Assembly (NCBI GenBank): GCA_020852815.1
Contig: JADZAN010000024.1
Span: 124,001-188,000 of the forward strand
Source of the DNA: Gemmatimonadaceae bacterium
Lineage (GTDB): Bacteria > Gemmatimonadota > Gemmatimonadetes > Gemmatimonadales > Gemmatimonadaceae
DNA: 64,000 bases
Direction of reading: 5' to 3'
A program made the translations under genes and the position numbers. This document shows, piece by piece, positions 1 to 64,000 of the stretch. Position 1 is the stretch's first letter. The number at the start of each line of letters is the position of its first letter. The notes under the pieces were generated by a model that saw nothing but the letters and a program-made list of their open reading frames with translations, was not told the origin of the DNA and did no database searches.

Positions 1-2573
1 ACCGGGTCGTGCGCAAAGGCAATCACCCGCCCGCGCCCGGCGCGCTCCGTCCACAGGTATGGCGTGAGCGCCACCTTGGCCGGCATCTCCGGCCAGAAGT
101 ACCCCGACAGGCGCACCCGGTTCTCGGCGGCAAAGCGAATCACCGCCTCGCCCGCGCTGAGATCCTTGGGGACGGTGAGGATGCGATCGGAGTTGGCGAA
201 GACCGGGATCTCCCCCGCGTCCACGCCGGCCATGAGCGGCGACAGCGTGTCGAAGGTCGCGCGCGCCAGCACCCCCGGCAGCCCCGCCGGCAACGGCGCC
301 CCGCCTGACGAGTCGGCGCGCGTGGAGTCGCGCTTGATGCGCGTGCGCACGAGCCCAACGCGCTCCTGCGCCAGCCACGCCGTAGCCCCCTCCAGCGTGA
401 TGAGCACGCCACCGCCACGCACCCACTCCGCCAACCGCGAGCGCCCCGCATCGCCCAGCGCACGATCGAACGCCGCCCCCTGCACGGACGGGATCACGAT
501 CACCGTGAAGCGATTGATGTCGCCACCGGCCAGGAAAGCCGCATCCACGAGCGTGCTTGGGTAGCCGATGCGCTGGTCGAGCGCATACCAGGCGAAGCCG
601 AAGGCGTTCCCCTGGATGGGGGGCGCGCCGACGAGTGCCACGCGCGGCGCCGGCACCGGCACCACCGAGTTGGAGCCCAGGTCGGTCCCCTCGTCCACGC
701 CGGCAGATGCAATGGGGACAACCCGCGCCCCCGCCTCGGCGGCGCGCGCCGCGACCACGTCGTGCACGTCGCCTCGGTTCACCGCCACGCGCACCACAAA
801 GGCGCCGCGCGCGAATCGTGCCCCTCCGGACGTGAAGGACTTGGGCGCGAACCACACACGCACCGAATCGCGCAGCAGCGTGGCCAGCAACCGCACGCTC
901 GCCTCGCTCCCCGGCTCGAAGGCGTAGGCGTAGCGGGCACGCGCCACGGCTGGCATGGCCTCGCGCGCCAGCGTCGTTACCGGCGTTGCGCCTGGCGGCA
1001 CGCTGCGCACCCACCAGGCGCGCACACGGTACGCCATCGGCATCGACCAGGCGGTGATGTCATAGAAGCGATTGCGCTGCCCCGTGCGCCGCAACTCCAG
1101 CTCGAACTTGATGAACGCCGAGTCGAGCTCCGCGTCCGGCTCGAGGAGCGCCTTGGCCAGGTGCCCCTGCGGCTGCGAAAAGTCCACGACGTAGCTCCCC
1201 GACTTCACGCGCGCCGGGCCGCTGGCCAGCGCGACATACGGCGTTCCGTCGGCAATGGTCACGTCACTCGTCAGGCGCGACACCTCGATGCCATTGTCGC
1301 GCAGCTTGGCCACCAGCGAGTCGGCGCGCCCCTGCGCATCGCGCTCGAAGACGACCGCGCGCATGGGCCCACGCGCATGCTTCGCGATTGCCTCGGCGCG
1401 CGAGGCCGCGTAGTCGCGCACCAGCTCCGTGCGCCGGCGCGCCGACGTGCGCACCGTCGCCCACTCGGCCGTGTAGTGCTCCCACGCCGCCTGGCGCAAC
1501 GTGCGCAGCATCCCGTCGTTGCGCCTGACGGAACCGCCTGACGACGACGCCGACTCGAACAGCATCCCGATGCTCCCCGTCAGCATCGGCCACCCCTCGC
1601 CGTAGCCGGGATAGAACGAGTCGTACCCCTCGCGCCGGAAGTACGACCATCCGTGCTCGTCGAACGCCGCACCGTGCGCCGCCGCGAAAATGTCGAACCA
1701 CTTGGCAAGGTGCGCCGGGTTGTTCTTGTTGTCCGGCTCGCGCGGCGGCGCGAAGTAGAACGACGCGCTCGACCCCTGCTCGTGCAGGTCGACCGCCACG
1801 TGCGGCCACCACTGCATGAACGTCCGCACGCGCCCGCGCGACTCGGGATGCGACTGGATGAACCAGTCACGATTGAGGTCGAAGGAGTAGTGCGACGTTC
1901 GCGGTCCCGGCCACGAACCGGCGTTGTTGAGCGCCCCGGGTTCGCTCGCCACTCCCTGCGCGCTCCACGTGCGCTCGACGTCGTGCGTGTGTCGCTCGCG
2001 CCCGTCAGGGTTCTGGTTGGGATCGATCAGCACGACGGTGCTGTCGAGCGCCAGGCGCGTCTCGGCGTCGGTGCCGGCCGCCAGTTGATAGAGGAGCCCG
2101 AGCCCGGCCTCTACTCCAGAGGCCTCGCCGCCGTGTACCGAGTGCGCCAACCAGACGATTGCCGGAAGGCGCTTGATCGCGGCGTCGACCTCACCCGGGG
2201 CTCCCCCGCGCGGATCGGCCACGCGGCGCGCGTCGCGCTGGATCTCCGACAGACGCGCCAAGTTCGCTTCGCTGGAGATGGTGAGGATCAGCATCTCCCG
2301 CCCCTCGAAGGTCCGCCCCACCGTGTCGACCTTCACGCGCCGGGAGCTCGCGGCGATGCGCTCGATGTAGCGGTTGATGACGCGCTGCGGCGTGAAGCGC
2401 GCCCCCAGTTCGTAGCCGAGGACGGCGCGTGGCGTGGGGACCGCGGGGTCGTAGCGCCCCCCGGAATCGGCAAACGCATGCTGCGCGCCGAGTGGGTGCA
2501 AGGCGAGTAGCGATGCCATTACACCGACGACAAGGAGGAGTCGCTGGGCCACTCGGGGAGAAGCGGGGGACAT
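1..2573 (-). CDS. M14-family zinc carboxypeptidase-like metallopeptidase, 3' end beyond left edge
   Basis: Secreted or periplasmic zinc peptidase of the M14 (carboxypeptidase A) fold. The start is the ATG at 2573, followed by a signal-peptide-like stretch (RLLLVVGVMASLLALHPLGA, ending near GAQ). The zinc motif HGGE lies in AHSVHGGEASG (about residue 140), the third ligand is probably the His of VAVDLHEQGS, and the family's asparagine/arginine loop (DPNQNPDGRERH) follows. The frame stays open to base 1, giving at least 857 codons; the last codons read VIAFAHDP, typical of the C-terminal glutamine-amidotransferase-like half of the long M14 proteins in Gemmatimonadota and Bacteroidota. The true C-terminus is missing. 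Substrate is unknown; peptide cleavage in nutrient uptake is an inference from the family. Confidence 0.9.
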   Translation of the reverse strand, partial: MSPASPRVAQRLLLVVGVMASLLALHPLGAQHAFADSGGRYDPAVPTPRAVLGYELGARFTPQRVINRYIERIAASSRRVKVDTVGRTFEGREMLILTISSEANLARLSEIQRDARRVADPRGGAPGEVDAAIKRLPAIVWLAHSVHGGEASGVEAGLGLLYQLAAGTDAETRLALDSTVVLIDPNQNPDGRERHTHDVERTWSAQGVASEPGALNNAGSWPGPRTSHYSFDLNRDWFIQSHPESRGRVRTFMQWWPHVAVDLHEQGSSASFYFAPPREPDNKNNPAHLAKWFDIFAAAHGAAFDEHGWSYFRREGYDSFYPGYGEGWPMLTGSIGMLFESASSSGGSVRRNDGMLRTLRQAAWEHYTAEWATVRTSARRRTELVRDYAASRAEAIAKHARGPMRAVVFERDAQGRADSLVAKLRDNGIEVSRLTSDVTIADGTPYVALASGPARVKSGSYVVDFSQPQGHLAKALLEPDAELDSAFIKFELELRRTGQRNRFYDITAWSMPMAYRVRAWWVRSVPPGATPVTTLAREAMPAVARARYAYAFEPGSEASVRLLATLLRDSVRVWFAPKSFTSGGARFARGAFVVRVAVNRGDVHDVVAARAAEAGARVVPIASAGVDEGTDLGSNSVVPVPAPRVALVGAPPIQGNAFGFAWYALDQRIGYPSTLVDAAFLAGGDINRFTVIVIPSVQGAAFDRALGDAGRSRLAEWVRGGGVLITLEGATAWLAQERVGLVRTRIKRDSTRADSSGGAPLPAGLPGVLARATFDTLSPLMAGVDAGEIPVFANSDRILTVPKDLSAGEAVIRFAAENRVRLSGYFWPEMPAKVALTPYLWTERAGRGRVIAFAHDP

Positions 2574-2955
2574 GTGCACGTGATTCCTCACGCAGAGGGT
2601 CGGGAAGTGGGGCACGCAGCAGGGCATGACGAGGGCACGACGCGGGGCAGGGCGCTGGGGAGGAAGCGGCGCAATACGCGGGGCGAATCTACCCGCCGCC
2701 GGACGTTGCACGCCATGCGCGCGCGGCGCATCGACGTCAGGGGAACGCTGTACGGTGCGAAGCGTTGAACGGGAAGCGTGCGCGAGGCCGCGAGCGGTGC
2801 GGTGGATGCTGCTGCGGATGTTGCGGCGGACGTTGCATCGAGTGGGACTTCGCCACGCTGGAGGGGGGAGTGACCGAGCGATAGGTTCCCTCCCGTCATC
2901 GTCCCGCAATCATTTCCCGTAGTCGTCCAGTCGCAGTCACCCGATTCTCGAGCTC
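2574..2955. other. intergenic spacer, no feature recognised
   Basis: About 380 bases between the divergent M14 gene and the next plus-strand gene. It must hold promoters for both, but I see no convincing -35/-10 pair. The short reading frames here have skewed composition and no recognisable protein features. Confidence 0.4.
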
Positions 2956-3402
2956 ATGCACACACTCACGCTGGCGTCGCACAACATCGTTAGGTGGCTC
3001 GTTCTGGGGGCCGGGCTGTGGGCCGTGGTGCGCTGCTGGAGGGGATGGCGCTCGCGCGCCGTCTGGAGCGAGAAGGACGCCGCAGCGGTGAAGCTCTTCG
3101 TGAATGCCCTCACGCTGCAGTTCATCCTTGGCGTCGTGCTCTACGCGGTGAGCCCGCTCGTTCGTGCCGGCCTGGCCGACATGGGGGCGGCGATGAAGAC
3201 AGCCTCCGTGCGCTACTTCGTGGTCGAGCACGTCGTGGTCATGCTCGTCGCCATTGCGCTCGGGCACATCGGCGCGGCGAAGATTCGGCGGGCGGAAAGC
3301 GACTCGGCGCGTTTCCAGACCGCGACCATCTGGCTGGGGCTCGCCCTGGCCGCCGCGGCCGGCTTCGTGCCGTGGGATCGGCCAATCGTTCCGTCGTTCT
3401 AG
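2956..3402 (+). CDS. small four-helix membrane protein
   Basis: A 148-residue integral membrane protein. Hydrophobic segments lie near residues 6-24, 46-66, 80-101 and 115-135, separated by short charged loops (CWRGWRSRAVWSEKD). His9 in SHN and His94 in VEHVV sit in or near helices and recall small b561-like or Bacteroidota 'LHSLLRW' membrane proteins, but I cannot assign haem binding. The ATG is followed at once by MHTLTLASHNIVRWLVLG, the usual start of such proteins. A long hairpin covers its stop codon. Function unknown. Confidence 0.75.
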   Translation: MHTLTLASHNIVRWLVLGAGLWAVVRCWRGWRSRAVWSEKDAAAVKLFVNALTLQFILGVVLYAVSPLVRAGLADMGAAMKTASVRYFVVEHVVVMLVAIALGHIGAAKIRRAESDSARFQTATIWLGLALAAAAGFVPWDRPIVPSF

Positions 3403-3428
3403 GCGCGCGCAGCGCGCCTAGAACGACG
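3392..3428. terminator. perfect 17-bp hairpin over the stop codon
   Basis: Arms CGTCGTTCTAGGCGCGC (3392-3408) and its exact complement (3412-3428) enclose the 3-base loop GCA. The TAG stop of the upstream gene lies inside the left arm. No T-tract follows, so this is a terminator-like or mRNA-end-protecting structure rather than a classic intrinsic terminator. The AGAAGACGAG repeat array starts directly after it. Confidence 0.55.
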
Positions 3429-3524
3429 AGAGGACGAGAAGACGGGAAGACGAGAAGCCTGCCCCAGCGAAGGCTGGGGACGAGAAGCCTGCCCCAGCGA
3501 AGGCTGGGGACGGGAAGACGAGAG
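3421..3524. repeat. AGAAGACGAG array with two REP-like hairpins
   Basis: Low-complexity GACGAGAAGACGGGAAGACGAG is followed by a 30-bp unit present twice (3452-3481 and 3482-3511). Each unit contains CCCCAGC-GAAG-GCTGGGG, a 7-bp stem with a GAAG loop (3462-3479 and 3492-3509). The same hairpin in the same AGAAGACGAG setting recurs at 36.8 kb (twice) and 52.7 kb. An inverted-orientation partner array lies at 3706-3740. Confidence 0.85.
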
Positions 3525-3604
3525 GAGCCTACGACCGAGCCGGCGGGTGTGGCGGGGGCGGGGGGCGGGGGCGCTTGACGCCACCCGCCCTCTCTTACGA
3601 GTAT

Positions 3605-3625
3605 TACCCTCAACATTTCAGGGTA
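3605..3625. promoter_or_regulatory. probable PadR operator, short form
   Basis: TACCCTCAACATTTCAGGGTA has 6-bp palindromic ends and carries the half-site CCCTCAACA, followed by CTGTC. The same half-site forms a perfect 33-base palindrome directly upstream of another padR-like gene (49342-49374), where it is followed by TATCGTC. Shared sequence next to two members of the same regulator family suggests an autoregulatory site. Binding is inferred, not shown. Here the site is about 120 bases from the gene, with a repeat array in between. Confidence 0.5.
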
Positions 3626-3705
3626 CTGTCTCGGCGCGAGCAATCGATGGAAAGGGCCCGACCCCATCTCGGTCAAGCGCCCCCGCTGCCCTCTCCCAGC
3701 CCGCC

Positions 3706-3740
3706 CCTCGTCTTCTCGTCTTCCCGTCTTCTCGTCTTCT
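3706..3740. repeat. CTCGTCTTCT array, inverted partner of 3421-3524
   Basis: CCTCGTCTTCTCGTCTTC... is the reverse complement of the AGAAGACGAG family. It lies between the presumed operator and the GTG start of the padR gene and ends at the AGGA ribosome-binding site, so it forms most of the leader of that mRNA. Confidence 0.8.
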
Positions 3741-3747
3741 AGGAAAA

Positions 3748-4071
3748 GTGACCCTCAGCCTGCTGCAGGGCACGCTCGACGTGCTGATCCTCAAGGCCCT
3801 CACCTGGGGTCCCCGCCACGGATACGCCGTCGCCCACTGGTTGCGACAGACCACGTCCCACGCCCTGCAGGTCGAGGACGGGGCGCTCTATACCGCGCTC
3901 CACCGCATGGAGCACCGCGGACTCCTCGCCTCCCAATGGGGGGTGAATGAGGAGAACCGGCGCGTGAAGACGTACTCGCTCACCCCCGCCGGACGCGACG
4001 AACTCCAGCAACGCAGCACGCGGTGGGCTCGCTACGTAGAAGCCGTCCAGGCAGTGCTCAGCGCCACCTGA
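3748..4071 (+). CDS. PadR-family transcriptional regulator
   Basis: A 107-residue winged-helix regulator. The translation opens with SLLQGTLDVLILKALTWGPRHGYAVAHWL, the standard PadR N-terminus, continues with the wing (EDGALYTALHRMEHRGLLASQWG) and ends with a short helix. The GTG start sits just after AGGA; an upstream extension would translate the repeat array and is rejected. It is followed by an ADOP permease 38 bases downstream, the usual PadR-ADOP arrangement. Likely a repressor of itself and the permease; ligand unknown. Its promoter region carries a CCCTCAACA half-site shared with the 49.4-kb PadR gene. Confidence 0.92.
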   Translation: MTLSLLQGTLDVLILKALTWGPRHGYAVAHWLRQTTSHALQVEDGALYTALHRMEHRGLLASQWGVNEENRRVKTYSLTPAGRDELQQRSTRWARYVEAVQAVLSAT

Positions 4072-4109
4072 ACGCCAGTCGCAACGCATCATCGCCTTCC
4101 GGAGTCCGC

Positions 4110-6791
4110 GTGTCACCCTCCGACCGCTTCCGCCGCTGGATCCGACTCCCCGCGCGCCGAGCCACCATCCGCGCCGATGTCGACGCCGAGATCGCCCATC
4201 ACCTCGACGCCACCGAGCGCGAACTCGTGGCGCGGGGAATGTCGCCCGAAGACGCACGGCGCGAGGCGCGCAGTCGCTTTGGCGACATCGACGACGTACG
4301 CGAAACGCTCGGTAACCTCGATCGGCACGGGGAGCGACGCCGCTCGCTCGGCGACTTCTGGCGCGGGTGGGGGCAGGACCTCGCGCGATCCGTGCATTCG
4401 CTCCGGCGAGAACCGGGCTTCGCCGCGGTCGTCGCGGTCACGCTCGCCCTGGGCCTGGGCGGGAACGCGACAATGTTCCGCGTCCTCGACCGCGTCCTCC
4501 TGCGCCCCGCGCCGCACGTGCGCGATGACGGATCGCTCTCACTCCTCTACTTCCAGCGCGAATCGCCCGAGTTCGGCCGCGTCACGTCGACCAGCCAGAG
4601 TTATCCCGTTTTCGCCGAGATGCGCCGTCGATTGGGCGCCGGCACCGAGCTCGCCGCGTGGTGGACATCGCCGGCCACGTCGGGTCACGGCGCCGATGCG
4701 CGCAGCATCGAGGTCAACTACGTCACCCCCAACTTCTTCGACGTGCTCGGTGTGGGCCCGTGGCAGGGGCGCGTCTTCGGGAACGGTGACTGGAAGGCGG
4801 AGGGAGAGCCCGGCGTTGTCCTCACGAACAGCTTCGCGATGTCCCGCTTTGGCTCGGGTGCTGCCGCCATCGGGAAGACGCTCGAGATCGACGGCGGCAC
4901 CTTCACCGTCATAGGTATCGCCCCGCCCGGTTTCGTTGGCCCCATCCTGCGCCATGTCGACCTCTTCGCCACCATGCAGTCCGGGGTGGAACGGATCGGC
5001 GCGAACTGGGAGACCAACCGCGACATGCGCTGGCTCCAGATGGTAGTGCGCCGTGCGCCGGGAGTGGCTCCAGAACAGCTTGGCGCAGTTGCCACGGCCG
5101 CCGCACGCGACATCGCTCGCGCGCTCGTCAAGTCCGACACGGCGGCAACCGTCATCGCCGGCTCCATCATCCCCGCCAAGCGACCCAACGGCAACCGCAG
5201 CGTCCAGGTCACGGTCTGGCTCTCGGGTGTCACGTTGCTGGTGCTCTTAGTCGCCTGCGCGAACGTGGCGAACCTGATGCTCGCCCGTACCATTCGCCGG
5301 CGGCGCGAGCTGGCCGTACACCTCGCGCTCGGCGTTTCGCGCGCGCGAGTGACGCGGATGCTCCTCACCGAATCGGTCATCCTGGGGATTCTGGCGGCGG
5401 GGCTCGCCATAGTCTTCGCGACATGGGGGGATGGGATACTGCGCAGCACGCTCTTGCAGGACATGCCGTGGGAAGGTGGGGCGATTGATACGCGCACGGC
5501 GGGCTTTGTTGCGCTCCTGGCGCTTGTGGCGGCGACGCTCGCCGGCGCCGTCCCTGCCTTTGTCGCCGCCCACACACCGCTCCTGGAATCTCTCAAGACG
5601 GGGGCGCGGGACGGGGGAGGGCGGCGCGGACTGCTGCGGAGCGCCCTGGTTGTGGTCCAAGGGACCCTCTCCGTCATGCTCCTGGTGGGGGCCGGGTTGT
5701 TCGTGCGCTCGTTCCAGCGCGCATCGTCGCTCGACCTCGGCTTTTCCCCCGCGAACGTCTTCGTCGCCTCGCCCGAGCTGGGGTCAATCGCCCGGACGCC
5801 CGAAGAGCTGGAGGGGCGATGGCGCGCGCTGGAGCAGGATGTGCGCGCCCTTCCGGGCGTGGTGAGCGTCGCGCAGAGCATCACCGTCCCCTTCGAGTCG
5901 CAATGGACCAAGCCCATCGTCGCCAACGGTGACACCGTGGCGCCAATGAAGGGGGGCGGACCCTACGCGAACGGCGTGAGCCCGGACTACTTCGCGACGA
6001 TGGCCACCTCGATCCGGCGGGGTCGCGCGTTCACTGCCGCCGACCGCAAAGGGTCTCCCCCCGTCGTCCTCGTCAATGAACAGATGGCCGCGCATCTCTG
6101 GCCCGGGCGGGATGCCTTGGGCCAGTGCGTGGAGATGGAAGAGACTCGAGGGTGCGTGACCGTCGTTGGCATTGTGGCGGACCAGCGCATCGAGCAGCTC
6201 GCCGGCGACGCGCCGGCGCACTACTACCAGCCGATCGGGCAGTGGTCGGCGGAATGGCGCGCGCTGCTGGTGCGGGTCGCCGAAGATGGCGGGGCAAACG
6301 CCAACGACATTCGGCGAGCGATCATCGCGCGAGAGAGTGCCCTTCCGTTCGTCCCAGTGCGCGAGCTGTCGTCCATCATCGACGAGCAACTGCAGCCGTG
6401 GCGGCTAGGGGCGACGCTTTTCGCCCTGTTCGGAGCCCTGGGACTCGTCGTCGCCGCGCTCGGCCTGTACAGCGTCATCGCCCACGACGTTGCCCAGCGC
6501 GGGCACGAGATTGGTGTTCGCCTGGCACTCGGCGCCCGCCGGACCGACGTCGCGCGGCTGGTGGTGCGTCGCGGAATTCGCCAGGCGCTGGCCGGCGTGG
6601 CGGCGGGACTGGTGCTGGCGGCGGTGGTGAGCCGTCGCTTCGCCGAGCTGCTGTTCCGGACGTCGCCGGGGGATCCCGCGGTTTACGGGGGGGTGGCGCT
6701 CATCCTCCTGGTGGTTGCGCTCGCTGCGACGCTCCTGCCGGCGCGCCGGGCGTCGCGTGTGGAGCCGGTGGAGGCGCTGCGGGGGGAGTGA
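4110..6791 (+). CDS. ADOP-family ABC transporter permease (MacB/FtsX-like, duplicated)
   Basis: An 893-residue membrane protein of the acidobacterial duplicated orphan permease family. Residues 1-90 form the soluble prefix domain (DVDAEIAHHLDATERELVARG). A first helix at about 105-125 (FAAVVAVTLALGLGGNATMF) leads into a MacB-type periplasmic domain, three FtsX helices follow (around LLVLLVACANVANLMLARTIRRRRELA), and the whole unit is then repeated, ending HEIGVRLALGARRTDVARLVV and LLPARRASRVEPVEALRG. The start is GTG at 4110, preceded by GGAG at a good distance. No ATPase is encoded nearby. Paired with the upstream PadR gene. Substrate unknown; drug or lipid export is only a family guess. Confidence 0.93.
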   Translation: MSPSDRFRRWIRLPARRATIRADVDAEIAHHLDATERELVARGMSPEDARREARSRFGDIDDVRETLGNLDRHGERRRSLGDFWRGWGQDLARSVHSLRREPGFAAVVAVTLALGLGGNATMFRVLDRVLLRPAPHVRDDGSLSLLYFQRESPEFGRVTSTSQSYPVFAEMRRRLGAGTELAAWWTSPATSGHGADARSIEVNYVTPNFFDVLGVGPWQGRVFGNGDWKAEGEPGVVLTNSFAMSRFGSGAAAIGKTLEIDGGTFTVIGIAPPGFVGPILRHVDLFATMQSGVERIGANWETNRDMRWLQMVVRRAPGVAPEQLGAVATAAARDIARALVKSDTAATVIAGSIIPAKRPNGNRSVQVTVWLSGVTLLVLLVACANVANLMLARTIRRRRELAVHLALGVSRARVTRMLLTESVILGILAAGLAIVFATWGDGILRSTLLQDMPWEGGAIDTRTAGFVALLALVAATLAGAVPAFVAAHTPLLESLKTGARDGGGRRGLLRSALVVVQGTLSVMLLVGAGLFVRSFQRASSLDLGFSPANVFVASPELGSIARTPEELEGRWRALEQDVRALPGVVSVAQSITVPFESQWTKPIVANGDTVAPMKGGGPYANGVSPDYFATMATSIRRGRAFTAADRKGSPPVVLVNEQMAAHLWPGRDALGQCVEMEETRGCVTVVGIVADQRIEQLAGDAPAHYYQPIGQWSAEWRALLVRVAEDGGANANDIRRAIIARESALPFVPVRELSSIIDEQLQPWRLGATLFALFGALGLVVAALGLYSVIAHDVAQRGHEIGVRLALGARRTDVARLVVRRGIRQALAGVAAGLVLAAVVSRRFAELLFRTSPGDPAVYGGVALILLVVALAATLLPARRASRVEPVEALRGE

Positions 6792-6793
6792 AG

Positions 6794-6872
6794 TTAGGCC
6801 CCCCTCAATTTGGGGTCAGAGTCACCGAGAATTTGGTTCGGTGACTCTGACCCCAAATTGAGGTGCGCCTAA
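6794..6872. repeat. long inverted-repeat hairpin, copy 1
   Basis: Arms of 26 bp (6803-6828 and 6838-6863) pair perfectly around the loop GAATTTGGT. They contain the core GGGGTCAGAGTCACCGA. Beyond a 3-base mismatch the arms resume as TTAGGC (6794-6799) and GCCTAA (6867-6872). A second copy with the same core and loop but different outer arms lies at 9077-9151. It sits three bases after the ADOP stop codon and could act as a terminator, but its spread suggests a mobile or REP-like element. Confidence 0.9.
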
Positions 6873-6927
6873 TTCATTCACGCTTCATCTGCGGAACCCA
6901 CCCCCCCGCGCCGCTACTTTGTGGCAT

Positions 6928-8481
6928 ATGCGCGCCCTGGTCATCGTCGTTCGACTCCTCCCGCTCTTCGTCTCGGTGCTCCGCGACGTGCGGCGGTGGA
7001 TCTGGTGGGGGGCGCCGGCGGTGCGAGATGCGGCGTTCCACGAGCGGCGCGCGCTGCACCTCCTGGAGACCATCACCGCACTCGGTCCCACCTTCGTGAA
7101 GATGGCGCAGATCTTCGCGTCGCGGGCCGACCTCGTTCCCGAACCCTACGTCTCGCGCCTGACGTCGCTCCAGGACTGCGTGAAGCCCGTGCCCACGCCG
7201 GCCATCCGCGCCGAGGTGGAACGCGCGTTCGGGACGCGCATCGGGGAGCTGTTCGAGCGCTTCGACGACGCGCCGATTGCCGCTGCCTCGTTAGGCCAGG
7301 TGCACCGGGCGCGCTACCGGGGCGAGGAGATCGTGGTCAAGGTCCTGCGCCCCGGCGTGGAGCAGCTCGTCGCCAAGGACCTGAGCGTCGCGGTCCCGCT
7401 CACGCGATGGCTGGCGCGGCGCTTCCCTAACGCGCACATGCGCAACGCGCGCACGGTGATCGAGGAGTACTCGTCGAAGATCGGCGAGGAGATGGACCTC
7501 ATCCTCGAGGCGTCGTATGCGCGGCGCGTGCGAGACAACTTTGCCGGCCACCGCAAGGTCGCCATCCCGCGCGTGATCGAGACACTCGTCACGCGCCGCG
7601 TGCTGGGGCTCGAGTACATGGCGGGGGTGCGCATCGATCGCGTCGAGGTGCAACCGGGGGGCCAGGCGCACGACCCGCGCGGCGTGGTGAGCATCGTCAT
7701 GGAGCTGTACCTCCAGATGATGCTCATCGACGGGCTCTTTCACGCCGACCCGCACCCCGGCAACCTCCTCTTTTCACCTGACGGGAAGGTCGTCCTTCTC
7801 GATTTCGGGATGGTAGTCGATGTGCCGCGCGAGCTGCGCTGGCACCTCGTGACGACGGTCTTCGCCGCGATCCGCCGCGACACCGACGGCGTCATCGCCG
7901 GCTTCGAGCGCATGGGCTTCGTCGAGCCCGGCTCCGACATGATGAAGATCCGCGAGCTGGCCGACGCGCTGATGAAGCTCGCCTACGAGAAGACGACAAC
8001 GCAGGAGCGCATCGCGCTGCTCGCCGACCAGGTGATGGCGGTGATCTACGACTTCCCCATCCGCCTGCCGAGCGAGATGGTCTACTTTGCCCGCACCGCC
8101 GCGCTCATCGAGGGGTTGGGGACGCGCTACGACGCGCGCTTCAACGCGATCATGTTTGCCTCGCCCATTGCCGTGCGCATGCGCTCGCGCATCATGGCGT
8201 CGCTGAGCGACGAGGCGGGGAAGAGCCCGGTCGACATGGCGACGGTGGTGGGTGCCGCGTTAGGCCATGCGGCGGGGCTGGCGGTGAAGGCGGGGCGGGA
8301 GTTCCTTTCGCGCCTTTTCGCGGCGGCGCCGGGCGGGGCCGGGGCGACGGTGCGCGATCTGGTGCCGGTGGTGCCGATCGAGACGCGGCGCGGAAGCGGA
8401 TTGCCGTCAGTTGCAAACAGCAGTCGTCAGGAGCCACCTGCTCCCCCGTTGCCCGAGCGGACGCTCGCTGCCGGTGATTAG
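6928..8481 (+). CDS. ABC1/UbiB (AarF) family atypical kinase-like protein
   Basis: A 517-residue protein kinase-like-fold protein of the UbiB/ADCK family, which in other bacteria supports quinone biosynthesis or lipid-related functions. Visible motifs: KMAQIFASRADLVPEPY (about residues 54-70, the KxGQ position reading KMAQ), the alanine-rich loop AAASLGQVHRA, the lysine of EIVVKVLRPG, HADPHPGN and the metal-binding LLDFGMV. A hydrophobic N-terminus (ALVIVVRLLPLFVSVL) may associate with the membrane. The ATG at 6928 is preferred over a TTG three codons upstream; no clear ribosome-binding site is seen for either. Confidence 0.92.
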   Translation: MRALVIVVRLLPLFVSVLRDVRRWIWWGAPAVRDAAFHERRALHLLETITALGPTFVKMAQIFASRADLVPEPYVSRLTSLQDCVKPVPTPAIRAEVERAFGTRIGELFERFDDAPIAAASLGQVHRARYRGEEIVVKVLRPGVEQLVAKDLSVAVPLTRWLARRFPNAHMRNARTVIEEYSSKIGEEMDLILEASYARRVRDNFAGHRKVAIPRVIETLVTRRVLGLEYMAGVRIDRVEVQPGGQAHDPRGVVSIVMELYLQMMLIDGLFHADPHPGNLLFSPDGKVVLLDFGMVVDVPRELRWHLVTTVFAAIRRDTDGVIAGFERMGFVEPGSDMMKIRELADALMKLAYEKTTTQERIALLADQVMAVIYDFPIRLPSEMVYFARTAALIEGLGTRYDARFNAIMFASPIAVRMRSRIMASLSDEAGKSPVDMATVVGAALGHAAGLAVKAGREFLSRLFAAAPGGAGATVRDLVPVVPIETRRGSGLPSVANSSRQEPPAPPLPERTLAAGD

Positions 8482-8496
8482 ACACCGGTCCGGGTC

Positions 8497-9012
8497 GTGA
8501 CCAGCGATCAAGCCGCGTCGCCCACGTCGTGGTCGTTCCGCGGGGCACCCGTGATGTCGCGCTCCGTGATGTTCGGCATCATCCTCATGATCCTCGCCGA
8601 ATCAGTGGCGGTGCACGCCCTGGTCTACGCGCGCTGGCCGATGGCGTCGCTCGCGCTCGTGGCCTGCAACGTCCTCACGGTGTGGTGGATCTCGCGGGAG
8701 GGGAGCGCCGAGTCGCGCATTACGCTGTTCGCCGATCGCCTGGAGGTGCGGCATGGGCGCTCGACGCGGGCTGACTTTCCGCTGGCGATCGTTGGAGATG
8801 TGCGCGTCCCTACGTGGCAGGAGGTTCCGCAGGCGGGGACGGTGGGGTACCGCGCGCTGTCCGGCGGCGACGATCCCAACGTCCTGCTCACGTTCGAGGC
8901 GCCGGTGTCGTTGCGGCTGGCCATGGGGGCCCGGCGGGGCGTGCGGGTGCTGGGGTTGCGCCTGGAGTCGCCGGAGGACTTCGTATCGGCGGTGCAGCGC
9001 GCACGAGGCTGA
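8497..9012 (+). CDS. membrane protein of unknown function, PH-like C-terminal half
   Basis: 171 residues starting at GTG. Two hydrophobic segments occupy about residues 24-66 (VMFGIILMILAESVAVHALVY and MASLALVACNVLTVWWI). The rest is beta-rich (ITLFADRLEVRHGRSTRADFPLAIVGDVRV), resembling bacterial PH-like domain proteins. It begins 15 bases after the UbiB-like gene and may be co-transcribed with it. Function not recognised. Confidence 0.65.
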   Translation: MTSDQAASPTSWSFRGAPVMSRSVMFGIILMILAESVAVHALVYARWPMASLALVACNVLTVWWISREGSAESRITLFADRLEVRHGRSTRADFPLAIVGDVRVPTWQEVPQAGTVGYRALSGGDDPNVLLTFEAPVSLRLAMGARRGVRVLGLRLESPEDFVSAVQRARG

Positions 9013-9076
9013 ACGTGTCGGTCGCCGTTCCTTTCGGGGTCGGCGTCCACCGTGAAGACCGATGCGAGCCGGAAAT

Positions 9077-9151
9077 GGGGTCATCCCCAATTGGGGTCAG
9101 AGTCACCGAGAATTTGGTTCGGTGACTCTGACCCCAATTGGGGATGACCCC
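9077..9151. repeat. long inverted-repeat hairpin, copy 2
   Basis: Perfect 33-bp arms (9077-9109 and 9119-9151) around the same 9-base loop GAATTTGGT as copy 1. The inner 17 bp, GGGGTCAGAGTCACCGA, is identical to copy 1. The outer 16 bp, GGGGTCATCCCCAATT, is different but still fully complementary between arms. It ends close to the stop of the converging mtgA gene. Confidence 0.93.
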
Positions 9152-9166
9152 AACTTGATCGGTGAA

Positions 9167-9874
9167 CTATTTCGCCACCACCCGCGGCGACGGCGTCCGC
9201 ATCCGCACCAAAATCCCCGACGCCCGCCGGCTCGCGATCGACCCCTTCGGCGACCACCGCCGCGGACTCGGCAGCACCGCCGCCAATCGCGCCGACTCCT
9301 CACGCGTCAGCCCCTTCGCCGACTTCCGGAAATGTGTCCGCGCCGCCATCTCGGCCCCGAACACCCCATCCCCCCACTCAGCCAGGTTGAGATACAGGTC
9401 GAGGATCCGCTCCTTCGACAGGCACAGCTCCAGCACCACCGTGAACCACGCCTCCAGCCCCTTCCGCACGTAGCTCCGCCCCTCCCACAGAAAGAGGTTC
9501 TTCGCCACCTGCTGCGTGATGGTCGACGCGCCGCGCAGCCGCCGCCCGCGCCTGGCACGCTCCAGTGCATTCTCGATCTCCTCGAAGTCGAAACCGTTGT
9601 GCAGGTAGAAGCGATCGTCCTCCGACGCCAGCACGGCTCGCCGCAGGTTGTTCGAGATCGCATCGTGCCCCACCACGTCGCGCCTGGGGTAGACGGGGCG
9701 CTTTCCCTCGAACAGGCGCTGCACCGCACGCCGCAACATCACGGTCGTGGTGAACGGCTGGACAAAGTTGAGCGGGAGGACGAGGACAAACGGCCCCGCG
9801 ACGACCAGCAGGGTGCCGAGAAGCGCCCATCGCCGCGCGCGCTGCCAGATCGATCGCTTGGGGCCGGTAGCCAT
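9167..9874 (-). CDS. mtgA: monofunctional biosynthetic peptidoglycan transglycosylase
   Basis: A 235-residue GT51 enzyme that polymerises lipid II into glycan strands at the inner membrane. After ATG (MATGPKRSIWQRARRW) comes one transmembrane helix (LLGTLLVVAGPFVLVLPL) and the catalytic domain with the family motifs: ASEDDRFYLHNGFD (catalytic Glu), RRLRGASTITQQVAKNLFLW, and LELCLSKERILDLYLN followed by AEWGDGVFGAE. Length fits MtgA, and no transpeptidase domain follows. The start is chosen because everything upstream in this frame lies antisense to the neighbouring secreted protein. Divergent from the NamZ-like muramidase, so the two share a 148-base promoter region. Confidence 0.95.
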   Translation of the reverse strand: MATGPKRSIWQRARRWALLGTLLVVAGPFVLVLPLNFVQPFTTTVMLRRAVQRLFEGKRPVYPRRDVVGHDAISNNLRRAVLASEDDRFYLHNGFDFEEIENALERARRGRRLRGASTITQQVAKNLFLWEGRSYVRKGLEAWFTVVLELCLSKERILDLYLNLAEWGDGVFGAEMAARTHFRKSAKGLTREESARLAAVLPSPRRWSPKGSIASRRASGILVRMRTPSPRVVAK

Positions 9875-9939
9875 AGCGGCGGGAAAGCTCCAGACCCACC
9901 ACGCCCTCAGCAAGTCCCGCGACGTGACACGACCGCCTC

Positions 9940-9960
9940 CTCGGGGTACACTCGGGGTAC
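9940..9960. promoter_or_regulatory. direct repeat in the mtgA / NamZ intergenic region
   Basis: CTCGGGGTAC occurs twice, 11 bp apart (one helical turn), between two divergent cell-wall genes. A TATACG element follows at about 9974 and could be a -10 box for the plus-strand gene. The arrangement suits a regulator site; this is inference only. Confidence 0.35.
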
Positions 9961-10022
9961 GGTCGAACCGCGATATACGATCCCCCGGCACCTCCATTCC
10001 CCCGCACTTCATCGAACCCGTC

Positions 10023-11312
10023 ATGCGCTTCCCGCGCCTCGCCGTCTCCGCGCATTCCGCGATCTCCGCGCTCGCCGCGCGCTCCGCGCTCGCCACGCGC
10101 TCTGCCCTCCACACGCTTCCCGCGCTCGCCCTCATCAGCGCAGCGCTCCCCGTCAACATCGCGCACGCGCAGCGTGTGCGCCCCGGTATCGAAGTCCTCG
10201 TCACCGACTCGATTCACCTCATCAAGGGGAAGCGCGTCGGCCTCATCACCAACCACACCGGCCTCGGCACGACGGGCAAGACGTCGATCGACATCCTCTA
10301 CAACACGCCGGGCGTGAAGCTCACGGCGCTGTATGGTCCCGAACACGGGATTCGTGGCGTCGCACGCGCCGGCGACCACATTGCCTCCACCGTCGACTCG
10401 GCGACCGGGGTCCCGGTCTACTCGCTCTACGGCGAGACGCGCGTCCCGACGCCGGAGATGCTCAAGGACGTGGACGTCCTTGTCTTCGACATCCAGGAAG
10501 TCGGCGCGCGCTTCTATACCTACCAGTGGACGATGGCGCTCAGCGCCGAGGCGGCGAAGGGGAAGAAGTTCATCGTCGCCGACCGCCCCAACCTGGTGCG
10601 TGCCGACATCTTCGAGGGGAACGTGCTCGACCCAAAGTACCGCTCGTTCGTCGGCTGGTATCCGGTCTCGACGCGCTACGGGCTCACGGTGGGTGAGCTG
10701 GCGCGCTACCTCGTGGGGACGGGCGAGCTCAAGGCCGACATCACGGTGGCCCCGATGCAGAACTACCGGCGCAACATGTGGTGGAACGAGACGGGACTGG
10801 GCTGGGTGAATCCCTCGCCCAACATCCGCTCCGGCGATGCGGCGGTGCTGTATACGGGGACCTGCTACTTCGAGGGGACGAACATCAATGAAGGGCGCGG
10901 GATGACGCAGCCGTTCCAGATGATCGGCGCCCCCTACCTCACCGATGCCGGTGCGATTGCCAAGGCGATGAACGCGATGAAGCTCCCCGGCGTCGTCTTC
11001 GACTCCACGTCACAGGCGGTGGAGAAGGGGTACAAGCACGGCGGGCTCACGGTCCCGGTGATCGTGATGGTGGTGAGCGACCGCGACAAGGTGAAGCCGC
11101 AGCAGGTGGGGCTCATGCTCATGCGCGAGATCTACAAGCGCCATCCGAAGGAATTCCAGTGGCGCACGTCGTCGATCGATCGCCTGGCCGGCGGCCCGCG
11201 CGTGCGCGAGGCGGTGGAGAAGGAGGGAGGGGTGGAGGCGCTCCTCCCGGTCATGGAGCGTGAGGCCAGGGAGTTCGAGGCCAGGACCCGGCCGTTCTGG
11301 ATCTACAAGTAG
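10023..11312 (+). CDS. DUF1343 / NamZ-type exo-beta-N-acetylmuramidase (GH171)
   Basis: A 429-residue secreted glycosidase family protein. NamZ of Bacillus releases N-acetylmuramic acid from peptidoglycan fragments. Conserved segments: GLITNHTGLG (about residues 75-85), LYGPEHGIRG, VYSLYG, VFDIQEVGARFYTY, DRPNLV and EGTNINEGRGMTQPF. The signal peptide is unusually long and repetitive (AISALAARSALATRSALHTLPALALISAA, cleaved near AHAQ); the DNA here repeats CGCGCTC-type words. The ATG at 10023 is the first plausible start after the promoter region. It diverges from mtgA, so wall synthesis and wall recycling genes face away from a common regulatory spacer. Confidence 0.9.
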   Translation: MRFPRLAVSAHSAISALAARSALATRSALHTLPALALISAALPVNIAHAQRVRPGIEVLVTDSIHLIKGKRVGLITNHTGLGTTGKTSIDILYNTPGVKLTALYGPEHGIRGVARAGDHIASTVDSATGVPVYSLYGETRVPTPEMLKDVDVLVFDIQEVGARFYTYQWTMALSAEAAKGKKFIVADRPNLVRADIFEGNVLDPKYRSFVGWYPVSTRYGLTVGELARYLVGTGELKADITVAPMQNYRRNMWWNETGLGWVNPSPNIRSGDAAVLYTGTCYFEGTNINEGRGMTQPFQMIGAPYLTDAGAIAKAMNAMKLPGVVFDSTSQAVEKGYKHGGLTVPVIVMVVSDRDKVKPQQVGLMLMREIYKRHPKEFQWRTSSIDRLAGGPRVREAVEKEGGVEALLPVMEREAREFEARTRPFWIYK

Positions 11313-11344
11313 GCAGCAGGACGTTGCGCCTGGCGACCTCGCGC

Positions 11345-11392
11345 CGCCAGGCGCCTCAACGCGCCGTAAGGCGCCTCAACGCGCCGTCAGGC
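11345..11392. repeat. short direct repeat GGCGCCTCAACGCGCCGTNA
   Basis: Two tandem copies of a 19-20 base unit, one ending CGTAAGGC and the next CGTCAGGC, lie between two converging genes and run into the stop of the minus-strand permease. They contain the CGTNAGGC word seen across the window. Confidence 0.7.
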
Positions 11393-14106
11393 TACTCCAG
11401 CCGCAAAGCTTCGGTGGGAGCCACGCGTGCCGCCCGCAGGGCGGGGATCGTCATCGCCACCACCGAGGCCACGAGGACGAGCGTCGCCACGGCGAGGTAG
11501 GTGACCGGGTCGCTTCGCGTGACGCCGAAGAGGAGCCCCGTGACCAGCCGCGAGGCTGCGGCGGCGCCCAGCAGCCCGAGGGCGGTCCCGGTCGCCGCCA
11601 GCCACACCCCGCCGCGCACCACCAGCCCCGCGGCGTCGCCACGCGTGGCACCCAGCGCCAGGCGAATCCCGATCTCGCGCCGGCGCTGCGACGTGGAGTA
11701 GCTCAGCACCCCGTGAATGCCGACCAGCGCCAGCAGCAGCGTGAGCGCGGCGAACGCCCCCAGCACCACGGTGGTGAAGCGGCGCGAACCTAACGAGGCC
11801 TGCAGCGTCTCGCGCAGCGGCTCGACGCCGTGGATGGCCAGTTGCGGGTCCACCGCCCAGATGACGCGTTGCACCTGGGGGGCCAGTTCGGACAGGCTGC
11901 GCGTACTGCGCACCAGAAGCGCGCCCGACACCACCGGCGCCTGCGCCACCGAGGCGTACACGGCCGGCGGCGCCACTTCGGCCGGTCCGCGCACGTGCTC
12001 ATCGCCGACCACGCCCACGATGCGCCGCGTGATCCCCCAGAAGCGGATGTCCTGCCCCAGCGGATCGCGCCCCTCGAAGTAGCGGCGCGCGGCCGCCTCG
12101 TTGATCACCGCCACCAGCGGGGCGCGCGCGTCGTCGCCATCGCCTAACGATCGCCCGCGGCGCAGCGTGCCATGCATCGTCGCCAGGTAACCGGGCGTCA
12201 CCTGGCGCACGGAAATCTCCGGCCAGTTGCGAGCCTCCGCCTCGCGCCCCACCACCACGAACGAGTTGGTGAAGCCGGCGTCGAGCGGATGCGACGAGGC
12301 GATGGCGGCAGCCTCCACACCGGGAATGCCGCGCACGCGCTGCAGCACCTCGCGCGTAAAGGCGTGCGTGGCCGGCCAGTCGGGGAAGCGCTTGATGTCC
12401 TGCGGATAGCGCGCGGCGGGCAGGGTGAACTCGGCCTTGAGCACGCCGTCGGCGTCAAAGCCGGGATCCACCCGCAGCACGGACCAGACGCTGCGCAGCA
12501 TCAGCCCCGCGCACAGCACCAGCATCACCGACATCGCCAGCTCGCCCACCACCAGCCCCTCACGCAGGCGACGGCGGGTGACCCCGTGGCTGGTGCCGCG
12601 CCCCTCGCCCTTGAGCGTGTCGTTCACGTCGACCTTGAGCGCCTGCCACGTGGGGAGGAGCCCGAAGGCGAGTCCCACCAGCACCGACGTCGCCAGCGTG
12701 GCCAGGAGCACCGGCGCGTCGATCTGCACTGCATCCACCCGCGGCACATCGCTGGGAAGGAACGGGATGAGCGCACGCAGCGCCGCCCAGGCGAGCGCGA
12801 CCCCCAACGTTCCCCCAACCATCGACAGCAGCAACGATTCGACGAGGAATTGTTGCCCCAAACGCGAGAAGCTGGCGCCCAGCGCCGCGCGCACCGCCAC
12901 CTCGCGCGCACGCGCGGCACCGCGCGCCAGGAGCAGGTTGGCCACGTTGACGCAGGCCACGAGGAGCACCAGCGCCACCGCGGCGAGCAGGAGGTAGATG
13001 ACGGGACGCACCGGGGCGAAGACCACGTCCTCCAGCGATTCGAGCAACACGCCGCGCCCGGTGTTGGAGCGGTAGTCCTTCTCCAGCCGAGCGGCGACGC
13101 GCGTGAATTCGTCGCTTGCCGTGGCGAGCGACGCACGATCGGAGAGGCGCCCCACCATGAAGAACGGGTGCGTGTCGCGCGGATACGACGCCTCGCTGGC
13201 CTGCATCGGGATCCACGCGTCCACGTCGCCTACGCCCGAGTACGGGCCGTGATACGCCGCGCGCGCGTGCACCTGGTCCACGGCAAAGTCGGCACCCGCG
13301 GGGACGATGCCGATCACCTGGCGCGGGGCATCGTCGAGGCGAATGGTCGTGCCGACAACCGCAGGATTGCCGCCGAAGCGTGCGCGCCAGAATCGCTCGC
13401 CGAGGACGACAACGGGCGCCGCACCGGGGACATCATCGGTAGCGGCCATGCTGCGGCCGTGCAGCGTCCCGACGCCCATCAACGCGAAGTAGCCGTGCGT
13501 CACCGCCATCGTGGCGAGGCGCTGCGGCTCGCCGCGCGCCGGCGTGAAGTTCGACTCCAGCCCGGTGAACGCGGCCATCGACGCCATCGTGCGCGACTCG
13601 GCGGCAAAGTCCACGTAGTCGGGCCACGACCCCGGCTCACGCGTGGTCCCGCTCACGCGGTCGGTTTCCCACACGATTACCAGTCGATCGGCGGCGGGAA
13701 ACGGGAGCGGGCGGCGGAGCACGCCATCAAAGACGCTGAACAGCGCCGTGTTGGCGCCGATGCCAAGGGCGAGCGTGATGACCGCGGCCAGCGCAAAGCC
13801 GGGGGAGTGTTGCAGCTGACGAAGCGCATACCGCACGTCGCGTGCGACCGTCGCGAACGGTTCGCCGCCGCGTGCGTCGCGGGCCTGCTCGCGCACCTGC
13901 TGCGCGCCGCCGAACGCGAGGCGCGCGCGACGCCAGGCTTCGTCGCGGGGCACCCCCTGTCGTTCGAAGCGCGCCGCCGACATCTCGAGATGGAACTGCG
14001 CCTCGTCCACATGCTCGCGGTCGCGCCGCGCGCCAGCGAGCACACCAGCGAGCGCCGCAACGAGCGCCCCGCGCAGTCGCACCCACCAGTCGGTGAAGGG
14101 AGTCAT
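11392..14106 (-). CDS. ADOP-family ABC transporter permease
   Basis: A 904-residue duplicated orphan permease. The N-terminal prefix domain (ARRDREHVDEAQFHLEMSAARFERQG...RRARLAFGG) is followed by helix 1 (FALAAVITLALGIGANTALFSVFD), a periplasmic MacB-type domain, FtsX helices (LLLAAVALVLLVACVNVANLLLARGAARAREVA), then a second set ending RREIGIRLALGATRGDAAGLVV and RAARVAPTEALRLE. The ATG overlaps the stop of the upstream padR gene in ATGA, indicating translational coupling. It belongs to the same family as the permease at 4.1-6.8 kb but is clearly divergent from it. Substrate unknown. Confidence 0.94.
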   Translation of the reverse strand: MTPFTDWWVRLRGALVAALAGVLAGARRDREHVDEAQFHLEMSAARFERQGVPRDEAWRRARLAFGGAQQVREQARDARGGEPFATVARDVRYALRQLQHSPGFALAAVITLALGIGANTALFSVFDGVLRRPLPFPAADRLVIVWETDRVSGTTREPGSWPDYVDFAAESRTMASMAAFTGLESNFTPARGEPQRLATMAVTHGYFALMGVGTLHGRSMAATDDVPGAAPVVVLGERFWRARFGGNPAVVGTTIRLDDAPRQVIGIVPAGADFAVDQVHARAAYHGPYSGVGDVDAWIPMQASEASYPRDTHPFFMVGRLSDRASLATASDEFTRVAARLEKDYRSNTGRGVLLESLEDVVFAPVRPVIYLLLAAVALVLLVACVNVANLLLARGAARAREVAVRAALGASFSRLGQQFLVESLLLSMVGGTLGVALAWAALRALIPFLPSDVPRVDAVQIDAPVLLATLATSVLVGLAFGLLPTWQALKVDVNDTLKGEGRGTSHGVTRRRLREGLVVGELAMSVMLVLCAGLMLRSVWSVLRVDPGFDADGVLKAEFTLPAARYPQDIKRFPDWPATHAFTREVLQRVRGIPGVEAAAIASSHPLDAGFTNSFVVVGREAEARNWPEISVRQVTPGYLATMHGTLRRGRSLGDGDDARAPLVAVINEAAARRYFEGRDPLGQDIRFWGITRRIVGVVGDEHVRGPAEVAPPAVYASVAQAPVVSGALLVRSTRSLSELAPQVQRVIWAVDPQLAIHGVEPLRETLQASLGSRRFTTVVLGAFAALTLLLALVGIHGVLSYSTSQRRREIGIRLALGATRGDAAGLVVRGGVWLAATGTALGLLGAAAASRLVTGLLFGVTRSDPVTYLAVATLVLVASVVAMTIPALRAARVAPTEALRLE

Positions 14107-14447
14107 GGCAGGGCACCGTTCCACGCCAGGATCGCATTCACCGCCGCGGACGAGCGCTTCCACCCCCCGTGCTCGGCCACCAGGCGCCGGCGCCCGGCGG
14201 CGGTGAGCTCGTAATAGCGCGCCCTCCGGTTGCTCTCCGTGGTGCGCCACTCCGAACGAATCCACCCACCGCGCGTGAGGCGCTCCAGCGCGGGGTAGAG
14301 CGACCCCTGGTTCACCTGGAAGACCTGCTCCGACAGTTGCTCGATGCGCTGCGTGATCCCCCACCCGTGCATCGGTTCGAGGGAGATGATCTTGAGGACG
14401 AGCAGCTCCAGCGTCCCCTGCAGCATCCCGGTGCGTTCGTCGGCCAT
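14103..14447 (-). CDS. PadR-family transcriptional regulator
   Basis: 114 residues. The N-terminus MADERTGMLQGTLELLVLKIISLEPMHGWGI and the wing NQGSLYPALERLTRGGWIRSEW are typical PadR. Its stop codon overlaps the start of the ADOP permease (ATGA), so the pair is one transcript. Just upstream lie two spaced palindromes (CTCTCGA-N3-TCGAGAG and a near copy) that are good candidates for its own operator. Likely an autoregulated repressor controlling the permease. Confidence 0.94.
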   Translation of the reverse strand: MADERTGMLQGTLELLVLKIISLEPMHGWGITQRIEQLSEQVFQVNQGSLYPALERLTRGGWIRSEWRTTESNRRARYYELTAAGRRRLVAEHGGWKRSSAAVNAILAWNGALP

Positions 14448-14455
14448 GACGTCTC

Positions 14456-14505
14456 CTCTCGATAGTCGAGAGAAGCGTAGGAGCCCTCCTCTCGACCGTC
14501 AAGAG
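14456..14505. promoter_or_regulatory. two tandem PadR-like operator palindromes
   Basis: CTCTCGA-TAG-TCGAGAG (14456-14472) is a perfect dyad. CTCTCGA-CCG-TCAAGAG (14489-14505) is a second copy with one mismatch. Their centres are 33 bp apart, about three helical turns, so both would face the same side of DNA. They lie within 60 bases of the padR start and also upstream of the divergent permease gene at 14572, so one regulator could control both directions. Binding is inferred. Confidence 0.55.
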
Positions 14506-14571
14506 AAGTGGGGACGAGACGACGGTGCGGGGCGACGAAACCCGGCCTGCGGCGCGCCCGTACGAACGGCC

Positions 14572-15813
14572 ATGTCGTTCATGGAAGCGATTCGCCTGGC
14601 CGTTGCCCAGATCCGCGCGCAGAAGCTCAAGAGCTTCTTCACGCTGTTCGGGGTGTCGATCGGCGTCATGTTCCTCATCGCCGTCGTCTCCATCGTCGAC
14701 GGGATGGGGCGGTACATGGAAGATGACCTCGTCGGGAAGCTGATCACCAAGAACTCGTTCGAGCTGCGGCGCCAGCCCAACATCAACATCGGCGACGTGG
14801 ACGAATCGGAGTGGCGCTCGTGGCGCGTGCGCCCGCGCATCACCGAGGACGACGTCGAGCCGGTGACCAGTGCGCTCCCGCCCGACGTGCGCTGGTCATA
14901 CGACGGGCAGGATGCGCTGACGGTGGAGTCGCGGTATGCCAACCCGCGCAAGGTCTTCGTGCAATGCGTGGACGGGCAGTGGTTCGAGATCAAGAACATG
15001 GGGTTGCAGGAGGGACGGCTCCCCACGCTGCAGGAGTACGACCTCGGGACGCCGGTGGCGATCATCGGCGAGGAGGCGCGCAAGCACTTCTTCCCGAGTG
15101 TCTCGCCGATCGGGCGCGAGGTGAAGATCGGCGGCATTCCCTACACGGTGATCGGGATCGCCGAGAAGCAGGGGAGCGCCTTCGGCATCTCGATGGACAA
15201 GTTCGTGATCGTCCCCTACAAGACGCCAGCGCATCGCCTGGTGAATCGCTACAAGGTGATTGACGGGATCACGATCCAGGCGAACAGCGAGACGCAGCTG
15301 GCGGCGACGATGGAGATCGTGCGGCAGGTGATGCGGGTGCGGCACAAGCTGCGCCCGGGCCAGCCGGACGACTTTTCGATGCAGACGGCCGATGCCGCGC
15401 TCGCCTTCTGGAAGAAGATCCAGGGGTTCCTGGTGATGGCGGGAATCGCGCTGCCGGCGATCGGGCTCCTCGTGGGGTCGATCGTGATCATGAACATCAT
15501 GCTGGTGGCGGTGGCGGAGCGGACGCGGGAGATCGGGGTGCGCAAGGCGTTAGGCGCCAAGCGCCGCGACATCATGTCGCAGTTCATCGCCGAGTCGACG
15601 ACGCTGGCGCTGATTGGCGCCGCCTTCGGGATTGCCGCCGGCTTCGGGTTGGCCAAGCTCATCGCCGCCTTCTCGCCGCTGCCGGCGGCGGTGGCGCCTT
15701 GGTCGGTGATCCTCGGCGTGACGGTGGGGGCCGGTGTCGGGATCATCTCCGGCGTGTACCCGGCCAGCCGGGCGTCGCGCCTGGACCCGGTGGCCGCGCT
15801 GCGGCAGGAATAG
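14572..15813 (+). CDS. MacB-type ABC transporter permease
   Basis: A 413-residue single-unit permease: helix at about residues 22-44 (FFTLFGVSIGVMFLIAVVSIVDGM), a periplasmic MacB_PCD domain (about 50-290, including VAIIGEEARKHFF and PIGREVKIGGIPYTVIGI), and three FtsX helices ending TREIGVRKALGAKRRDIMSQFI and YPASRASRLDPVAALRQE. The start ATG gives MSFMEAIRLAVAQIRAQKLKS, the expected N-terminus. Its stop is 9 bases from the next, paralogous permease. No ATP-binding subunit lies in the window, so it must borrow one encoded elsewhere. Confidence 0.93.
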   Translation: MSFMEAIRLAVAQIRAQKLKSFFTLFGVSIGVMFLIAVVSIVDGMGRYMEDDLVGKLITKNSFELRRQPNINIGDVDESEWRSWRVRPRITEDDVEPVTSALPPDVRWSYDGQDALTVESRYANPRKVFVQCVDGQWFEIKNMGLQEGRLPTLQEYDLGTPVAIIGEEARKHFFPSVSPIGREVKIGGIPYTVIGIAEKQGSAFGISMDKFVIVPYKTPAHRLVNRYKVIDGITIQANSETQLAATMEIVRQVMRVRHKLRPGQPDDFSMQTADAALAFWKKIQGFLVMAGIALPAIGLLVGSIVIMNIMLVAVAERTREIGVRKALGAKRRDIMSQFIAESTTLALIGAAFGIAAGFGLAKLIAAFSPLPAAVAPWSVILGVTVGAGVGIISGVYPASRASRLDPVAALRQE

Positions 15814-15822
15814 GAGGCGCGC

Positions 15823-17073
15823 ATGGCCATCCGCGACCGCGTGACCTCGCTGAGCGAGGGGGTCCTCATTGCCGTCGACGCGCTGCGCGCCAATCGCGTG
15901 CGCGCCGCGCTCACCATTCTGGGGATCGCCATCGGCGTCTTCGTGGTGGTGGTGATGTCGGCGGCCATCCAGGGAATCAACGACAGCGTGGCGAAGGAGT
16001 TCGAGCGTGCCGGACCGACGACCTTCTTCGTCAACCGCTTCCCGATCTCGCTCGAGGGGTGCAGCGACGCCGACGACGACAGTTGCAAGTGGCGCAGCAA
16101 CCCGCCGTTGCGCCTGACGGAAGCGGCCGCCATCAAGCGCCTCCCCTCCATCGAGGACATCACCATCTCCACCGGCGCCTCGGCGTCGGCCAAGTACGGC
16201 GACCGCCTTCTGTCGAGCATGCGCGTGGTGGCCTATACCGCCAACTGGCTCGAGGTCGAGGGCGGCGACGTGGTGCAGGGGCGCACCTTCACGCCGGGCG
16301 AGGAAACCAACGGCGCCCGCGTGGTGGTCATCAACGAGACCGCCGCCCAGCGCCTCTTCACCGGCGTCGACCCCATCGGGAAGGTGCTCCTGCTCAGCAA
16401 GTCGCCCTTCCAGGTCATCGGCATCTACAAGAGCCCCGGTGACTTCATGAGCGAGCCGAGCCCGCGCGCCTACGTCCCGTTCAGCGCCGGGCGCCGCTAC
16501 CTCAACCTGTGGATCGACTGGATCGACTTCACCGTGAAGCCCCGCATCGGCGTCACGCGCGACGAGGCGATCGACGACGTCGTGGCCACCATTCGCGGGC
16601 TGCGCGGGCTGCGCCCGGGAAACCCCGAGAACTTCGCCGTCATCACGCAGGACAAGCTGTTCGAGACCTGGGGAAAGCTCACCGGGATCTTCTTCCTCGT
16701 GATGATCGTGCTTTCGGGGATCGGCCTCATCGTGGGTGGCGTGGGGGTGGTGGCGATCATGATGATCTCCGTCACCGAGCGCACGCGCGAGATCGGGGTG
16801 CGCAAGGCGTTAGGCGCCACGCGCGGCGTGATCCTCTGGCAGTTCCTCATCGAGGCCGCCACCCTCACCGCCATCGGCGCCGTCATCGGCCTCGTGGTGG
16901 GGTGGAGCGTCGCCGCCATCATTCGCAACGCCACGCCGTTGCAGGCGACGGTGCAACCCATGGCCATCGCCGTTGCATTCCTCGCCAGCTCACTCACGGG
17001 GATACTCTTCGGGCTGTTTCCCGCGTCGCGGGCGGCGAAGCTGGATCCGATCGAGGCGTTGAGGTATGAGTAG
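15823..17073 (+). CDS. MacB-type ABC transporter permease, paralogue of the preceding gene
   Basis: 416 residues with the same plan: helix at about 28-50 (ALTILGIAIGVFVVVVMSAAI), a periplasmic domain (RVVVINETAAQRLFTGVDPIGKVLLL), three C-terminal helices and the closing FPASRAAKLDPIEALRYE. It has a strong ribosome-binding site (AGGAGG, six bases before ATG). It probably forms a heterodimer with the upstream permease, as in LolC/LolE-type or MacB-like exporters with two different permeases; that is inference. The TAG stop forms the first bases of an AGAAGACGAG repeat array. Confidence 0.92.
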   Translation: MAIRDRVTSLSEGVLIAVDALRANRVRAALTILGIAIGVFVVVVMSAAIQGINDSVAKEFERAGPTTFFVNRFPISLEGCSDADDDSCKWRSNPPLRLTEAAAIKRLPSIEDITISTGASASAKYGDRLLSSMRVVAYTANWLEVEGGDVVQGRTFTPGEETNGARVVVINETAAQRLFTGVDPIGKVLLLSKSPFQVIGIYKSPGDFMSEPSPRAYVPFSAGRRYLNLWIDWIDFTVKPRIGVTRDEAIDDVVATIRGLRGLRPGNPENFAVITQDKLFETWGKLTGIFFLVMIVLSGIGLIVGGVGVVAIMMISVTERTREIGVRKALGATRGVILWQFLIEAATLTAIGAVIGLVVGWSVAAIIRNATPLQATVQPMAIAVAFLASSLTGILFGLFPASRAAKLDPIEALRYE

Positions 17074-17106
17074 AAGACGAGAGGACGAGAAGACGAGAAG
17101 ACGAGA
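17072..17106. repeat. left arm of a perfect 35-bp inverted repeat (AGAAGACGAG family)
   Basis: The array AGAAGACGAGAGGACGAG... starts inside the TAG stop codon of the permease gene. Its exact reverse complement occupies 17181-17215, with 74 bases between the arms. Confidence 0.93.
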
Positions 17107-17153
17107 GCGACCGTGCGCGACTTTAAGAGGATTCGCGCGAAGGCCGTGAACGG

Positions 17154-17183
17154 AGAAGCGGCGCCCCTCGGGGCGCCGCTTCT
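17154..17183. terminator. GC-rich hairpin between converging genes
   Basis: AGAAGCGGCGCCCC (17154-17167), loop TC, and GGGGCGCCGCTTCT (17170-17183) form a perfect 14-bp stem. It lies between the permease operon and the convergent EAL-HDOD gene and is flanked by T-rich CTTCTCG repeats on the plus strand, so it may terminate from both sides. Confidence 0.6.
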
Positions 17184-17215
17184 CGTCTTCTCGTCTTCTC
17201 GTCCTCTCGTCTTCT
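17181..17215. repeat. right arm of the perfect 35-bp inverted repeat
   Basis: Exact reverse complement of 17072-17106; it ends four bases before the stop of the convergent EAL-HDOD gene. The two arms could fold the spacer into one large hairpin enclosing the GC-rich stem at 17154. Confidence 0.93.
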
Positions 17216-17219
17216 GCCC

Positions 17220-18440
17220 CTACGAGGCCTTAGCCACCGGCGCATTCCCCGTCGGCATCTGCTCCGCCGCCCACTGCACCGACTCGCGATAGATCCCGGG
17301 GAGCGCGGCGGGGTCGAACTTGATCAGCTCGGCCGCCTCGGCCGCCGATTCCCACAGCCCCAGCTCGTACGACTCCACCACGGTCAGCGGCCCCGCCAGC
17401 GGCCCGCTACGGTCGAGGAGCGCGGCGCGAACGTCGTCGGCCAGGCTCACGCGCTCCAGCACTTCGTTCATCGGCATGCGGAAGACGGCGTCGAGGACGG
17501 AGAAGAGCCCGATGAGGAAGAGCGTCCCCTTGTCGAAGCGCGTCTGCGGCGTCGCCATCAGCTCGCAGAAGCGCGCGCGTTGCACGGCCTGGCGCACGAG
17601 TTCGTCGTCGGTGCCGCGCTTGCCCGTGCGCGCCGTCGCCGAGGCCAGCGCCAGCCAGCGCACCACGTTGTTGCGCCCCACCAGGCGCAGCGCATGGCCG
17701 ATCGACGTGATCCCCCGCCCGCCTAACGCGGCTGAGTTCACGATGCGCAGCAGCTGGTAGGTGATGCCCGGGTCGGACGAGATCACCGCCTCCAGCTCTC
17801 GCTCCGGCGTGTTAGGGTCGCGCGCCAGCGACAGGAGGCGCAGCGCCGCCGCGGTGCTCCCCGGCAGCTCGGCCGACGGGAGCGGCTCGGGACGCGAGAA
17901 GTGCGGGCCCTGGAACCCCTCGAACCCCAGCGACAGGCACGCCTTGTACAGCTTCAGGTCGAGGACGTGATCGGCAATGGCGCGCTTGCCCTGCCGCTTG
18001 AGCGCCGAGACCATCGGCCCCAGCGTCGCCGGATTCTGGCAGCGCAGGTCGACACGCACCGCCTTGGCGTGCGCCAGGTACGTCAGAATCGGTGCCCCCG
18101 GCGTCTTCGGAAGCTCGAACTCGTCCAGGACGATGGTCACCCCGCGCCTGGCCAGCTCGGCGACGGCTTCCACCAGCGCACCATCGGCCGGGAGGTCGGG
18201 GGGGAGGAGGACAACCAGCGACCCGGGATCGGGCGCCTCGAAGATCCGCCCCTCCAACTGCTGCTGGCTGGCGCGCACGTACGCGGGAAGCCCCCCGCGC
18301 AAGAATTCGAACGACCCGCTCAGGTAGCTGCGAGCGAACGGGTCGCCCCCGTCCTCTGGATCGCGAAAACGCAGCTCGTATCCGACGGCCGAGTCGGATC
18401 GATCGAAGACGGGCTGGCGTACGAGGAAGATTTCGGACAT
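17220..18440 (-). CDS. degenerate EAL plus HDOD domain signalling protein (YuxH type)
   Basis: 406 residues. The N-terminal EAL-like domain starts IFLVRQPVFDRSDSAVGYELRFR, where the signature EAL reads ELR. Later conserved acids are also altered (LDEFELPKTPG, RVDLRCQNP), so c-di-GMP hydrolysis is unlikely and a binding or scaffold role is more plausible. From about residue 195 an HDOD domain follows (LLSLARDPNTPERELEAVISSDPGITYQLLRIVNSAALG...ALRLVGRNNVVRWLAL). EAL-HDOD proteins control motility, virulence or stress by unknown partners. It is divergent from the PAS protein at 18.7 kb. Confidence 0.9.
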   Translation of the reverse strand: MSEIFLVRQPVFDRSDSAVGYELRFRDPEDGGDPFARSYLSGSFEFLRGGLPAYVRASQQQLEGRIFEAPDPGSLVVLLPPDLPADGALVEAVAELARRGVTIVLDEFELPKTPGAPILTYLAHAKAVRVDLRCQNPATLGPMVSALKRQGKRAIADHVLDLKLYKACLSLGFEGFQGPHFSRPEPLPSAELPGSTAAALRLLSLARDPNTPERELEAVISSDPGITYQLLRIVNSAALGGRGITSIGHALRLVGRNNVVRWLALASATARTGKRGTDDELVRQAVQRARFCELMATPQTRFDKGTLFLIGLFSVLDAVFRMPMNEVLERVSLADDVRAALLDRSGPLAGPLTVVESYELGLWESAAEAAELIKFDPAALPGIYRESVQWAAEQMPTGNAPVAKAS

Positions 18441-18723
18441 GAAGAGAGGGCGGAGCGTGCCTCATCGAGTATCGACCGGCAGCACGTCGTCCTGCAGCGT
18501 TGGAAACGGCGCGCCCACGGCTCCCCGGGGTTCCCGGGCGATGGTTACCGCGACGGTCTGCTGGCCCCTCAGCCAGGCCTGGCACGACAGGGCTGGCGAA
18601 GCGAGGCTCCTTTCATGATGCTGAATCGTCAGTACAGCAGAGGTTTGATCTTCCGAGACTATCGACGGAACGCCTGCTGACTCCGCTCGCGCGATCGACG
18701 AGCCTTTCTCGACCTTCCACGCA

Positions 18724-19572
18724 ATGCCGCAACCACTGTCTCCCATGGCACTTGGCGTCCTCGCCCTCGCGGCGGGTGCGCTCATTGGGCTCCTGGTGGG
18801 CGCGTGGTGGCGTCGCCGGGCGACAGCGCCGGCGCCGCGCGCAACCCCGGCCGAAGCGACGTTCCGCCCGGATGGGGGCGAGCGCGTGCGGTCGCAGGCG
18901 CTGGAGGCGGTCTCGGAGCCGGTCCTCGTGGTGGGGGGCGACGGCCGTATCCTGGAGTGCAATGCGGCGGCGCTCACGCTGCTCGATCGCCATCGCCCGG
19001 CGGTGAGCGGGGCGGAGGCGGCGACGATCCGGAAGCTGGTCTCGCCGAGCGGGATCGAGATCGCGTGGCGGGAGCTGGTGGAGGCGCGCTCGCCGTGGAC
19101 GGGTGAGGCGCACGTGCGCCTACCCGACGAGAGCCGGCGCGCGATGGCGGTGCGGTCGGTGCCGGTCTTCACGTCCAAGGGAGAGCTGGCGGGGTTGGTG
19201 GAGGTGTACCGCGACAGCGGGACGTCGACGTCGTTGACCGCCGACCGCTTCCTGAGCGCGCTCGACGCGCTCGACGAGCCGGGCGAAGGCGACGCGCACG
19301 AGGAGCCGGCGGTGGCGGCGGAGCGCGAGCTGCGCCTCCTTGCCCTCGGCTTCGCCGAGCTGGACAAGGTCATGCGCCAGTATGAGATGTTGCTCCCGGC
19401 CATGAGCGCCGAGGATCCGTTGACCGAGGCGATTGCCGGTCTGGCGGCGGAGACAAACGAGCTGGCGGCAACAGCCGATGTGCCGCGCCTGCTGCGCGAG
19501 ATCCCGCGCTCGATGACTCGTCTGCGCTCGCACCTCACGCGGCTGGCGGGTTCGGCGCCACGCGGGATGTAG
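18724..19572 (+). CDS. membrane-anchored PAS-domain protein
   Basis: 282 residues. One N-terminal helix at about 9-28 (LGVLALAAGALIGLLVGAWW) is followed by basic residues, so the rest lies in the cytoplasm. A PAS-like domain spans about 55-165 (ALEAVSEPVLVVGGDGRILECNAAALTLL ... GLVEVYRDSG). The C-terminal third is helical without a kinase, GGDEF or helix-turn-helix motif. It resembles the sensory half of a histidine kinase lacking the catalytic half. Partner unknown; the EAL-HDOD gene on the other strand is the closest signalling gene. Confidence 0.7.
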   Translation: MPQPLSPMALGVLALAAGALIGLLVGAWWRRRATAPAPRATPAEATFRPDGGERVRSQALEAVSEPVLVVGGDGRILECNAAALTLLDRHRPAVSGAEAATIRKLVSPSGIEIAWRELVEARSPWTGEAHVRLPDESRRAMAVRSVPVFTSKGELAGLVEVYRDSGTSTSLTADRFLSALDALDEPGEGDAHEEPAVAAERELRLLALGFAELDKVMRQYEMLLPAMSAEDPLTEAIAGLAAETNELAATADVPRLLREIPRSMTRLRSHLTRLAGSAPRGM

Positions 19573-19683
19573 CGCGCGCACTCTCACGTTAGGCACGCCG
19601 CCGGGGTGGCTGGCCGGGGCGTCGCGACGGTAGCTTACCGCTTCGCCTTGTGACCCCTCGAGGGTGGGGGGTTCGCCCGCAGA

Positions 19684-21417
19684 GTGCCAGACCGCAAGCC
19701 CGAGGAGTCCCGCGTGCCGATCGAAATACCTCCCTCTCCCGACGACCTCCGCGAGGCCACCTGGGAGACGCTGGCGCCGTACTACGAGGCGCTGGCCACT
19801 GTCGAGCTCACCCCCGATCGCGCCGAGGAGTGGTTACGGCGCTGGTCGGAGCTGAGCGCGGTGGTGGACGAGGCGGGGACGCTGGCGATGATCGCCTACA
19901 CGTGCGATACCGCCAACGAGGCCAAGGAGGCGGCGAACCTGCGCTGGTCGTCGGAGATCTTTCCCAAGGTGGGGGAGCAGAACGTGCGGCTGGCGGAGCG
20001 CCTGGTGGCGCTGGGGTGGTCGCGCGACGACATGGCGGTGGTGCTGCGCGAGTTCCGCACCGACATCGAGGTGTTTCGCGAGGCGAACGTCCCGCTCTTT
20101 GCCGAGTTGGAGGAGCACAGCTCTGCCTACCAGAAGCTCACCGGTGGGCTGGGCGCCGAGTGGGAAGGGGTGCGCGTCACCATCCCGCAGCTGCAACCCT
20201 ATCTCAAGGAGCTCGACCGCGGCGTGCGCGAGCGTGCCTTCCGGCTGGGAGCAGCGGCGTACCTTGCGCACCACGCCGAGCTGGGTGCGCTGTTCGACAC
20301 GATGTTCGCGCTGCGCCAGCGGATTGCGCGCAACGCGGGCTTTGCCAACTTCATGGAGTACGCCTTCCGGGCCAAGCACCGCTTCGACTACACGCCGGAT
20401 GACTGTGCGCGCTTTCATGCGGCGGTGGAGGCCACGGCGGCTCCCGCGGTGGAGCGCCTGATGGCGCACCGGCGAGATGCGTTAGGCGTGGAGGCGGTTC
20501 GCCCGTGGGACACGCTGGTGCAGCTGGAGAGCGACCGCCCGGTGCGCCCCTTCCACGACGTCACGGGGTTCGTGGAGCCGGCCAAGCGCATCTTCGACGC
20601 GCTCGACCCCGAGTTGGGGATGCAGTTCCGCGAAATGGCCGACGCCGGGCTCCTGGACCTCGAGAGCCGGCCGGGCAAGGCGCCGGGCGGTTACTGCACC
20701 AAGCTCCCGTGGCGCGGGCGGCCGTTCATCTTCATGAACGCGGTGGGGGTGCCCGACGACGTGAACACGCTGGTGCACGAGGCGGGGCACTCGTTCCACG
20801 ATTTCGCCGCGCACCGGCAGCCGTTCATCTGGCTGCGGGGGACGGGGCACGAGGCGGCCGAGCTGGCCTCGATGTCGATGGAGCTGCTCGTCACGCCGCA
20901 CCTCACCGCCCCCACCGGCTACTACACGCCGGCCGAGGCGCGCGCGGTGGAGGTGGAGAATCTCGAGGATGTGCTGAGTTCGCTGGTGCACATTGCCAGC
21001 GTGGACGCCTTCCAGCGCTGGATCTACACCAGCGGCGAGGGGCATGACGCGGCGGCGCGCGACGCGGCCTGGTTGCAGCTGCGAGCGCGCTTCGAGCGCG
21101 GCGTGGACTGGTCGGGGCTCGAGCGCGAGCGCGTGGCACGCTGGTACCGTCAGCTGCACATCTTCGAGTACCCGTTCTACTACATCGAGTACGGCATCGC
21201 GCAACTGGGCGCGTTGCAGCTGTGGCGCGACGCACAGGTCGACCCCGCGGGCACCATGCAGCGCTACAAGCGCGCCCTCGCCCTGGGGGGGACGCGCTCC
21301 CTCCCCGAGATCTACGCCGCCGCCGGCGCCCGCCTCATCTTCGACGAGGACGGGATGCGCGAACTGGTGCAGGCGGTGGAGGCGCGCCTGGCCGAGTTGC
21401 GCGGCGGCGGGAGCTGA
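19684..21417 (+). CDS. M3-family oligoendopeptidase (PepF-like)
   Basis: A 577-residue cytoplasmic zinc oligopeptidase. The HEXXH motif is His365-Glu-Ala-Gly-His369 in LVHEAGHSFHDF, and the third ligand Glu is in GHEAAELASMSMELL. The C-terminus has HIFEYPFYYIEYGIAQLGALQLW, typical of M3 oligoendopeptidases with a substrate-closing tyrosine loop. No signal peptide. GTG at 19684 is taken as the start; a second GTG ten codons later (VPIEIPPSPDDL) is possible. It stands alone with no operon partner. Confidence 0.93.
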   Translation: MPDRKPEESRVPIEIPPSPDDLREATWETLAPYYEALATVELTPDRAEEWLRRWSELSAVVDEAGTLAMIAYTCDTANEAKEAANLRWSSEIFPKVGEQNVRLAERLVALGWSRDDMAVVLREFRTDIEVFREANVPLFAELEEHSSAYQKLTGGLGAEWEGVRVTIPQLQPYLKELDRGVRERAFRLGAAAYLAHHAELGALFDTMFALRQRIARNAGFANFMEYAFRAKHRFDYTPDDCARFHAAVEATAAPAVERLMAHRRDALGVEAVRPWDTLVQLESDRPVRPFHDVTGFVEPAKRIFDALDPELGMQFREMADAGLLDLESRPGKAPGGYCTKLPWRGRPFIFMNAVGVPDDVNTLVHEAGHSFHDFAAHRQPFIWLRGTGHEAAELASMSMELLVTPHLTAPTGYYTPAEARAVEVENLEDVLSSLVHIASVDAFQRWIYTSGEGHDAAARDAAWLQLRARFERGVDWSGLERERVARWYRQLHIFEYPFYYIEYGIAQLGALQLWRDAQVDPAGTMQRYKRALALGGTRSLPEIYAAAGARLIFDEDGMRELVQAVEARLAELRGGGS

Positions 21418-21463
21418 CGCAACTGGGCCGATTCCCGCTGCTCACGCCCGCTGCTCACGCCCG

Positions 21464-21718
21464 CTACTGTGGCTTCTGGACCGACTTCCCCGGGTCGCGC
21501 TCGACGCCGATGGTGTAGTCGGTGGCCAGCGCCGCCACCGTCCCGATGGCCGCCCAGAACGGGAGGAGCGCGGCCCCGGCAATGCCGGCCGTGAGCGGGA
21601 GGTCGAGCAGGGTGCGCCCCTGCGGATTGCGGATCACGATACGCCGCACGTTCCCCTCGTGCAGCAGTTCCTTGATCTTGGCCTTGAGGTTGCCGCCGGC
21701 CACCTTGATCTCTTCCAT
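21464..21718 (-). CDS. DUF4342-like small protein
   Basis: 84 residues: MEEIKVAGGNLKAKIKELLHEGNVRRIVIRN, then a hydrophobic stretch at about 38-62 (LPLTAGIAGAALLPFWAAIGTVAAL) and a short tail. This matches the DUF4342 layout of a small amphipathic domain plus membrane segment. It has a good GGAGAGG site before ATG. Longer in-frame extensions would be antisense to nothing but lack family similarity. Function unknown. Confidence 0.75.
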   Translation of the reverse strand: MEEIKVAGGNLKAKIKELLHEGNVRRIVIRNPQGRTLLDLPLTAGIAGAALLPFWAAIGTVAALATDYTIGVERDPGKSVQKPQ

Positions 21719-21960
21719 GGTACCTCTCCGGTGGGAACACGCCGGCGCGGAACGCCTGCGCCGGCAAGCTAGGTCGGCTCGTTTCGCCGTGCCAGCAGTC
21801 CCTACGGCTCGCCTGACGCGACGGTTCCACTGCGCCATCGCCGCGAGATGTCGTTGCCCGGGCGTAACGCGACAACAGGCCATTCACGCGTGACTTTCTG
21901 CGCCATGGCGCGCGGGATACCTTCCGGTCTACAGACCGAACGTCGCAGGAGAACGACACG

Positions 21961-22365
21961 ATGGCCAACATGGTGGTGGCGCGCTTTGCCGAGGGGCACA
22001 TGCTCAAGGGGACCAGCCTTGACGTCGACCCCGCGCGCCCCAAGTGCCACATACGCACCGACGATGGAATGCACGAGGTCAAGCTCGCCGACCTCAAGGC
22101 GCTCTTCTTCGTGAAATCGCTGCACGGCGATGCCAAGCACGTCGAGGGACGCGACATCGCCCCGGTCGACCCGCGCCTGCGCGGCTCCAAGCTCGTCGAG
22201 GTGACCTTTCGAGATGGCGAGAAGCTCGTCGGGCTCTCGATGCGCTTCCCCCCAAAGCTCCCGTTCTTCTTCCTCGTCCCCGTGGACTCGGCGAGCAACA
22301 ACGTCCGCATCCTCATCAACGGGGAGCAGACGATAGGGATCGAACTCGTGGACCCGACGGCGTGA
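21961..22365 (+). CDS. uncharacterised beta-rich cytoplasmic protein
   Basis: 134 residues with a strong AGGAG site before ATG. Opening VVARFAEGHMLKGTSLDVDPARPKCHIR and LVEVTFRDGEKLVGLSMRFPP suggest two repeats of a small beta domain. Similar proteins exist in Gemmatimonadota and deltaproteobacteria but I recall no function. No signal peptide, no cysteine cluster, no enzyme motif. Confidence 0.7.
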   Translation: MANMVVARFAEGHMLKGTSLDVDPARPKCHIRTDDGMHEVKLADLKALFFVKSLHGDAKHVEGRDIAPVDPRLRGSKLVEVTFRDGEKLVGLSMRFPPKLPFFFLVPVDSASNNVRILINGEQTIGIELVDPTA

Positions 22366-22371
22366 GCAGGG

Positions 22372-22400
22372 CGGACGGGAGACGGGAGACGGGAGAACGG
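22372..22400. repeat. GACGGGAGACGGGAG array
   Basis: GGACGGGAGACGGGAGACGGGAG lies directly before the AGGAG ribosome-binding site of the next gene. The same word array, in either orientation, recurs at 29204-29224, 49219-49262 and 51459-51485. Confidence 0.8.
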
Positions 22401-22412
22401 AGGAGCGTCGTC

Positions 22413-22892
22413 GTGCGCTTCCTGGGTCTGCTCGCGCTCTCGACCGCCGTCCTGCCCCCGTGCGCTCTCGCGCAGGCGCGCACCGATCCGCCATCGCTTT
22501 CCTCGGCCCGGGTTACGGCGCAGGTGCTCGCCGGGACGGTGGCGGGGCCGGTGGCCTTCTTCGGTGCGGGGATCGCCACCAAGCGCGTGGCCCGCGCCCT
22601 TGGGGCCAACGACGACGAGGCGGGACGAGCGGCTTACGTGGGGGCGTATGCGAGCACGTGGCTCGCCACGGCCACTGTCCCGGCCCTCATCGGGCGTGAC
22701 GGGAAGTTTCCGGCCGCGCTCGGCGGTTCGGCGTTAGGCGCTCTGGCCGCCGCCGGGCTCGTGCGCGTGGGCAACTGGCGCTACGACGGCGACCGGCGCG
22801 AGTGCGGCCCGCTGTGCTGGACCATGGGGGCGCTCGTCTTCGCCCTCCCTTCGATCGGCGCCACCATCGCCTACGACCAATCGCGACGCTGA
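22413..22892 (+). CDS. exported small hydrophobic protein, unknown function
   Basis: 159 residues starting at GTG with AGGAG seven bases upstream. A signal peptide (FLGLLALSTAVLPPCALAQA) is followed by glycine/alanine-rich hydrophobic stretches (VLAGTVAGPVAFFGAGI and GGSALGALAAAGLVRVG), giving two or three weak membrane segments, and the end CWTMGALVFALPSIGATIAYDQ. Probably an envelope protein. Not recognised. Confidence 0.6.
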   Translation: MRFLGLLALSTAVLPPCALAQARTDPPSLSSARVTAQVLAGTVAGPVAFFGAGIATKRVARALGANDDEAGRAAYVGAYASTWLATATVPALIGRDGKFPAALGGSALGALAAAGLVRVGNWRYDGDRRECGPLCWTMGALVFALPSIGATIAYDQSRR

Positions 22893-22994
22893 GGGGTATC
22901 TCCCCGGCGCCTCGAGCGCGGGTTGCGCTCCTTCCCCGGCGCGGCTAGGGTCCATTCTCCCTCGCGCCCAATCGCCCGACTTGCCCTGCTGTCC

Positions 22995-23498
22995 ATGACG
23001 CGTCCGTCGATCATCCTCCTCTCCGCCTTCGCCCTCGTCTTTACGCTGGCCGGCGCCGCCTCCGCGCGCCGCGACGAGGAAACGCGCCGGCACCTCGTGC
23101 CCGCGACTGCCTCCGCGAAGACGGTCATCCAGGTCTACAAGTCGCCCACCTGCGGCTGCTGCAAGGCGTGGGTAGAGCACATCAAGGCAAACGGCTTCGA
23201 GGCGCAGGTCTTCGACATCACCGATGAAGAGCTGCAGGTGCGAAAGGGGCGGTTGGGCGTGGGGCCGCGGCTCGCCTCGTGCCACACGGCGATCGTGAAT
23301 GGCTACGTGGTCGAGGGGCACGTCCCCGCGGCCGACATCAAGCGCATGCTGGCCGAGAAGCCCGCCATTGCAGGGATCGCGGCGCCGGGAATGCCGGTGG
23401 GGAGTCCGGGGATGGAAGTCCCCGGTGCGCGCGCCGAGAAGTACGATGTGGTCGCGTTCACCAAGACCGGCACGACCAAGGTCTTTGCCAGTCACTGA
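22995..23498 (+). CDS. DUF411 metal-binding exported protein
   Basis: 167 residues. A signal peptide of about 25 residues (IILLSAFALVFTLAGAASA) precedes the DUF411 domain: YKSPTCGCCKAW with Cys53, Cys55 and Cys56, and ASCHTAIVNGYVVEGHVPAADIKRML with Cys96-His97. The pattern suits copper binding in the periplasm; DUF411 proteins often lie in copper-resistance loci, though no copper ATPase is present here. The following lipoprotein gene begins five bases after its stop. Confidence 0.9.
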   Translation: MTRPSIILLSAFALVFTLAGAASARRDEETRRHLVPATASAKTVIQVYKSPTCGCCKAWVEHIKANGFEAQVFDITDEELQVRKGRLGVGPRLASCHTAIVNGYVVEGHVPAADIKRMLAEKPAIAGIAAPGMPVGSPGMEVPGARAEKYDVVAFTKTGTTKVFASH

Positions 23499-23503
23499 CC
23501 GGA

Positions 23504-24094
23504 ATGATGCACGCGCGGAGATCGGGGTACCGCCCCAGCGTGACGCGCGGCGCCCGTCTCGCGGCTGCATGCGGGGTGATGCTGACGCAGGGGGCGCTGT
23601 TGGCGCTGACGGCGTGCGGCACGTCGTCGCCGGAGACGAACGGGGCGCCGCGCGCGGGGGAATCGTCCATGCCTGGCACTGAGACGCTGCTCGCCGCGCC
23701 GATGCAGCTGGCGGTGGGGGACGATTCGCTCTCGCTCGAGGTGGAGGCGTGGCGATCGTTCCAGCCGTTGCTCGACTCGGCCTCCGCCCGCCTCATTGCC
23801 GTCCTCCGCGTGAGTACCAGGGCGAAGGACAGCAGCAACGCCGGCAGTCGCGGGGTACCGGGGGCGCTTGGCGTCGATGCCGTATGGCTGGTGCGCGGGA
23901 GCGAGGTGGTGCGTGGTGAAGCGCGTGAGGAGCAGCCGCGCGAGGCGGGAGTGTCGACGGTGGAGTTCGTCCTTCGCGACGGTCCCACCTGGGCGGTGGG
24001 TGACTCGATCGACGTTGTCGTCACGGTATCCGGGGTGAGCGACGCCCCGCGCCTGTTGCGGGCTCCGCGCGTGGCGATTGCCCGCGTCGACTGA
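23504..24094 (+). CDS. putative lipoprotein
   Basis: 196 residues. The signal sequence ends in a lipobox LTAC with Cys38 (LLALTACGTSS). The mature part is beta-rich (SLEVEAWRSFQPL, ARLIAVLRVSTR, DAVWLVRGSEVVRGEAR, DSIDVVVTVSG), suggesting an immunoglobulin-like or jelly-roll domain. It starts within six bases of the DUF411 gene, so the pair is probably co-transcribed. Start taken at the first of two adjacent ATG codons. Function unknown. Confidence 0.7.
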   Translation: MMHARRSGYRPSVTRGARLAAACGVMLTQGALLALTACGTSSPETNGAPRAGESSMPGTETLLAAPMQLAVGDDSLSLEVEAWRSFQPLLDSASARLIAVLRVSTRAKDSSNAGSRGVPGALGVDAVWLVRGSEVVRGEAREEQPREAGVSTVEFVLRDGPTWAVGDSIDVVVTVSGVSDAPRLLRAPRVAIARVD

Positions 24095-24113
24095 CCGACT
24101 GCCTTCCCCGCGC

Positions 24114-24878
24114 ATGTCCACCCGCCCGTGGGTCCTGGCCGAGTCGCACTGGCCGACGGTGCGCGAGGCGCGGTACGAGGTCGTCGTGCTCCCCTGGGGG
24201 GCCACCGAGGCGCACAACACGCACCTTCCCTACGCCACCGACGTGGTGGAGGCGAGCGAGGTGGCGATTGCAGCTGCCGAGCTCGCGTGGAAGCGCGGAG
24301 GGCGCGTCGTCGTCCTCCCGCCGGTCCCGTTCGGGGTGAACACGGGGCAGCGGGGCGTGCCCTACTGCCTCAACCTCAACCCCACCACGCAGCTGGCGGT
24401 GCTGCGCGACCTGCTGCAGGCCATCGAGCCGCATGGGGCGCGCAAGTTCGTCATCGTGAACGGGCATGGCGGGAACGACTTCAAGCCGCTGATCCGCGAG
24501 CTGCAACCGCACACGCCGCTCTTCCTCTCCTGCATCAACTGGTGGACGGTGCTCGACGCGTCGCGCTACTTCGCCGAGCCGGGCGATCATGCGGGGGCGC
24601 TGGAGACGAGCGCGATGCTGCACCTGGCGCCCTCGCAGGTGCGGGCGCTGTCGGAGGCGGGGCGCGGGGAGGCGCGGCGCTTCCGCATCGCGGCGTTGCG
24701 CGAGGGGTGGGCGTGGGCCCAGCGCGACTGGCCGAGCGTGACCGACGACACCGGGGTGGGGAACCCCGCCGGTTCCACCGCGGCGCAGGGCGAGCGCTTT
24801 GTGCGCGATGCGGAGGAGAAGATCGCCGGCTACTTCACCGAGCTGGCGGCGGCCGACCCGGCGGCGCTGTACGAATGA
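24114..24878 (+). CDS. creatininase-family amidohydrolase
   Basis: 254 residues of the creatinine amidohydrolase fold. Conserved features: LPWGATEAHNTHLPYATDV (metal-binding Glu, His and Asp), GVNTGQRG, NGHGGN, and the Glu of ALETSAMLHLAP. Members hydrolyse cyclic or formamide-type amides, for example in creatinine, mycofactocin or riboflavin-related pathways, and the exact substrate cannot be read here. The stop overlaps the start of the ureohydrolase gene (ATGA), implying linked function. Confidence 0.9.
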   Translation: MSTRPWVLAESHWPTVREARYEVVVLPWGATEAHNTHLPYATDVVEASEVAIAAAELAWKRGGRVVVLPPVPFGVNTGQRGVPYCLNLNPTTQLAVLRDLLQAIEPHGARKFVIVNGHGGNDFKPLIRELQPHTPLFLSCINWWTVLDASRYFAEPGDHAGALETSAMLHLAPSQVRALSEAGRGEARRFRIAALREGWAWAQRDWPSVTDDTGVGNPAGSTAAQGERFVRDAEEKIAGYFTELAAADPAALYE

Positions 24879-25693
24879 CGGCGCCCGGTGGCGTGCGCGG
24901 GCGCCCGGTGCTCCTCGGCGTCTGCCATGACGCCTCGTCGTCGTTCCTGCGCGGGGCCGCCGATGCACCGGCGGCCATTCGCCGTGAGCTGCAATCGACC
25001 GCGTCCAACGCCTGGAGCGAGCGGCTGCAACTGATTGCACCCGGCGTGGCGTGGGACGACGCCGGCGATGTGGCGTTAGGCGACGACGACCCACGCGCGG
25101 CGATCGAGCAGGCGGTGGACGCGCTGCTGGCGGCGGGGCGCAGGCCGGTGGTGCTGGGCGGCGACCATTCCATCACGTATCCCGTGCTGCGCGCCGTGCG
25201 GCGACACCACCCCCGCCTCACCATCCTCCACCTCGACGCCCACAACGACCTGTATGAGTCGTTCGAGGGCGATCGCTTCTCGCACGCCTCCCCGTTTGCC
25301 CGGATCATGGAAGAGGCTCTCGCCGACCAACTGGTGCAGGTCGGGATCCGCGCCATGACGCAGCACCAGCGCGAGCAGGGCGATCGTTTCGGCGTGGACG
25401 TGGTGGACATGCGGCGCTGGGTGGCGGGCGATCGGTTCGCGCTGCGCCACCCGGTCTACCTCTCGCTCGACATCGACGTGCTCGACCCGGCCTTTGCGCC
25501 CGGTGTCTCGCACCGCGAACCCGGGGGGCTCAGCGTGCGCGAGGTGCTCTCCGTGGTACAGGGGATCGACCAGCCGATGGTGGGTGCAGACCTGGTCGAG
25601 TACAACCCTCGCCGCGACCTGGACGAAGTGACCGCACCCGTCTGCGCCAAACTCATCAAGGAGATCGTGGCGCAGATGCAACTGCGGGGCTGA
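24875..25693 (+). CDS. agmatinase/arginase-family ureohydrolase
   Basis: 272 residues. The binuclear manganese motifs are present: GGDHSITYP, LDAHNDL and SLDIDVLDPAFAPGVSHREPGG. Family members split agmatine, arginine, formiminoglutamate or guanidino acids. The subgroup resembles agmatinase-like enzymes, but specificity needs testing. Translation is probably coupled to the creatininase gene through the ATGA overlap, which hints at a two-step degradation of a guanidino or cyclic amide compound; that link is inference. Confidence 0.92.
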   Translation: MTAPGGVRGRPVLLGVCHDASSSFLRGAADAPAAIRRELQSTASNAWSERLQLIAPGVAWDDAGDVALGDDDPRAAIEQAVDALLAAGRRPVVLGGDHSITYPVLRAVRRHHPRLTILHLDAHNDLYESFEGDRFSHASPFARIMEEALADQLVQVGIRAMTQHQREQGDRFGVDVVDMRRWVAGDRFALRHPVYLSLDIDVLDPAFAPGVSHREPGGLSVREVLSVVQGIDQPMVGADLVEYNPRRDLDEVTAPVCAKLIKEIVAQMQLRG

Positions 25694-25749
25694 CGGGTTG
25701 CGCGCGGCCAGCCCTCGGCGCGTTTCTTCCGTGGTGCGGGGCGCCCGCG

Positions 25750-25790
25750 AGGCGGGGTGCACGCCCGTACGGCGGGGTGCACGCGCGGGA
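25750..25790. repeat. 20-bp direct repeat GGCGGGGTGCACGC
   Basis: Two copies with a 20-bp period, and a partial third (GGCGGGGTGCGAC) near 25808, occupy the spacer between the ureohydrolase gene and the outer-membrane protein gene. Confidence 0.7.
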
Positions 25791-25925
25791 GCCGGGGAAC
25801 GCGCGCTGGCGGGGTGCGACGACGGCGGGCAGAAGCGGGAGCGACCGCATTGCCGCCGTCGCACGCGGCGCCCATACTGAGGGGACGGGTGCGCATGTCG
25901 CCGCCCGCCTGACGAGGGGGCTGCG

Positions 25926-26510
25926 ATGCACGCCATGCATGGGTCATTCGGTCGGTTGTCAGTCGTTGCCGCCGCGGTTGCCATGGCGGCGCTGGCCCTC
26001 ACGGCGGGGACGGCGCGTTGGCTGCCGGCGCAGGACTTTCGCGTGGGCGGCGGGGTGACGCTACCGCGTGGCGCAAATGCCGGGCATGCGGGGAGCGAGA
26101 TTGGCGGGCAGGTGCAAGCGTCGATCGAGCTGGGGCCGCGTACCAACGGGCTCGGCGTGCGCCTCGACCTCCTCTTCGCGCAGAGCGCCGCGCCGCCGCT
26201 CTCGATTGGCGAGGCGGTGGTGGCCGGGCGCACCGCGCGAACGATGGCTGCGGCCGGCGGGCTCTTCTACCGACATGAGGTGCGCGACTTTGCCCCGTAC
26301 CTGCTGGCCGGCGGCGGCGCATACGGCCAGAGCGGGATGCCAGGGGTGGCGTTGGGGGCGCATGGCGGCATCGGCGTCGACTACGCCGGCGCCCGCTGGC
26401 GACCGTTTGCCGAGGCGCGCATGCATCGCTGGCGCGGCGACGGTGCGGCGGTCACGGTACAGCAGCGGGAGCGTTCGCTCATCTCGGCGCTCGTGGGGCT
26501 GCGTTTCTAG
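25926..26510 (+). CDS. outer-membrane beta-barrel protein
   Basis: 194 residues. A signal peptide (LSVVAAAVAMAALALTAGTARWLPAQ) is followed by alternating beta strands with glycine turns (FRVGGGVTLPRG, QVQASIELGPRTNGLGVRLDLLF, APYLLAGGGAYGQ, WRPFAEARMHRW) and a C-terminal strand ending ISALVGLRF, with the terminal Phe used by the barrel assembly machinery. About eight strands fit an OmpW/OmpA-like small barrel. Function unknown. Confidence 0.8.
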   Translation: MHAMHGSFGRLSVVAAAVAMAALALTAGTARWLPAQDFRVGGGVTLPRGANAGHAGSEIGGQVQASIELGPRTNGLGVRLDLLFAQSAAPPLSIGEAVVAGRTARTMAAAGGLFYRHEVRDFAPYLLAGGGAYGQSGMPGVALGAHGGIGVDYAGARWRPFAEARMHRWRGDGAAVTVQQRERSLISALVGLRF

Positions 26511-26581
26511 GACGTGTGTGCCTGTGGCCGGCGGGCCGTGGCCGGCACCGCGCGAGTGATTCCCCTGCCTGACGAGGATCG

Positions 26582-26920
26582 ATGAAGGCTTCGATGGTGA
26601 CGATGGCGTGGCAGCTCGACGGGTTCCGCATCGACGAGACGCTGGGCGTGGTGCGCGGGATCGTGGTGCGTTCGCGGTCGGTGTTCGGGACGATCGGTGC
26701 CGGGCTGCAAACGCTGGTTGGGGGGAACATCACCCTGATGACCGACCTGTGCGAGCGGGCGCGGAGCGACGCCTTCGCGCAGATGATTGCGCACGCCGAG
26801 GAGCTGGGCGCCAACGCGGTGATTTGCGTGCGGTATGACGCCACCGAGATCATGAACGGCGTGACCGAGGTGCTGTGTTATGGCACGGCGGTCCGCGTTT
26901 CCCCGGTTCCGCGCAGCTGA
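26582..26920 (+). CDS. YbjQ/UPF0145 family protein
   Basis: 112 residues. The sequence matches the YbjQ fold: [30 protein letters not shown], then [35 protein letters not shown] and a C-terminal strand CYGTAVRV. These small proteins form pentamers and have been called putative heavy-metal-binding proteins, but function is not settled. Confidence 0.9.
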
Positions 26921-26977
26921 CGGCGCCATGTGGCGACCGGCGCCGCGGAACCACTTCACACTACAGGAGGCACGTCG

Positions 26978-27256
26978 ATGGGATCGCTGAGCGAGCGCGC
27001 GCAGGCGCTCATGAAGGAGCTGGAGCAGGAGCGCGACGAGCTGCGGGTGAAGATGCACCTGGCGAAGGCCGACGCGAAGGAAGAGCTGGCCAAGCTCGAC
27101 ACGCAGTTCGACGAGAAGATCGCCGAGTTGAAGGCCAAGGTGGCCGGGCTGGACAAGGACGGCGACGGGAGCGTGGTCGACGACCTTGGCGACGCGGCGC
27201 GTGGGCTTGCCGACGACATTCGTGGCAGCTTCGCGAAGTTCCGCGAGAAGTTCTGA
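26978..27256 (+). CDS. small coiled-coil protein
   Basis: 92 residues, highly charged: long heptad-like helix (LMKELEQERDELRVKMHLAKADAKEELAKLDTQFDEKIAELKAKV) and then DKDGDGSVVDDLGDAARGLADDIRGSFAKFREKF. DKDGDGSVVDD resembles an EF-hand calcium loop, though it may only be acidic linker. AGGAGG precedes the ATG. Function unknown; possibly stress-related like other small KE-rich proteins. Confidence 0.75.
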   Translation: MGSLSERAQALMKELEQERDELRVKMHLAKADAKEELAKLDTQFDEKIAELKAKVAGLDKDGDGSVVDDLGDAARGLADDIRGSFAKFREKF

Positions 27257-27266
27257 GCTGGAAGGC

Positions 27267-27788
27267 GTGACCGACGCTGCGACGCCCGGCGCGGTGCGCA
27301 TCGTGCCGTTGCGCGATGCCGCCGACGCCGAGGCGTGCGCGCGGATCATGAGCACCACCGATCCCTGGATCACGCTGGGGCGCGACCATGCGCGCTGCCT
27401 GGCGGCGGTGCAGCTGCCGACGCACGAGGCGTGGGTGGCGCTGGACGCCGACGATGCGGTGGCGGGGTTCGTCCTGCTCGTCCTGCAGGGGGCCTTTATC
27501 GGCTACATCCGCAGCATCGCCGTGCGCGCCGACCTCCGTTCGCGGGGGGTGGGGCGGGCGTTGCTCGACTTCGCCGAGCGCCGGAGCCATCGCGAATCGC
27601 CTAACGTTTTCCTCTGCGTCTCGTCGTTCAACTCGCGGGCGCGCGCGCTGTACGAGCGCTACGGCTTCGCGCTGGTGGGGGAGCTGACGGACTTCGTGGT
27701 GGCGGGTCACTCGGAGTGGCTGATGCGGAAGAGCATCGCCCCGATCACCGGCTACACGCCACCGCCCGATTCCATCGGGGCACCCTGA
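27267..27788 (+). CDS. GNAT-family N-acetyltransferase
   Basis: 173 residues. The acetyl-CoA motif A is clear: IRSIAVRADLRSRGVGRALLDFAE, followed by VFLCVSSFNSRARALYERYGFALVGEL. The GTG start is preceded by GGAAG and lies ten bases after the coiled-coil gene, so the two may be co-transcribed. Substrate unknown. Confidence 0.92.
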   Translation: MTDAATPGAVRIVPLRDAADAEACARIMSTTDPWITLGRDHARCLAAVQLPTHEAWVALDADDAVAGFVLLVLQGAFIGYIRSIAVRADLRSRGVGRALLDFAERRSHRESPNVFLCVSSFNSRARALYERYGFALVGELTDFVVAGHSEWLMRKSIAPITGYTPPPDSIGAP

Positions 27789-27848
27789 ATCCCGAACGCT
27801 GCGTCGTGGTTTCCGGGACGGGCGATTGCGCGGCGGGGGGGCGCGCGC

Positions 27849-27919
27849 GGTGGGCGCGCGCGGTGGGCGCGCGCGGTGGGCGCGCGCGGTGGGCGCGCGC
27901 GGTGGGCGCGCGCGGTGAG
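27849..27919. repeat. 13-bp tandem array GGTGGGCGCGCGC
   Basis: Units begin at 27849, 27862, 27875, 27888, 27901 and 27914 (the last degenerate), an exact 13-bp period with almost no variation. Alternating CG runs could adopt Z-form DNA. Confidence 0.95.
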
Positions 27920-28311
27920 TGACGCTCGCGCGGCGAACGGTGCGTGCGCGATGGGTGGCGCGCGCCGCTAACTGCGCTCGCGTCGCCCTGTGGCGCCTGT
28001 TCCGGGTGGTTTGGCGGGGGCGGGGGCCGGGTGACGCCGGGGAGTCGCACCCGGGAGCCGGCCGGCGGCGACGGCCGAGACCGGCGCCAATCCGGCGTTA
28101 GGCCGGCGCCGCCCTCTCCCGCCCCCCAAACGCTCCCTGCCGGAATTGCAGCGGGCGGGCCTCCGCGAGGCAACCGTCAGACGGCCGTCAGACGGCCGGC
28201 GCGGCGTGCCGAGTGCCTGCCGGGTATCTCGCCAGGCTGCCAACTGCGGGAAGCGGGTGAGCGGAAGCGGGTGAGCGGAGGCGGGACGCCGGGAGGGGGA
28301 GCGCCCCTCGT

Positions 28312-28452
28312 CGTCAGGCACCCTCGTGAGGCGCCGCTGTGAGGCGCCGCTGTGACCCACGCTCGTAAGGCACCAGCGTCAGGCACCCCTCGTCAGGCAC
28401 CCACGTCAGGCACGCCTCGTCAGGCACCCGCGTGAGGCACCCCGCGTCAGGC
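28312..28452. repeat. CGTNAGGC tandem array, 13-14 bp period
   Basis: Copies of CGTNAGGC (or one-base variants) begin at 28312, 28325, 28338, 28351, 28364, 28377, 28391, 28404, 28418, 28431 and 28445. N is C, G or A. Spacer bases are mostly ACCC-like. More scattered copies in both orientations follow at about 28456, 28483, 28523, 28539 and 28552. Confidence 0.93.
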
Positions 28453-28584
28453 GGTGCCTGACAAGTGCTGCTCCCGGTGGGGCGTCAGGCGTTCCGGAAT
28501 ACGCGAGTTTGTGACGGGGGCGGCCTAACGGTAGTCCTGCCTTACGCGGCGCGTGAGGCAGGGGGGGCGGTTTCGCCCATTTGG

Positions 28585-28593
28585 TGGTATACT
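28585..28593 (+). promoter_or_regulatory. possible extended -10 promoter of the AP2-like gene
   Basis: TGGTATACT matches the extended -10 form TGnTATAnT and is one of very few AT-rich hexamers in this spacer. No good -35 box is seen. It would start a transcript with a leader of about 140 bases ahead of the gene. Confidence 0.35.
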
Positions 28594-28739
28594 AGGCGCG
28601 CCCGCCGCTCCGGCAGTTGCCGATAGCCGTTTCCTTGACAGGTTCTTCGGCAGTTGTCTCGGGCGTTCCCGGCACCTGGTTCAGTCCCACGTCGTTGACC
28701 GTCGCTCGTCAGGCGCCGGCAACCCAGCCCCAGATCCAC

Positions 28740-29033
28740 ATGGCAGCGAAGAAGGCACCCAAGAAGGCCGCAGCGAAGAAGGCGCCGGCCAAGGCGGCCA
28801 GGAAGCCGGCCGCAAAGCGGAAGAGTGGCGCCACCTCCGTCCCCGGGATCAGCCGCATCGACCAGGAGTCGACGCGGACGCACGGGTACTTCGTCCGCGT
28901 TGGCTACCATCGCACGAAGGAAGGGGCCTGGCGCCCCAAGCACCGCGCGTTCTTCGGCGACGCCGGTCACGGCGGCAAGGAGAAGGCGTTCAAGGCCGCG
29001 GTGAAGTGGCTCAAGGACGCGCAGAAGAAGTAG
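28740..29033 (+). CDS. AP2-like DNA-binding protein with histone H1-like lysine/alanine tail
   Basis: 97 residues. Residues 1-28 are a Lys/Ala/Pro tail (MAAKKAPKKAAAKKAPAKAARKP) like the tails of H1-type histones and Hc1/AlgP-type bacterial proteins. Residues 37-95 form a compact domain: ISRIDQESTRTHGYFVRVGY, then RAFFGDAGHGGKEKAFKAAVKWLKDA. This matches the bacterial AP2-like pattern (IxRI-hGyxVRV-F-D-GGKxKAxxAA). Start chosen at the ATG where the tail begins; upstream codons read through the leader. Probably a small nucleoid-associated or regulatory DNA-binding protein. Confidence 0.78.
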   Translation: MAAKKAPKKAAAKKAPAKAARKPAAKRKSGATSVPGISRIDQESTRTHGYFVRVGYHRTKEGAWRPKHRAFFGDAGHGGKEKAFKAAVKWLKDAQKK

Positions 29034-29203
29034 TCGCGTCCGAGCTCCACACGTAGTCCCGCGCCGGCGCACCCCCCCATCGATCGGGCGGGATGCGCCG
29101 GCGGCGCCTTTGCCCCTCCTTCTCGCGGCGCCTTCACGCCCTACCGGCGGCGCAACGCGCCGCCATTCCCGTCCCCCCCCGGCGTTCGCTGGGGCAGGCT
29201 ATT

Positions 29204-29224
29204 CCCGTCTCCCGTCCCCCGTCC
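29204..29224. repeat. CCCGTCTCCCGTCCCCC array
   Basis: Reverse-complement form of the GACGGGAG family, seven bases before the GTG of the next gene. The bases just before it (TTCGCTGGGGCAGGC) are a half copy of the CCCCAGCGAAGGCTGGGG hairpin, showing the two repeat families can occur together. Confidence 0.75.
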
Positions 29225-29230
29225 GTAGTC

Positions 29231-29581
29231 GTGCCGCCCCTCTTCCGCACCGTCGCCCTCCTCGCGCTCTCCAACGTCTTCATGACGTTCGCCTGGTACG
29301 CGCATCTCAAGAACCTCTCCACGCGCGCCTGGTACATCGCCGCACTCGCCAGTTGGGGGATCGCGCTCTTCGAGTACCTGTTGCAGGTGCCGGCCAACCG
29401 CATCGGCTACACCGTCCTCTCCCTCCCGCAGCTCAAGATCATGCAGGAGGCCATCACCCTCGCGGTCTTCATTCCGTTCGCCGTGCTCTACATGAAGACC
29501 CCGCTCAAGCTCGACTACCTCTGGGCCGCCCTGTGCATCCTCGGCGCCGTCTACTTCATGTTCCGCGCGCCAACTGCCTAA
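29231..29581 (+). CDS. DUF486 family membrane protein
   Basis: 116 residues with four transmembrane helices (VALLALSNVFMTFAWYAHL, AWYIAALASWGIALFEYLL, EAITLAVFIPFAVLYM, LDYLWAALCILGAVYFMF). The segments FMTFAWYAHLK, QVPANRIGY and QLKIMQEAITL are the DUF486 signatures, and the length fits the family. It has the look of a half drug/metabolite transporter. GTG start chosen by family length. The stop codon TAA lies in the word GCCTAACG. Confidence 0.9.
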   Translation: MPPLFRTVALLALSNVFMTFAWYAHLKNLSTRAWYIAALASWGIALFEYLLQVPANRIGYTVLSLPQLKIMQEAITLAVFIPFAVLYMKTPLKLDYLWAALCILGAVYFMFRAPTA

Positions 29582-29842
29582 CGCATCGCCGCGCCCGTCT
29601 TCCATCCCCCCCGCCCCCGCCCTCGGTTCCGGCCAAGGCGGCGCGGCGCAAGAACCCAGGGGCGCAAGCGCCGGGTCGCCCGCGCCCGAGCGCGGCGGCA
29701 CCGCGTCCCCACATCCTCGACCGTAGCCCAAGCCGCACGGCGAACCACACCCCCCGGGCCTGCACGACCGCCAACACTCCGTAGATTTCTCCTCGCGCCG
29801 CTCGTCACCGCCGCTCGTCACCGCCCTCCGCCGCCCACCACC

Positions 29843-30073
29843 GTGCCGATCTTCCAGAAGTCGATCTTCAGGACCGAGTGCGACGAGTGCAACCTCCCGT
29901 TCGCCGTCAACACGGGCGGCGTGTGCGAGAAGTGCCGGCGCATCCTGTGCCCCAAGCACCTGCACGGCTCCATCACCCACAAGCTCCTCATCGCCTTCGG
30001 CGCGAAGATCGTCTGTGTGCGCTGTCGCGCCGGCGAGACTCCCGCGCGCCCCGCCGCACCCGGGAACCGTTAG
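29843..30073 (+). CDS. small cross-brace zinc-finger protein
   Basis: 76 residues from a GTG start. Four metal-ligand pairs: Cys13-x2-Cys16, Cys28-x2-Cys31, Cys36-x2-His39 and Cys58-x2-Cys61, a spacing that suits two zinc ions in a FYVE/RING-like cross-brace. The rest is basic with a hydrophobic patch (HKLLIAFGAKIVCVRC). No partner domain. Its stop TAG lies inside CGTTAGGC. It is 70 bases ahead of the AlaX-like gene. Function unknown. Confidence 0.7.
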   Translation: MPIFQKSIFRTECDECNLPFAVNTGGVCEKCRRILCPKHLHGSITHKLLIAFGAKIVCVRCRAGETPARPAAPGNR

Positions 30074-30143
30074 GCACTCGCGCGCATCCTCCGCGCGCCC
30101 CGCACACTCACGCTCCGCCACGCACTACCACGCACCGTCACGC

Positions 30144-31316
30144 ATGACCGACCGGCTCTACTACACCGATGCCTTCTGCGCTCGCTTCGAGGCGCGCGTG
30201 GTGGACCGCGCCGACGAGGGGCGCCGCGTCTACCTCGACCGATCGGCATTCTACCCCACCTCGGGCGGGCAGCCGCACGACCTGGGGACGCTGGGCGGCG
30301 TCGCCGTCACCGACGTGGTGGATGAGGACGACCGCGTGGCGCACCTTCTCGCGGCGCCGCTGGCCGCCGAGGTGGTGGAAGGCGTGGTGGACTGGACGCG
30401 ACGCTGGGACCTGATGCAGCAGCATACGGGGCAGCACCTGCTGTCGGCAGTTGGGGCCGACCGCTTCGGCTGGGAAACGATCAGCGTGCACTTCGGCGCC
30501 GAGTCGTCGACGATCGACTTCGGCGCCGAGGGAATCGGGCCGGCGGCGCTGGAGGAGCTGGAACGGCTCGCGAACGCAACGGTGACCGAGAACCGCGCCG
30601 TGAGCGTGACGTTCGAGGAGGCGGCGATCGCCTCGGGACTGCGCAAACGCTCCGAGCGCGACGGCACCCTTCGCATCGTGTCGATCGATCGGCTGGACCG
30701 GAGCGCGTGCGGCGGGACGCACGTACGCGCCACGGGCGAGATCGGCCCCATCCTCCTGCGCCGCGTGGAGAAGATCCGAAAGGCGACGCGCGTCGAGTTC
30801 CTCTGCGGCATGCGCGCGATTGCCCGTGCTCGCGCCGACTACGACGTCCTGGCGCGCATGGCGGCGGCGCTATCCTGCTCCATCGACGAGTTGGCGACCG
30901 TGGTGCCCGCACAAAGCGAGTCGCTGCGCTCGCTGGAGAACGAGCGTCGCCGCCTCGAGGGCGAGGTGAGTGCCTCGCGGGCCCGTGAGCTGCACGAGCG
31001 CATCACCCCGGGGGGTGATGGCGTGCGCCGGCACGTGGAGCGGCGTGCGACGGGGAAGGCCGACGACGCGCGCGCGCTCGCCCTCGCCTTTGCCGCGCTT
31101 CCACAGAGCGCGATCGCGATAACCGTGGCCAGTCCGCCAGCCATCCTGGTGGCCGCGTCGGACGATAGCGGCGTCGACGCCGGCAAGCTCCTCAAGGCGG
31201 CGCTGGCGGCAGCGGGAGGGCGCGGCGGCGGCAGCGCGCGCCTGGCGCAGGGAACCGTCAACGATGCTGCGGCGCTCGACGGTATCCTCACCGCCCTCGG
31301 CTTTCCCGTCGCCTAA
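30144..31316 (+). CDS. AlaX-like alanyl-tRNA editing hydrolase with DHHA1 domain
   Basis: 390 residues. It lacks the AlaRS aminoacylation domain and contains the second additional (threonyl/alanyl tRNA) domain, removing Ser or Gly from mischarged tRNA-Ala. The zinc ligands are His94 and His98 in QQHTGQHLL and Cys189 and His193 in SACGGTH; the N-terminus has YPTSGGQPHD. A C-terminal coiled coil (ESLRSLENERRRLEGEVSASRARELHER) and a DHHA1-like end (GGRGGGSARLAQG) make it the long AlaX-L form. Stop TAA lies in GCCTAACG. Confidence 0.92.
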   Translation: MTDRLYYTDAFCARFEARVVDRADEGRRVYLDRSAFYPTSGGQPHDLGTLGGVAVTDVVDEDDRVAHLLAAPLAAEVVEGVVDWTRRWDLMQQHTGQHLLSAVGADRFGWETISVHFGAESSTIDFGAEGIGPAALEELERLANATVTENRAVSVTFEEAAIASGLRKRSERDGTLRIVSIDRLDRSACGGTHVRATGEIGPILLRRVEKIRKATRVEFLCGMRAIARARADYDVLARMAAALSCSIDELATVVPAQSESLRSLENERRRLEGEVSASRARELHERITPGGDGVRRHVERRATGKADDARALALAFAALPQSAIAITVASPPAILVAASDDSGVDAGKLLKAALAAAGGRGGGSARLAQGTVNDAAALDGILTALGFPVA

Positions 31317-31340
31317 CGACGGCGCCGCGACATTCCCGCC

Positions 31341-31832
31341 ATGACACCACAGCTCCCCGTCCCCTTCTCCCGACATCGCGTCGTCCCCGCGCATCTCGTG
31401 CGCGAGCGCGGTGGCATTTCCTCGTTCGCCAGCGCCCATGAACAGAAGGGCGACTGGGAATTGCCGCGCCTGTACCGGATTGCCTGCATGGTGGGGAGCG
31501 TGGTGGCCGACCTGCGGGAAGCGCGCATTCCAGCCGGCGAATCGCACGTGGAGATCTTCCTCGTGATGGGGTCGGTGGAGATCCATGTCCCCCCGGGCGT
31601 TCGGGTGGAGCTCGCTGTCAACACGCTGGCGGCGGAGGTGTCGTTCCGCCCCGATCCACTCTACGGCACCGACCCGGACGCGCCCGTGATTCGGGTGTCG
31701 GGGAGTGCCTACTTCGGATCGGTGGAGGTGATGGCGCGCCTTCCCGGCGAGAGCGCGCGAGACGCGAAGCGCCGCATCAAGGCGTCGCGGCGCTTGGCGT
31801 CGGAGCCCCCCTCTCGCCAGATCGGGCGATAA
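31341..31832 (+). CDS. LiaF-like C-terminal domain protein
   Basis: 163 residues with the small beta-helical domain of LiaF / cell-wall-active antibiotic response proteins: ESHVEIFLVMGSVEIHVPPGVRVEL and SGSAYFGSVEVMAR. No transmembrane helix is seen, unlike Bacillus LiaF. The N-terminal part (HLVRERGGISSFASAHEQKGDWELPRLYRI) may be its own subunit. Probably an envelope-stress accessory; no two-component genes adjoin it. Confidence 0.7.
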   Translation: MTPQLPVPFSRHRVVPAHLVRERGGISSFASAHEQKGDWELPRLYRIACMVGSVVADLREARIPAGESHVEIFLVMGSVEIHVPPGVRVELAVNTLAAEVSFRPDPLYGTDPDAPVIRVSGSAYFGSVEVMARLPGESARDAKRRIKASRRLASEPPSRQIGR

Positions 31833-31923
31833 GTGCTACCGTAGCGCTCACGTCGACGGACGACGGCGGCACGCCCCCAAACCCCAGCGTGCGGTTGTCG
31901 TCCCCGTGGATCGAGAGGCCACC

Positions 31924-32250
31924 ATGGAGAACGCGCTGCTCGACTGGCTCGCGCGGGTGGGGACGAGTGCCTTCCAGTACTCGGCGCTCGCGTTCGTGCT
32001 CATCAATGGGGCGGCGGTCGCCGCCGTCCTGATCACGCGCGACCGGTCGCTGGTGAATCGATGGACTGGCCGCCTCCTCGCGGCCAACCTGGCGCTGGCG
32101 GGGACCGGGCTCGGCGTTCCGCTCGTGACGACGGTGATGCGACTCGGGATCATGGCGGTCTCCCCATCGGTTCGGGTCGCTCCCATGCGTGTGGACAAGT
32201 CTGTGGCGCCGATGGAAGGAGCGGATGCCGTTCAGCTCATCCCACGTTAG
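31924..32250 (+). CDS. small membrane protein, unknown
   Basis: 108 residues with hydrophobic segments at about 17-38 (FQYSALAFVLINGAAVAAVLI) and 50-75 (LLAANLALAGTGLGVPLVTTVM), and a polar C-terminus. GAGAGG precedes the ATG. The stop TAG lies in CGTTAGGC. A strong intrinsic terminator follows. Not recognised. Confidence 0.6.
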   Translation: MENALLDWLARVGTSAFQYSALAFVLINGAAVAAVLITRDRSLVNRWTGRLLAANLALAGTGLGVPLVTTVMRLGIMAVSPSVRVAPMRVDKSVAPMEGADAVQLIPR

Positions 32251-32297
32251 GCACGGTCGGCGTCGCCGGCTCACGCGAGTCATCGCTGCCTGACGAG

Positions 32298-32336
32298 AAC
32301 GCCCCGATGCGCATCGTGCGCAGCGGGGCGTTTTTT
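32298..32336 (+). terminator. intrinsic terminator
   Basis: AACGCCCC (32298-32305) pairs with GGGGCGTT (32325-32332), with an inner TGCGCA-TCG-TGCGCA stem and a run of six T. This is the best classical terminator in the window. Confidence 0.9.
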
Positions 32337-32458
32337 CTTGACGGAGGAGCGCTCGTGCGCCATTCCTCAATGCCACCGGCCACGACTCACCGATTCGTGC
32401 GTGACGCGAGGCGCCCACCTCACCGCTGCGCCACGATCGAACAGTCCATAACTCCGCG

Positions 32459-32929
32459 ATGTCGCTCTCGCTTACCTCACCTGCCTTCGTCCACGGCGGC
32501 GCCATTCCGGCGGCACACACGTGCGAGGGGGGCGAAACGTCTCCACCGCTCGCCTGGAGCGGCGTCCCGTCCGGGACTCGGAGCCTGGCCCTGATCGTCG
32601 ACGATCCCGACGCCCCCGATCCCGCCGCTCCCAAACGCGTCTGGGTGCACTGGGTCTTGTGGGACCTCCCGCCGGACTCGACGGGGCTCGCCGAGGGGGT
32701 CCAGTCGCTTCCCTCGGGGACGCGCGTCGGGATGAACGACATGAACGACTTCGCCTACGGCGGCCCCTGTCCTCCCATCGGAAGGCACCGTTACTTCCAC
32801 ACGCTATACGCCCTTGATACCGTGCTGGGCAAGCTCGAGGAGCCGACCAAGAGGGAGCTGCTCGCGGCCATGGAGCGACACGTCCTCGCCAAGGCCGAGT
32901 TGATGGGGACGTACCAACTGTCGCGATAG
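32459..32929 (+). CDS. YbhB/YbcL (Raf kinase inhibitor-like, PEBP) family protein
   Basis: 156 residues. PEBP signatures: SPPLAWSGVPSGTRSLALIVDDPDAP, WVHWVLWDLPP and YGGPCPPIGRHRYFHTLYALD, which form the anion-binding pocket. Bacterial members have no settled role. Eleven bases separate it from the next secreted protein gene. Confidence 0.94.
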   Translation: MSLSLTSPAFVHGGAIPAAHTCEGGETSPPLAWSGVPSGTRSLALIVDDPDAPDPAAPKRVWVHWVLWDLPPDSTGLAEGVQSLPSGTRVGMNDMNDFAYGGPCPPIGRHRYFHTLYALDTVLGKLEEPTKRELLAAMERHVLAKAELMGTYQLSR

Positions 32930-32940
32930 GAACCCAGCCC

Positions 32941-33477
32941 ATGCGCCGCCGCCTCGCCCGCTCAGACCGCGCACTCCGCGCACCCCGCGCACTCCGCACC
33001 GTCTGCACCTTCGCCGCATTCTGCGTGATGGCCGCTGCCGCCGTTGCGCATGCACAGGCGACGCCCCCCGACCCTGCCACCAAGGGGGAGGTGATGGCGG
33101 TGGTGAAGCGCATGTTCGACGGGATGCGCGCCGCCGATTCGTCGATGGTGCGCTCCACCTTCCACACGCAGCTGCGAATGGTGACGGTGGCCAAGGGGCG
33201 CGACGGCCAGCTCCGCTTCACCGTCGAGTCGAGCCCTGAGGGCTTTCTCAAGTCGGTGGGGACGCCGCGCCCCGCGAAGCTCGACGAGCGCATCTTCAAC
33301 GAGCGGGTGGAGATCGACGGTGCGCTCGCTTCTGTCTGGGTCGACTACAACCTCTACCTCGGCGACAAGTTCGTGCACTGCGGAATCGACCACTTCCTGC
33401 TCGCGCGCGGCGACGACGGGGCGTGGAAGATCTTCTCGCTGGCCGACACGCGGCGCACCGAGGGGTGCAAGCCGTAA
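32941..33477 (+). CDS. exported NTF2-like (SnoaL/lumazine-binding-type) protein
   Basis: 178 residues. A signal peptide (TVCTFAAFCVMAAAAVAHAQ) is followed by the NTF2-like pattern: KGEVMAVVKRMFDGMRAADSSMVRSTFHTQLRM ... ASVWVDYNLYLGDKFVHCGIDHFLLARGDDGAWKIFSLADTRRTEGC. Such proteins are small-molecule binders or enzymes, and no catalytic residues can be assigned. The first 20 residues are Arg/Ala-rich, encoded by CGCACTCCGCGC-type repeats. Confidence 0.8.
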   Translation: MRRRLARSDRALRAPRALRTVCTFAAFCVMAAAAVAHAQATPPDPATKGEVMAVVKRMFDGMRAADSSMVRSTFHTQLRMVTVAKGRDGQLRFTVESSPEGFLKSVGTPRPAKLDERIFNERVEIDGALASVWVDYNLYLGDKFVHCGIDHFLLARGDDGAWKIFSLADTRRTEGCKP

Positions 33478-33573
33478 CTAGATGAAGGGCTCGCCATCGT
33501 CGGACTTTTCCCGGTGGCGAGCGAGGGGCTCGCGGCGCAACTTGCCGCTCCACACTGCGGGGAGTCGGGAGAC

Positions 33574-33963
33574 ATGTCGGCAGTTCGGTTGTTCGTCTAC
33601 GGATCGCTGCGTCGCGACGGGGAGGGGCGGTTGCACCCGCTGCTGTCGTCGGCGGCGTACCTTGGCGCCGCCACGGTGGAAGGGGCGCTCTACCGCGTGG
33701 ATTGGTATCCCGGGCTCGTGCTCGGCGTGGACGGCACTGTGCACGGCGAGCTGTATGAGCTCCCGCTCAACAAGGTCGACCACATGCTCACTTCCCTCGA
33801 CGACTACGAGGGGGGCGGCTTCCGGCGTCGCAAGGCGACGGTGCGCGCGGACGGTATCGACCACGCCGATGCGTGGGTGTACACCTACATCGGCCCCACG
33901 CACGCGCTGAGCGCGATTGCCACTGGCGACTACGGGCCGCCGGATCATCGCGCGCGCGCCTGA
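33574..33963 (+). CDS. gamma-glutamylcyclotransferase-like (AIG2/GGCT) protein
   Basis: 129 residues. The fold's glycine loop is FVYGSLRRDGEG at residues 6-17, and the catalytic Glu is expected in LDDYEGGGF (about residue 76). It would form 5-oxoproline from gamma-glutamyl amines or peptides. ATG at 33574 has GGAG upstream; an earlier in-frame ATG adds 20 residues without family similarity. Confidence 0.9.
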   Translation: MSAVRLFVYGSLRRDGEGRLHPLLSSAAYLGAATVEGALYRVDWYPGLVLGVDGTVHGELYELPLNKVDHMLTSLDDYEGGGFRRRKATVRADGIDHADAWVYTYIGPTHALSAIATGDYGPPDHRARA

Positions 33964-34000
33964 CGGCGCCGTGTCGTTTCACTCTCCTGTCCAACCGACC

Positions 34001-34582
34001 ATGCGCAGCACACTACTGGTCGTCGCATGCCTCACGTTGGCGACGCTGGTGAAGCCGGTGCGCGGCGTCGCGCAGCACACCGACCACGCCGCCCATCACG
34101 CCGCCGCGCGCGACAGCCTGCCAGCCGCAACGCAGTCGCGGCAGGCGACGCTCCCTGGGCAAGATGCCTTCGCCGCGATTGCGGAGATCGTGCGCATCCT
34201 CAGGGCCGACCCCGCCACCGACTGGGCGAAGGTCACCCTCGAGGCGCTGCGCGAGCACCTGATCGACATGCACGACGTGACGCTCAACAGCGTGGTGCGC
34301 GGCGAGCCGATTGCAGGCGGTGTGCAGCTGACGGTGAGCGGCGTGGGCCGCACCCGCGACGCCATCCAGCGCATGGTCGCGGCGCACACGCCGATGCTGG
34401 CCGCCGAGGGGCTCGACGGGATCCTGGAGAAGACGCCGCAAGGCGTGCGCTGGCGCGTCACGACCAACGATACGAAGCGCCTCGACGAAGTGCGCGCCCT
34501 TGGATTCATCGGCATCTTGACGCTGGGCGAACACCACACCTCGCATCACCTGATGCTCGCGCGTGGTGGTGGGCATCACTGA
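34001..34582 (+). CDS. exported histidine-rich protein
   Basis: 193 residues. A signal peptide (LLVVACLTLATLVKPVRGVAQ) precedes a His cluster (HTDHAAHHAAARD), then a folded part (AFAAIAEIVRILRADPATDWAKVTLEALREHLIDMHDVTLNS, with GGVQLTVSGVGRTRDAIQRMV) and a His-rich end (GEHHTSHHLMLARGGGHH). Possibly binds metal ions in the periplasm. No family name recalled with certainty. Confidence 0.65.
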   Translation: MRSTLLVVACLTLATLVKPVRGVAQHTDHAAHHAAARDSLPAATQSRQATLPGQDAFAAIAEIVRILRADPATDWAKVTLEALREHLIDMHDVTLNSVVRGEPIAGGVQLTVSGVGRTRDAIQRMVAAHTPMLAAEGLDGILEKTPQGVRWRVTTNDTKRLDEVRALGFIGILTLGEHHTSHHLMLARGGGHH

Positions 34583-34629
34583 GCCGAAGGTCGGCGCCAA
34601 TCGCTGACGGCAGCGTACGACGCTGCGGT

Positions 34630-34744
34630 GTCAACTGCTTTAGCACGGAGACACGGAGACACGGAGGGCGAGCATCCACGTGATGGGCGAGCGACACGCG
34701 ACACCTCCCGCGCCCTCCGTTCCTCCGTGTGTTCTCCGTGTTAG
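34630..34744. repeat. CACGGAGACACGGAG palindromic repeat
   Basis: TCAACTGCTTTAGCACGGAGACACGGAGACACGGAG on the left and a CCTCCGT...TCTCCGTGTTA arm on the right flank about 45 bases. It shares its TCAACTGC-TTT-CACG core with the CACGAAG family at 36.9, 57.3 and 62 kb. Confidence 0.85.
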
Positions 34745-34780
34745 ACCATCAGCGCGCCGTTGGTCGGAAATGCGCAGCGC

Positions 34781-36286
34781 CTAACTCCGCCAGTCGTCCC
34801 GGATCCCCTCCGCCACGCGATCTGCCAGCGACATCACCGTGAGGTAGGGGTTCACCTCGACCGAGTCCGGGAAGAGCGACGAATCGGCGACGCGGAGCCA
34901 GGGTGCGCCGTACACGCGCCCTCGCGAGTCGGTGACGCCGCTCCCTTCGGGACCCATGGCGCAGCCGCCCATCAGGTGCGCCGCCGAGACCGAGATGCGC
35001 CCGGGGAGGAAGTGCTTCTCGATGATGAGGTCATCCAGGCGATAGGCCGACTCGCGCTCGATGAGCGGCGGATCGGCCGAGGGGGCGTGCACGCGCCGCG
35101 CACCGGCCGCGAAGAAGATGCGCGCGCTCATCCGCGTTGCCGACACCAACGAGCGAATGACGGCGGGAGTGAATGTGTAGTGCACCACGGGGCGCCCGTG
35201 TGTATCGACGGTGATGCGGTTGCCGGGGACCGCCTTGTCGCAGGCGAGGACGAGGATCATCTGCAGGCGCGGATAGGCGCGCATGAAGGTGCTGTGATCT
35301 GCCCCGAACCCGGTGAGGTTCTTCGCCGTCACGAAGGGGAAGTACATGCACGTCTCGAGGATGTACCCTTCGTGCTCGCTGCGATCGAGGAAGTAGCTCT
35401 TGGGATGTCCGACGTCGTTGGTGATGTCGCGCTCGTGCTCGGCCACCAGGATGTGCGCGGGGTGGCAGGTGAAGCGCTCGCCGACGCGACGCAGGGCGCT
35501 GAGCGCGGGCGAGCGGAGCAAGAGGGCACTCGTTCCCAGGCTTCCACCGCAGGAAACGATCACGCGCGCCGAGATGCGGTACTCGCCAGGCGCCCACGCC
35601 GAGGGGAGCCCCTTGTCGCCGGGACGCTTCTCGTGCACGCGGGCCATGACGGCGCGCTCCTCCAGGCGCAACGCCTCGGCGCGCGTCACGACCTCGACGC
35701 CGGCGCGCTCGGCGGCCGGCAGCTGCACGCGGTGCGTCCCCATCTTGGCGCCGTTGGGGCACCCCATGTTGCATAACGACGATCCCTTGCACCCGCGCAG
35801 GTTGAGCGGGAACTGCTCCGCCTTGGCGCCCACGCGCGCGCACCCCGTCACGAAGAGCTTGTTGTTGTCGTTGAGAAGGACGCGCGGGAGGTAGTGCACG
35901 TCGTTCTGCGCCATGAACTTCTGCGAACGGCGCTCCACGTCGGGGAAGTCGAGCCCCGGGACGCACCAGCTGCGGATCACGCGGTCCGGGGCGACGAGGG
36001 AGGTCCCGGTATAGACGACGGTGGAGCCGCCGTACGCGCGCCCGAAGGCGAGCGTCATTGTCCCGTCGGCGGTGAGGAAGGCACCGCCTTCGTCGTAGAG
36101 CGCCGCCGTCATCTCGAGTTCCTGCCCCGTGAACTCATGGTCCTCGAGTCGCGCCCCCTGCTCGAGGACGAGGATGCGCACCCCCTGGGCCACCAGGGGT
36201 GCGAGCTCCTGCGCCACCGTCCCGCCGCCGGCCCCGCTCCCGATGACGACGATGTCGTACTCGCGCAGCTGCACGTCGGCGCTCAT
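34781..36286 (-). CDS. GMC-family FAD-dependent oxidoreductase
   Basis: 501 residues. The Rossmann FAD motif is YDIVVIGSGAGGGTVAQEL (about residues 9-27). The GMC segment AFGRAYGGSTVVYTGTS, a cysteine cluster (CKGSSLCNMGCPNG) and the C-terminal catalytic part SAAHLMGGCAMG followed by VADSSLFPDSVEVNPYLTVMSLADR are present. It probably oxidises an alcohol or sugar and passes electrons onward. The ATG overlaps the stop of the upstream small-subunit gene (ATGA), so the two form a complex-encoding pair. No cytochrome c gene adjoins. Confidence 0.93.
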   Translation of the reverse strand: MSADVQLREYDIVVIGSGAGGGTVAQELAPLVAQGVRILVLEQGARLEDHEFTGQELEMTAALYDEGGAFLTADGTMTLAFGRAYGGSTVVYTGTSLVAPDRVIRSWCVPGLDFPDVERRSQKFMAQNDVHYLPRVLLNDNNKLFVTGCARVGAKAEQFPLNLRGCKGSSLCNMGCPNGAKMGTHRVQLPAAERAGVEVVTRAEALRLEERAVMARVHEKRPGDKGLPSAWAPGEYRISARVIVSCGGSLGTSALLLRSPALSALRRVGERFTCHPAHILVAEHERDITNDVGHPKSYFLDRSEHEGYILETCMYFPFVTAKNLTGFGADHSTFMRAYPRLQMILVLACDKAVPGNRITVDTHGRPVVHYTFTPAVIRSLVSATRMSARIFFAAGARRVHAPSADPPLIERESAYRLDDLIIEKHFLPGRISVSAAHLMGGCAMGPEGSGVTDSRGRVYGAPWLRVADSSLFPDSVEVNPYLTVMSLADRVAEGIRDDWRS

Positions 36287-36735
36287 TCGTCGCCGAACGG
36301 TTCGGCCGCCGCGGCGCGCATCTCGGCCGTGGTGCGTCGCGCGCTCCAGCCGTCGGGGTGGGCGCGATAGCCTAACGATCCCTGCACGTCGTCGCGCGTG
36401 TAGTAGCCCAGGAAGACGAGCGTGCGCAGCCCCCACATCCCGCGCCGGAAGAGCGGGCGCGGCGACATCTCGAAATCGTGCAGCACCGCGAAGCGCGCCT
36501 CGGGGGAGAGGCGCGAGAACGTCCGGAGGCGCCGCAACAGCGGGAGGTACTCGATGACGCGCAGGAAGGTGACGAGCTGCCGTCGCATCGCCTCGGGACG
36601 CGTCGCCAGCGCGGCGTCGACCGACGCCTCCAGTTGTCGCCACTCATCCGCCCCAAGCGACGCCGTCTCCCGCACCACCGTCTCCGCCACCGCCCGAAAG
36701 GTCGCCCGGACCGGAGCCAGTACCGATTCGCTCAT
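36283..36735 (-). CDS. small partner subunit of the GMC oxidoreductase
   Basis: 150 residues, all-helical, resembling gluconate 2-dehydrogenase subunit 3-type partners: FLRVIEYLPLLRRLRTFSRLSPEARFAVLHDFEMSPRPLFRRGMWGLRTLVFLGYYTRDDVQGSLGYRAHPDGW. There is no Tat signal, unlike the subunit at 56.5 kb, so export, if any, would depend on another protein or the complex is cytoplasmic. Translation is coupled to the GMC gene by the ATGA overlap. Confidence 0.8.
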   Translation of the reverse strand: MSESVLAPVRATFRAVAETVVRETASLGADEWRQLEASVDAALATRPEAMRRQLVTFLRVIEYLPLLRRLRTFSRLSPEARFAVLHDFEMSPRPLFRRGMWGLRTLVFLGYYTRDDVQGSLGYRAHPDGWSARRTTAEMRAAAAEPFGDE

Positions 36736-36819
36736 GCGGTTCCCTGGTCACTGCCTCGATGTCGCCAGCGGGGCGATAAGGTAGGACTCGCGGTGCGGTG
36801 CAGCAACGAGGGAGGGGCA

Positions 36820-36905
36820 GAAGACGAGAAGCCCGCCCCAGCGAAGGCTGGGGACGAGAAGACGAGAGGCCCGCCCCAGCGAAGGCTGGGGACGAGAAGA
36901 CGAGG
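36820..36905. repeat. AGAAGACGAG array with two CCCCAGC hairpins
   Basis: Two tandem units, each with CCCCAGC-GAAG-GCTGGGG, as in the 3.4-kb array. The inverted partner lies at 37116-37152. Confidence 0.88.
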
Positions 36906-36930
36906 AAGATCAGGACCCTCGGCGCTGCCA

Positions 36931-37003
36931 CTCTTTGCGGCTTCGCGGCTTTGCGGGACACGAAGTTCAACTGCATTTCACGCGAAGCCGCGACGAAGGC
37001 AAG
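36931..37003. repeat. CACGAAG-family palindrome
   Basis: CTTTGCGGCTTCGCGGCTTTGCG pairs loosely with TTTCACGCGAAGCCGCGACGAAGGCAAG around a GTTCAACTGC core. Same layout as the copies at 57.3 and 62 kb. Confidence 0.75.
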
Positions 37004-37115
37004 GGGGGCGCATGCAGGCCCGGCAGGCGTGCCATTCCCTCTCACTCCTTGCAGCCCGCGCGTCATCACCCCACGTTCCCGCCCCCACTCCCCCGCAACG
37101 CTCGCAGTGGCATGC

Positions 37116-37152
37116 CCCTCGTCCTCTCGTCTTCTCGTCTTCTCGTCTTCTC
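37116..37152. repeat. CTCGTCTTCT array, inverted partner of 36820-36905
   Basis: CCCTCGTCCTCTCGTCTTCTCG... ends at the base before the ATG of the DUF485 gene, so it replaces a normal ribosome-binding site region. Confidence 0.85.
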
Positions 37153-37425
37153 ATGAAAGTTGCTGACGCCCGCCTGCACGCCCTGGCGGCTCGACGGACG
37201 CGCTTCGCGATCACGCTGACCGTGGCGATGATCGTCCTCTACTTCGGCTTCATCCTCCTCATCGCCTACGACAAGGCGCTCATGGGGACGCTTGTTGCGC
37301 CGGGGCTTTCGCTCGGGATCCTGCTGGGGGCGCTGGTGATCGTCGTGTCGTGGCTCCTCACCTTCGTGTACGTGCGCTGGGCCAACCGGCGCTATGACCG
37401 CGAACTCTCGGAGATCACGCGATGA
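37153..37425 (+). CDS. DUF485 membrane protein, partner of the acetate symporter
   Basis: 90 residues with two transmembrane helices ([22 protein letters not shown] and [26 protein letters not shown]). This is the YjcH-type protein usually encoded just before actP. The stop overlaps the next ATG (ATGA). No Shine-Dalgarno is visible because repeat DNA abuts the start. Confidence 0.92.
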
Positions 37426-38972
37426 ATGCGGCGCAACCGGTCACCAGCATCGGCGAGCCGAATGTGGTAGCGATGGTCTTCTTCTTCGTCTTCATCGCCA
37501 TCACCCTTGGCATCACCTACTGGGCCTCGCGGAAGACGCGCACCACCGAGGATTTCTACGCGGCCGGGCGCTCCATCTCGGCGGGGCAGAACGGCTTTGC
37601 CCTGGCCGGCGACTACATGTCGGCGGCGTCGTTCCTCGGGATCGCGGGGCTCGTCTCGACCACCGGCTTCGACGGGTTGATCTACTCCACCGGGTGGCTG
37701 GTGGGGTGGCCGGTGGTCCTCTTCCTCATCGCCGAGCCGCTGCGAAACCTGGGGAAGTACACCTTCGCCGATGTGGTGGCGGCTCGCCTTCGGCAGACGC
37801 CGGTGCGCATCGCTGCGGCGATCGGGACCTTGGCGACGGTGATCTTCTACCTCATCGCGCAGATGGTGGGGGCGGGTGGGCTGATCAAGCTGATGTTCGG
37901 GCTGTCGTATGAGACGGCGATCGTGATCGTGGGGGTTGCCATGATCGCGTATGTGCTATTTGGCGGCATGCTTGCCACCACGTGGGTGCAGATAGTGAAG
38001 GCGGTCCTCCTGCTGGGAGGGGCTACGATCCTGGCGCTGCTCGTCCTGTCGCGCTTTGGCTTCTCCCCGCTCGCCCTCTTCCGCGAGGCGGCGACCCGCT
38101 ATGGCGACGGTGTGCTGGCGCCGGGAAAGCTGGTGGCCAATCCGCTCGATGCCGTTTCGCTGGGGATGGCGCTCATGTTCGGGACGGCCGGGCTCCCCCA
38201 CATCCTGATGCGCTTCTACACCGTCCCCGACGCGCAGGCGGCACGGAAGTCGGTCTTCTACGCCACTGGGCTCATCGGCTTCTTCTACCTGATGACCTTC
38301 ATTCTGGGGTTCGGGGCGATGGTCTTGGTGACGCCGGACGCGATCAAGGCGGTGGACAAGGGGGGGAACATGGCGGCGCCGCTCCTCGCCGAAACGCTGG
38401 GGGGGACGCCATTTCTGGGGTTCATCGCGGCGGTCGCATTCGCCACCATCCTCGCGGTGGTGGCGGGGTTGACGCTCTCAGGTGCCGCTGCACTGTCGCA
38501 TGACCTCTGGGTGAGCGTGGCGCGCAAGGGAGACGCCACGCCCATCGAGCAGCTGCGTGTTGCCCGCATCGCCACGGTCGTTCTGGGCGTGATTGCCGTG
38601 CTGCTGGGCATCGTCTTCAAGGGACAGAACGTCGCCTTCATGGTGTCGCTCGCCTTTGCGATCGCCGCCAGCGCCAACTTCCCGGCGCTCCTCCTCTCCA
38701 TCTTCTGGCGCGGCTGCACCACCTTGGGGGTGGTGACGTCGATGCTGGTGGGGACCATCTCCACGCTCCTCCTCATCTACCTGTCACCCACCATCCAGGT
38801 CGACATCCTGAACCACGCTCAGGCGTTCTTCCCACTCAAGAACCCAGCCCTCATAACAATTCCGCTATCGTTTGCTGTCGGTATCGTCGTCTCTCTTGCG
38901 TCGTCCGATCCCGAGGCCCGCGAGAAGTTCGCGCAGGTCGAACGGCGCGTGCACCTGGGCGCCAAGGCCTGA
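37422..38972 (+). CDS. actP: cation/acetate symporter, sodium:solute symporter family
   Basis: 516 residues with about 13 transmembrane helices. ActP signatures include [47 protein letters not shown] and [30 protein letters not shown]. It takes up acetate and similar short acids with a cation. Translation is coupled to the DUF485 gene. No acetyl-CoA synthetase gene is next to it. Confidence 0.94.
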
Positions 38973-39074
38973 TCCATCTGGTGTTTGGACCGTCTTGGCG
39001 GCGAGAAATCGCTGCAGCGCTGCGCCGGTGTAAACGGTTACGCCTCGCCATCGGCCCCCGTTAAGTTGCCATCC

Positions 39075-41228
39075 ATGCCTTCTGTAGATCGATCGAAGAT
39101 CCCGTACCTCCCCGAGCGCATCGAGGGACTGGGTGAAGTCGCCATCAACCTCTCGTGGAGCTGGAGCCGGAACGCCCGCGCCCTCTTCTCGATGATCGAC
39201 GAGCCGCTCTGGCACCTCACGCGGCACAACCCCATCGCGATGCTCCGCCGCATCGCCCCCGATCGCCTGAGCACGGTTGCCCGAGACCCCCGATTCCTCG
39301 ACCTCTACGACCGCGTCATGGCGGATTTCCGCCGAGACCAGTCGTTCGACAACACCTGGTTCCGGAACAACTACCCCGAGCGGACCGACGGCCCGATCGC
39401 CTATTTCTGCGCCGAGTTCGGGCTGCACAACTCCGTCCCCATTTACTCGGGGGGGCTGGGCGTCCTCGCCGGCGACCACTGCAAGTCGTCGTCTGACCTG
39501 GGGATCCCGCTGGTCGGCATCGGGCTCTACTACACGCGCGGCTACTTCGACCAGAAGCTGCGCCTCGACGGGTGGCAGGAAGATTCGGACGAGCAGTTCG
39601 ATGTCGCCAACACGCCGCTCGAGCGCGTGCAGCTGCCGGGCAAGGAACCGTGGCTCGCCAAGGTCAACACGTTCGGGCGCGACATCCATATCGCCGCCTG
39701 GCGCATGCACGTGGGGCGCGTCCCGGTCTACCTGCTGGACTCGAACCTCGAGCAGAACGATCCCGCCGATCGCGACGTGACGTCGAAGCTCTACACCGGT
39801 GGCCCCGACGTGCGCCTGCGCCAGGAGTGGATCCTGGGGGTGGGCGGGGTGCGCGTGCTGCGCGCGTTAGGCATCGCGCCCGCGGCCTGGCACGCCAACG
39901 AGGGGCACGCGGCCTTCATGCTGGTCGAGCGCGTGCGCGAGTTGATGGCGGCCGGGCTTTCGTATGAAGAGGCGGCGGTCCAGGTGAGAGCGTCGAGCGT
40001 CTTCACCACCCACACGCCGGTGCCGGCGGGGCACGACACCTTCTCGCACGAGCAGGTCACCGAGTGCGCCGGCCCGCTGTACCAGGAGATGGGGATCGAT
40101 CGCTTCCTCGCCATCGGGCAGCACCCCACGGAGGAAGAGGGGCGCTTCCACATGACGGTGTGCGCGTTGCGCCTGTCGAAGTACGTGAACGGCGTGGCGC
40201 GCCGCCACGGCGAGGTATCGCGCCAGATCTGGGCCCCGCTCTGGCCCGATCGCGACGACGCGCAGGTCCCCATTGGCCACGTGACCAACGGCGTCCACAA
40301 GGCCACGTGGATGTCGAAGGAGATGATGGAGCTGTTCGATCACTTCTTCGGCCACGACTGGGGGAACCGGGTCGAGGACCCCGCGCTGTGGGAGTCGGTG
40401 CTGGAGATTGACGATATGCGCCTGTGGGCGACGCACCTCGATCTCAAGACCGACCTGATGAACTTCGTGCGCGAGCAGGCACGGCGTCGCTGGGCGCGGC
40501 ACTGGAAGGAAGCGGCGCACGTGGTGGGCGCGGGGACGCTGCTCAACCCCAACGTCCTCACCATCGGCTTTGCTCGGCGCTTTGCGACGTACAAGCGCGC
40601 GGACCTCGTCTTTTCCAACATCGACCGGCTGCGCACGCTCCTCGTCGACAACACACGCCCGGTGCAGATCATCTTCGCCGGCAAGGCGCACCCGGCCGAC
40701 ACGCCGGGAAAGGAAGTGCTGCGCACCGTGTACGGCTTCACGCGCGATCCCAAGCTCGAGGGGCGTGTGGCCTTCATCGAGGACTACGACCTGCACCTGG
40801 CGCACCGTCTCGTGCAGGGGGTGGACGTGTGGCTCAACCTCCCGCGCGTCCCGCTCGAGGCCAGCGGCACCAGCGGGATGAAGGCGGCGCTGAATGGCGT
40901 ACCGCAGCTCTCCACCCTCGACGGGTGGTGGCACGAGGGGTACGATGGGTTGAACGGGTGGGCCATCCCCCCGGCCGCCTCGCGGGCGACGCCTGACGAG
41001 TGGGATGCCGATCGCTTCTATACCTTGCTGGAGGAACAGGTCATCCCGCTGTACTACACGCGCGACGAGCGTGGCGTCCCGCACGGGTGGATCCAGAAGA
41101 TGAAGCACGCCATTCGTGTGGCGGGGCAGCAGTTCACGTCGCGACGCATGCTGCAGAACTACGCCAGGCAGTACTACACCCCCGCGATGCGCGGGGAGAT
41201 GCTGGGTGACGATCCCCCGATCGGATGA
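39075..41228 (+). CDS. glgP: alpha-glucan (glycogen) phosphorylase, GT35
   Basis: 717 residues. It releases glucose-1-phosphate from alpha-1,4-glucans. The start ATG gives MPSVDRSKIPYLPERIEGLGEVAINLSWSWSRNARALF, the usual start of the short AlgP/MalP-like subgroup. Visible motifs: FCAEFGLHNSVPIYSGGLGVLAGDH, AWHANEGHAAFM, NPNVLTIGFARRFATYKRADL, FAGKAHPADTPGKE and the PLP-binding Lys in LEASGTSGMKAALNGVPQLSTLDGWWHEGYDG. First gene of the glucan cluster; nine bases separate it from glgA. Confidence 0.95.
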   Translation: MPSVDRSKIPYLPERIEGLGEVAINLSWSWSRNARALFSMIDEPLWHLTRHNPIAMLRRIAPDRLSTVARDPRFLDLYDRVMADFRRDQSFDNTWFRNNYPERTDGPIAYFCAEFGLHNSVPIYSGGLGVLAGDHCKSSSDLGIPLVGIGLYYTRGYFDQKLRLDGWQEDSDEQFDVANTPLERVQLPGKEPWLAKVNTFGRDIHIAAWRMHVGRVPVYLLDSNLEQNDPADRDVTSKLYTGGPDVRLRQEWILGVGGVRVLRALGIAPAAWHANEGHAAFMLVERVRELMAAGLSYEEAAVQVRASSVFTTHTPVPAGHDTFSHEQVTECAGPLYQEMGIDRFLAIGQHPTEEEGRFHMTVCALRLSKYVNGVARRHGEVSRQIWAPLWPDRDDAQVPIGHVTNGVHKATWMSKEMMELFDHFFGHDWGNRVEDPALWESVLEIDDMRLWATHLDLKTDLMNFVREQARRRWARHWKEAAHVVGAGTLLNPNVLTIGFARRFATYKRADLVFSNIDRLRTLLVDNTRPVQIIFAGKAHPADTPGKEVLRTVYGFTRDPKLEGRVAFIEDYDLHLAHRLVQGVDVWLNLPRVPLEASGTSGMKAALNGVPQLSTLDGWWHEGYDGLNGWAIPPAASRATPDEWDADRFYTLLEEQVIPLYYTRDERGVPHGWIQKMKHAIRVAGQQFTSRRMLQNYARQYYTPAMRGEMLGDDPPIG

Positions 41229-41236
41229 GGTAGGGC

Positions 41237-42907
41237 ATGGCAGCGCGCAAGCGGAGTGCGGCGGCAGAGACCGGAGCACGTCGGACTCGCAAGGCGAGCG
41301 AAGAAGCAGGAACAGGAGCAGGAGCGGGATCAGGCGCAGCCAGGCGACGCCGTCCAGCGAAGGATCCGTCAGGCGACGCCGGCACGAAGGCGCCGGCCCC
41401 TGCGGTGCGCGCGTATCCGCTCCACACCGCCGGCGCGCACCCCGTCTCGGTGGTGCACGTCGTGGCCGAGCTGGCCCCCTTTGCCCGCACCGGCGGGTTA
41501 GGGGAGGCAGTGGCCAACCTGGCCAAGGCACAGGCCAAGGCCGGGCTCACGGTGGCGCTGATCATGCCGCTGTACCGCCAGGTGCGCGACGTCGTCACCG
41601 ACTTCGTCCCGGCGAGTGACCCCTACTGGGTGCAGCCGGGTGGCCGCACCGAGTATGCGCGCCTGTTCGAGTCGGCGTCGTTGCGCGAACGCGCGGGAGA
41701 GGGAGTACCGCGCGTGTACTTCCTGGACAACGAGTACTACTTCGGCGGTCGCGACGGCATCTATGGCGACGCGCTGGGCGACTATGGCGACAACGATCGC
41801 CGCTGGGCCTTCTTTGCCCTCGCCGCGCTCACCGCGCTCCCCAAGGTGGCGCGCTCGCCGGTGATGATGCACTGCCACGACTGGCACACGGCGCTTGCCC
41901 CCGCCTACCTGCGCGCGCATGAAGGGGGGAGCGACTTCCTGCGCAACACGTGGACGGTGCTCACCGTGCATAACGCCGGCTTCCAGGGGCACTTCCCGCC
42001 GCGGACCATGGGCGACGTCGGCCTCCCGGGAGAGTTCTACAACCATCACATGTTCGAGTGGTATGGGCAGATGAACATGCTGAAGGGGGGGATGGCCTGC
42101 GCCGACGCGGTGACCACGGTGAGCCCCACGCACGCGCACGAGCTGCGCACCGCGGCCGGTGGCTTCGGGCTGCACGCCGCCTTCGTCGCCATGCGCGAGC
42201 GCTTCGTGGGGATCATCAACGGGATCGACAACGCCGACTGGAACCCGTCGTCCGACCCCTACATCGCCCACAACTACTCGCGCACCAGGCTCTCGCCCAA
42301 GAAGCAGAACAAGCTCGCCCTGCAGCGCATCTTTGGACTCCCGGAGCGCCCCGGGACGCCGGTGATCGGGATGAGCGCGCGCATGGTGGCGCAGAAGGGG
42401 CTCGACCTCATCCTCGGGAGCCCGCGTTTTCTCTCGCTCGACGCGCAGTTCATCTTCCTCGGGCAGGGGGAGAAGCGCTACGTCGACATTCTGGAGGAGC
42501 TGGGGGCGCTGGTGCCGGGGCGCATCGGGGTGCAGACCAACTTCACCGTGGAGCAGGAGCATCGCCTGCTGGCCGGTGCCGACATGATCGTGATGCCGTC
42601 GCAGTACGAGCCGTGCGGCCTCACGCAGATGCGCGCCCAGCGCTACGGGACGCTCCCGGTGGCGCGCAAGGTGGGCGGGCTCGCCGATACCATCGAGGAC
42701 AACGTCACCGGTTTCCTCTTTGACGACTACACGCAGGCCGACTTCATTGCCGCCTGCGCCCGCGCCATCGACCACTACCGGCACCCGCAGGTGTGGACGC
42801 AGATGATCAAGGAGGCCATGGGGCGCGACTTCGGGTGGGAGAAGTCGGAGGTGAAGTACCGCGAGCTGTATCGCCGCGTCATCAACTGGCCGCGCTGGGG
42901 GCGTTAG
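41237..42907 (+). CDS. glgA: glycogen synthase, GT5, with basic N-terminal extension
   Basis: 556 residues; it elongates alpha-1,4-glucan from ADP-glucose. The catalytic domain begins near residue 72 (VSVVHVVAELAPFARTGGLGEAVANLA), where the nucleotide-sugar loop usually reading KTGGL or KVGGL has Arg for Lys. Further motifs: HCHDWHTALAPAYL, LTVHNAGFQG, NGIDNADWNP, SARMVAQKGLDLIL and PSQYEPCGLTQMRAQRYGTLPVARKVGGLADTI. Residues 1-60 are Lys/Arg/Ala/Gly-rich and probably disordered. The stop TAG lies in CGTTAGGC, three bases before the next gene. Confidence 0.95.
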   Translation: MAARKRSAAAETGARRTRKASEEAGTGAGAGSGAARRRRPAKDPSGDAGTKAPAPAVRAYPLHTAGAHPVSVVHVVAELAPFARTGGLGEAVANLAKAQAKAGLTVALIMPLYRQVRDVVTDFVPASDPYWVQPGGRTEYARLFESASLRERAGEGVPRVYFLDNEYYFGGRDGIYGDALGDYGDNDRRWAFFALAALTALPKVARSPVMMHCHDWHTALAPAYLRAHEGGSDFLRNTWTVLTVHNAGFQGHFPPRTMGDVGLPGEFYNHHMFEWYGQMNMLKGGMACADAVTTVSPTHAHELRTAAGGFGLHAAFVAMRERFVGIINGIDNADWNPSSDPYIAHNYSRTRLSPKKQNKLALQRIFGLPERPGTPVIGMSARMVAQKGLDLILGSPRFLSLDAQFIFLGQGEKRYVDILEELGALVPGRIGVQTNFTVEQEHRLLAGADMIVMPSQYEPCGLTQMRAQRYGTLPVARKVGGLADTIEDNVTGFLFDDYTQADFIAACARAIDHYRHPQVWTQMIKEAMGRDFGWEKSEVKYRELYRRVINWPRWGR

Positions 42908-42910
42908 GCG

Positions 42911-44668
42911 TTGCCCGACCGTCCCGTCGACGTCGTCCTCTTCCTGCATTCGCACCTCCCGTACGTGCTGCATCACGGGCGCTGGCCGCACGGGAGCGAC
43001 TGGCTGTGCGAGGCGGCGCTGGAGACGTACCTCCCGCTCATCGAGACGCTGCGGCGCCTGGAGGCGGCGCACGTCGATGCCCCGCTCACCATCGGCGTGA
43101 CGCCGGTGCTGGCCAACCAGCTCGCGCACCCCGACTTCGCCATCGAGTTCGACGCCTTCCTGGCGCATCGTCTGGCGTCGTGCCGCGACGCGGTGCAGGA
43201 GATGGCGGGGACGCCGGACGAGGCGCTGGTGCCGCTCGCTTCCTTCTGGGAGGCGCGGCTGCGCCGGATGCAGGCGCTGTGGCAGGCGCTGGACGGTGAC
43301 CTCGTCGGCGAGCTCCGCCGGCTGCAACGCGCGGGGCGCCTCGAACTCGCCTCGTCGGCCGCCACCCACGCCTTCCTCCCCCTGCTGGGGCGCGACGAGT
43401 CGATCCGCCTCCAGTTGCAGCTGGCCAAGCGCGAGCACTGGCGCCTCTTCGGGCACGACCCGGTGGGGTGCTGGATTCCCGAGTGCGGCTACCGTCCGCG
43501 CGGCAAGTGGTCCCCCCTCCCGGGCGCGCCGGGACGCGGCGTGCGGCGCGGGATCGAGGAGCACCTCGCCGACGCCGGCTTCCGCTACTTCATCGTCGAT
43601 GCCCACACGGCGCGCGCTGGCGAACCGTTAGGCGTGTACGGCGAGCGCGTGATGGGCGAGTCGGAGCGCGTGGCCGAGGCGGTGGTGGCGCCGCGCCGCG
43701 ACCCCCGCCGTCGTGCGCCGCAATCGCCGTATCGCACCTACAAGGTCACCGGGCTGCGCGCGTCGACCGATGTGGCCGCGCTGGTGCGCGACCCGCAGTC
43801 GTCGGTGCGCGTCTGGTCGCGTGGCGAAGGCTACCCCGGCGACGGCGCCTATCTCGAGTTCCACAAGATGCGCTGGCCCGGCGGCCTCCGGCTCTGGCGC
43901 GTCACGGGGCGCGACGTGGCACTCGGCGACAAGGTGGCGTACGACCCGCTGGAGGCGCGGCTCGCCGTGCAGGGGCACGCCCGCGACTTCGCCGAGTTGC
44001 TGGACGGCATCGCCGAGGAGCGCAGCAACAACGCCACGTTGATCACCGCGCCGTTCGACACCGAGCTGTTTGGCCATTGGTGGTTCGAGGGGCCCGACTT
44101 CCTGGGAGCGCTCTTTGGGGAGCTGCGCCAGCATGCGCGCCTGCGCGCCACGACCGCCGATTTGCACCTGGCGAGACAGCCGGCGCGCGTGACCACCAAG
44201 CTGGCGCGCGGGAGCTGGGGGCTCAACGGCGACTACACGATGTGGCTCAACGAGCGCGTCGAGGAGATGTGGCCGGCCATCTGGGAGCTGGAGGAGGCGT
44301 TCTGGAACGTGGCCCCCCGCGCGCTGGCCACGCCCGCCACGCACCACCTCCTGGCGCAGGCGGCGCGTTCGCTCCTCCTGCTGCAATCGAGCGACTGGCC
44401 CTTCATCGTCACCACCGGGGCGGTGAGCGACTACGCGCTCGAGCGTTTCGCCGGGCACGCGCGCGACACGCGCAACCTCCTCATCGGGGTGCATGAGGTG
44501 CTGGCCGGCGGCGACCCCTCGGCCATCCACGCGCTCGCCCACACGCTCCGCCAGCGCGACGATCTCTTCCCGGACATCCTCGCCTCCGTGGCCGACGCCG
44601 TCGGTGACGACCTGATCGCCGTCGCCGACAGCAGTGACGCGGACGACGTGGGCGAAGCGACTCCATAA
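42911..44668 (+). CDS. GH57 family 1,4-alpha-glucan branching enzyme-like protein
   Basis: 585 residues. GH57 motif 1 is FLHSHLPYVLHHGRWPHGSDWLCEAALETYLPL; the nucleophile is expected in the Glu of CWIPECGYRP and the acid/base in the Asp of APFDTELFGHWWFEGP. These match the TK1436-type branching enzymes rather than GH57 amylases. The C-terminal helical domain (SWGLNGDYTMWLNERVEEMWPAIWELEEAFW and LLLLQSSDWPFIVTTGAVSDYA) is also typical. It starts with TTG directly after glgA, and would introduce alpha-1,6 branches in the same product. Confidence 0.9.
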   Translation: MPDRPVDVVLFLHSHLPYVLHHGRWPHGSDWLCEAALETYLPLIETLRRLEAAHVDAPLTIGVTPVLANQLAHPDFAIEFDAFLAHRLASCRDAVQEMAGTPDEALVPLASFWEARLRRMQALWQALDGDLVGELRRLQRAGRLELASSAATHAFLPLLGRDESIRLQLQLAKREHWRLFGHDPVGCWIPECGYRPRGKWSPLPGAPGRGVRRGIEEHLADAGFRYFIVDAHTARAGEPLGVYGERVMGESERVAEAVVAPRRDPRRRAPQSPYRTYKVTGLRASTDVAALVRDPQSSVRVWSRGEGYPGDGAYLEFHKMRWPGGLRLWRVTGRDVALGDKVAYDPLEARLAVQGHARDFAELLDGIAEERSNNATLITAPFDTELFGHWWFEGPDFLGALFGELRQHARLRATTADLHLARQPARVTTKLARGSWGLNGDYTMWLNERVEEMWPAIWELEEAFWNVAPRALATPATHHLLAQAARSLLLLQSSDWPFIVTTGAVSDYALERFAGHARDTRNLLIGVHEVLAGGDPSAIHALAHTLRQRDDLFPDILASVADAVGDDLIAVADSSDADDVGEATP

Positions 44669-44690
44669 GAACGCACGACTGCGAGGCTGC

Positions 44691-46751
44691 ATGCGCTCTG
44701 TTGTCATCCACGCCCACTTCTACCAGCCCCCGCGCGAGCACCCGTTCTTCGACGAGATCGAGGCGGAGCCATCGGCGGCGCCGTACCACGACTGGAACGC
44801 GCGCATCGACCGCGAGTGCTATCGCGCCGTGGTGGCGGCGCGCATGACGGGGGCGCACGGGCGCATCGGTCGCATCACCAACACGCTGGAGCAGCTCTCG
44901 TTCAACGTGGGGCCCACGCTGCTCACGTGGATGGAGCAGCACTCCACCGACGCCTATCGCCGCATGCTGGCGGCCGACCGCGAGAGCTGCCGGCGGTTAG
45001 GGGGGCACGGGAACGCCATCGCCCATCCCTATCACCACGTCATCCTCCCGCTGGCCTCGCGGCGCGACAAGGTCACCGAGGTGCGCTGGGGGATCGCCGA
45101 CTTCACGCGGCGCTTTGGGCGCGCGCCGGAAGGGTTCTGGCTCCCCGAGACGGCGGTGGACGACGAGACGCTCGACGTCCTGGCGCAGGAGGGGATCCGC
45201 TTCACCATCCTGGCCCCCTACCAGGTGCAACGCCAACCCCCCAACGGGCTCCCCGGGCGCTACACGACCACCAGCGGTCGCACCATTGCCCTGTGCACCT
45301 ACAACGGCGACCTCTCGCACGGGATCGCCTTTGGCGGGTTGGTGCGCGACGCCGATCACTGGGCACGCGAGATTCTCTCGCTCGCGAGCGATGCCAGGGC
45401 TGCGCGCGACGACAACGAGACGCTGCATGGTGGGCTCACGCTTCCACAGCTCGTCTCGATGGCCACCGACGGCGAGACGTACGGACACCATCACAAGTTC
45501 GCCGAGATGGCGCTGGCGCGCGTCTTCGACGTGACGGCGCATCATGGCGCGCGGGTGGAGAACTTCGCGTCGTTCCTGGCGCGGCACCCGGCATCGTTCG
45601 ACGTCGAGATCGTTGCCCCCACGGCGTGGAGCTGTGCCCATGGCGTGGAGCGGTGGCGCTCCAATTGCGGCTGCCGGATCGATACGTCGCGCAGCCCGAG
45701 CCAGGAGTGGCGCACCCCGCTGCGCGACGGGCTCAACGCGCTGGCGCAGGCGCTGCATACCATCTTTGAGCGCGATGGCGGGCCGCTCCTGGGCGATGTG
45801 TGGGCCGCGCGCGACGCCTACGGGCGCGCCGTGAGCCAGGATGCCGACACGCGCTACCAGTTCTCGGCGGCGCAGCTCCCGTCCACCGCCACGCCTGACG
45901 AGAAGCGCCGCGTGGCCGAGCTGCTGGAGATGGAGCGCGACGCCATGCGCATGTTCACCTCATGCGCCTGGTTCTTCGACGACATCGGCGGGCTGGAGGC
46001 ACAGCAGGTGCTGCGCTACGCGGTGCGGGCCATCGAGCTGTCGGGCGACGCGCCCCGCCTGGCGGCGATGCTGCGCGACACGTTGCGGCTGGCGGTGAGC
46101 AACGACCCGCACGCGGGGACCGGCGCCGACATCTTCCTGCGCCTCGCCTCCGGCCCCGATGCCGCGGCGCGCACCGCGGCGGCGGCCGCCGCGCTGGTCG
46201 CGCTTGGCATCGACCCCAACGGACACCTCTCGGCCAACGCCGTGCGCGCCGAGATCACGGGCGAGATCGTCACCGTGAGTTCGCGCGACACGGGGAGCGT
46301 GCGGCGCTTTAGGGCGATGGTGGTGGAGCGGCGCGCCGCGACCGTGACGTGCGACGTGACCGACCTCGACGCTGAGGACGGGCGCATCTGGCGCATCCCG
46401 TTGGCGGACTTCCCCGAGCATCCGCGCCGGGCCATTCGCCACGCGCTCCGCCGCAAGCTCCTCCCGCAGAGCTTGTCGACTGAGGAAATCGAGCGGCTGG
46501 CATTGGGCGACGCCTCGCTGCGCGGGGTGATCGTCGTCGCCCTGCAGCGCGCGGTTGGGCAGTTGGCGCACGATGTCTCGTCCGAGTCGCTGGACGTGGC
46601 CAACGCGCTCCTGGACCTGTTCGAGCAGCTCGAGACCAACGTTCCGTTCGACGTGCAGACGGCGTTCTGGACGGTGTGGGAGGGGGGGAGCGTCGGGCAG
46701 CGGGCGGCGTTGGAGGCGTTCCGCGAGCGGTTGGGGTTTGAGGCGGTGTAA
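44691..46751 (+). CDS. GH57 / DUF3536 family glycoside hydrolase
   Basis: 686 residues. The N-terminus VVIHAHFYQPPREHPFFDEIE, EGFWLPETAVDDETLDVLAQEGIRFTIL (probable nucleophile Glu) and LVSMATDGETYGHHHKFAEMAL (probable acid Asp) mark GH57. From about residue 330 a long helical DUF3536 region follows (CRIDTSRSPSQEWRTPLRDGLNALAQALH, MFTSCAWFFDDIGGLEAQQVLRYA). No activity has been firmly assigned to this subgroup as far as I recall. As the last gene of the glucan operon it probably trims or remodels glycogen. Confidence 0.88.
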   Translation: MRSVVIHAHFYQPPREHPFFDEIEAEPSAAPYHDWNARIDRECYRAVVAARMTGAHGRIGRITNTLEQLSFNVGPTLLTWMEQHSTDAYRRMLAADRESCRRLGGHGNAIAHPYHHVILPLASRRDKVTEVRWGIADFTRRFGRAPEGFWLPETAVDDETLDVLAQEGIRFTILAPYQVQRQPPNGLPGRYTTTSGRTIALCTYNGDLSHGIAFGGLVRDADHWAREILSLASDARAARDDNETLHGGLTLPQLVSMATDGETYGHHHKFAEMALARVFDVTAHHGARVENFASFLARHPASFDVEIVAPTAWSCAHGVERWRSNCGCRIDTSRSPSQEWRTPLRDGLNALAQALHTIFERDGGPLLGDVWAARDAYGRAVSQDADTRYQFSAAQLPSTATPDEKRRVAELLEMERDAMRMFTSCAWFFDDIGGLEAQQVLRYAVRAIELSGDAPRLAAMLRDTLRLAVSNDPHAGTGADIFLRLASGPDAAARTAAAAAALVALGIDPNGHLSANAVRAEITGEIVTVSSRDTGSVRRFRAMVVERRAATVTCDVTDLDAEDGRIWRIPLADFPEHPRRAIRHALRRKLLPQSLSTEEIERLALGDASLRGVIVVALQRAVGQLAHDVSSESLDVANALLDLFEQLETNVPFDVQTAFWTVWEGGSVGQRAALEAFRERLGFEAV

Positions 46752-46760
46752 GGCGGGGGC

Positions 46761-46811
46761 GGCGCATCTGACTCCGGCGACATGGAGCTTTCGCCGCGGA
46801 CCGGATGCGCC
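46761..46811. terminator. nested hairpin after the glucan operon
   Basis: GGCGCATC (46761-46768) pairs with GATGCGCC (46804-46811). Inside, CGGCGA pairs with TCGCCG. No T-tract follows. It starts ten bases after the operon stop and probably ends or stabilises the transcript. Confidence 0.5.
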
Positions 46812-47028
46812 ATGCGAAGGCCGACTTGAAGAAGGCACCTACTTGCTGCCGATGGTCTAAACCAGAGGTGCCTGTTGTAACGAGTAGTTCGCCGAGCCTG
46901 CTTGACGCACTGACAAGCGCTCTGCAAGCTGTTTGTCTCTACAGGGCTTCCGACAAAGCGCTGATGGCTGTTGGTGCGCGATCACGAATCAGGCGCTTCA
47001 TGTATACGAGCGAACAGCAGGTCAATAG

Positions 47029-48249
47029 ATGAGAGTCGCTGGAGTGCAGTGGGAGCTTGTCAGCGTCCTGGTGCTGGTGCTCCCTCTCAGGATGAGCGCA
47101 CTTCAGGCGACGCCAAGCGGGAGCAATCCAGGGTCGCAGCAGCACGGTAGGCTAACGGCGCTCGTGACCGCTGCGGATGTGGCGCGACTGCGAATCGTCG
47201 ACGGTTCCACGACGACTCTGGCCAGTATCTCCGACGACAGTCTCGAGTTCGGCAGGGTGGGAAGCGGGTGCTTTCTCGAGAGCGGCGAGGCGGTCGTACT
47301 CAGCGCCGCACCTCCGAAGCTCATATACTTGAGCACGACGCCAAGCGTCGTCGCGCGCATCGTCGGGAAGCGCGGAGACGGCCCGGGCGAATTCCAACAG
47401 CCATGGACCGTGAGCTGTTTCGGCACGGACTCTGTCGCTGTTCTTGAGCCGTTTCGAGTATCGGTGGGTGTACCTGCCCGACCGCCGTTGCGGACGCACG
47501 CAATCAATGTGTCCGCTAACACACACTGGGTCGAACCTGTCTTCCAGAGCGCGAACGGCCGTTACCTGCTTCGTAGCCGCCCGAAGTCTCCGAGCGATAT
47601 CCTGGGCACGTACCGGGACACAGTGGAACTTCTTGTTGGAGACCCGACGAAGGAGGACACGAGTCACTACTCGCGACTGGGTCGGTTCCCATCCGGCGAG
47701 TATGTGCGCGTGCGCTTGGACGGACGCACTACCACTGCTGTTCATCCAGTCGGGCGCGCCCTGCTCGTCGCAGCCGCCCACAAGGGGACGTACTTGATGG
47801 AAACGGGTACGCCCGAACTGATGATCGTAGATGATCGAGGTCGAACGACGTCGTCCGTCCGGTTCGCTCTCTCTGGTCGGGCTGTCACGTCGGAGTTCTG
47901 GCGACGACAATCACAGGTGCGGCGCGAGGCCGTGCGAATGCCCGCGCAGCGTAGGATCGCTGAGACTCTCCTCGAGCAAATGTCGGTACCGAAGCAGGCG
48001 CCCTTGTTCGACCGGCTCGTTGCCATCCGCGGCGGCGGCGTGTGGTTACGCGAATTCGCCTTCGAAGGAGAGAAGGACGCGGTATGGATGCAGTTGGATG
48101 GCGAAGACCGACCGGTGCTCCGCTGGCGACTACCCATCACGACAAGGATCCTCGCGGCGGATAGCATGCACGTGCTGTGCGTGAGCTCTCGGGACGACGG
48201 TGTCACCGTCGAGATACTCGAGCGACCGCGAACTTGGTCGCCGCCGTGA
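47029..48249 (+). CDS. exported protein, probable six-bladed beta-propeller type
   Basis: 406 residues. N-terminal signal (ELVSVLVLVLPLRMSALQA) then beta-rich repeats with KRGDGPGEFQQPWTVSCFGTDSVAVLEP, resembling the GxGPGEF blade seen in NHL-like propeller proteins of Gemmatimonadota, and a later MIVDDRGRTTSSVRFALSG. Base composition is visibly less GC-rich than that of the glucan operon and codon use is less biased, suggesting a recently acquired or weakly expressed accessory gene. Function unknown. Confidence 0.65.
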   Translation: MRVAGVQWELVSVLVLVLPLRMSALQATPSGSNPGSQQHGRLTALVTAADVARLRIVDGSTTTLASISDDSLEFGRVGSGCFLESGEAVVLSAAPPKLIYLSTTPSVVARIVGKRGDGPGEFQQPWTVSCFGTDSVAVLEPFRVSVGVPARPPLRTHAINVSANTHWVEPVFQSANGRYLLRSRPKSPSDILGTYRDTVELLVGDPTKEDTSHYSRLGRFPSGEYVRVRLDGRTTTAVHPVGRALLVAAAHKGTYLMETGTPELMIVDDRGRTTSSVRFALSGRAVTSEFWRRQSQVRREAVRMPAQRRIAETLLEQMSVPKQAPLFDRLVAIRGGGVWLREFAFEGEKDAVWMQLDGEDRPVLRWRLPITTRILAADSMHVLCVSSRDDGVTVEILERPRTWSPP

Positions 48250-48332
48250 CGATGGTCTTCGGTCTGCGCTTCCAAACCGATCTCGCGGACCTTCCGGCGT
48301 CCGGGGCGTATTCTTCAGGAGTCACTCCCGAG

Positions 48333-49265
48333 ATGCCGACTGCCATGATCGATCCCGCCGAGCCGGCCCCGATGGATGCCACCGCCGTTCCAGCGTCGCC
48401 GACCACCGAGTGGCTCGACGCGCTGTACCGCGAACGGGCGGCCTATGACCTCCCGCCGCGCGCCAACGCGCGCGCCGGGTCGTTCGCCGACGGGCTCCTC
48501 GCCTTCCTCTTTCCGCACTTTGCCCCGCGCCTGGACGGCCAGCGCGAGGCGCTCGATCGCGAGCTGGCGCACATCGCCGACGAGAGCCAGACGCTCTTCG
48601 CCGAGTTCCTCGCCCATCAGGCGGGGCCGGGACTGACGCAGACCACGGAGGCGTCGATCGATGCCGATGGCGCCGCATCGCGCGCCGCCTTCGTCGCGTC
48701 GCTTCTCGCGCTGCGCGAGGCGCTATCCGCCGACGCGCGCTTCCTCCTCGCCTCCGACCCGGCGGCGACCTCGGTCGACGAAGTGATCCTCGCCTATCCC
48801 GGCTTCTACGCCACGGCGTGCTATCGCCTCGCGCACCGCATTCGCGAGTTGGGGATCCCGCTCCTCCCGCGCCTCATCACCGAGCACGCCCACATGCGCA
48901 CCGGGATCGACATCCACCCCGGGGCGACGATCGGCGTCCCCTTCGCCATCGACCACGGGACGGGAATCGTGATCGGCGAGACGGCCACCGTTGGCGTGCG
49001 AGTGCGGATGTATCAGGGAGTGACGTTAGGCGCGCTCTCGGTGGAGAAGGGGCTGGCCAGCGCCAAGCGACACCCGACCATCGGCAACGACGTGGTCCTC
49101 TACGCCAACGCGACGGTGCTGGGGGGGCGGACGGTGGTGGGTGATGGGAGCGTGGTGGGGGGGAATGTGTGGCTGACCAAGTCCGTCGCGGCGGGTTCCA
49201 CCGTCTTGTCGGAACAGCGGGAGGGCGGGACGGGAGATGGGGGACGGGAGACGGGAGTTCGGTAG
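48333..49265 (+). CDS. cysE: serine O-acetyltransferase
   Basis: 310 residues. It makes O-acetylserine for cysteine synthesis. The EpsC/SAT helical part (FYATACYRLAHRIRELGIPLLPRLITEHAHMRTG) leads into left-handed beta-helix hexapeptides (IDIHPGATIGVPFAIDHGTGIVIGETATVGVRVRMYQGVTLGALS). The start is taken at the ATG with AGGAG ten bases upstream; an earlier in-frame ATG at 48252 is possible. The last 16 or so residues (REGGTGDGGRETGVR) are encoded by a GACGGGAG repeat and replace a normal C-terminus. No cysK adjoins. Confidence 0.9.
   Translation: MPTAMIDPAEPAPMDATAVPASPTTEWLDALYRERAAYDLPPRANARAGSFADGLLAFLFPHFAPRLDGQREALDRELAHIADESQTLFAEFLAHQAGPGLTQTTEASIDADGAASRAAFVASLLALREALSADARFLLASDPAATSVDEVILAYPGFYATACYRLAHRIRELGIPLLPRLITEHAHMRTGIDIHPGATIGVPFAIDHGTGIVIGETATVGVRVRMYQGVTLGALSVEKGLASAKRHPTIGNDVVLYANATVLGGRTVVGDGSVVGGNVWLTKSVAAGSTVLSEQREGGTGDGGRETGVR
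49219..49262. repeat. GACGGGAG array inside the 3' end of cysE
   Basis: GGGAGGGCGGGACGGGAGATGGGGGACGGGAGACGGGAG matches the intergenic arrays at 22.4 and 51.5 kb but is translated as the protein's C-terminus. Confidence 0.8.
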
Positions 49266-49341
49266 GGCGCGACGCGGGGGTGGGCGTGCGGGAGGGGTGA
49301 AACCGATACGCAGGGCGCGCGTACGGTCCCTCGCGTTCATT

Positions 49342-49374
49342 CCCTCAACACTTGATTGAATCAAGTGTTGAGGG
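49342..49374. promoter_or_regulatory. perfect 33-base palindrome upstream of padR, probable operator
   Basis: CCCTCAACACTTGATT and its exact complement AATCAAGTGTTGAGGG surround a single central G. It ends 13 bases before the padR ATG and is the most AT-rich stretch nearby. The half-site CCCTCAACA is shared with 3605-3625. Such position and symmetry fit an autoregulatory PadR site. Confidence 0.65.
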
Positions 49375-49387
49375 TATCGTCTGAGCC

Positions 49388-49732
49388 ATGCCGCCTTCCG
49401 AACTCGATTTCCTGCAGGGGACGCTCGATGTCCTCGTCCTGCGCGCCCTCTCGTGGGGGGCCATGCATGGCTACGCCGTGGCCCGCTTCATTCGCGAGGG
49501 GTCCGACGGAACCTTCCGCATCCTCGACGGTGCCCTCTATACCTCGCTCCACCGCATGGAAGAGCGCGGCTGGGTGGCCTCGTCGTGGGGGACGTCGGAC
49601 AAGGGGAAGCGCGCCAAGTTCTACGAGCTGACCGCGGCGGGGCGCAAGGCGCTGCGCGCCGAGTCGCAGTCGTGGGATCGGTACGTCACGGCGGTGGCCA
49701 AGGTGATGCGCGCGACGCCGTCGACCGCCTAA
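49388..49732 (+). CDS. PadR-family transcriptional regulator
   Basis: 114 residues: LDFLQGTLDVLVLRALSWGAMHGYAVARFI, wing LDGALYTSLHRMEERGWVASSWG, then DKGKRAKFYELTAAGRKAL. It is close to the PadR at 3.7 kb in sequence. It is followed by the remnant of an ADOP permease, so its usual target has been lost at this locus. Stop TAA lies in GCCTAACG. Confidence 0.94.
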   Translation: MPPSELDFLQGTLDVLVLRALSWGAMHGYAVARFIREGSDGTFRILDGALYTSLHRMEERGWVASSWGTSDKGKRAKFYELTAAGRKALRAESQSWDRYVTAVAKVMRATPSTA

Positions 49733-49784
49733 CGACCCCACGTTCCGGCGCCCGCCCCCCCACGGCACTTCGCCCCCTCCGGCC

Positions 49785-50057
49785 ATGCCTCCCTCCCACC
49801 GACCCGCCCGCACGCCGCCCTGGCGCCGCTACCTGCGATTCCTTGGCCCGAACCTCGACGCCGACATCGACGACGAGCTGTCCTTCCACTTCGCCGAGCG
49901 TGTGGAGGCGCTGCGCGCCGTTGCCCTGCTACTGGTGATTGCGGTTGCGGCCTCACTGGCGCCGACGTGGCGGGCGGTGCGGGTGGCGCCGGCGGGGGCG
50001 TTACGCGGGGAGGGGCGAGAGGACGAGAAGACGAGGAGACGAGAAGACGAGGGGTGA
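49785..50057 (+). pseudogene. collapsed ADOP permease, termini fused by internal deletion
   Basis: 90 codons. Residues 12-45 (RRYLRFLGPNLDADIDDELSFHFAERVEALRA) are the start of the ADOP prefix domain. Residues 46-76 (VALLLVIAVAASLAPTWRAVRVAPAGALRGE) are the last transmembrane helix and C-terminus of the same family. The roughly 800 residues between are missing, but the frame is kept. The last 15 codons (GREDEKTRRREDEG) come from an AGAAGACGAG repeat. It could still be made as a one-helix protein, so loss of function is inferred. Confidence 0.85.
50017..50055. repeat. AGAAGACGAG array in the 3' end of the collapsed ADOP gene
   Basis: GAGAGGACGAGAAGACGAGGAGACG... is paired with an inverted array at 50119-50158, about 60 bases downstream. 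Confidence 0.85.
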
Positions 50058-50118
50058 CTAGCCGACATCCGTCGTGTGCATAAGGTTGTCCGGACGTCGC
50101 CTCACCCACCGCCGGGCA

Positions 50119-50158
50119 CCCTCTCGTCTTCTCGTCCGCTCGTCTACTCGTCTTCTCC
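50119..50158. repeat. CTCGTCTTCT array before the first ATP-grasp gene
   Basis: CCCTCTCGTCTTCTCGTCCGC... ends three bases before the ATG of the ATP-grasp gene, leaving no room for a normal ribosome-binding site. It is the inverted partner of 50017-50055. Confidence 0.85.
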
Positions 50159-50161
50159 GTT

Positions 50162-51376
50162 ATGCCTCACGTCGTCTTCGTCGCCCCCTTCCTCTCCGAC
50201 AGCGCCTTCCACATGGTCGAGGCGGCGGCGACGCTTCCCGGTGTGCAGCTGGCGGTCATCACCCAGGATGGCGACGACCGGCTGTTGCACCTGCGGGGGC
50301 GCGTGGGGCATTGGCGGGTGGATGACATTCTGAGCCGTGACCAGCTGCTGTGGGCGGCGGAGGGGCTGGCGGCGCTGCACGGCCCGATCGATCGCCTGTT
50401 CGGGGCGTTCGAGCAGGTGCAGGTGCAACTGGCGGAGCTGCGCGCGCGGCTGGGGATCGTTGGGATGGGGGTGGAGGTGGCGAACAACTTCCGCGACAAG
50501 GCGCAGATGAAGACGCTGCTGCGTGCCCACGGGCTCCCGTGCGCGCGATACCGCCTGGCGCGCACCATCGATGAGGCGCGCGCCTTTGGCGAGCGAAACG
50601 GCTTCCCCATCGTCGTGAAGCCTCCGGCCGGTGCGGGCGCCATCTCCACCTTCCGCGTGGACGACATGGCATCCCTCGTTGGTGCGTTGCAGCGCACGCC
50701 GCCGTCGGCCGAGCATCCCGTCCTCCTCGAAGAGTTTGTCCAGGGGGAGGAACACTCGTTCGAGACGGTGACGATCGACGGTGTGCACGTCTGGCACTCG
50801 CTCACGCACTACTATCCAACGCCGCTCACCGTCCTCGAGAACCCGTGGATCCAGTGGTCGATCGTCCTCCCGCGCGAGATCGATGCGCCGCAATACGACG
50901 ACATCCGCACGGCGGCGCGCCGCGCGCTCGACGTGCTCGGCATGCAGACCGGGATCTCGCACATGGAGTGGTTCCGGCGAAAGGACGGCTCCATCGCCAT
51001 CAGCGAAGTGGCCGCGCGCCCGCCCGGCGCGCAGATCACGCAGCTCATGTCGTACGCGCACGACTTTGACCTGGTGCAGGAGTGGATGCGGGCGATGATC
51101 TTCGGCGACTTCCATCGCCCCGAACGCCGCTACGCCGCGGGGGCCGCCTACCTGCGCGGGCAGGGGAGCGGGCGCATCGTGAAGGTGCACGGCATCGACG
51201 AGATCAACCGCGAACTCGGCTCCCTCATCGTCGCCGCGAAGACGCCGCAGCTCGGCGCGACCCCCTCACCCAGCTACGAAGGCGACGGCTGGGTCATCGT
51301 CAGGCACCCGGAGACCGCAGTGGTCGAGCAAGCCGTCCTCAAGATCATCGCCACAATCCGCGTCGAACTCGGCTAG
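50162..51376 (+). CDS. ATP-grasp family ligase, first of tandem pair
   Basis: 404 residues. Preceding Rossmann-like N-terminus (HVVFVAPFLSDSAFHMVEAAATLPG), then the ATP-grasp core: NNFRDKAQMKTLLRAHGLPCARY, FPIVVKPPAGAGAISTFRV, VLLEEFVQGEEHSFETVTIDG and the metal-binding end MEWFRRKDGSIAISEVAARPPGAQI. It forms an acyl-phosphate and joins a carboxylate to an amine or similar nucleophile; the substrate is unknown. The next gene is a paralogue 120 bases downstream. Confidence 0.9.
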   Translation: MPHVVFVAPFLSDSAFHMVEAAATLPGVQLAVITQDGDDRLLHLRGRVGHWRVDDILSRDQLLWAAEGLAALHGPIDRLFGAFEQVQVQLAELRARLGIVGMGVEVANNFRDKAQMKTLLRAHGLPCARYRLARTIDEARAFGERNGFPIVVKPPAGAGAISTFRVDDMASLVGALQRTPPSAEHPVLLEEFVQGEEHSFETVTIDGVHVWHSLTHYYPTPLTVLENPWIQWSIVLPREIDAPQYDDIRTAARRALDVLGMQTGISHMEWFRRKDGSIAISEVAARPPGAQITQLMSYAHDFDLVQEWMRAMIFGDFHRPERRYAAGAAYLRGQGSGRIVKVHGIDEINRELGSLIVAAKTPQLGATPSPSYEGDGWVIVRHPETAVVEQAVLKIIATIRVELG

Positions 51377-51458
51377 ACTGCGCCCCCCCGCGCCACATTG
51401 CGCCCCACAGAGGAAGTCAGTAGTTAGTCACGAAAGCCCGGATGGGAGACCAATCACC

Positions 51459-51485
51459 TCCCGTCTCCCGTCCCCCGTCTCCCGT
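51459..51485. repeat. CCCGTCTCCCG array between the ATP-grasp genes
   Basis: Inverse form of the GACGGGAG family, ending 11 bases before the ATG of the second ATP-grasp gene. Confidence 0.8.
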
Positions 51486-51496
51486 TCGCAGTCCCC

Positions 51497-52714
51497 ATGA
51501 ATGTCATCATGCTGGCCCCGGGCTACCCGGGAGAGATGCCCTACTTCTGCCGCGCCCTCTCGATGCACGGCGCCAAGGTCTACGGCCTGAGCGATGTCCC
51601 CTACGACGCGCTTCCGCCGATGACCAGGGAGCACATGTCGGGCTACCTGCAGGTGGCCAACTTCACCGATGAAGATGCCGTCGTGCGCCAGGTGGTGCAG
51701 TCGGTGGGGTCGCATACCATCGATCGCGTGGTCTGCATGTGGGAGCCCGGCGTGCTGCTGGCGGCCAAGCTCCGCGAGGCGTTAGGCGTCCCGGGGCAGG
51801 GCGTCGAGCAGGCGACGATCTTCCGCAACAAGGACGTGATGAAGCAGGTCATCACCAAGGCGGGGCTCCGCACGGCGCGCCACGCCGCGGCGCGCTCCAT
51901 CGCCGAAATGAAGGCGGCCGCCGAGGAGATCGGCTTCCCCGTGATCGTGAAGCCGATTGCCGGCGCGGGGTCGATGGACACCTTCCGCGCCGGCTCGATG
52001 GCCGAGCTGGAGGCGGAGCTGGCGAAGGTGACGACCTACGACGAGGTGAACGTCGAGGAGTTCATCGAGGGGGACGAGTACACCTACGACACGATCTGCA
52101 TCAACGGCGAAGTGCAGTACGAGAACGTCTGCTTCTACCGCCCCAACCCGCTGGTGGCCCGCAGCACGGAGTGGATCTCGCCGCAGACGCTGGCCCTGCG
52201 CGACCTGACGCCGACGCCGGTCGCGCAGGGCGTCTCGTTAGGCCATGACGTGCTCGCGACGATGGGGTTCCAGACCGGCTTCACGCACATGGAGTTCTTC
52301 TGGACCCCAAAGGGGGAAGCCATCTTTGGCGAGATTGCCGCGCGCCCGGCCGGTGCGCACACGGTGGACCTGATGAACTTCGTGGGCGACATCGACCTCT
52401 TCATGGGCTACGCCGAGGCGGAGTTGAAGGGGACGTTCTCCCAGGGCACGGCGCGAAAGTACAATGCCTGCAACATCTTCAAGCGCGCGCAAGGGCAGGG
52501 GCGCATCACGCGCATCGAGGGGCTGCAGCACCTCCTGCAACGCTACGGCGAACACATCGTCCACATCGACCTCCTCCCCGTGGGCGCCGAGCGTCGCAAC
52601 TGGATCCTCACGCTGGTGTCGGATGGGTATGTCGTCGTCAGGCATCCGGACTTGCAGGCGTGCGTGGAGATTGCGGACGCGGTGGGGACGGAGCTGCGAG
52701 TCTTTGCCTCGTAG
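51497..52714 (+). CDS. ATP-grasp family ligase, second of tandem pair
   Basis: 405 residues with the same plan: MNVIMLAPGYPGEMPYFCRALSMHGAKVYGL, IFRNKDVMKQVITKAGLRTARH, FPVIVKPIAGAGSMDTFRAG, VNVEEFIEGDEYTYDTICINGEV and MEFFWTPKGEAIFGEIAARPAGAHTVDLMNF. It is moderately similar to its neighbour, so the pair arose by an old duplication and probably catalyses different steps. The TAG stop is the first part of an AGAAGACGAG array. Substrate unknown. Confidence 0.9.
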   Translation: MNVIMLAPGYPGEMPYFCRALSMHGAKVYGLSDVPYDALPPMTREHMSGYLQVANFTDEDAVVRQVVQSVGSHTIDRVVCMWEPGVLLAAKLREALGVPGQGVEQATIFRNKDVMKQVITKAGLRTARHAAARSIAEMKAAAEEIGFPVIVKPIAGAGSMDTFRAGSMAELEAELAKVTTYDEVNVEEFIEGDEYTYDTICINGEVQYENVCFYRPNPLVARSTEWISPQTLALRDLTPTPVAQGVSLGHDVLATMGFQTGFTHMEFFWTPKGEAIFGEIAARPAGAHTVDLMNFVGDIDLFMGYAEAELKGTFSQGTARKYNACNIFKRAQGQGRITRIEGLQHLLQRYGEHIVHIDLLPVGAERRNWILTLVSDGYVVVRHPDLQACVEIADAVGTELRVFAS

Positions 52715-52773
52715 AAGACGAGAAGCCTGCCCCAGCGAAGGCTGGGGACGGGAAGACGAGAAGACGGGAAGAC
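52713..52773. repeat. AGAAGACGAG array with a CCCCAGC hairpin, starting in a stop codon
   Basis: It starts with the last two bases of the ATP-grasp TAG stop and carries one CCCCAGC-GAAG-GCTGGGG hairpin (about 52730-52747). Confidence 0.88.
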
Positions 52774-52855
52774 TCCAAAGCCTAGCGCCGCCCCCTCTTG
52801 CCGTGCGCCGACGCGTGCACGAATACTCGGCCACACCGTGTGAGCGAGGAAAGGC

Positions 52856-54535
52856 GTGCCGCAGAGGTCGTTCGATGCCATCGTCGTGGGATCCGGCATT
52901 TCCGGAGGGTGGGCCGCGAAGGAGCTCACGGAGCGAGGGCTGCGGGTCCTGATGCTCGAGCGCGGCAAGAATGTCGAGCACATCAAGGACTACCCCAATG
53001 CGCGCAAGGCGCCGTGGGAGTATCCGCATCGCGGCGGGCGCACGCAGGCGATGATCAGGCACTACCCGGTGCTCAAGCGCGACTTCCCGCTCAACGAAAA
53101 GAACCTCGACTGGTGGGCCTCGGACGAGGAGTCGCCGTACACCGAGACCCGGCGCTTCGACTGGTATCGCGGCTACCAGGTGGGCGGGCGGTCGCTCATG
53201 TGGGGGCGTTGCAGCTTCCGCCTCTCCGACATCGACTTCGAGGCCAACGCGCGCGAAGGGATCGGGACCGACTGGCCCATCCGCTACGCCGAGCTTGCCC
53301 CGTGGTACAGCCACGCCGAGCGATTCGCCGGAATCTCGGGGTCGCTCGAGGGGCTGGCGCAGCTCCCCGATGGCGACTTCCAACCGGCGATGCCGCTCAA
53401 CTGCGCCGAGCAGCGAATGGCCGATCGCCTCAAGACCAAGTTCGGTGGCGCGCGTCGCCTGATCCCGGCGCGCATGGCCAACCTCACGCGAGCGCTAGAG
53501 GGGCGACAGCCATGCCAGTACCGCGATGCCTGCTGGTTAGGCTGCCCGTACGGCGGCTACTTCTGCACGCAGTCGTCGACGCTGCCGGCGGCCATGAAGA
53601 CGGGGCGCCTCACGCTCCTCCCGTTCGCCATCGCGACCGAAATCCTCTTCGACAAGAAGCGCCAGCGCGCCAGCGGCGTGCGAGTGATGGACGCCAACAC
53701 CAAGGCGATGACCGACTTCACGGCGACCATCATCTTCGTTTGCGCGTCCACGCTCAATTCGACGTGGCTCCTCCTGCGCTCGGCGACCGACATATGGCCC
53801 GGCGGGCTGGGGAGCAGCTCGGGGGAACTGGGGCACAACCTGATGGACCATCACTTTCGGGTGGGAGCGGAGGGGACGATGGCCGAGCTCGACGACCAGA
53901 CGACGTTCGGTCGCCGCCCTAACGCGGGCTACATTCCCCGCTTCCGCAACCTGAACGGGGAGAAGCGTCCGTACCTGCGTGGCTTTGGCTACGAAGGGGG
54001 AGCCGGGCGCCGCGGGTGGGAGTTCAAGGTGGCCGAACTTGGCGTGGGCGGCGCGTTCAAGGATCGTGCGGCGCAGCCTGGAACGTGGAGCATCGGCGGG
54101 ACCGCGTTCGGCGAGATGCTCCCCAACCACGACAACAAGGTCACCCTCGACCCCGAGAAGCGTGACAAGTGGGGGCTCCCGGTGCTTCGCATGGATTGCG
54201 CGATTGGGGAGAACGAGCGGCTGATGCGGAAGGACATGGCCAACGACATGGCCGAGATGCTGGAAGCGGCCGGGGCGAGGGAAGTGACGACGTTCGATCA
54301 CGACTACTTCCCCGGGATGGGGATTCATGAGATGGGGACGGCGCGGATGGGGACGAGCCCGAAGAACTCGGTGCTCAACAGGCACAACCAAGTCTGGGAC
54401 GCCCCGAACGTCTTTGTCACCGACGGCTCGTGCATGGCGTCGACGGCGTGCCAGAATCCGTCGCTGACCTACATGGCGCTGACGGCGCGGGCGGCGGCGT
54501 TTGCGGTGGAGGAGATGAAGAAGCGGAACCTCTGA
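52856..54535 (+). CDS. GMC-family FAD-dependent dehydrogenase, first paralogue
   Basis: 559 residues from GTG. FAD motif FDAIVVGSGISGGWAAKEL at about 6-24, with VGGRSLMWGRCSFRLSDIDF, the cysteine-containing CWLGCPYGGYFCTQSSTLP and the C-terminal active-site region GMGIHEMGTARMG (catalytic His) and CQNPSLTYMALTARAA. It resembles gluconate 2-dehydrogenase large subunits and glucoside 3-dehydrogenases. No signal peptide; export would be as a complex with the Tat-type subunit 3 at 56.5 kb. About three quarters identical by eye to the next gene. Confidence 0.93.
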   Translation: MPQRSFDAIVVGSGISGGWAAKELTERGLRVLMLERGKNVEHIKDYPNARKAPWEYPHRGGRTQAMIRHYPVLKRDFPLNEKNLDWWASDEESPYTETRRFDWYRGYQVGGRSLMWGRCSFRLSDIDFEANAREGIGTDWPIRYAELAPWYSHAERFAGISGSLEGLAQLPDGDFQPAMPLNCAEQRMADRLKTKFGGARRLIPARMANLTRALEGRQPCQYRDACWLGCPYGGYFCTQSSTLPAAMKTGRLTLLPFAIATEILFDKKRQRASGVRVMDANTKAMTDFTATIIFVCASTLNSTWLLLRSATDIWPGGLGSSSGELGHNLMDHHFRVGAEGTMAELDDQTTFGRRPNAGYIPRFRNLNGEKRPYLRGFGYEGGAGRRGWEFKVAELGVGGAFKDRAAQPGTWSIGGTAFGEMLPNHDNKVTLDPEKRDKWGLPVLRMDCAIGENERLMRKDMANDMAEMLEAAGAREVTTFDHDYFPGMGIHEMGTARMGTSPKNSVLNRHNQVWDAPNVFVTDGSCMASTACQNPSLTYMALTARAAAFAVEEMKKRNL

Positions 54536-54539
54536 AGTG

Positions 54540-54575
54540 CAGAAGACGAGAGGACGGGAAGACGAGAAGACGAGG
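54540..54575. repeat. AGAAGACGAG array between the GMC genes
   Basis: It begins five bases after the first GMC stop. A short inverted piece (TCTCGTCTTCTGTCC, about 54619-54633) follows. Confidence 0.85.
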
Positions 54576-54769
54576 GCGGGCGGCAACCGGCGCCGAGTCC
54601 TGCGCCCCAAGGCCGATATCTCGTCTTCTGTCCCCAATCAGGTTTCGAGCCCATATTATCGCCCCAGCAGGGAGGGATTCCTCTCCCGTTCGACAGCGGC
54701 CGGGGCGGTGAGTCCCGGGCCTGTCTTGGTCGCCAGGTGTGGCACCGTTTCCAGCACAAGGAGGATGGA

Positions 54770-56449
54770 GTGCAAGAGACGCAGTACGATGCGATCGTCG
54801 TCGGCTCAGGGATCGCTGGCGGATGGGCCGCCAAGGAGCTGACGGAGAAGGGGCTCCGCGTCCTCCTGCTCGAGCGGGGGAAGAACATCGAGCACATCAA
54901 GGACTACGTGAACGCGCGGAAGGGGACGTGGGAGTATCCCCATCGCGGGCGTCGCACGCAGAAGATGTACAACGAGTACCCCGTGCTGCGGCGCGACTAC
55001 CCGCTCAACGAGACCAACCTCGACTGGTGGGAGCGAGACGACGAGTCGCCGTACACCGAGGTCAAGCGCTTCGACTGGTATCGCGGCTATCACGTGGGCG
55101 GGCGTTCGCTGTTGTGGGGGCGGCAGAGCTATCGCTTGAGCGACATCGACTTCACGGCGAACGTCAAGGACGGGATCGCCACCGACTGGCCCATCCGCTA
55201 CGCCGACATTGCGCCGTGGTACGACTATGTCGAGCAGTTCGCCGGGATCTCCGGGTCGAACGAAGGGCTCGAGCAGCTCCCCGACGGCAAGTTGCAGCCG
55301 GCCTTCCCGCTCAATTGCGGTGAAGAGCAGGTGGCGGGGAAGCTCAAGACCAAGTTCGGTGGCACGCGCCGCATCATTCCCGGACGGGTGGCCAACATCA
55401 CGCAGCCGCTGCCGGGGCGCAACCAGTGCCAACTGCGAAATGCCTGCTGGCTCGGCTGCCCCTACGGCGGCTACTTCAGCACGCAGTCGTCGACGCTTCC
55501 GGCGGCGATGAAGACCGGGAAGCTCACGCTCAAGCCGTGGTCCATTGTCACCGAAGTCATCTACGACAAGGACGCCAAGCGCGCCAAGGGGGTGCGGGTC
55601 CTCGACGCGACGAACAACCAGACGGTCGACTACTCGGCGAAGATCGTCTTCCTCTGCGCCTCGGCGCTCAACTCCACCTGGCTCCTGATGCGCTCGGCCA
55701 CCGAGTTATGGCCCGGCGGGTTGGGCTCCAGCTCTGGCGAGTTAGGGCACAACCTGATGGACCATCACTTCAGGCTGGGCGCATCGGGTGACCTCGAGGG
55801 ACTGGACGACCAGTACTACTACGGGCGCCGCCCCACCGGCTTCTACATCCCGCGCTTCCGCAACATCGGGCGCGACAAGCGCGAGTACCTGCGCGGCTTC
55901 GGCTACCAGGGGAGCGCGAGCCGCGAGGGGTGGGATCGCGCGGTGGCTGAACTTGGCGTGGGCGGGGCGTTCAAGGACGCGATGGCGCAGCCCGGGCAGT
56001 GGACCATCGGGGCGACCGCCTTTGGCGAGATGCTCCCCGACCACAAGAACATGATCTCGATCGACGAGACGAAGAAGGACAAGTGGGGGCTCCCGGTCCT
56101 CAAGATCGACTGCGCCATTGGCGAGAACGAGCGCAAGATGCGCAAGGACATGACCGCCGACATGGCCGAGATGCTGGAGGCGAGCGGCGTGAAGAACGTG
56201 CACACGTACGACGGCGGCTACTGGCCGGGGATGGGGATCCACGAGATGGGGACGGCGCGCATGGGGACCGACGCCAAGAACTCGGTGCTCAACAAGCACA
56301 ACCAGGTGTGGGACGCGCCGAACGTCTTCGTGACCGACGGGGCGGCGATGACGTCGGCGGCATGCGTGAACCCGTCGCTGACCTACATGGCGCTGACGGC
56401 GCGCGCGGCGGCATTTGCCGTCGAGGCGCTCAACAAGCGCGAGTTGTGA
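54770..56449 (+). CDS. GMC-family FAD-dependent dehydrogenase, second paralogue
   Basis: 559 residues. GTG start chosen because AGGAGG lies five bases upstream and the alignment with the first paralogue then begins at the same point (VQETQYDAIVVGSGIAGGWAAKEL). Same motifs: VGGRSLLWGRQSYRL, CWLGCPYGGYFSTQSSTLP, IHEMGTARMG and CVNPSLTYMALTARAA. Differences cluster in the substrate half (ASGDLEGLDDQYYYGRRPTGFYIP against AEGTMAELDDQTTFGRRPNAGYIP), which suggests related but different substrates. Subunit 3 follows 58 bases later. Confidence 0.94.
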   Translation: MQETQYDAIVVGSGIAGGWAAKELTEKGLRVLLLERGKNIEHIKDYVNARKGTWEYPHRGRRTQKMYNEYPVLRRDYPLNETNLDWWERDDESPYTEVKRFDWYRGYHVGGRSLLWGRQSYRLSDIDFTANVKDGIATDWPIRYADIAPWYDYVEQFAGISGSNEGLEQLPDGKLQPAFPLNCGEEQVAGKLKTKFGGTRRIIPGRVANITQPLPGRNQCQLRNACWLGCPYGGYFSTQSSTLPAAMKTGKLTLKPWSIVTEVIYDKDAKRAKGVRVLDATNNQTVDYSAKIVFLCASALNSTWLLMRSATELWPGGLGSSSGELGHNLMDHHFRLGASGDLEGLDDQYYYGRRPTGFYIPRFRNIGRDKREYLRGFGYQGSASREGWDRAVAELGVGGAFKDAMAQPGQWTIGATAFGEMLPDHKNMISIDETKKDKWGLPVLKIDCAIGENERKMRKDMTADMAEMLEASGVKNVHTYDGGYWPGMGIHEMGTARMGTDAKNSVLNKHNQVWDAPNVFVTDGAAMTSAACVNPSLTYMALTARAAAFAVEALNKREL

Positions 56450-56507
56450 CCCGCCGTCCCGGACCGTTGCCCGCCAAGACTAACGACACAGAGCTGAGTG
56501 ACCGGAC

Positions 56508-57161
56508 ATGCCTGACGAGATGACGCCGCAGTTCGTGATCGACCGCCGCGAGGCGATCCGTCGCGTGAGCGCGATGCTGGGCGGGGCCGCCTTCATTGGC
56601 GGGACCTCCCTCCTGGCCGCGTGCACCAGGGAGCCCGCGGCCAAGGTGGACAGCGCCGTCGCCACCGCGGCAGGTGCAACGCCCGAGCCGCCGCTGACCA
56701 TGTTCACCGCCGAGGAGGTGGCCTACCTCGACGAGATCGCCGAGACCATCCTCCCGCGCACCGCGACACCGGGGGCCAAGGACGCCAGGACGGGGCGCTT
56801 CATGGGCGTGATGGTGCAGGACTGCTACAAGCCGGAAGACCAGGAGATCTTCAAGCAGGGGCTGGCGACGATCAACGACGCCTGCACCAAGGCGCACGGC
56901 CACGGCTTCATGCAGGCCACGCCGGAACACCGCACCGAGATCCTGACAGCGATCGACAAGGAAGCGAAGGACTATCAGGACAAGAAGAAGGACGACGATC
57001 CGAACCACTACTTCCGAATGATCAAGGAGCTGACGCTGCTCGGCTTCTTCACGTCGGAGGTGGGGATGACGAAGGTGCTGCGGTACGCGGAGACGCCCGG
57101 GCGGTATGATCCGTGTGTGCCGTACGCGAAGGGGGAGACGATCTGGGCGAGTCACGCCTGA
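56508..57161 (+). CDS. gluconate 2-dehydrogenase subunit 3 family protein, Tat/lipobox signal
   Basis: 217 residues. The N-terminus has twin arginines (DRREAIRRVSAM) before a hydrophobic stretch ending LLAAC with Cys39, so it is probably a Tat-exported lipoprotein. The mature part fits the subunit-3 family: MFTAEEVAYLDEIAETILPRTATPGAKDA and KELTLLGFFTSEVGMTKVLRYAETPGRYDPCVPY. It would carry the co-folded GMC dehydrogenase across the membrane. A terminator follows. No cytochrome subunit is encoded. Confidence 0.93.
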   Translation: MPDEMTPQFVIDRREAIRRVSAMLGGAAFIGGTSLLAACTREPAAKVDSAVATAAGATPEPPLTMFTAEEVAYLDEIAETILPRTATPGAKDARTGRFMGVMVQDCYKPEDQEIFKQGLATINDACTKAHGHGFMQATPEHRTEILTAIDKEAKDYQDKKKDDDPNHYFRMIKELTLLGFFTSEVGMTKVLRYAETPGRYDPCVPYAKGETIWASHA

Positions 57162-57188
57162 TCGGCTCTTCTTGTGTCACGCGAGGAT

Positions 57189-57222
57189 CACGAGGGCGCT
57201 CCCGGGTGGGGGCGCCCTCGTG
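57189..57222 (+). terminator. intrinsic terminator after the GMC cluster
   Basis: CACGAGGGCGC (57189-57199) pairs with GCGCCCTCGTG (57212-57222), followed by TGGTTTTGG. It closes the GMC/subunit-3 operon. Confidence 0.75.
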
Positions 57223-57278
57223 TGGTTTTGGTGGGTGTGCGGTGGAATGGTGGAGGCATAGTGCTGGGGCTGGGTAAG

Positions 57279-57350
57279 ATCAACTGCTGGTTTCACGCGA
57301 AGGCGCGACTTTCAATGAACGCTTCGCTGCTTCGCGTCTTCGCGTGAGGT
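57279..57350. repeat. CACGAAG-family palindrome
   Basis: ATCAACTGCTGG, TTTCACGCGAAGGCGCGA and TTCGCGTCTTCGCGTGA form an imperfect inverted repeat. Same core as the 34.6, 36.9 and 62-kb copies. Confidence 0.78.
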
Positions 57351-57450
57351 CGGCGATTCGGGCGACGCTCACGGCAGTTGGCTAGATCCACAGACGCGCC
57401 ATGACTCAAGTCGAGCGTGCGCGTCATGGTACATCGCTGCGCCAACAAGC

Positions 57451-57684
57451 ATGATACCTAACTGGCCAAACACGGATGATTCAGGGGCACGAGCGGCCGC
57501 GCGGACGATCCTGCTCGCGTCGATGGTCGCGTTGCCACCTCGCACGTCGCTGTTCGCGCAGGCGCGTGGAGCGGAAGGTACCGACTGCCCCGCGTGCGCT
57601 GTTCAGCTGCAGAGGATCGCGCGCATTCCCCTGGAGATGGTTCCGTCAGGACTGAGAGGTTGTGCGAGCGCTCATGGAGCCTAG
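57451..57684 (+). pseudogene. fragment of an exported protein gene
   Basis: 77 codons. A signal-peptide-like start (AARTILLASMVALPPRTSLFAQA) followed by GTDCPACAVQLQRIARIPLE resembles the N-terminus of secreted propeller proteins of this phylum, which begin with a C-x2-C segment and a blade. The frame then stops, with no blade sequence in the other frames that I can follow. Probably a decayed gene; a short real peptide is possible. Confidence 0.4.
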
Positions 57685-57804
57685 AGACGCTGAGAGACTC
57701 TGGAAGGAGCAGGGCTCAGCAGCTGACATTCTCGTCGCCGAGTACTGCGCGCCGAGTAGTTGTGCTGCATTCGTTGGCGGTTTGCTTCTGCGAGGGCTCC
57801 CGTC

Positions 57805-58566
57805 ATGTGGGATGTCGGCTCCGTGACCGCGCAGCGCGTAGATGGCCGGAGGTTCAGACGAGCGCGGAACGTGGTTGTTGCGACACTTCTCATGCTGATA
57901 CTGGCGCATGTCGCTTCCGCACAGGCAACGTCAGATCGCTTGCTTGGCGTGTACGATCCCGACACCGGCGCGCCGATCGAGAACGTGCAGATCGTGTTGC
58001 TCGGCAGCCGCAAGGAGTGGCGAACCTCCGCCGCGGGCCTGGCGCTCCTCCGAGATCTGCCCGCAGGTGATCACATCTTGCGCCTGAGGCGAATCGGGTA
58101 CAAGCCGCACTCGGAGTTTGTTGCGTTCTCGCCGCGCGACACGGCGCCCCTCACGCTCGTTCTTCAACCGCTCCCAGTCCAACTACCGGAGATCATCGTG
58201 AATGCACGCGAGGAGCGATACGAACGGCAACTGAGTGATTTCATGCAACGAAGAAGAGCCAGCGCCGCGCCCGCGTCCTCCTTTATCACAGAAGCCGACC
58301 TTCAGAAGTGGGGCGCGGTGCGCTGGAGCGATGCGTTAGCGCGAACGTCTGGCGTGCGGACCGGAGTATCGGGCGCCGTCTCATTGCGAGGTTGTGCGCG
58401 ATTTGCCCTATATGTCGATGGAGCGTTGCTCGCGAGCAACGACCTCGAGGCAATCCCGCTCCCAACCGTCGCCGCCATCGAGGTATATCGAGGGGCCGCA
58501 GAGATCCCGGTGCAGTTCAATGCTACTGGACGTGCATGCGGCGCAGTGGTCGTCTGGACGAGATGA
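57805..58566 (+). CDS. exported carboxypeptidase-regulatory-like plus TonB-plug-like protein
   Basis: 253 residues. A signal peptide (VVVATLLMLILAHVASAQ) is followed by a CarboxypepD-regulatory-like domain (GVYDPDTGAPIENVQIVLLG, LLRDLPAGDHILRLRRIGYKPHSE) and a plug-like domain (LQKWGAVRWSDALARTSGVRTG ... LYVDGALLASNDLEAIPLPTVAAIEVYRGAAEIPVQF). The 22-strand barrel of a TonB receptor is absent, and the protein ends after the plug, as in many stand-alone plug proteins in Gemmatimonadota. The gene is less GC-rich than its neighbours. Function unknown. Confidence 0.75.
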   Translation: MWDVGSVTAQRVDGRRFRRARNVVVATLLMLILAHVASAQATSDRLLGVYDPDTGAPIENVQIVLLGSRKEWRTSAAGLALLRDLPAGDHILRLRRIGYKPHSEFVAFSPRDTAPLTLVLQPLPVQLPEIIVNAREERYERQLSDFMQRRRASAAPASSFITEADLQKWGAVRWSDALARTSGVRTGVSGAVSLRGCARFALYVDGALLASNDLEAIPLPTVAAIEVYRGAAEIPVQFNATGRACGAVVVWTR

Positions 58567-58686
58567 GCAGGCGCCGTAGCCACACCGGGAGGGGTGCATG
58601 CTCGAGAACCGCCGCTGCCGTTCGTGGAGCGATTGGGAACGGACAGTAAAGTCACCAGCAAGTAACGTCCATCTCGCACGTCGCTA

Positions 58687-61600
58687 CTATTGCAGCTCAC
58701 TTAGAAGTCGCCCCAGCACGCCGACCACCCACTCTGCGTCGTCCCGCCCAACCGTGAGCGGCGGCCGGATCTTCAGCACGTTGTCCGCCGGCCCCTCGGT
58801 ACCGATGAGGATGCGCTCCTCGCGCAACCGGTTCACGACGTAGCTCGCCGCCGCTGTCGCCGGCGCGCGGGATTCGCGGTCGGTGACGAGGTCAACACCG
58901 ATGAACAGCCCCATCCCTCGCACGTCGCCGATGAGCGCGTGACGCGATTGCAGCTCGCGGAGCCCTGCGAGGAGGTGGTTACCGACGACGCGGGCGCTCG
59001 CCTGGAGCCCTTCGTCCCGCACGATGCGCAGTACCTCGGTCCCCACGCGGCACGACAGCGTGCTCCCGCCGAACGTGGAGAAGAACTCGATCCCGTTGTC
59101 AAACGAGCGCGCGATCTCGGAAGTGGTGACGACAGCGCCCAGCGGGTGGCCGTTGCCTAACGGCTTGCCGAGTACGACGATGTCGGGGCGGGCCCCCTGG
59201 TGCTCGAAGCCCCAGAAGAAGTCGCCGAGTCGCCCGATTCCGGTCTGCACCTCGTCGGCGATGCAGATTCCGCCGGCGGCACGGACGCGGTCGTACACGG
59301 CAGCGAGATAGCCGACCGGCGGGATGATCTGCCCGCCGACGCTGGGAAACGTCTCGGCGATGAAGCCGGCGAGCCGTCCGCCGCGCGCGTGGATGCGGGC
59401 GATGGCGTCGTCGACGTGTTCGGCGTAGCGCACGGCAGCGTCGTCGCCGCGGTGCTCGCCGCGATAGGTGTCGGCGACCGGGACGAGTTGCACCCACTCG
59501 GGGCGCCCGCCGCCGTTCGGCTTGTTGAACTTGTACGCCGACAGGTCGTAGGCACCGGTGGTGTGGCCGTGGTAGCCGTGGTCGGGGGTGACCATGTCCT
59601 TCCCCCCGGTGTACGTCCTCGCCAGCCGCAACGCCAGCTCGTTCCCCTCGCTCCCCGAGTTGACGAAGAAGACGTGCGTGAGGTGCGGTGGCATCCTGGC
59701 CAGCAACTCCTCGGCGAAGGCCACCTGCAGCGGGTGGAGGTAGCGCGTGTTGGTGTTGAGGCGCGCGAGCTGGTCGGCGGCGATCGCGGCGAGGCGCGGG
59801 TGCGCGTGGCCGACGTGCGGGACGTTGTTGTAGGCGTCCAGGTGCACGCGCCCCCACTCGTCGAACAGGTAGTGCTTCCACCCGCGCACGAAGAGCAGCG
59901 GCTCGCGATACGACAGCTTGAGGTTCGTCGCGAAGTGCGCCTTCCGCCCGGCGCAGATGAGCTCCGTATCGAGCGCCTGGTACGCGACGCGTTCGTCAGG
60001 GAGGTTGAGGAGCGCCGCGGGGTTGGGGCAGATCGCCGTCCAGAGCGCGAGGTCGTCCGGGTCGGCGACGCCGGGCCAGTCGCCGGCCATGCCGTCGGTG
60101 AGCACCGCCAGCTGAAAGTGCAGGTGCGGGTCCCACCCGCCGTTCTCTTCCATCTCTCCTAACGCGCCGAAGCGCTCGCCGCGCGCGATCATCTGCCCCG
60201 GACGCAACGATTCGACGCTGGCGCGCGAGAGGTGGCCATACAGCGTCCAGAACGGATCGCCGTCGGGGGTGACGTGCCTCAGCACGACCATCCCGCCGTA
60301 GTCGAGCCGCGACTCGCGATACTCGACCGCGTCGACCGTGCCGGCAGTCGGCGCGTGCACGGGCGACCCGGCGGGGAGGAAGGTGTCGACGCCGATGTGC
60401 ACCGAGCGACGGTCGGCGATGGGGTGCGCTCCCTTGCGGAAGGCGGGGGCGGTGTAGACGGCGCGCGGTTCGCCGTAGCTCCCCACCCACGCGGCCCCGG
60501 CGTTGGCCGCCGAGCCTAACGAGCGCGCCTCGTCCTCCGTCATCATCATCGCATCGCGCGGGACGAGTGCGGAGCGGATGGCGAGCGAGCCCGTGGCGAT
60601 GGTCGCCAGGTCGATCCCCATCACCGGGGCGAAGGACCCCCGCTGCTCGTCCAGCCATGCCAGCACGCGCGTCGCGCGATCGTTGGCGCGGTAGCCGCAG
60701 GCCACGCGCAGGCGGGCGCACATCTGTCCGTCGGCGATCGTGCGGGCGCGCTCGAGGTAGCCCCAGGCCAGCGATTCGGAGACGACGACATACGGGTCGT
60801 CGGGACGCTCGCGCTTCATGAGCATCGCGTTGGTGACACTCACCGCCAGCCGCATCAGGAGGAGCGGCCAGATGAGGTCGAGCTGTGCCGGCGTGAGCGG
60901 CGAGACGGCGTGATAGCCGGCGACGAAGGCGGCGAGGGCGCGCTCGGGGTGCGGGTGATCGAGCACGAGATAGGCGCCGGCGATCGCGAGCTCGCACACA
61001 AGGGGACCGGTGACGATGTCGCCGAAGTCGATTATACCAGCGAGGCACGGAGTGCCTCGCTGTTGGATAGCCCCCGCGCGTGGTGCACCATGCTCGCTCC
61101 GTGCGACCAGGATGTTCCAGTCGTTCAGATCGTTATGCAGCACCGCGCGCGGTTGGGCGTGGAGCGGTCCCCTGATGGCGTCGAAACGCAGCCACGCATC
61201 GGCCACCAGTTCCTGCTGCGCACGTGTGGCCAGGTCGTCGATGTGGTGCATGACCCAGTCGGCACGCGTGAGATCCCACTTGAAGTCGGGGCGCTCGAGC
61301 GCGGGGTGCGCGAAGCCGGTGAGCGCCGAGTGCATGCGCGCGACCGCGGCGCCCAGCTCGCGAAGCAGGGAGGGCGGTCGCGGTTGCGCGCGCGCGTACT
61401 CGACGCCTGGCAGGAGCGTGAGGAGCCAGGTGAGGCGTGGAGTGCCGTCGGCGTCGTGTCGCACGCACCAGCGCTCACCGCCCGTCGTGCGCACCACGGC
61501 TGGGACGGGGACCGTCGCGTCGTGTTCGCGAATGTACTCGTGCGCCGCCGCGAGCAGGTCGACAAACGCCGGATCGCATGCGGGGCGCATGACCTTGAGG

Positions 61601-61740
61601 ATGAACTGCGCGCCGTCAGCGGCCGTGACGCGGAAGTTGAGGTCGAACTCGCCGGCGAGCGGTTCGAGTACCCCCTCCATCCCCCACGACTCCGCCAACG
61701 CCTCGCGCCACACGCGCGTCGACTCCGGGCGATCGCTCAT
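58687..61740 (-). CDS. fusion: APH-type kinase, M23 peptidase domain and class-III aminotransferase-fold enzyme
   Basis: 1,017 residues, three domains. Residues 1-350: aminoglycoside-phosphotransferase-like kinase with LHNDLNDWNIL (His202, Asp204, Asn209) and IIDFGD (Asp238), similar to hydroxylysine-kinase types. Residues 430-575: M23-like domain with intact ligands HIGVD (His448, Asp452), YGHLS (His503) and DPHLHF (His539, His541). Residues 590-1017: class-III PLP enzyme with NSGSEGNE, ADEVQTG and PLP Lys859 in VLGKPLGNG. The AGXT2L family of this fold includes phospho-lyases acting on phosphoethanolamine or phosphohydroxylysine, so kinase and lyase could act in sequence. The start ATG is one base from the ridA stop. 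Confidence 0.9.
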   Translation of the reverse strand: MSDRPESTRVWREALAESWGMEGVLEPLAGEFDLNFRVTAADGAQFILKVMRPACDPAFVDLLAAAHEYIREHDATVPVPAVVRTTGGERWCVRHDADGTPRLTWLLTLLPGVEYARAQPRPPSLLRELGAAVARMHSALTGFAHPALERPDFKWDLTRADWVMHHIDDLATRAQQELVADAWLRFDAIRGPLHAQPRAVLHNDLNDWNILVARSEHGAPRAGAIQQRGTPCLAGIIDFGDIVTGPLVCELAIAGAYLVLDHPHPERALAAFVAGYHAVSPLTPAQLDLIWPLLLMRLAVSVTNAMLMKRERPDDPYVVVSESLAWGYLERARTIADGQMCARLRVACGYRANDRATRVLAWLDEQRGSFAPVMGIDLATIATGSLAIRSALVPRDAMMMTEDEARSLGSAANAGAAWVGSYGEPRAVYTAPAFRKGAHPIADRRSVHIGVDTFLPAGSPVHAPTAGTVDAVEYRESRLDYGGMVVLRHVTPDGDPFWTLYGHLSRASVESLRPGQMIARGERFGALGEMEENGGWDPHLHFQLAVLTDGMAGDWPGVADPDDLALWTAICPNPAALLNLPDERVAYQALDTELICAGRKAHFATNLKLSYREPLLFVRGWKHYLFDEWGRVHLDAYNNVPHVGHAHPRLAAIAADQLARLNTNTRYLHPLQVAFAEELLARMPPHLTHVFFVNSGSEGNELALRLARTYTGGKDMVTPDHGYHGHTTGAYDLSAYKFNKPNGGGRPEWVQLVPVADTYRGEHRGDDAAVRYAEHVDDAIARIHARGGRLAGFIAETFPSVGGQIIPPVGYLAAVYDRVRAAGGICIADEVQTGIGRLGDFFWGFEHQGARPDIVVLGKPLGNGHPLGAVVTTSEIARSFDNGIEFFSTFGGSTLSCRVGTEVLRIVRDEGLQASARVVGNHLLAGLRELQSRHALIGDVRGMGLFIGVDLVTDRESRAPATAAASYVVNRLREERILIGTEGPADNVLKIRPPLTVGRDDAEWVVGVLGRLLSELQ

Positions 61741-61741
61741 C

Positions 61742-62140
61742 TCACGGCCGATAGGCGACGCAGTCAATCTCCACCTTCAACCCCTCGCGCGGGAGCTTCG
61801 ACACCTCGACCGTGGTGCGCGCCGGACGGTTGTCGCCGAAGACGCGTGCGTACACGGCGTTCATCTCCTGGAACTCGTTCATGTCGGTGAGAAAGACGCC
61901 GCAGCGCAGGACGTACTGCATGTCGGAGCCAGCCGCCTGGAGAATGGCCCGCACATTCCTGAGGCACTGCTCCGTCTGCGCCGTCGCGTCGGCGCCGGCG
62001 AGGAACCCAGTCGCCGGGTCGACCGCGCCCTGCCCGGAGACGAAGATCAAGCGCTCGAAGCCGACGGCGGGGGAATACGGGCCAACCGGCGTCGGGAGAT
62101 TGGGGGCGTGGACGAAGGTGTGCGTCAGGGAGCTCGGCAT
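61742..62140 (-). CDS. ridA: RidA/YjgF family enamine/imine deaminase
   Basis: 132 residues: YSPAVGFERLIFVSGQGAVDPATGFLAGADATAQTEQCLRNV, the Arg of RCGVFLTDM, and ARTTVEVSKLPREGLKVEIDCVAY. RidA removes reactive enamine or imine intermediates released by PLP enzymes. It lies directly upstream of, and nearly overlaps, the PLP-containing fusion protein gene, which makes a protective role for that enzyme likely. ATG chosen by family length; a longer frame is not supported. Confidence 0.94.
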   Translation of the reverse strand: MPSSLTHTFVHAPNLPTPVGPYSPAVGFERLIFVSGQGAVDPATGFLAGADATAQTEQCLRNVRAILQAAGSDMQYVLRCGVFLTDMNEFQEMNAVYARVFGDNRPARTTVEVSKLPREGLKVEIDCVAYRP

Positions 62141-62195
62141 GGGGGAGGAGTTGGGGTGGGGGGAAAGATACTGGGCTCGGCATGGGCGCCGCATC

Positions 62196-62268
62196 CTTGG
62201 AGACTTCGTGGCTTCGTGTGACAAGCAGTTCAGCGGCGTTTCACACGAAGCCACGAAGGCACGAAGAG
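62196..62268. repeat. CACGAAG-family palindrome
   Basis: CTTGGAGACTTCGTGGCTTCG with TTTCACACGAAGCCACGAAGG, around CAGTTCAGCGGCG. It lies between ridA and the divergent GIY-YIG gene. Confidence 0.88.
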
Positions 62269-62324
62269 TGGCCACGAGGAGGGTGTCGACGTCGTGCTTC
62301 GCGGCGGGTAGCTTCGCGCGACGT

Positions 62325-62690
62325 ATGCCCATCGACCGGAAGGCGCTGACGCGCGAGTACAAGGAGACGCCGCGGACCGCGGGAGTGGCGGTGGTGCGCT
62401 GTCGCGAGAACGGGAAGGTGCTGCTCATTGCCGGCGTCGACATTCCTGCCCCGGTGAATCGCCACCGCGCCCAGCTCAGGCTTGGCGCGCACCCCAACCG
62501 TGCATTGCAGGACGATTGGAAGGCGTTAGGCGCCGACGCGTTCGACTTCGAGATCGTCGACACGCTCCCGCTCCCCGACACCGCCGACGTGGACCAGCGC
62601 GACGACGTGCAGGCCCTGGACGCGATGTGGTTGGAGAAACTCGCACCCTATGCGCCCGCCGGCTACAACCGGGCGCCCACGGCGAAGTAG
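62325..62690 (+). CDS. GIY-YIG nuclease-like family protein
   Basis: 121 residues. It matches the short stand-alone GIY-YIG-like proteins: TAGVAVVRCRENGKVLLIAG, PVNRHRAQLRLGAHPNRALQDDWKALGADAFDFEIVDTL. The GIY and YIG positions read GVA and LIAG, so nuclease activity is doubtful and the protein may only keep the fold. The ATG at 62325 starts the recognisable family pattern (IDRKALTREYKETPRTAG). Confidence 0.8.
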   Translation: MPIDRKALTREYKETPRTAGVAVVRCRENGKVLLIAGVDIPAPVNRHRAQLRLGAHPNRALQDDWKALGADAFDFEIVDTLPLPDTADVDQRDDVQALDAMWLEKLAPYAPAGYNRAPTAK

Positions 62691-62715
62691 CGAAGCACGC
62701 CCGATCCGAGCGACA

Positions 62716-62747
62716 ACGGCCCGCCGGGCACTCGCCCCGCGGGCCGT
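62716..62747 (+). terminator. GC-rich hairpin after the GIY-YIG gene
   Basis: ACGGCCCGC (62716-62724) pairs with GCGGGCCGT (62739-62747), followed by CCTTGACTT. A weak T content makes it only a probable terminator. Confidence 0.55.
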
Positions 62748-62770
62748 CCTTGACTTCGGCGCCCGTACAC

Positions 62771-62833
62771 TTGGTGTCTTCGTGTGAGTGGGAGTTCAAC
62801 GGCGCGTCACACGAAGCCACGAAGGCACCAAGA
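62771..62833. repeat. CACGAAG-family palindrome
   Basis: TTGGTGTCTTCGTGTGA and TCACACGAAGCCACGAAGG, around GAGTTCAACGGCG. It ends three bases before the stop of the LVIVD-repeat gene and very closely matches the copy at 62.2 kb. Confidence 0.88.
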
Positions 62834-62836
62834 GTC

Positions 62837-64000
62837 TCAGCTCGTCACCCCCAGCTCCTTCACTGCCTGCGACAGCGCCTGGACACGCACCCGGTCGCAC
62901 GAGCCGACCGCCTCGCCCGCCAGCTGCGATGACAGCGCGGCGAGCGCCGAGTTGCGCGCGGCGCCGGTGGTCTTCTCGGCGCTCGTCAGGGCCGAACGGA
63001 CGCTCGCGATGCGCGAGCTTGAGAGGCACTTGTTGCGCTCGAGCTGGTCCACGTACGCGCGCGCCAGCGCGAAGCTCGGCGGCCACGAGAACTTGGGTTG
63101 ACCCTGCGCGTTCAAGTAGTCGAGGTGCACCGTCTTCGCGGCGTCGAGTTCGTTCTGCGAGATGTACTCGCTCGGCGTCAGCTCGGTGATGTCGAGCCCG
63201 CGGGCGATCTCGGATGAGATGATCGCGCCGTTGTACCAGTACACCGACCACGACCCGCCCATCTGCATGCGCGTCGAGTCGACCGGGCCGCGGTCGAAGA
63301 AGGCGATCTCCTTGGGGTGCTTGGCGTCGGTCCAGTCAAAGACGGAGAGCCCGCCCTGGTACCAGGCCTGCACCATCACGTCGCGCCCCGGGATCGGGAT
63401 CAGCGAGCCGTTGTGCGCCACGCAGTTCTCGGATGACGTCTGTGCTGCAGGGAGCTTGTAGTAGTTCTGGAACTCCATCTTCCCGTTGGTGACGGTGAAG
63501 ATGGCGTTGGCTCCCCACTCCTTGGGATCGGTGGCGCGGCACTTGGGGCCGCCGCCGCCCCCCCACTCGTCGGTGAAGAGGACCTTGGTCCCGTCGTTGT
63601 TGAAGGTCGCCGAGTGCCAGTAGGAGAAGTTGGAGTCGGCGACGGCGCCGATGCGGACCGGGTTGGCCGGGTCGCGGATGTCGAGCAAGAGGCCGTACCC
63701 TTCGCAGGCGCCGCCGGCGAGGCCGATGGCCGGGTAGACGGTGATGTCGTGGCACTGCGTCGGGCCGTGGCGCGGACGTCCGGGCTGTTGGTCGCTCTCC
63801 CCCATCATGCGGGCGATCATCTTCGGGATTTCGGCGCGCAACGCCGCGCTGTCGGCGGCCGTCGGCGCGCCGGTGCCGCCGCGCGCCTTCACCACCGAGT
63901 CCAGCATCGGCTTCGTGAAGTTAGGGGGAAGGACGAACGACTCGTCGCCCACCTGCGCCACGAACGCCCCCTTCGCCTTGGCCTCATCCATCGCCTTCTG
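62837..64000 (-). CDS. LVIVD-repeat-type exported protein, 5' end beyond right edge
   Basis: At least 387 residues; the frame is open to the right edge, so the N-terminus and any signal peptide are missing. The propeller-like blades include CHDITVYPAIGLAGGACEGYGLLLDIRDPANPVRIGAV, SYWHSATFNNDGTKVLFTDEWGGGG and NYYKLPAAQTSSENCVAHNGSLIPIPGRDVMVQAWYQGGLSVFDWTD, the LVIVD pattern. A C-terminal helical part (LERNKCLSSSRIASVRSAL) resembles the spacer domain found in secreted proteins of this phylum. Ligand or enzymatic role unknown. Confidence 0.88.
   Translation of the reverse strand, partial: QKAMDEAKAKGAFVAQVGDESFVLPPNFTKPMLDSVVKARGGTGAPTAADSAALRAEIPKMIARMMGESDQQPGRPRHGPTQCHDITVYPAIGLAGGACEGYGLLLDIRDPANPVRIGAVADSNFSYWHSATFNNDGTKVLFTDEWGGGGGPKCRATDPKEWGANAIFTVTNGKMEFQNYYKLPAAQTSSENCVAHNGSLIPIPGRDVMVQAWYQGGLSVFDWTDAKHPKEIAFFDRGPVDSTRMQMGGSWSVYWYNGAIISSEIARGLDITELTPSEYISQNELDAAKTVHLDYLNAQGQPKFSWPPSFALARAYVDQLERNKCLSSSRIASVRSALTSAEKTTGAARNSALAALSSQLAGEAVGSCDRVRVQALSQAVKELGVTS

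Follow-up and report, generated by a model that had tools for sequence, protein, structure and literature searches.

A small Gemmatimonadota protein with a predicted AP2-like fold and a basic tail, and an octamer that may be its DNA target

A short open reading frame in the 64,000-nucleotide stretch of Gemmatimonadaceae DNA analysed here (the window) encodes 97 residues, MAAKKAPKKAAAKKAPAKAARKPAAKRKSGATSVPGISRIDQESTRTHGYFVRVGYHRTKEGAWRPKHRAFFGDAGHGGKEKAFKAAVKWLKDAQKK, on the chromosome of a soil bacterium of the Gemmatimonadota. A previous sequence-only reading had described the product as an AP2-like domain joined to a histone H1-like tail, had named the octamer array beside the gene as its possible target, and had called for a structure prediction. 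AP2 domains are best known from plant and apicomplexan regulators, and to our knowledge the roles of bacterial AP2 domains are largely untested. The locus raises the question of whether this frame specifies a genuine DNA-binding protein and, if so, which DNA it would read.

Homologs of the frame were detected at E <= 0.001 in 15 of 60 related genomes, in 13 of these at E < 1e-17, and sampling across the phylum recovered the protein in 32 of 395 genomes. Comparing the domain codons with those of two congeners revealed 16 synonymous and 3 non-synonymous changes in one case and 19 and 1 in the other, and the block around the start codon, CATGGCAG, is the best-conserved block of the upstream alignment. 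The matches in related genomes, the mostly synonymous change and the conserved start together indicate that the frame is a real gene and not a chance one. Searching with the family alignment assigned the named relatives to the Gemmatimonadetes and farther ones to the Chloroflexi and one Gracilibacteria MAG. No relatives were found in the virus, phage and plasmid collections searched, where PHROGs returned noise only; searches of Pfam, NCBIfam and PDB sequences with the protein or its profiles gave nothing meaningful, and an Rfam search of positions 27700-29300 gave no family. The features of the locus are collected in Table 1.

Table 1. Features at and upstream of the gene for the 97-residue protein (positions in the window)
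Feature	Position	Strand	Basis
97-aa protein, basic tail and AP2-like domain	28740..29033	+	ORF; conserved in Gemmatimonadota
Lys/Ala/Pro-rich N-terminal tail, residues 1-35	28740..28844	+	composition; AlphaFold2 disorder
Predicted AP2-like domain, residues 36-97	28845..29030	+	AlphaFold2; VIA-align matches to AP2 proteins
CGTNAGGC octamer array, mostly CGTCAGGC, 13-14 bp spacing	28311..28452	+	octamer scan
Single octamer CGTCAGGC	28483..28490	+	
Conserved octamer, GCCTAACG on +, CGTTAGGC on -	28523..28530	-	conserved block, genera g1 and g29
Conserved octamer GCCTTACG, 28539-28546 (CGTAAGGC on -), facing CGTGAGGC, 28552-28559 (+)	28539..28559	.	
Putative -10 box TATACT	28588..28593	+	consensus match
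Octamer CGTCAGGC shortly 5' of start codon	28707..28714	+	at -33 in three g1 genomes

AlphaFold2, supplied with 14 and then with 30 homologs, predicted strands at residues 37-42, 47-58 and 64-73 followed by a helix at residues 80-96. The domain, which begins with GISRID at residue 36, was also modelled alone and gave the elements E10-15, E20-31, E37-46 and H53-69 at a mean pLDDT of 83.5. This order of elements is that of the AP2/ERF fold, in which three antiparallel strands form a sheet packed against a C-terminal helix. VIA-align comparison found similarity to solved AP2 domains, its top rows being chains of the Toxoplasma gondii mitoribosome (Z 7.3-7.4) and then the AP2 domain of Plasmodium falciparum SIP2 (Z 6.5-6.7, 2.5-2.6 A over 58-59 residues); these scores, Z 6.5-7.4, are weak to middling in absolute terms. 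The AP2 domain of Arabidopsis WRINKLED1 scored Z 4.7 and was absent from the whole-protein run, unrelated folds scored about 4, and profilin reached 5.3 in the whole-protein run. Foldseek alone returned no significant fold match. The T. gondii mitoribosome holds four AP2-domain proteins (PMC11652630), and the matched chains are presumably these proteins. Since the Z-scores are middling and Foldseek was not significant, the sequence evidence matters for the AP2 assignment.

The 97-residue protein gave no match to Pfam PF00847 at the gathering cut-off. The same genome encodes a paralog (G000:C1:45375-45536, L025) with two AP2-like domains, 50% identical over the domain and without a long basic tail, which is kept in genera g1 and g29. 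The first domain of this paralog matched PF00847 at E 6e-4 and both domains together at E 1.6e-6 (28.7 bits against a gathering cut-off of 33.3), and the Chloroflexi and Gracilibacteria relatives exceed the cut-off in their second domain. On the strength of the predicted fold matches and of this chain of homology through the paralog and the Chloroflexi relatives, we accept with high confidence that the domain, as modelled, has an AP2-like fold. The structure prediction that had been called for thus bore the assignment out, with three strands, a helix and AP2 proteins as the best matches. Because the protein itself falls below the Pfam model, we call it AP2-like, or AP2-fold, and not a member of Pfam AP2. 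It has in common with the AP2/ERF family the predicted strand-strand-strand-helix fold, the matches to the PfSIP2 and WRINKLED1 domains and relatives that score with PF00847, whereas the signature GISRID...RTHGYFVRV...FFGD is peculiar to the bacterial family. The first domain of the paralog and of the Chloroflexi tandem AP2 proteins is homologous to it at about 35-50% identity; those proteins contain two domains and lack a polycationic tail of this kind, whereas here a single domain, with a loop insertion of ~6-7 residues separating strands 2 and 3, is joined to a tail.

Because chains of the mitoribosome are among the closest fold matches, and mtAP2 proteins bind the ends of rRNA (PMC11652630), we considered that the AP2 fold and basic tail might bind structured RNA and not DNA. 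The octamers described below, which lie at the gene's own promoter region and occur in both orientations in genes, point instead to DNA, and we judge RNA binding improbable.

The tail, MAAKKAPKKAAAKKAPAKAARKPAAKRKSGATSVP, spans residues 1 to between 28 and 35. Residues 1-35 have a net charge of +12 and a composition of 94% K/R/A/P/S/T/G, and AlphaFold2 predicted residues 1-28 to be disordered (pLDDT < 50). All 37 relatives examined have basic tails, whose net charges add up to between +7 and +18 per protein; the tail is N-terminal in genera g1, g6, g12 and g29, and elsewhere it is split between the two ends or lies at the C-terminus. As a basic tail occurs at one or the other end of every relative, it looks functional, and the persistence of this property while place and sequence vary fits a disordered polycation, as in the tails of H1 or HupB. 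Histone H1 and mycobacterial HupB both carry disordered basic tails. The present protein resembles them in joining a disordered tail rich in Lys, Ala and Pro to a small DNA-binding domain, but differs in that this domain is AP2-like instead of HU or winged helix and in that the position of the tail is variable. The histone H1-like character proposed for the Lys/Ala/Pro tail agrees with its charge and with its occurrence across the relatives.

Inspection of the DNA preceding the gene revealed 14 CGTNAGGC octamers within 450 bp, the highest number upstream of any of the 296 predicted genes of the contig, the next genes having 5 and 2; the window as a whole contains 66, against an expectation of 15.5 +/- 3.9. 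Tandem Repeats Finder described the array as a 13/27-bp unit. The array had been placed next to the gene, and this adjacency stands, but it is not merely next to it, as it sits upstream in the promoter region. Clusters of at least 3 octamers are confined to a limited number of loci in G000 (the host genome), G002 and G007, and in each of these genomes one lies at the AP2-tail gene; the genes adjoining the other octamer arrays are of no common type. When nine upstream sequences from four genera were aligned, GCCTTACG was the best-conserved 8-mer after the start codon (0.96), and GGCCTAAC, also an octamer copy, was among the next-best blocks (0.86). In six of the nine regions, a TATACT hexamer precedes the ATG by 95-152 bp and lies downstream of the conserved octamers. 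These four genera form one rpoB clade, so the conservation is by descent, and in more distant genera with the protein, such as g34 and g47, the region upstream of the gene contains no octamers. A separate perfect 13-bp tandem repeat, GGGCGCGCGCGGT, occurs in 6.1 copies at 27839-27917, downstream of a GNAT gene.

The octamer is also a word of the genome at large. In the strict form CGTTAGGC it is the most over-represented 8-mer of the host genome (35x, about 1,965 copies), with 134 copies observed against 3.8 expected in 380 kb. The gene-level statistics refer to one 380-kb contig, whose genes were called by a simple purpose-written gene finder. On this contig, about three quarters of the CGTTAGGC copies lie inside genes and their flanks are not conserved. 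Since 76 of 100 genic copies are read in one preferred frame and orientation, xCG-TTA-GGC, 76 of the contig's 140 TTA codons fall within octamers. DNA separating divergent genes has 1 copy in 19.3 kb, whereas that separating convergent genes has 21 in 10.3 kb. The upstream array consists mainly of CGTCAGGC, whereas the strong genome-wide enrichment concerns CGTTAGGC only. Copies often overlap stop codons (TAG/TAA); in the window, copies lie for example at 29576, 30068, 31311 and 32245. In the literature searched, no paper names CGTTAGGC. Like DNA uptake sequences (PMC2346458) and cyanobacterial HIP1 (PMC4390886), it is a short word present in thousands of copies, both genic and intergenic, but it is not palindromic and is here tied to a candidate DNA-binding protein.

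This distribution bears on whether the protein acts more narrowly, as an autoregulated transcription factor dedicated to a small regulon, its tail only raising affinity and having no nucleoid role. The clustering and conservation of octamers at its own promoter region would suit such a factor, and the rarity of CGTTAGGC in divergent promoter regions leaves few other promoters as targets. A small regulon would nevertheless explain neither the dispersed copies, some 2,000 in number, nor why protein and octamer occur together, and the array loci elsewhere share no gene type; we regard this account as possible but rather unlikely.

The octamer contains a GTTRRRY core, its GTTAGGC fitting that of integron attC sites, and a protein serving integron cassettes was therefore weighed. 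Integron integrases are widespread in the genomes examined, and on short contigs of G036 (C43, C80 and C95) and G266 (C14, C63 and C78) the CGTTAGGC copies are co-oriented and ~500 bp apart, resembling cassette arrays. Integrases are also present, however, in the octamer-poor genomes G004, G014, G020, G021 and G024, and the copies in G000 are dispersed and mostly genic. The attC assignment was rejected when the 135 CGTTAGGC sites of the 380-kb contig yielded only 2 inverted neighbours within 300 bp and proved not to form paired cores. Because integrases occur in octamer-poor genomes and the dispersed sites are unpaired, we consider a link to integrons very improbable.

Comparison across genomes showed that protein and octamer tend to occur together. 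In each of the family's 18 genomes with the protein, the ratio of CGTNAGGC to its reversed control was at least 1.78, and strict CGTTAGGC numbers about 700 to 3,750 copies in the protein-bearing genera, nearly all others having 50 or fewer. All eight genera of the family with the protein are octamer-rich, compared with 3 of the 27 without it (Fisher p 7e-6, uncorrected for ancestry), and of two sister genomes, G022 has the protein and 3,411 copies, whereas G016 has no protein and 34 copies. Protein-bearing genomes of the sister family f2 are also higher (p 6e-4, uncorrected), a difference owed to g47 and g60. Of the 7 independent changes in the protein on the rpoB tree, the octamer matches only about 3, with typically none in the opposite direction; a tree-corrected sign test was consistent in direction and not significant, the independent changes being too few. 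Three genera, g17 (G018), g22 (G023, G363 and G405) and g31 (G032), are octamer-rich, with 1,586 to 4,469 copies, and their genomes contain no detectable AP2-tail protein; near the DUF486 gene of G018, no lost or diverged copy of the AP2-tail gene was seen. The host genomes of the diverged relatives in g35, g43, g51, g54 and f3 g40 show no octamer enrichment, and a search of G266 for a different octamer suiting such relatives found none. We regard this co-occurrence as supportive of the link, not decisive.

Three further observations were made in these genomes. G242, which also belongs to g22, carries just 3 octamer copies. G018, octamer-rich and without the AP2 protein, carries tandem 15-bp repeats, CGTCAGGCGTCCCGC, at C2:1375572-1375969 and C3:431049-431191. 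In contig C36 of G016, the octamer-poor sister of G022, the words CAGCTTAG, CTTAGCTA and GTTCGTTA are over-represented.

That octamer-rich genomes without the protein exist could mean that the octamer is an uptake-type signal, or a similar genome word kept by some other process, and that the AP2 protein only regulates locally or owes its link with the octamer to shared ancestry. The thousands of mostly genic copies, the single preferred frame and orientation, the unconserved flanks and the enrichment between convergent genes are all reminiscent of uptake sequences, which have been reported to favour one in-frame orientation (PMC2346458). Such a signal would not explain why the contig's densest octamer cluster lies at the AP2-tail gene, nor why all protein-bearing genera in the family are octamer-rich, and we hold it to be a doubtful, though possible, explanation. 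The clustering upstream of the gene, the conservation and the co-occurrence lend indirect support to the earlier proposal of CGTNAGGC as target, against which stand the three octamer-rich genera without the protein. On these genomic patterns, the evidence suggests that the octamer word is what the protein binds.

What the analysis shows is the reading frame and its conservation, the predicted AP2 fold, the basic tails of all relatives, the clustered and conserved octamers upstream and a partial tendency of protein and octamer to share genomes; that this protein binds the octamer, that it regulates its own gene and any nucleoid role it may have are inferred. It has some of the properties expected of a nucleoid-associated protein, being small (97 aa), basic in its tails and chromosomal, with a predicted DNA-binding domain and no phage or plasmid match. 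The earlier idea of a new kind of nucleoid-associated protein stays a proposal, and three octamer-rich genera are without the protein. The AP2-fold sheet would provide sequence preference and the flexible polycationic tail non-specific DNA affinity, the most likely specific target being the octamer CGTNAGGC, with CGTTAGGC as its genome-wide form. By binding the octamer cluster in the promoter region of its gene, the protein would probably regulate its own expression, and it may also occupy some of the ~2,000 dispersed octamers as a sequence-anchored nucleoid-associated protein or global regulator. We see evenly balanced chances that it is such a small chromosomal, autoregulated and sequence-anchored DNA-binding protein, perhaps nucleoid-organising, with the octamer as its candidate site. 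A more far-reaching and distinctly tentative proposal is that the protein stands for a new class of nucleoid proteins: the AP2 fold would read a genome-wide octamer that thousands of genes and gene ends have come to contain, protein and word would co-evolve, and the histone-like coating tail would be anchored at defined sites. The locus offers a bacterial protein with a predicted AP2 fold and a histone-like tail, for which a concrete DNA target can be predicted; if the proposed binding is true, it would account for an unreported genome-wide octamer and would represent a compact natural case in which specific binding and non-specific DNA coating are combined.

What the first reader, a model, noticed from the sequence alone, without database searches (positions are those of the whole stretch)
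58687..61740. Kinase, M23 peptidase and PLP phospho-lyase-like enzyme in one chain, next to RidA
All active-site residues of the three domains seem intact (His202/Asp204/Asp238; His448/Asp452/His539/His541; Lys859). A kinase plus an AGXT2L-type PLP domain makes sense as phosphorylate-then-eliminate, as for hydroxylysine or ethanolamine. The M23 domain, usually a peptidoglycan endopeptidase, does not fit the cytoplasm; no signal peptide is present. It may act on a peptide-linked amino alcohol or may be a repurposed metal-binding module. RidA fits removal of an enamine or imine intermediate released by the elimination.
Basis: partly seen in the sequence, partly recalled or inferred. Interest (0 to 1): 0.72.

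Follow-up and report, generated by a model that had tools for sequence, protein, structure and literature searches.

The report
Three-in-one enzyme for amino alcohols
A bacterial protein joins a kinase, a zinc peptidase-like domain and a vitamin-B6 enzyme in one chain; the two ends most likely break down small amino alcohols in two steps, as related enzymes in humans and bacteria do, while the job of the middle domain, odd inside a cell, is still open.

Summary
The architecture is known: 1386 bits (cut-off 1128) against NCBIfam NF004799/PRK06148, "hypothetical protein".

The PLP domain sits in a fully supported clade with both solved phospho-lyases (human ETNPPL, Arthrobacter A1RDF1), apart from the other class-III enzymes tested. 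The kinase is its partner: of 13 phylum genomes with a close lyase match but no M23, kinase and lyase are fused in 7, adjacent in 5, unresolved in 1. Phosphorylate-then-eliminate is well supported; the substrate (1-amino-2-propanol, ethanolamine, hydroxylysine) is undetermined.

M23 is optional for that core, yet its five metal/catalytic residues are invariant in 101 of 101 collected triple fusions, it changes more slowly than the kinase, and it also occurs as free proteins without an evident export signal. One further fusion has lost these residues. So M23 is probably an active cytosolic hydrolase, perhaps releasing the amino alcohol from an amide.

RidA lies one nucleotide away, but directly beside the fusion in only 2 of 103 loci. 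New member of a known, uncharacterised family.

The parts
58687..61740 (-). Fusion gene, 1017 aa, ATG start at 61740; NCBIfam NF004799 (PRK06148) member
   Evidence: Translation; NF004799 1386 bits vs cut-off 1128
60895..61665 (-). Kinase domain, residues 26-282 (Pfam APH); H202/D204, N209, D238
   Evidence: Pfam; D204, N209, D238 in 103 of 103 and H202 in 100 of 103 fused loci; kinase-only model pLDDT 89, best fold matches homoserine, amicoumacin, N-acetylhexosamine and aminopropanol kinases
60499..60705 (-). Linker, residues 346-414; least conserved part in 4 of 7 close comparisons; a similar stretch precedes M23 in the free M23 proteins
60106..60402 (-). M23 domain core, residues 447-545; H448, D452, H503, H539, H541
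   Evidence: Pfam; five residues in 101 of 101 collected triple fusions, lost in one further fusion, L194; sequence relatives TagE, ShyA, lysostaphin in PDB
58711..59892 (-). PLP domain, residues 617-1010; Lys859; phospho-lyase subfamily
   Evidence: Pfam; 6tor ETNPPL 428.8 bits, 5g4i 313 bits, next class-III 195 bits; clade support 100/100; 15 diagnostic positions
61742..62140 (-). RidA (Ribonuc_L-PSP) gene, 132 aa, immediately upstream, 1-nt gap to the fusion's ATG
   Evidence: Pfam E 1.1e-36; gap read; direct adjacency in 2 of 103 loci

Best explanation
A cytosolic catabolic enzyme. The N-terminal APH-fold kinase phosphorylates the hydroxyl of a small amino alcohol with ATP; the C-terminal PLP domain eliminates phosphate and ammonia from the O-phospho amino alcohol, giving an enamine/imine that becomes an aldehyde. 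In this genus RidA, encoded just upstream, may speed the last hydrolysis. The central M23 domain is an intact zinc-hydrolase domain that is not needed for the two core steps and probably prepares the substrate, for example by hydrolysing an amide or short-peptide bond that blocks the amine. Shown by sequence: domain identity, intact residues, lyase-clade membership, kinase-lyase coupling, optional but constrained M23. Inferred: the reactions, the substrate (1-amino-2-propanol or ethanolamine ahead of hydroxylysine), the RidA role and the M23 amide-hydrolase role.
For: PLP domain: best solved relatives are human ETNPPL (428.8 bits) and Arthrobacter phospholyase (313), next class-III enzyme 195, same two first by fold; a fully supported clade holds all kinase-linked forms put on the tree plus both phospho-lyases and an R. 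jostii microcompartment-locus enzyme and excludes the other class-III enzymes put on it; the window has the clade residue at 15 of 15 positions that set the clade apart. Kinase-lyase coupling: of 13 genomes in 298 with a close lyase match (E <= 1e-150) but no M23, 7 are kinase-lyase fusions, 5 adjacent pairs, 1 cut by a contig end; six annotated plasmid loci carry adjacent phosphotransferase and lyase genes. Catabolic context in some loci: amino-acid or amine transporters nearby; microcompartment locus with kinase, lyase, aldehyde dehydrogenase and ethanolamine permease. M23: invariant residues, dN below the kinase's in 7 of 7 comparisons (six distinct relatives), free M23-only proteins with the residues intact.
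Against: No enzymatic data for any kinase-M23-lyase fusion were found in my searches. Kinase fold matches do not fix a substrate: N-acetylhexosamine, homoserine, aminopropanol and antibiotic kinases all score high, and the kinase alone has no sequence match in the PDB at E <= 1. RidA is directly beside the fusion in only 2 of 103 loci. One SDR oxidoreductase type lies near the kinase in only 3 of 6 annotated two-gene loci and in none of 20 loci searched, three of which are the other three two-gene loci. One fusion (L194) keeps kinase and lyase but a degenerate M23 without the GH and HxH motifs. Free M23 genes have no kinase or lyase beside them and no common neighbour that tells a function, so the M23 job need not concern the amino alcohol. 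EutB and the fusion do not co-occur in 246 genomes, but p = 0.07, not significant.
Confidence: 0.7

Rival explanations
1. A hydroxylysine enzyme: M23 frees hydroxylysine from Gly-containing (collagen-type) peptides taken into the cell, the kinase makes 5-phosphohydroxylysine and the PLP domain makes aminoadipate semialdehyde, as HYKK and PHYKPL do in animals (recalled).
For: The PLP domain groups with human ETNPPL, whose paralogue PHYKPL acts on phosphohydroxylysine (recalled); known M23 enzymes often cut after Gly (recalled); two of the loci come from bone-eating-worm (Osedax) symbiont assemblies (L045, L057).
Against: Most of the 80 genome loci are titled with Rhodobacteraceae names, with no evident tie to collagen; no aminoadipate-semialdehyde gene is named in the five annotated triple-fusion loci, although one has an aldehyde dehydrogenase gene about 7 kb upstream (annotation incomplete); two-gene and microcompartment relatives point to small amino alcohols.
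Confidence: 0.12
2. The M23 domain is a non-catalytic spacer, regulatory or metal-storing module; only kinase and lyase act.
For: M23 is absent from 13 of 121 phylum genomes with a close lyase match (12 resolved as kinase-lyase pairs); its presence changes at least 6 times on the best tree; one fusion (L194) keeps a degenerate M23 domain between kinase and lyase.
Against: H448, D452, H503, H539 and H541 are invariant in 101 of 101 collected triple fusions and present in all nine free M23 proteins (read); dN is lower than the kinase's in 7 of 7 comparisons.
Confidence: 0.27
3. An ordinary omega-transaminase with a kinase of unrelated substrate, joined by chance.
For: Most characterised class-III enzymes are transaminases (PMC8154272, passages), and databases name the relatives aminotransferases.
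Against: Phylogenetic bracketing by two phospho-lyases and diagnostic residues; kinase kept with the lyase in 12 of 12 resolvable M23-less loci in the phylum (with L115).
Confidence: 0.07
4. A cell-wall recycling enzyme: M23 cuts imported muropeptides and the other domains process the released amine.
For: The M23 relatives with solved structures include cell-wall endopeptidases such as ShyA, lysostaphin and LytM.
Against: No gene named for muropeptide recycling appears in the annotated neighbourhoods (annotation incomplete), and the lyase clade's known members handle O-phospho amino alcohols, which are not known muropeptide parts (recalled).
Confidence: 0.06

Closest known systems
NCBIfam NF004799 / PRK06148.1 (subfamily, 'hypothetical protein')
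   Same: Same length, domain order and full-length match above cut-off (1386 vs 1128 bits)
   Different: No function is assigned, so there is nothing to contrast
Human ethanolamine-phosphate phospho-lyase ETNPPL/AGXT2L1 (PDB 6TOR)
   Same: PLP domain 48% identical, same clade, 14 of 15 diagnostic residues
   Different: Its PDB chain (499 residues) matches only the PLP domain
Arthrobacter aurescens PLP phospholyase A1RDF1 (PDB 5G4I)
   Same: 41% identical, same clade, 14 of 15 diagnostic residues
   Different: 446-residue chain, more distant; groups with two-gene and microcompartment forms
1-amino-2-propanol/aminoacetone (RMM, Aaum, Aut) microcompartment pathway of Rhodococcus and Mycobacterium
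   Same: Phosphotransferase plus lyase-clade 'aminotransferase' in one shell-gene locus (that this locus is of the RMM type is my reading of its genes); kinase fold matches 6EF6
   Different: Separate genes beside shell genes; kinase only 48 bits against this kinase profile; no M23 annotated. PMC6620236 (section 14 read) proposes a transaminase instead of a phospho-lyase
M23 endopeptidases (TagE, ShyA, lysostaphin, LytM)
   Same: HxxxD, GH and HxH motifs; E from 9.6e-9 to 6e-3
   Different: Those are exported enzymes, mostly of the cell wall (recalled); this type has no evident export signal and carries an NGGWxPHxHxQ-like motif
Hydroxylysine kinase HYKK/AGPHD1 with PHYKPL/AGXT2L2 (recalled; JBC 2012 paper not held)
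   Same: Same two-step logic in animals (recalled)

Membership tests
NF004799 / PRK06148 | Whole-protein score above curated cut-off 1128 bits | tested here: met
   1386 bits over residues 7-1015
NF004800 / PRK06149 | Whole-protein score above curated cut-off 973 bits | tested here: not met
   719.7 bits
ETNPPL-type PLP phospho-lyase | Schiff-base Lys and placement with characterised phospho-lyases | tested here: met
   K859 in 103 of 103; clade 100/100 with 6TOR and 5G4I
ETNPPL-type PLP phospho-lyase | Residues that set the clade apart from other class-III enzymes | tested here: met
   15 of 15 positions carry the clade residue; positions were defined on a set of 44 that includes the window, against 20 others
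ETNPPL-type PLP phospho-lyase | Eliminates phosphate from an O-phospho amino alcohol | not testable with these tools
   Needs an assay
APH-fold small-molecule kinase | Catalytic HxDxxxxN and metal-binding Asp | tested here: met
   D204, N209, D238 in 103 of 103; H202 in 100 of 103, Tyr in 3
Amino-alcohol (aminopropanol, ethanolamine, hydroxylysine) kinase | Substrate specificity | tested here: inconclusive
   Fold matches include 6EF6 (Z 24.8), but N-acetylhexosamine and homoserine kinases score 27
Peptidase family M23 | HxxxD, GH and HxH residues | tested here: met
   All in the window; invariant in 101 of 101 collected triple fusions; lost in L194
Secreted peptidoglycan M23 endopeptidase | Export signal | tested here: not met
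   Simple hydropathy scan, not a signal-peptide predictor: none of 103 fused frames reaches the threshold near the N-terminus
RMM/Aaum microcompartment pathway | Shell genes in the same locus | tested here: not met
   The genome's only two BMC (PF00936) matches are on contig C10; the fusion is on C24

The most novel reading that the evidence does not exclude
The M23 domain founds a cytosolic branch of M23 that works as a small-molecule amidase: it frees an amino alcohol from an amide (for example a Gly- or D-Ala-linked amino alcohol) and feeds the attached kinase and phospho-lyase, a three-step line in one chain. The free M23 proteins of Rhodobacteraceae would then do the first step alone. The ETNPPL type of phospho-lyase would have diversified among such bacterial fusions before animals had it as a lone enzyme.
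Probability: 0.3. Interest if true: 0.7.

Novelty: new member of a known kind. Interest (0 to 1): 0.48.

Why it matters
A widespread family listed as a hypothetical protein or "aminotransferase" gets a testable reaction: kinase plus phospho-lyase on an amino alcohol, a B12-free route for a common class of amines. It argues against the transaminase label. It also gives a case of M23 domains apparently kept inside the cell, free and fused, with intact active sites, which opens the question of what M23 does outside cell-wall cleavage.

Tried and rejected
Ethanolamine ammonia-lyase as a marker: EutB in 2 of 60 genomes, own included, 0 of 33 fusion genomes (34 of 80 loci given, one not held), 19 of 246 Rhodobacteraceae against a fusion match in 31 of 246, overlap 0, Fisher one-sided p = 0.07. 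No correction for relatedness. Not used as evidence.

Conserved neighbours of the fusion: in Rhodobacteraceae mostly lineage-specific; by my own reading of the sequences a copper ATPase, a HAD phosphatase, a hydroxyacid-dehydrogenase-like gene and ferrochelatase. Several clusters are opposite-strand shadow ORFs of my crude gene caller, so no functional link is claimed.

SDR link to 1-amino-2-propanol dehydrogenase: related SDR genes (63-80% identical) near the kinase in 3 of 6 annotated two-gene loci; the SDR beside the S. meliloti triple fusion is of another type (30-33%); none in the 20 loci searched; weak SDR hits (48-54 bits) lie within 4 kb in six further loci of 122. The annotated microcompartment locus L169 shows no SDR gene. 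The SDRs were not compared with the characterised dehydrogenase.

M23 outside the fusion: in 298 phylum genomes the 109 positives are fusion frames or pieces of them. Ten loci with short or odd frames were fetched: seven run into a contig end, one has a frame break inside M23 (L163), two are long fusion frames (L164, L168); G420 was not fetched, but both its pieces start at contig ends. In 246 Rhodobacteraceae genomes 39 had a strong match (E <= 3e-37), 30 of them in fusion-length frames and nine in M23-only genes; of these nine L189 is divergent and the start of L190 is uncertain. Nine further genomes had only weak matches (49-58 bits), not counted. G105 has the fusion but no M23 match; its locus L194 has a degenerate M23 (25.6 bits).

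Bias: the genome scan used six peptide patterns, one of them in M23 and one in the linker, and kept the best 80 of 142 relatives, so M23-bearing forms are favoured there. The counts in 298 genomes are by separate profiles, but the lyase threshold (E <= 1e-150) leaves out distant lyases.

Trees: one search used 34 of 101 triple fusions, 4 of 15 stand-alone PLP rows and 2 of 5 outgroup rows; one search used all 15 and 5. The 15 stand-alone PLP loci of the relatives (L116-L130) have no kinase of this type within the fetched stretches.

Literature: ten full-text searches list no paper on the kinase-M23-PLP fusion; only the top of long lists was shown. One table lists PRK06148 as the domain hit of a Mycoplasma lipoprotein (PMC8249566, passage). 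Open-licence PMC papers only. Seen as passages: PMC8154272, PMC8249566, PMC5731063, PMC8007038, PMC6787980, PMC6620236 (and section 14). The hydroxylysine kinase/phospho-lyase paper (JBC 2012) and the aminopropanol kinase paper (JBC 2018) are not held and are cited from recall or other papers' reference lists.
Full report
What is there. The gene on the minus strand at 58687-61740 reads without interruption for 1017 codons. Pfam finds APH (26-282), Peptidase_M23 (447-545) and Aminotran_3 (617-1010). NCBIfam NF004799 (PRK06148.1, subfamily, 'hypothetical protein') matches over residues 7-1015 with 1386 bits against a cut-off of 1128; the sister model PRK06149 stays below its cut-off. The architecture is therefore known to databases, without a function. 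A RidA gene ends one nucleotide before the fusion's ATG.

How common. Of 60 genomes (own and relatives) 15 pass the family cut-off. A scan of a genome collection found 142 relatives and kept the best 80, mostly titled with Rhodobacteraceae names, some Gemmatimonadota, Oceanospirillaceae and others; 89 plasmid records cover at least 80% of the protein in one place. I collected 103 loci with kinase and PLP domain in one frame after dropping 16 repeat fetches from 119; at least one pair (L027, L132) is still the same contig, and many loci are closely related Ruegeria. Of these 101 have M23 and 2 do not.

The PLP domain is a phospho-lyase by descent. Among solved structures it matches human ETNPPL with 428.8 bits and Arthrobacter A1RDF1 with 313, then dialkylglycine decarboxylase with 195; Foldseek with the predicted full-length model (mean pLDDT 80) ranks the same two first. 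On trees, the fused and two-gene forms plus both phospho-lyases form one clade (quick tree 100; careful tree 100/100 on a branch of length 1.01), and the other class-III enzymes of this and related genomes that were included fall outside. Fifteen positions separate the clade from the others in that alignment; the window has the clade residue at all fifteen, ETNPPL and A1RDF1 at fourteen each. The enzyme from an R. jostii microcompartment locus lies in the sub-clade with A1RDF1 (100/98).

The kinase is its partner. In 298 genomes of the phylum (own included) 121 have a close lyase-type match (E <= 1e-150) and 109 the M23 subfamily. The 13 genomes with such a match but no M23 comprise 7 kinase-lyase fusions, 5 adjacent kinase and lyase genes and 1 cut by a contig end (one of the seven, L181, shows only the end of the kinase at a contig edge). 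On plasmids the same pair occurs as adjacent genes in Rahnella, Chelatococcus, Haematobacter, Pseudomonas mandelii, Azospirillum and Klebsiella and as a two-domain fusion in Pannonibacter. Three of nine Rhodobacteraceae genomes with a free M23 also have the adjacent pair, elsewhere in the genome. The kinase-only model (pLDDT 89) is closest in fold to N-acetylhexosamine kinase, homoserine kinase, microcompartment aminopropanol kinase 6EF6 and amicoumacin kinase: the right kind of enzyme, but not a substrate.

The M23 domain. H448, D452, H503, H539 and H541 are invariant in 101 of 101 collected triple fusions. Against this, one further Rhodobacteraceae fusion, L194, keeps kinase (287 bits) and lyase (559 bits) but a degenerate M23 (25.6 bits) in which the GH and HxH motifs are gone. 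In seven comparisons with close relatives (six distinct, two of them near-identical) dN of M23 is 0.16-0.33 against 0.30-0.41 for the kinase, with dS 0.7-1.2 for these two domains. On the best PLP-domain tree M23 presence changes at least 6 times (well-supported branches alone force fewer), most simply repeated loss, although the root of the clade is not resolved. In 298 phylum genomes I found this M23 subfamily only in the fusion or pieces of it. In 246 Rhodobacteraceae genomes nine carry it as a gene of its own, mostly about 300 aa, with a linker-like region in front, 51-56% identical to the Paracoccus fusion for the seven aligned, all five residues present and no evident signal peptide by eye; none of the nine has the triple fusion. 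No fused frame has a hydrophobic N-terminus (0 of 103). Most likely M23 is a working cytosolic hydrolase, useful but not essential to the kinase-lyase reaction. What it hydrolyses is not shown; releasing an amide-linked amino alcohol is my inference.

Substrate. No single answer: ETNPPL uses O-phosphoethanolamine, PHYKPL phosphohydroxylysine (both recalled), and the microcompartment pathway uses 1-amino-2-propanol (PMC6620236, section 14 and passages; PMC8007038 and PMC6787980, passages). SDR genes in 3 of 6 annotated two-gene loci and an ethanolamine permease in the microcompartment locus favour small amino alcohols. EutB and the fusion do not co-occur in 246 genomes, but this is not significant.

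RidA. RidA stands directly beside the fusion only in the window and in one genome of the same genus; a RidA gene lies about 4 kb away in Shinella, and one weak hit lies in a fourth locus (flanks differ in length). So it is a local addition rather than part of the system.

Verdict. Observation confirmed; kinase-lyase interpretation supported; M23 role open but better constrained than before; a known, unassigned family.

Noticed in passing
L182-L190 (Rhodobacteraceae genomes G200, G277, G189, G178, G114, G184, G231, G095, G234): Free M23 proteins without evident signal peptide, same subfamily as the fused domain; no neighbour common to all nine (an IlvD-like gene, by my reading, in four).
   Followed up: partly
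L194:980 onward (+) (G105): A kinase-M23-lyase fusion whose M23 domain has lost its GH and HxH motifs while kinase and lyase score well: a natural M23-dead form.
   Followed up: partly
G000 contig C10:317597-318125 (outside the window): The window's genome carries two microcompartment shell (BMC) genes side by side, as do both same-genus genomes; five other fusion-bearing relatives searched (G003, G005, G007, G010, G038) have none. No NF004799 match lies on that contig, so it does not look like an aminopropanol-type locus.
   Followed up: partly
window 52856-57158 (+): Two GMC oxidoreductases in tandem followed by a gluconate 2-dehydrogenase subunit 3 gene: probably a sugar/alcohol dehydrogenase set with a duplicated large subunit.
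   Followed up: no
window 57760-58566 (+): A 268-aa protein with a carboxypeptidase-regulatory-like domain and a TonB receptor plug domain; Pfam shows no barrel.
   Followed up: no
L169 (R. jostii RHA1 pRHL2): The microcompartment 'aminotransferase' falls in the phospho-lyase clade, against the transaminase role proposed for such loci in PMC6620236.
   Followed up: partly
L164 (G484), L163 (G384): One fusion frame of 1568 aa with an insertion inside M23, and one with a frame break inside M23: decay or assembly error.
   Followed up: no
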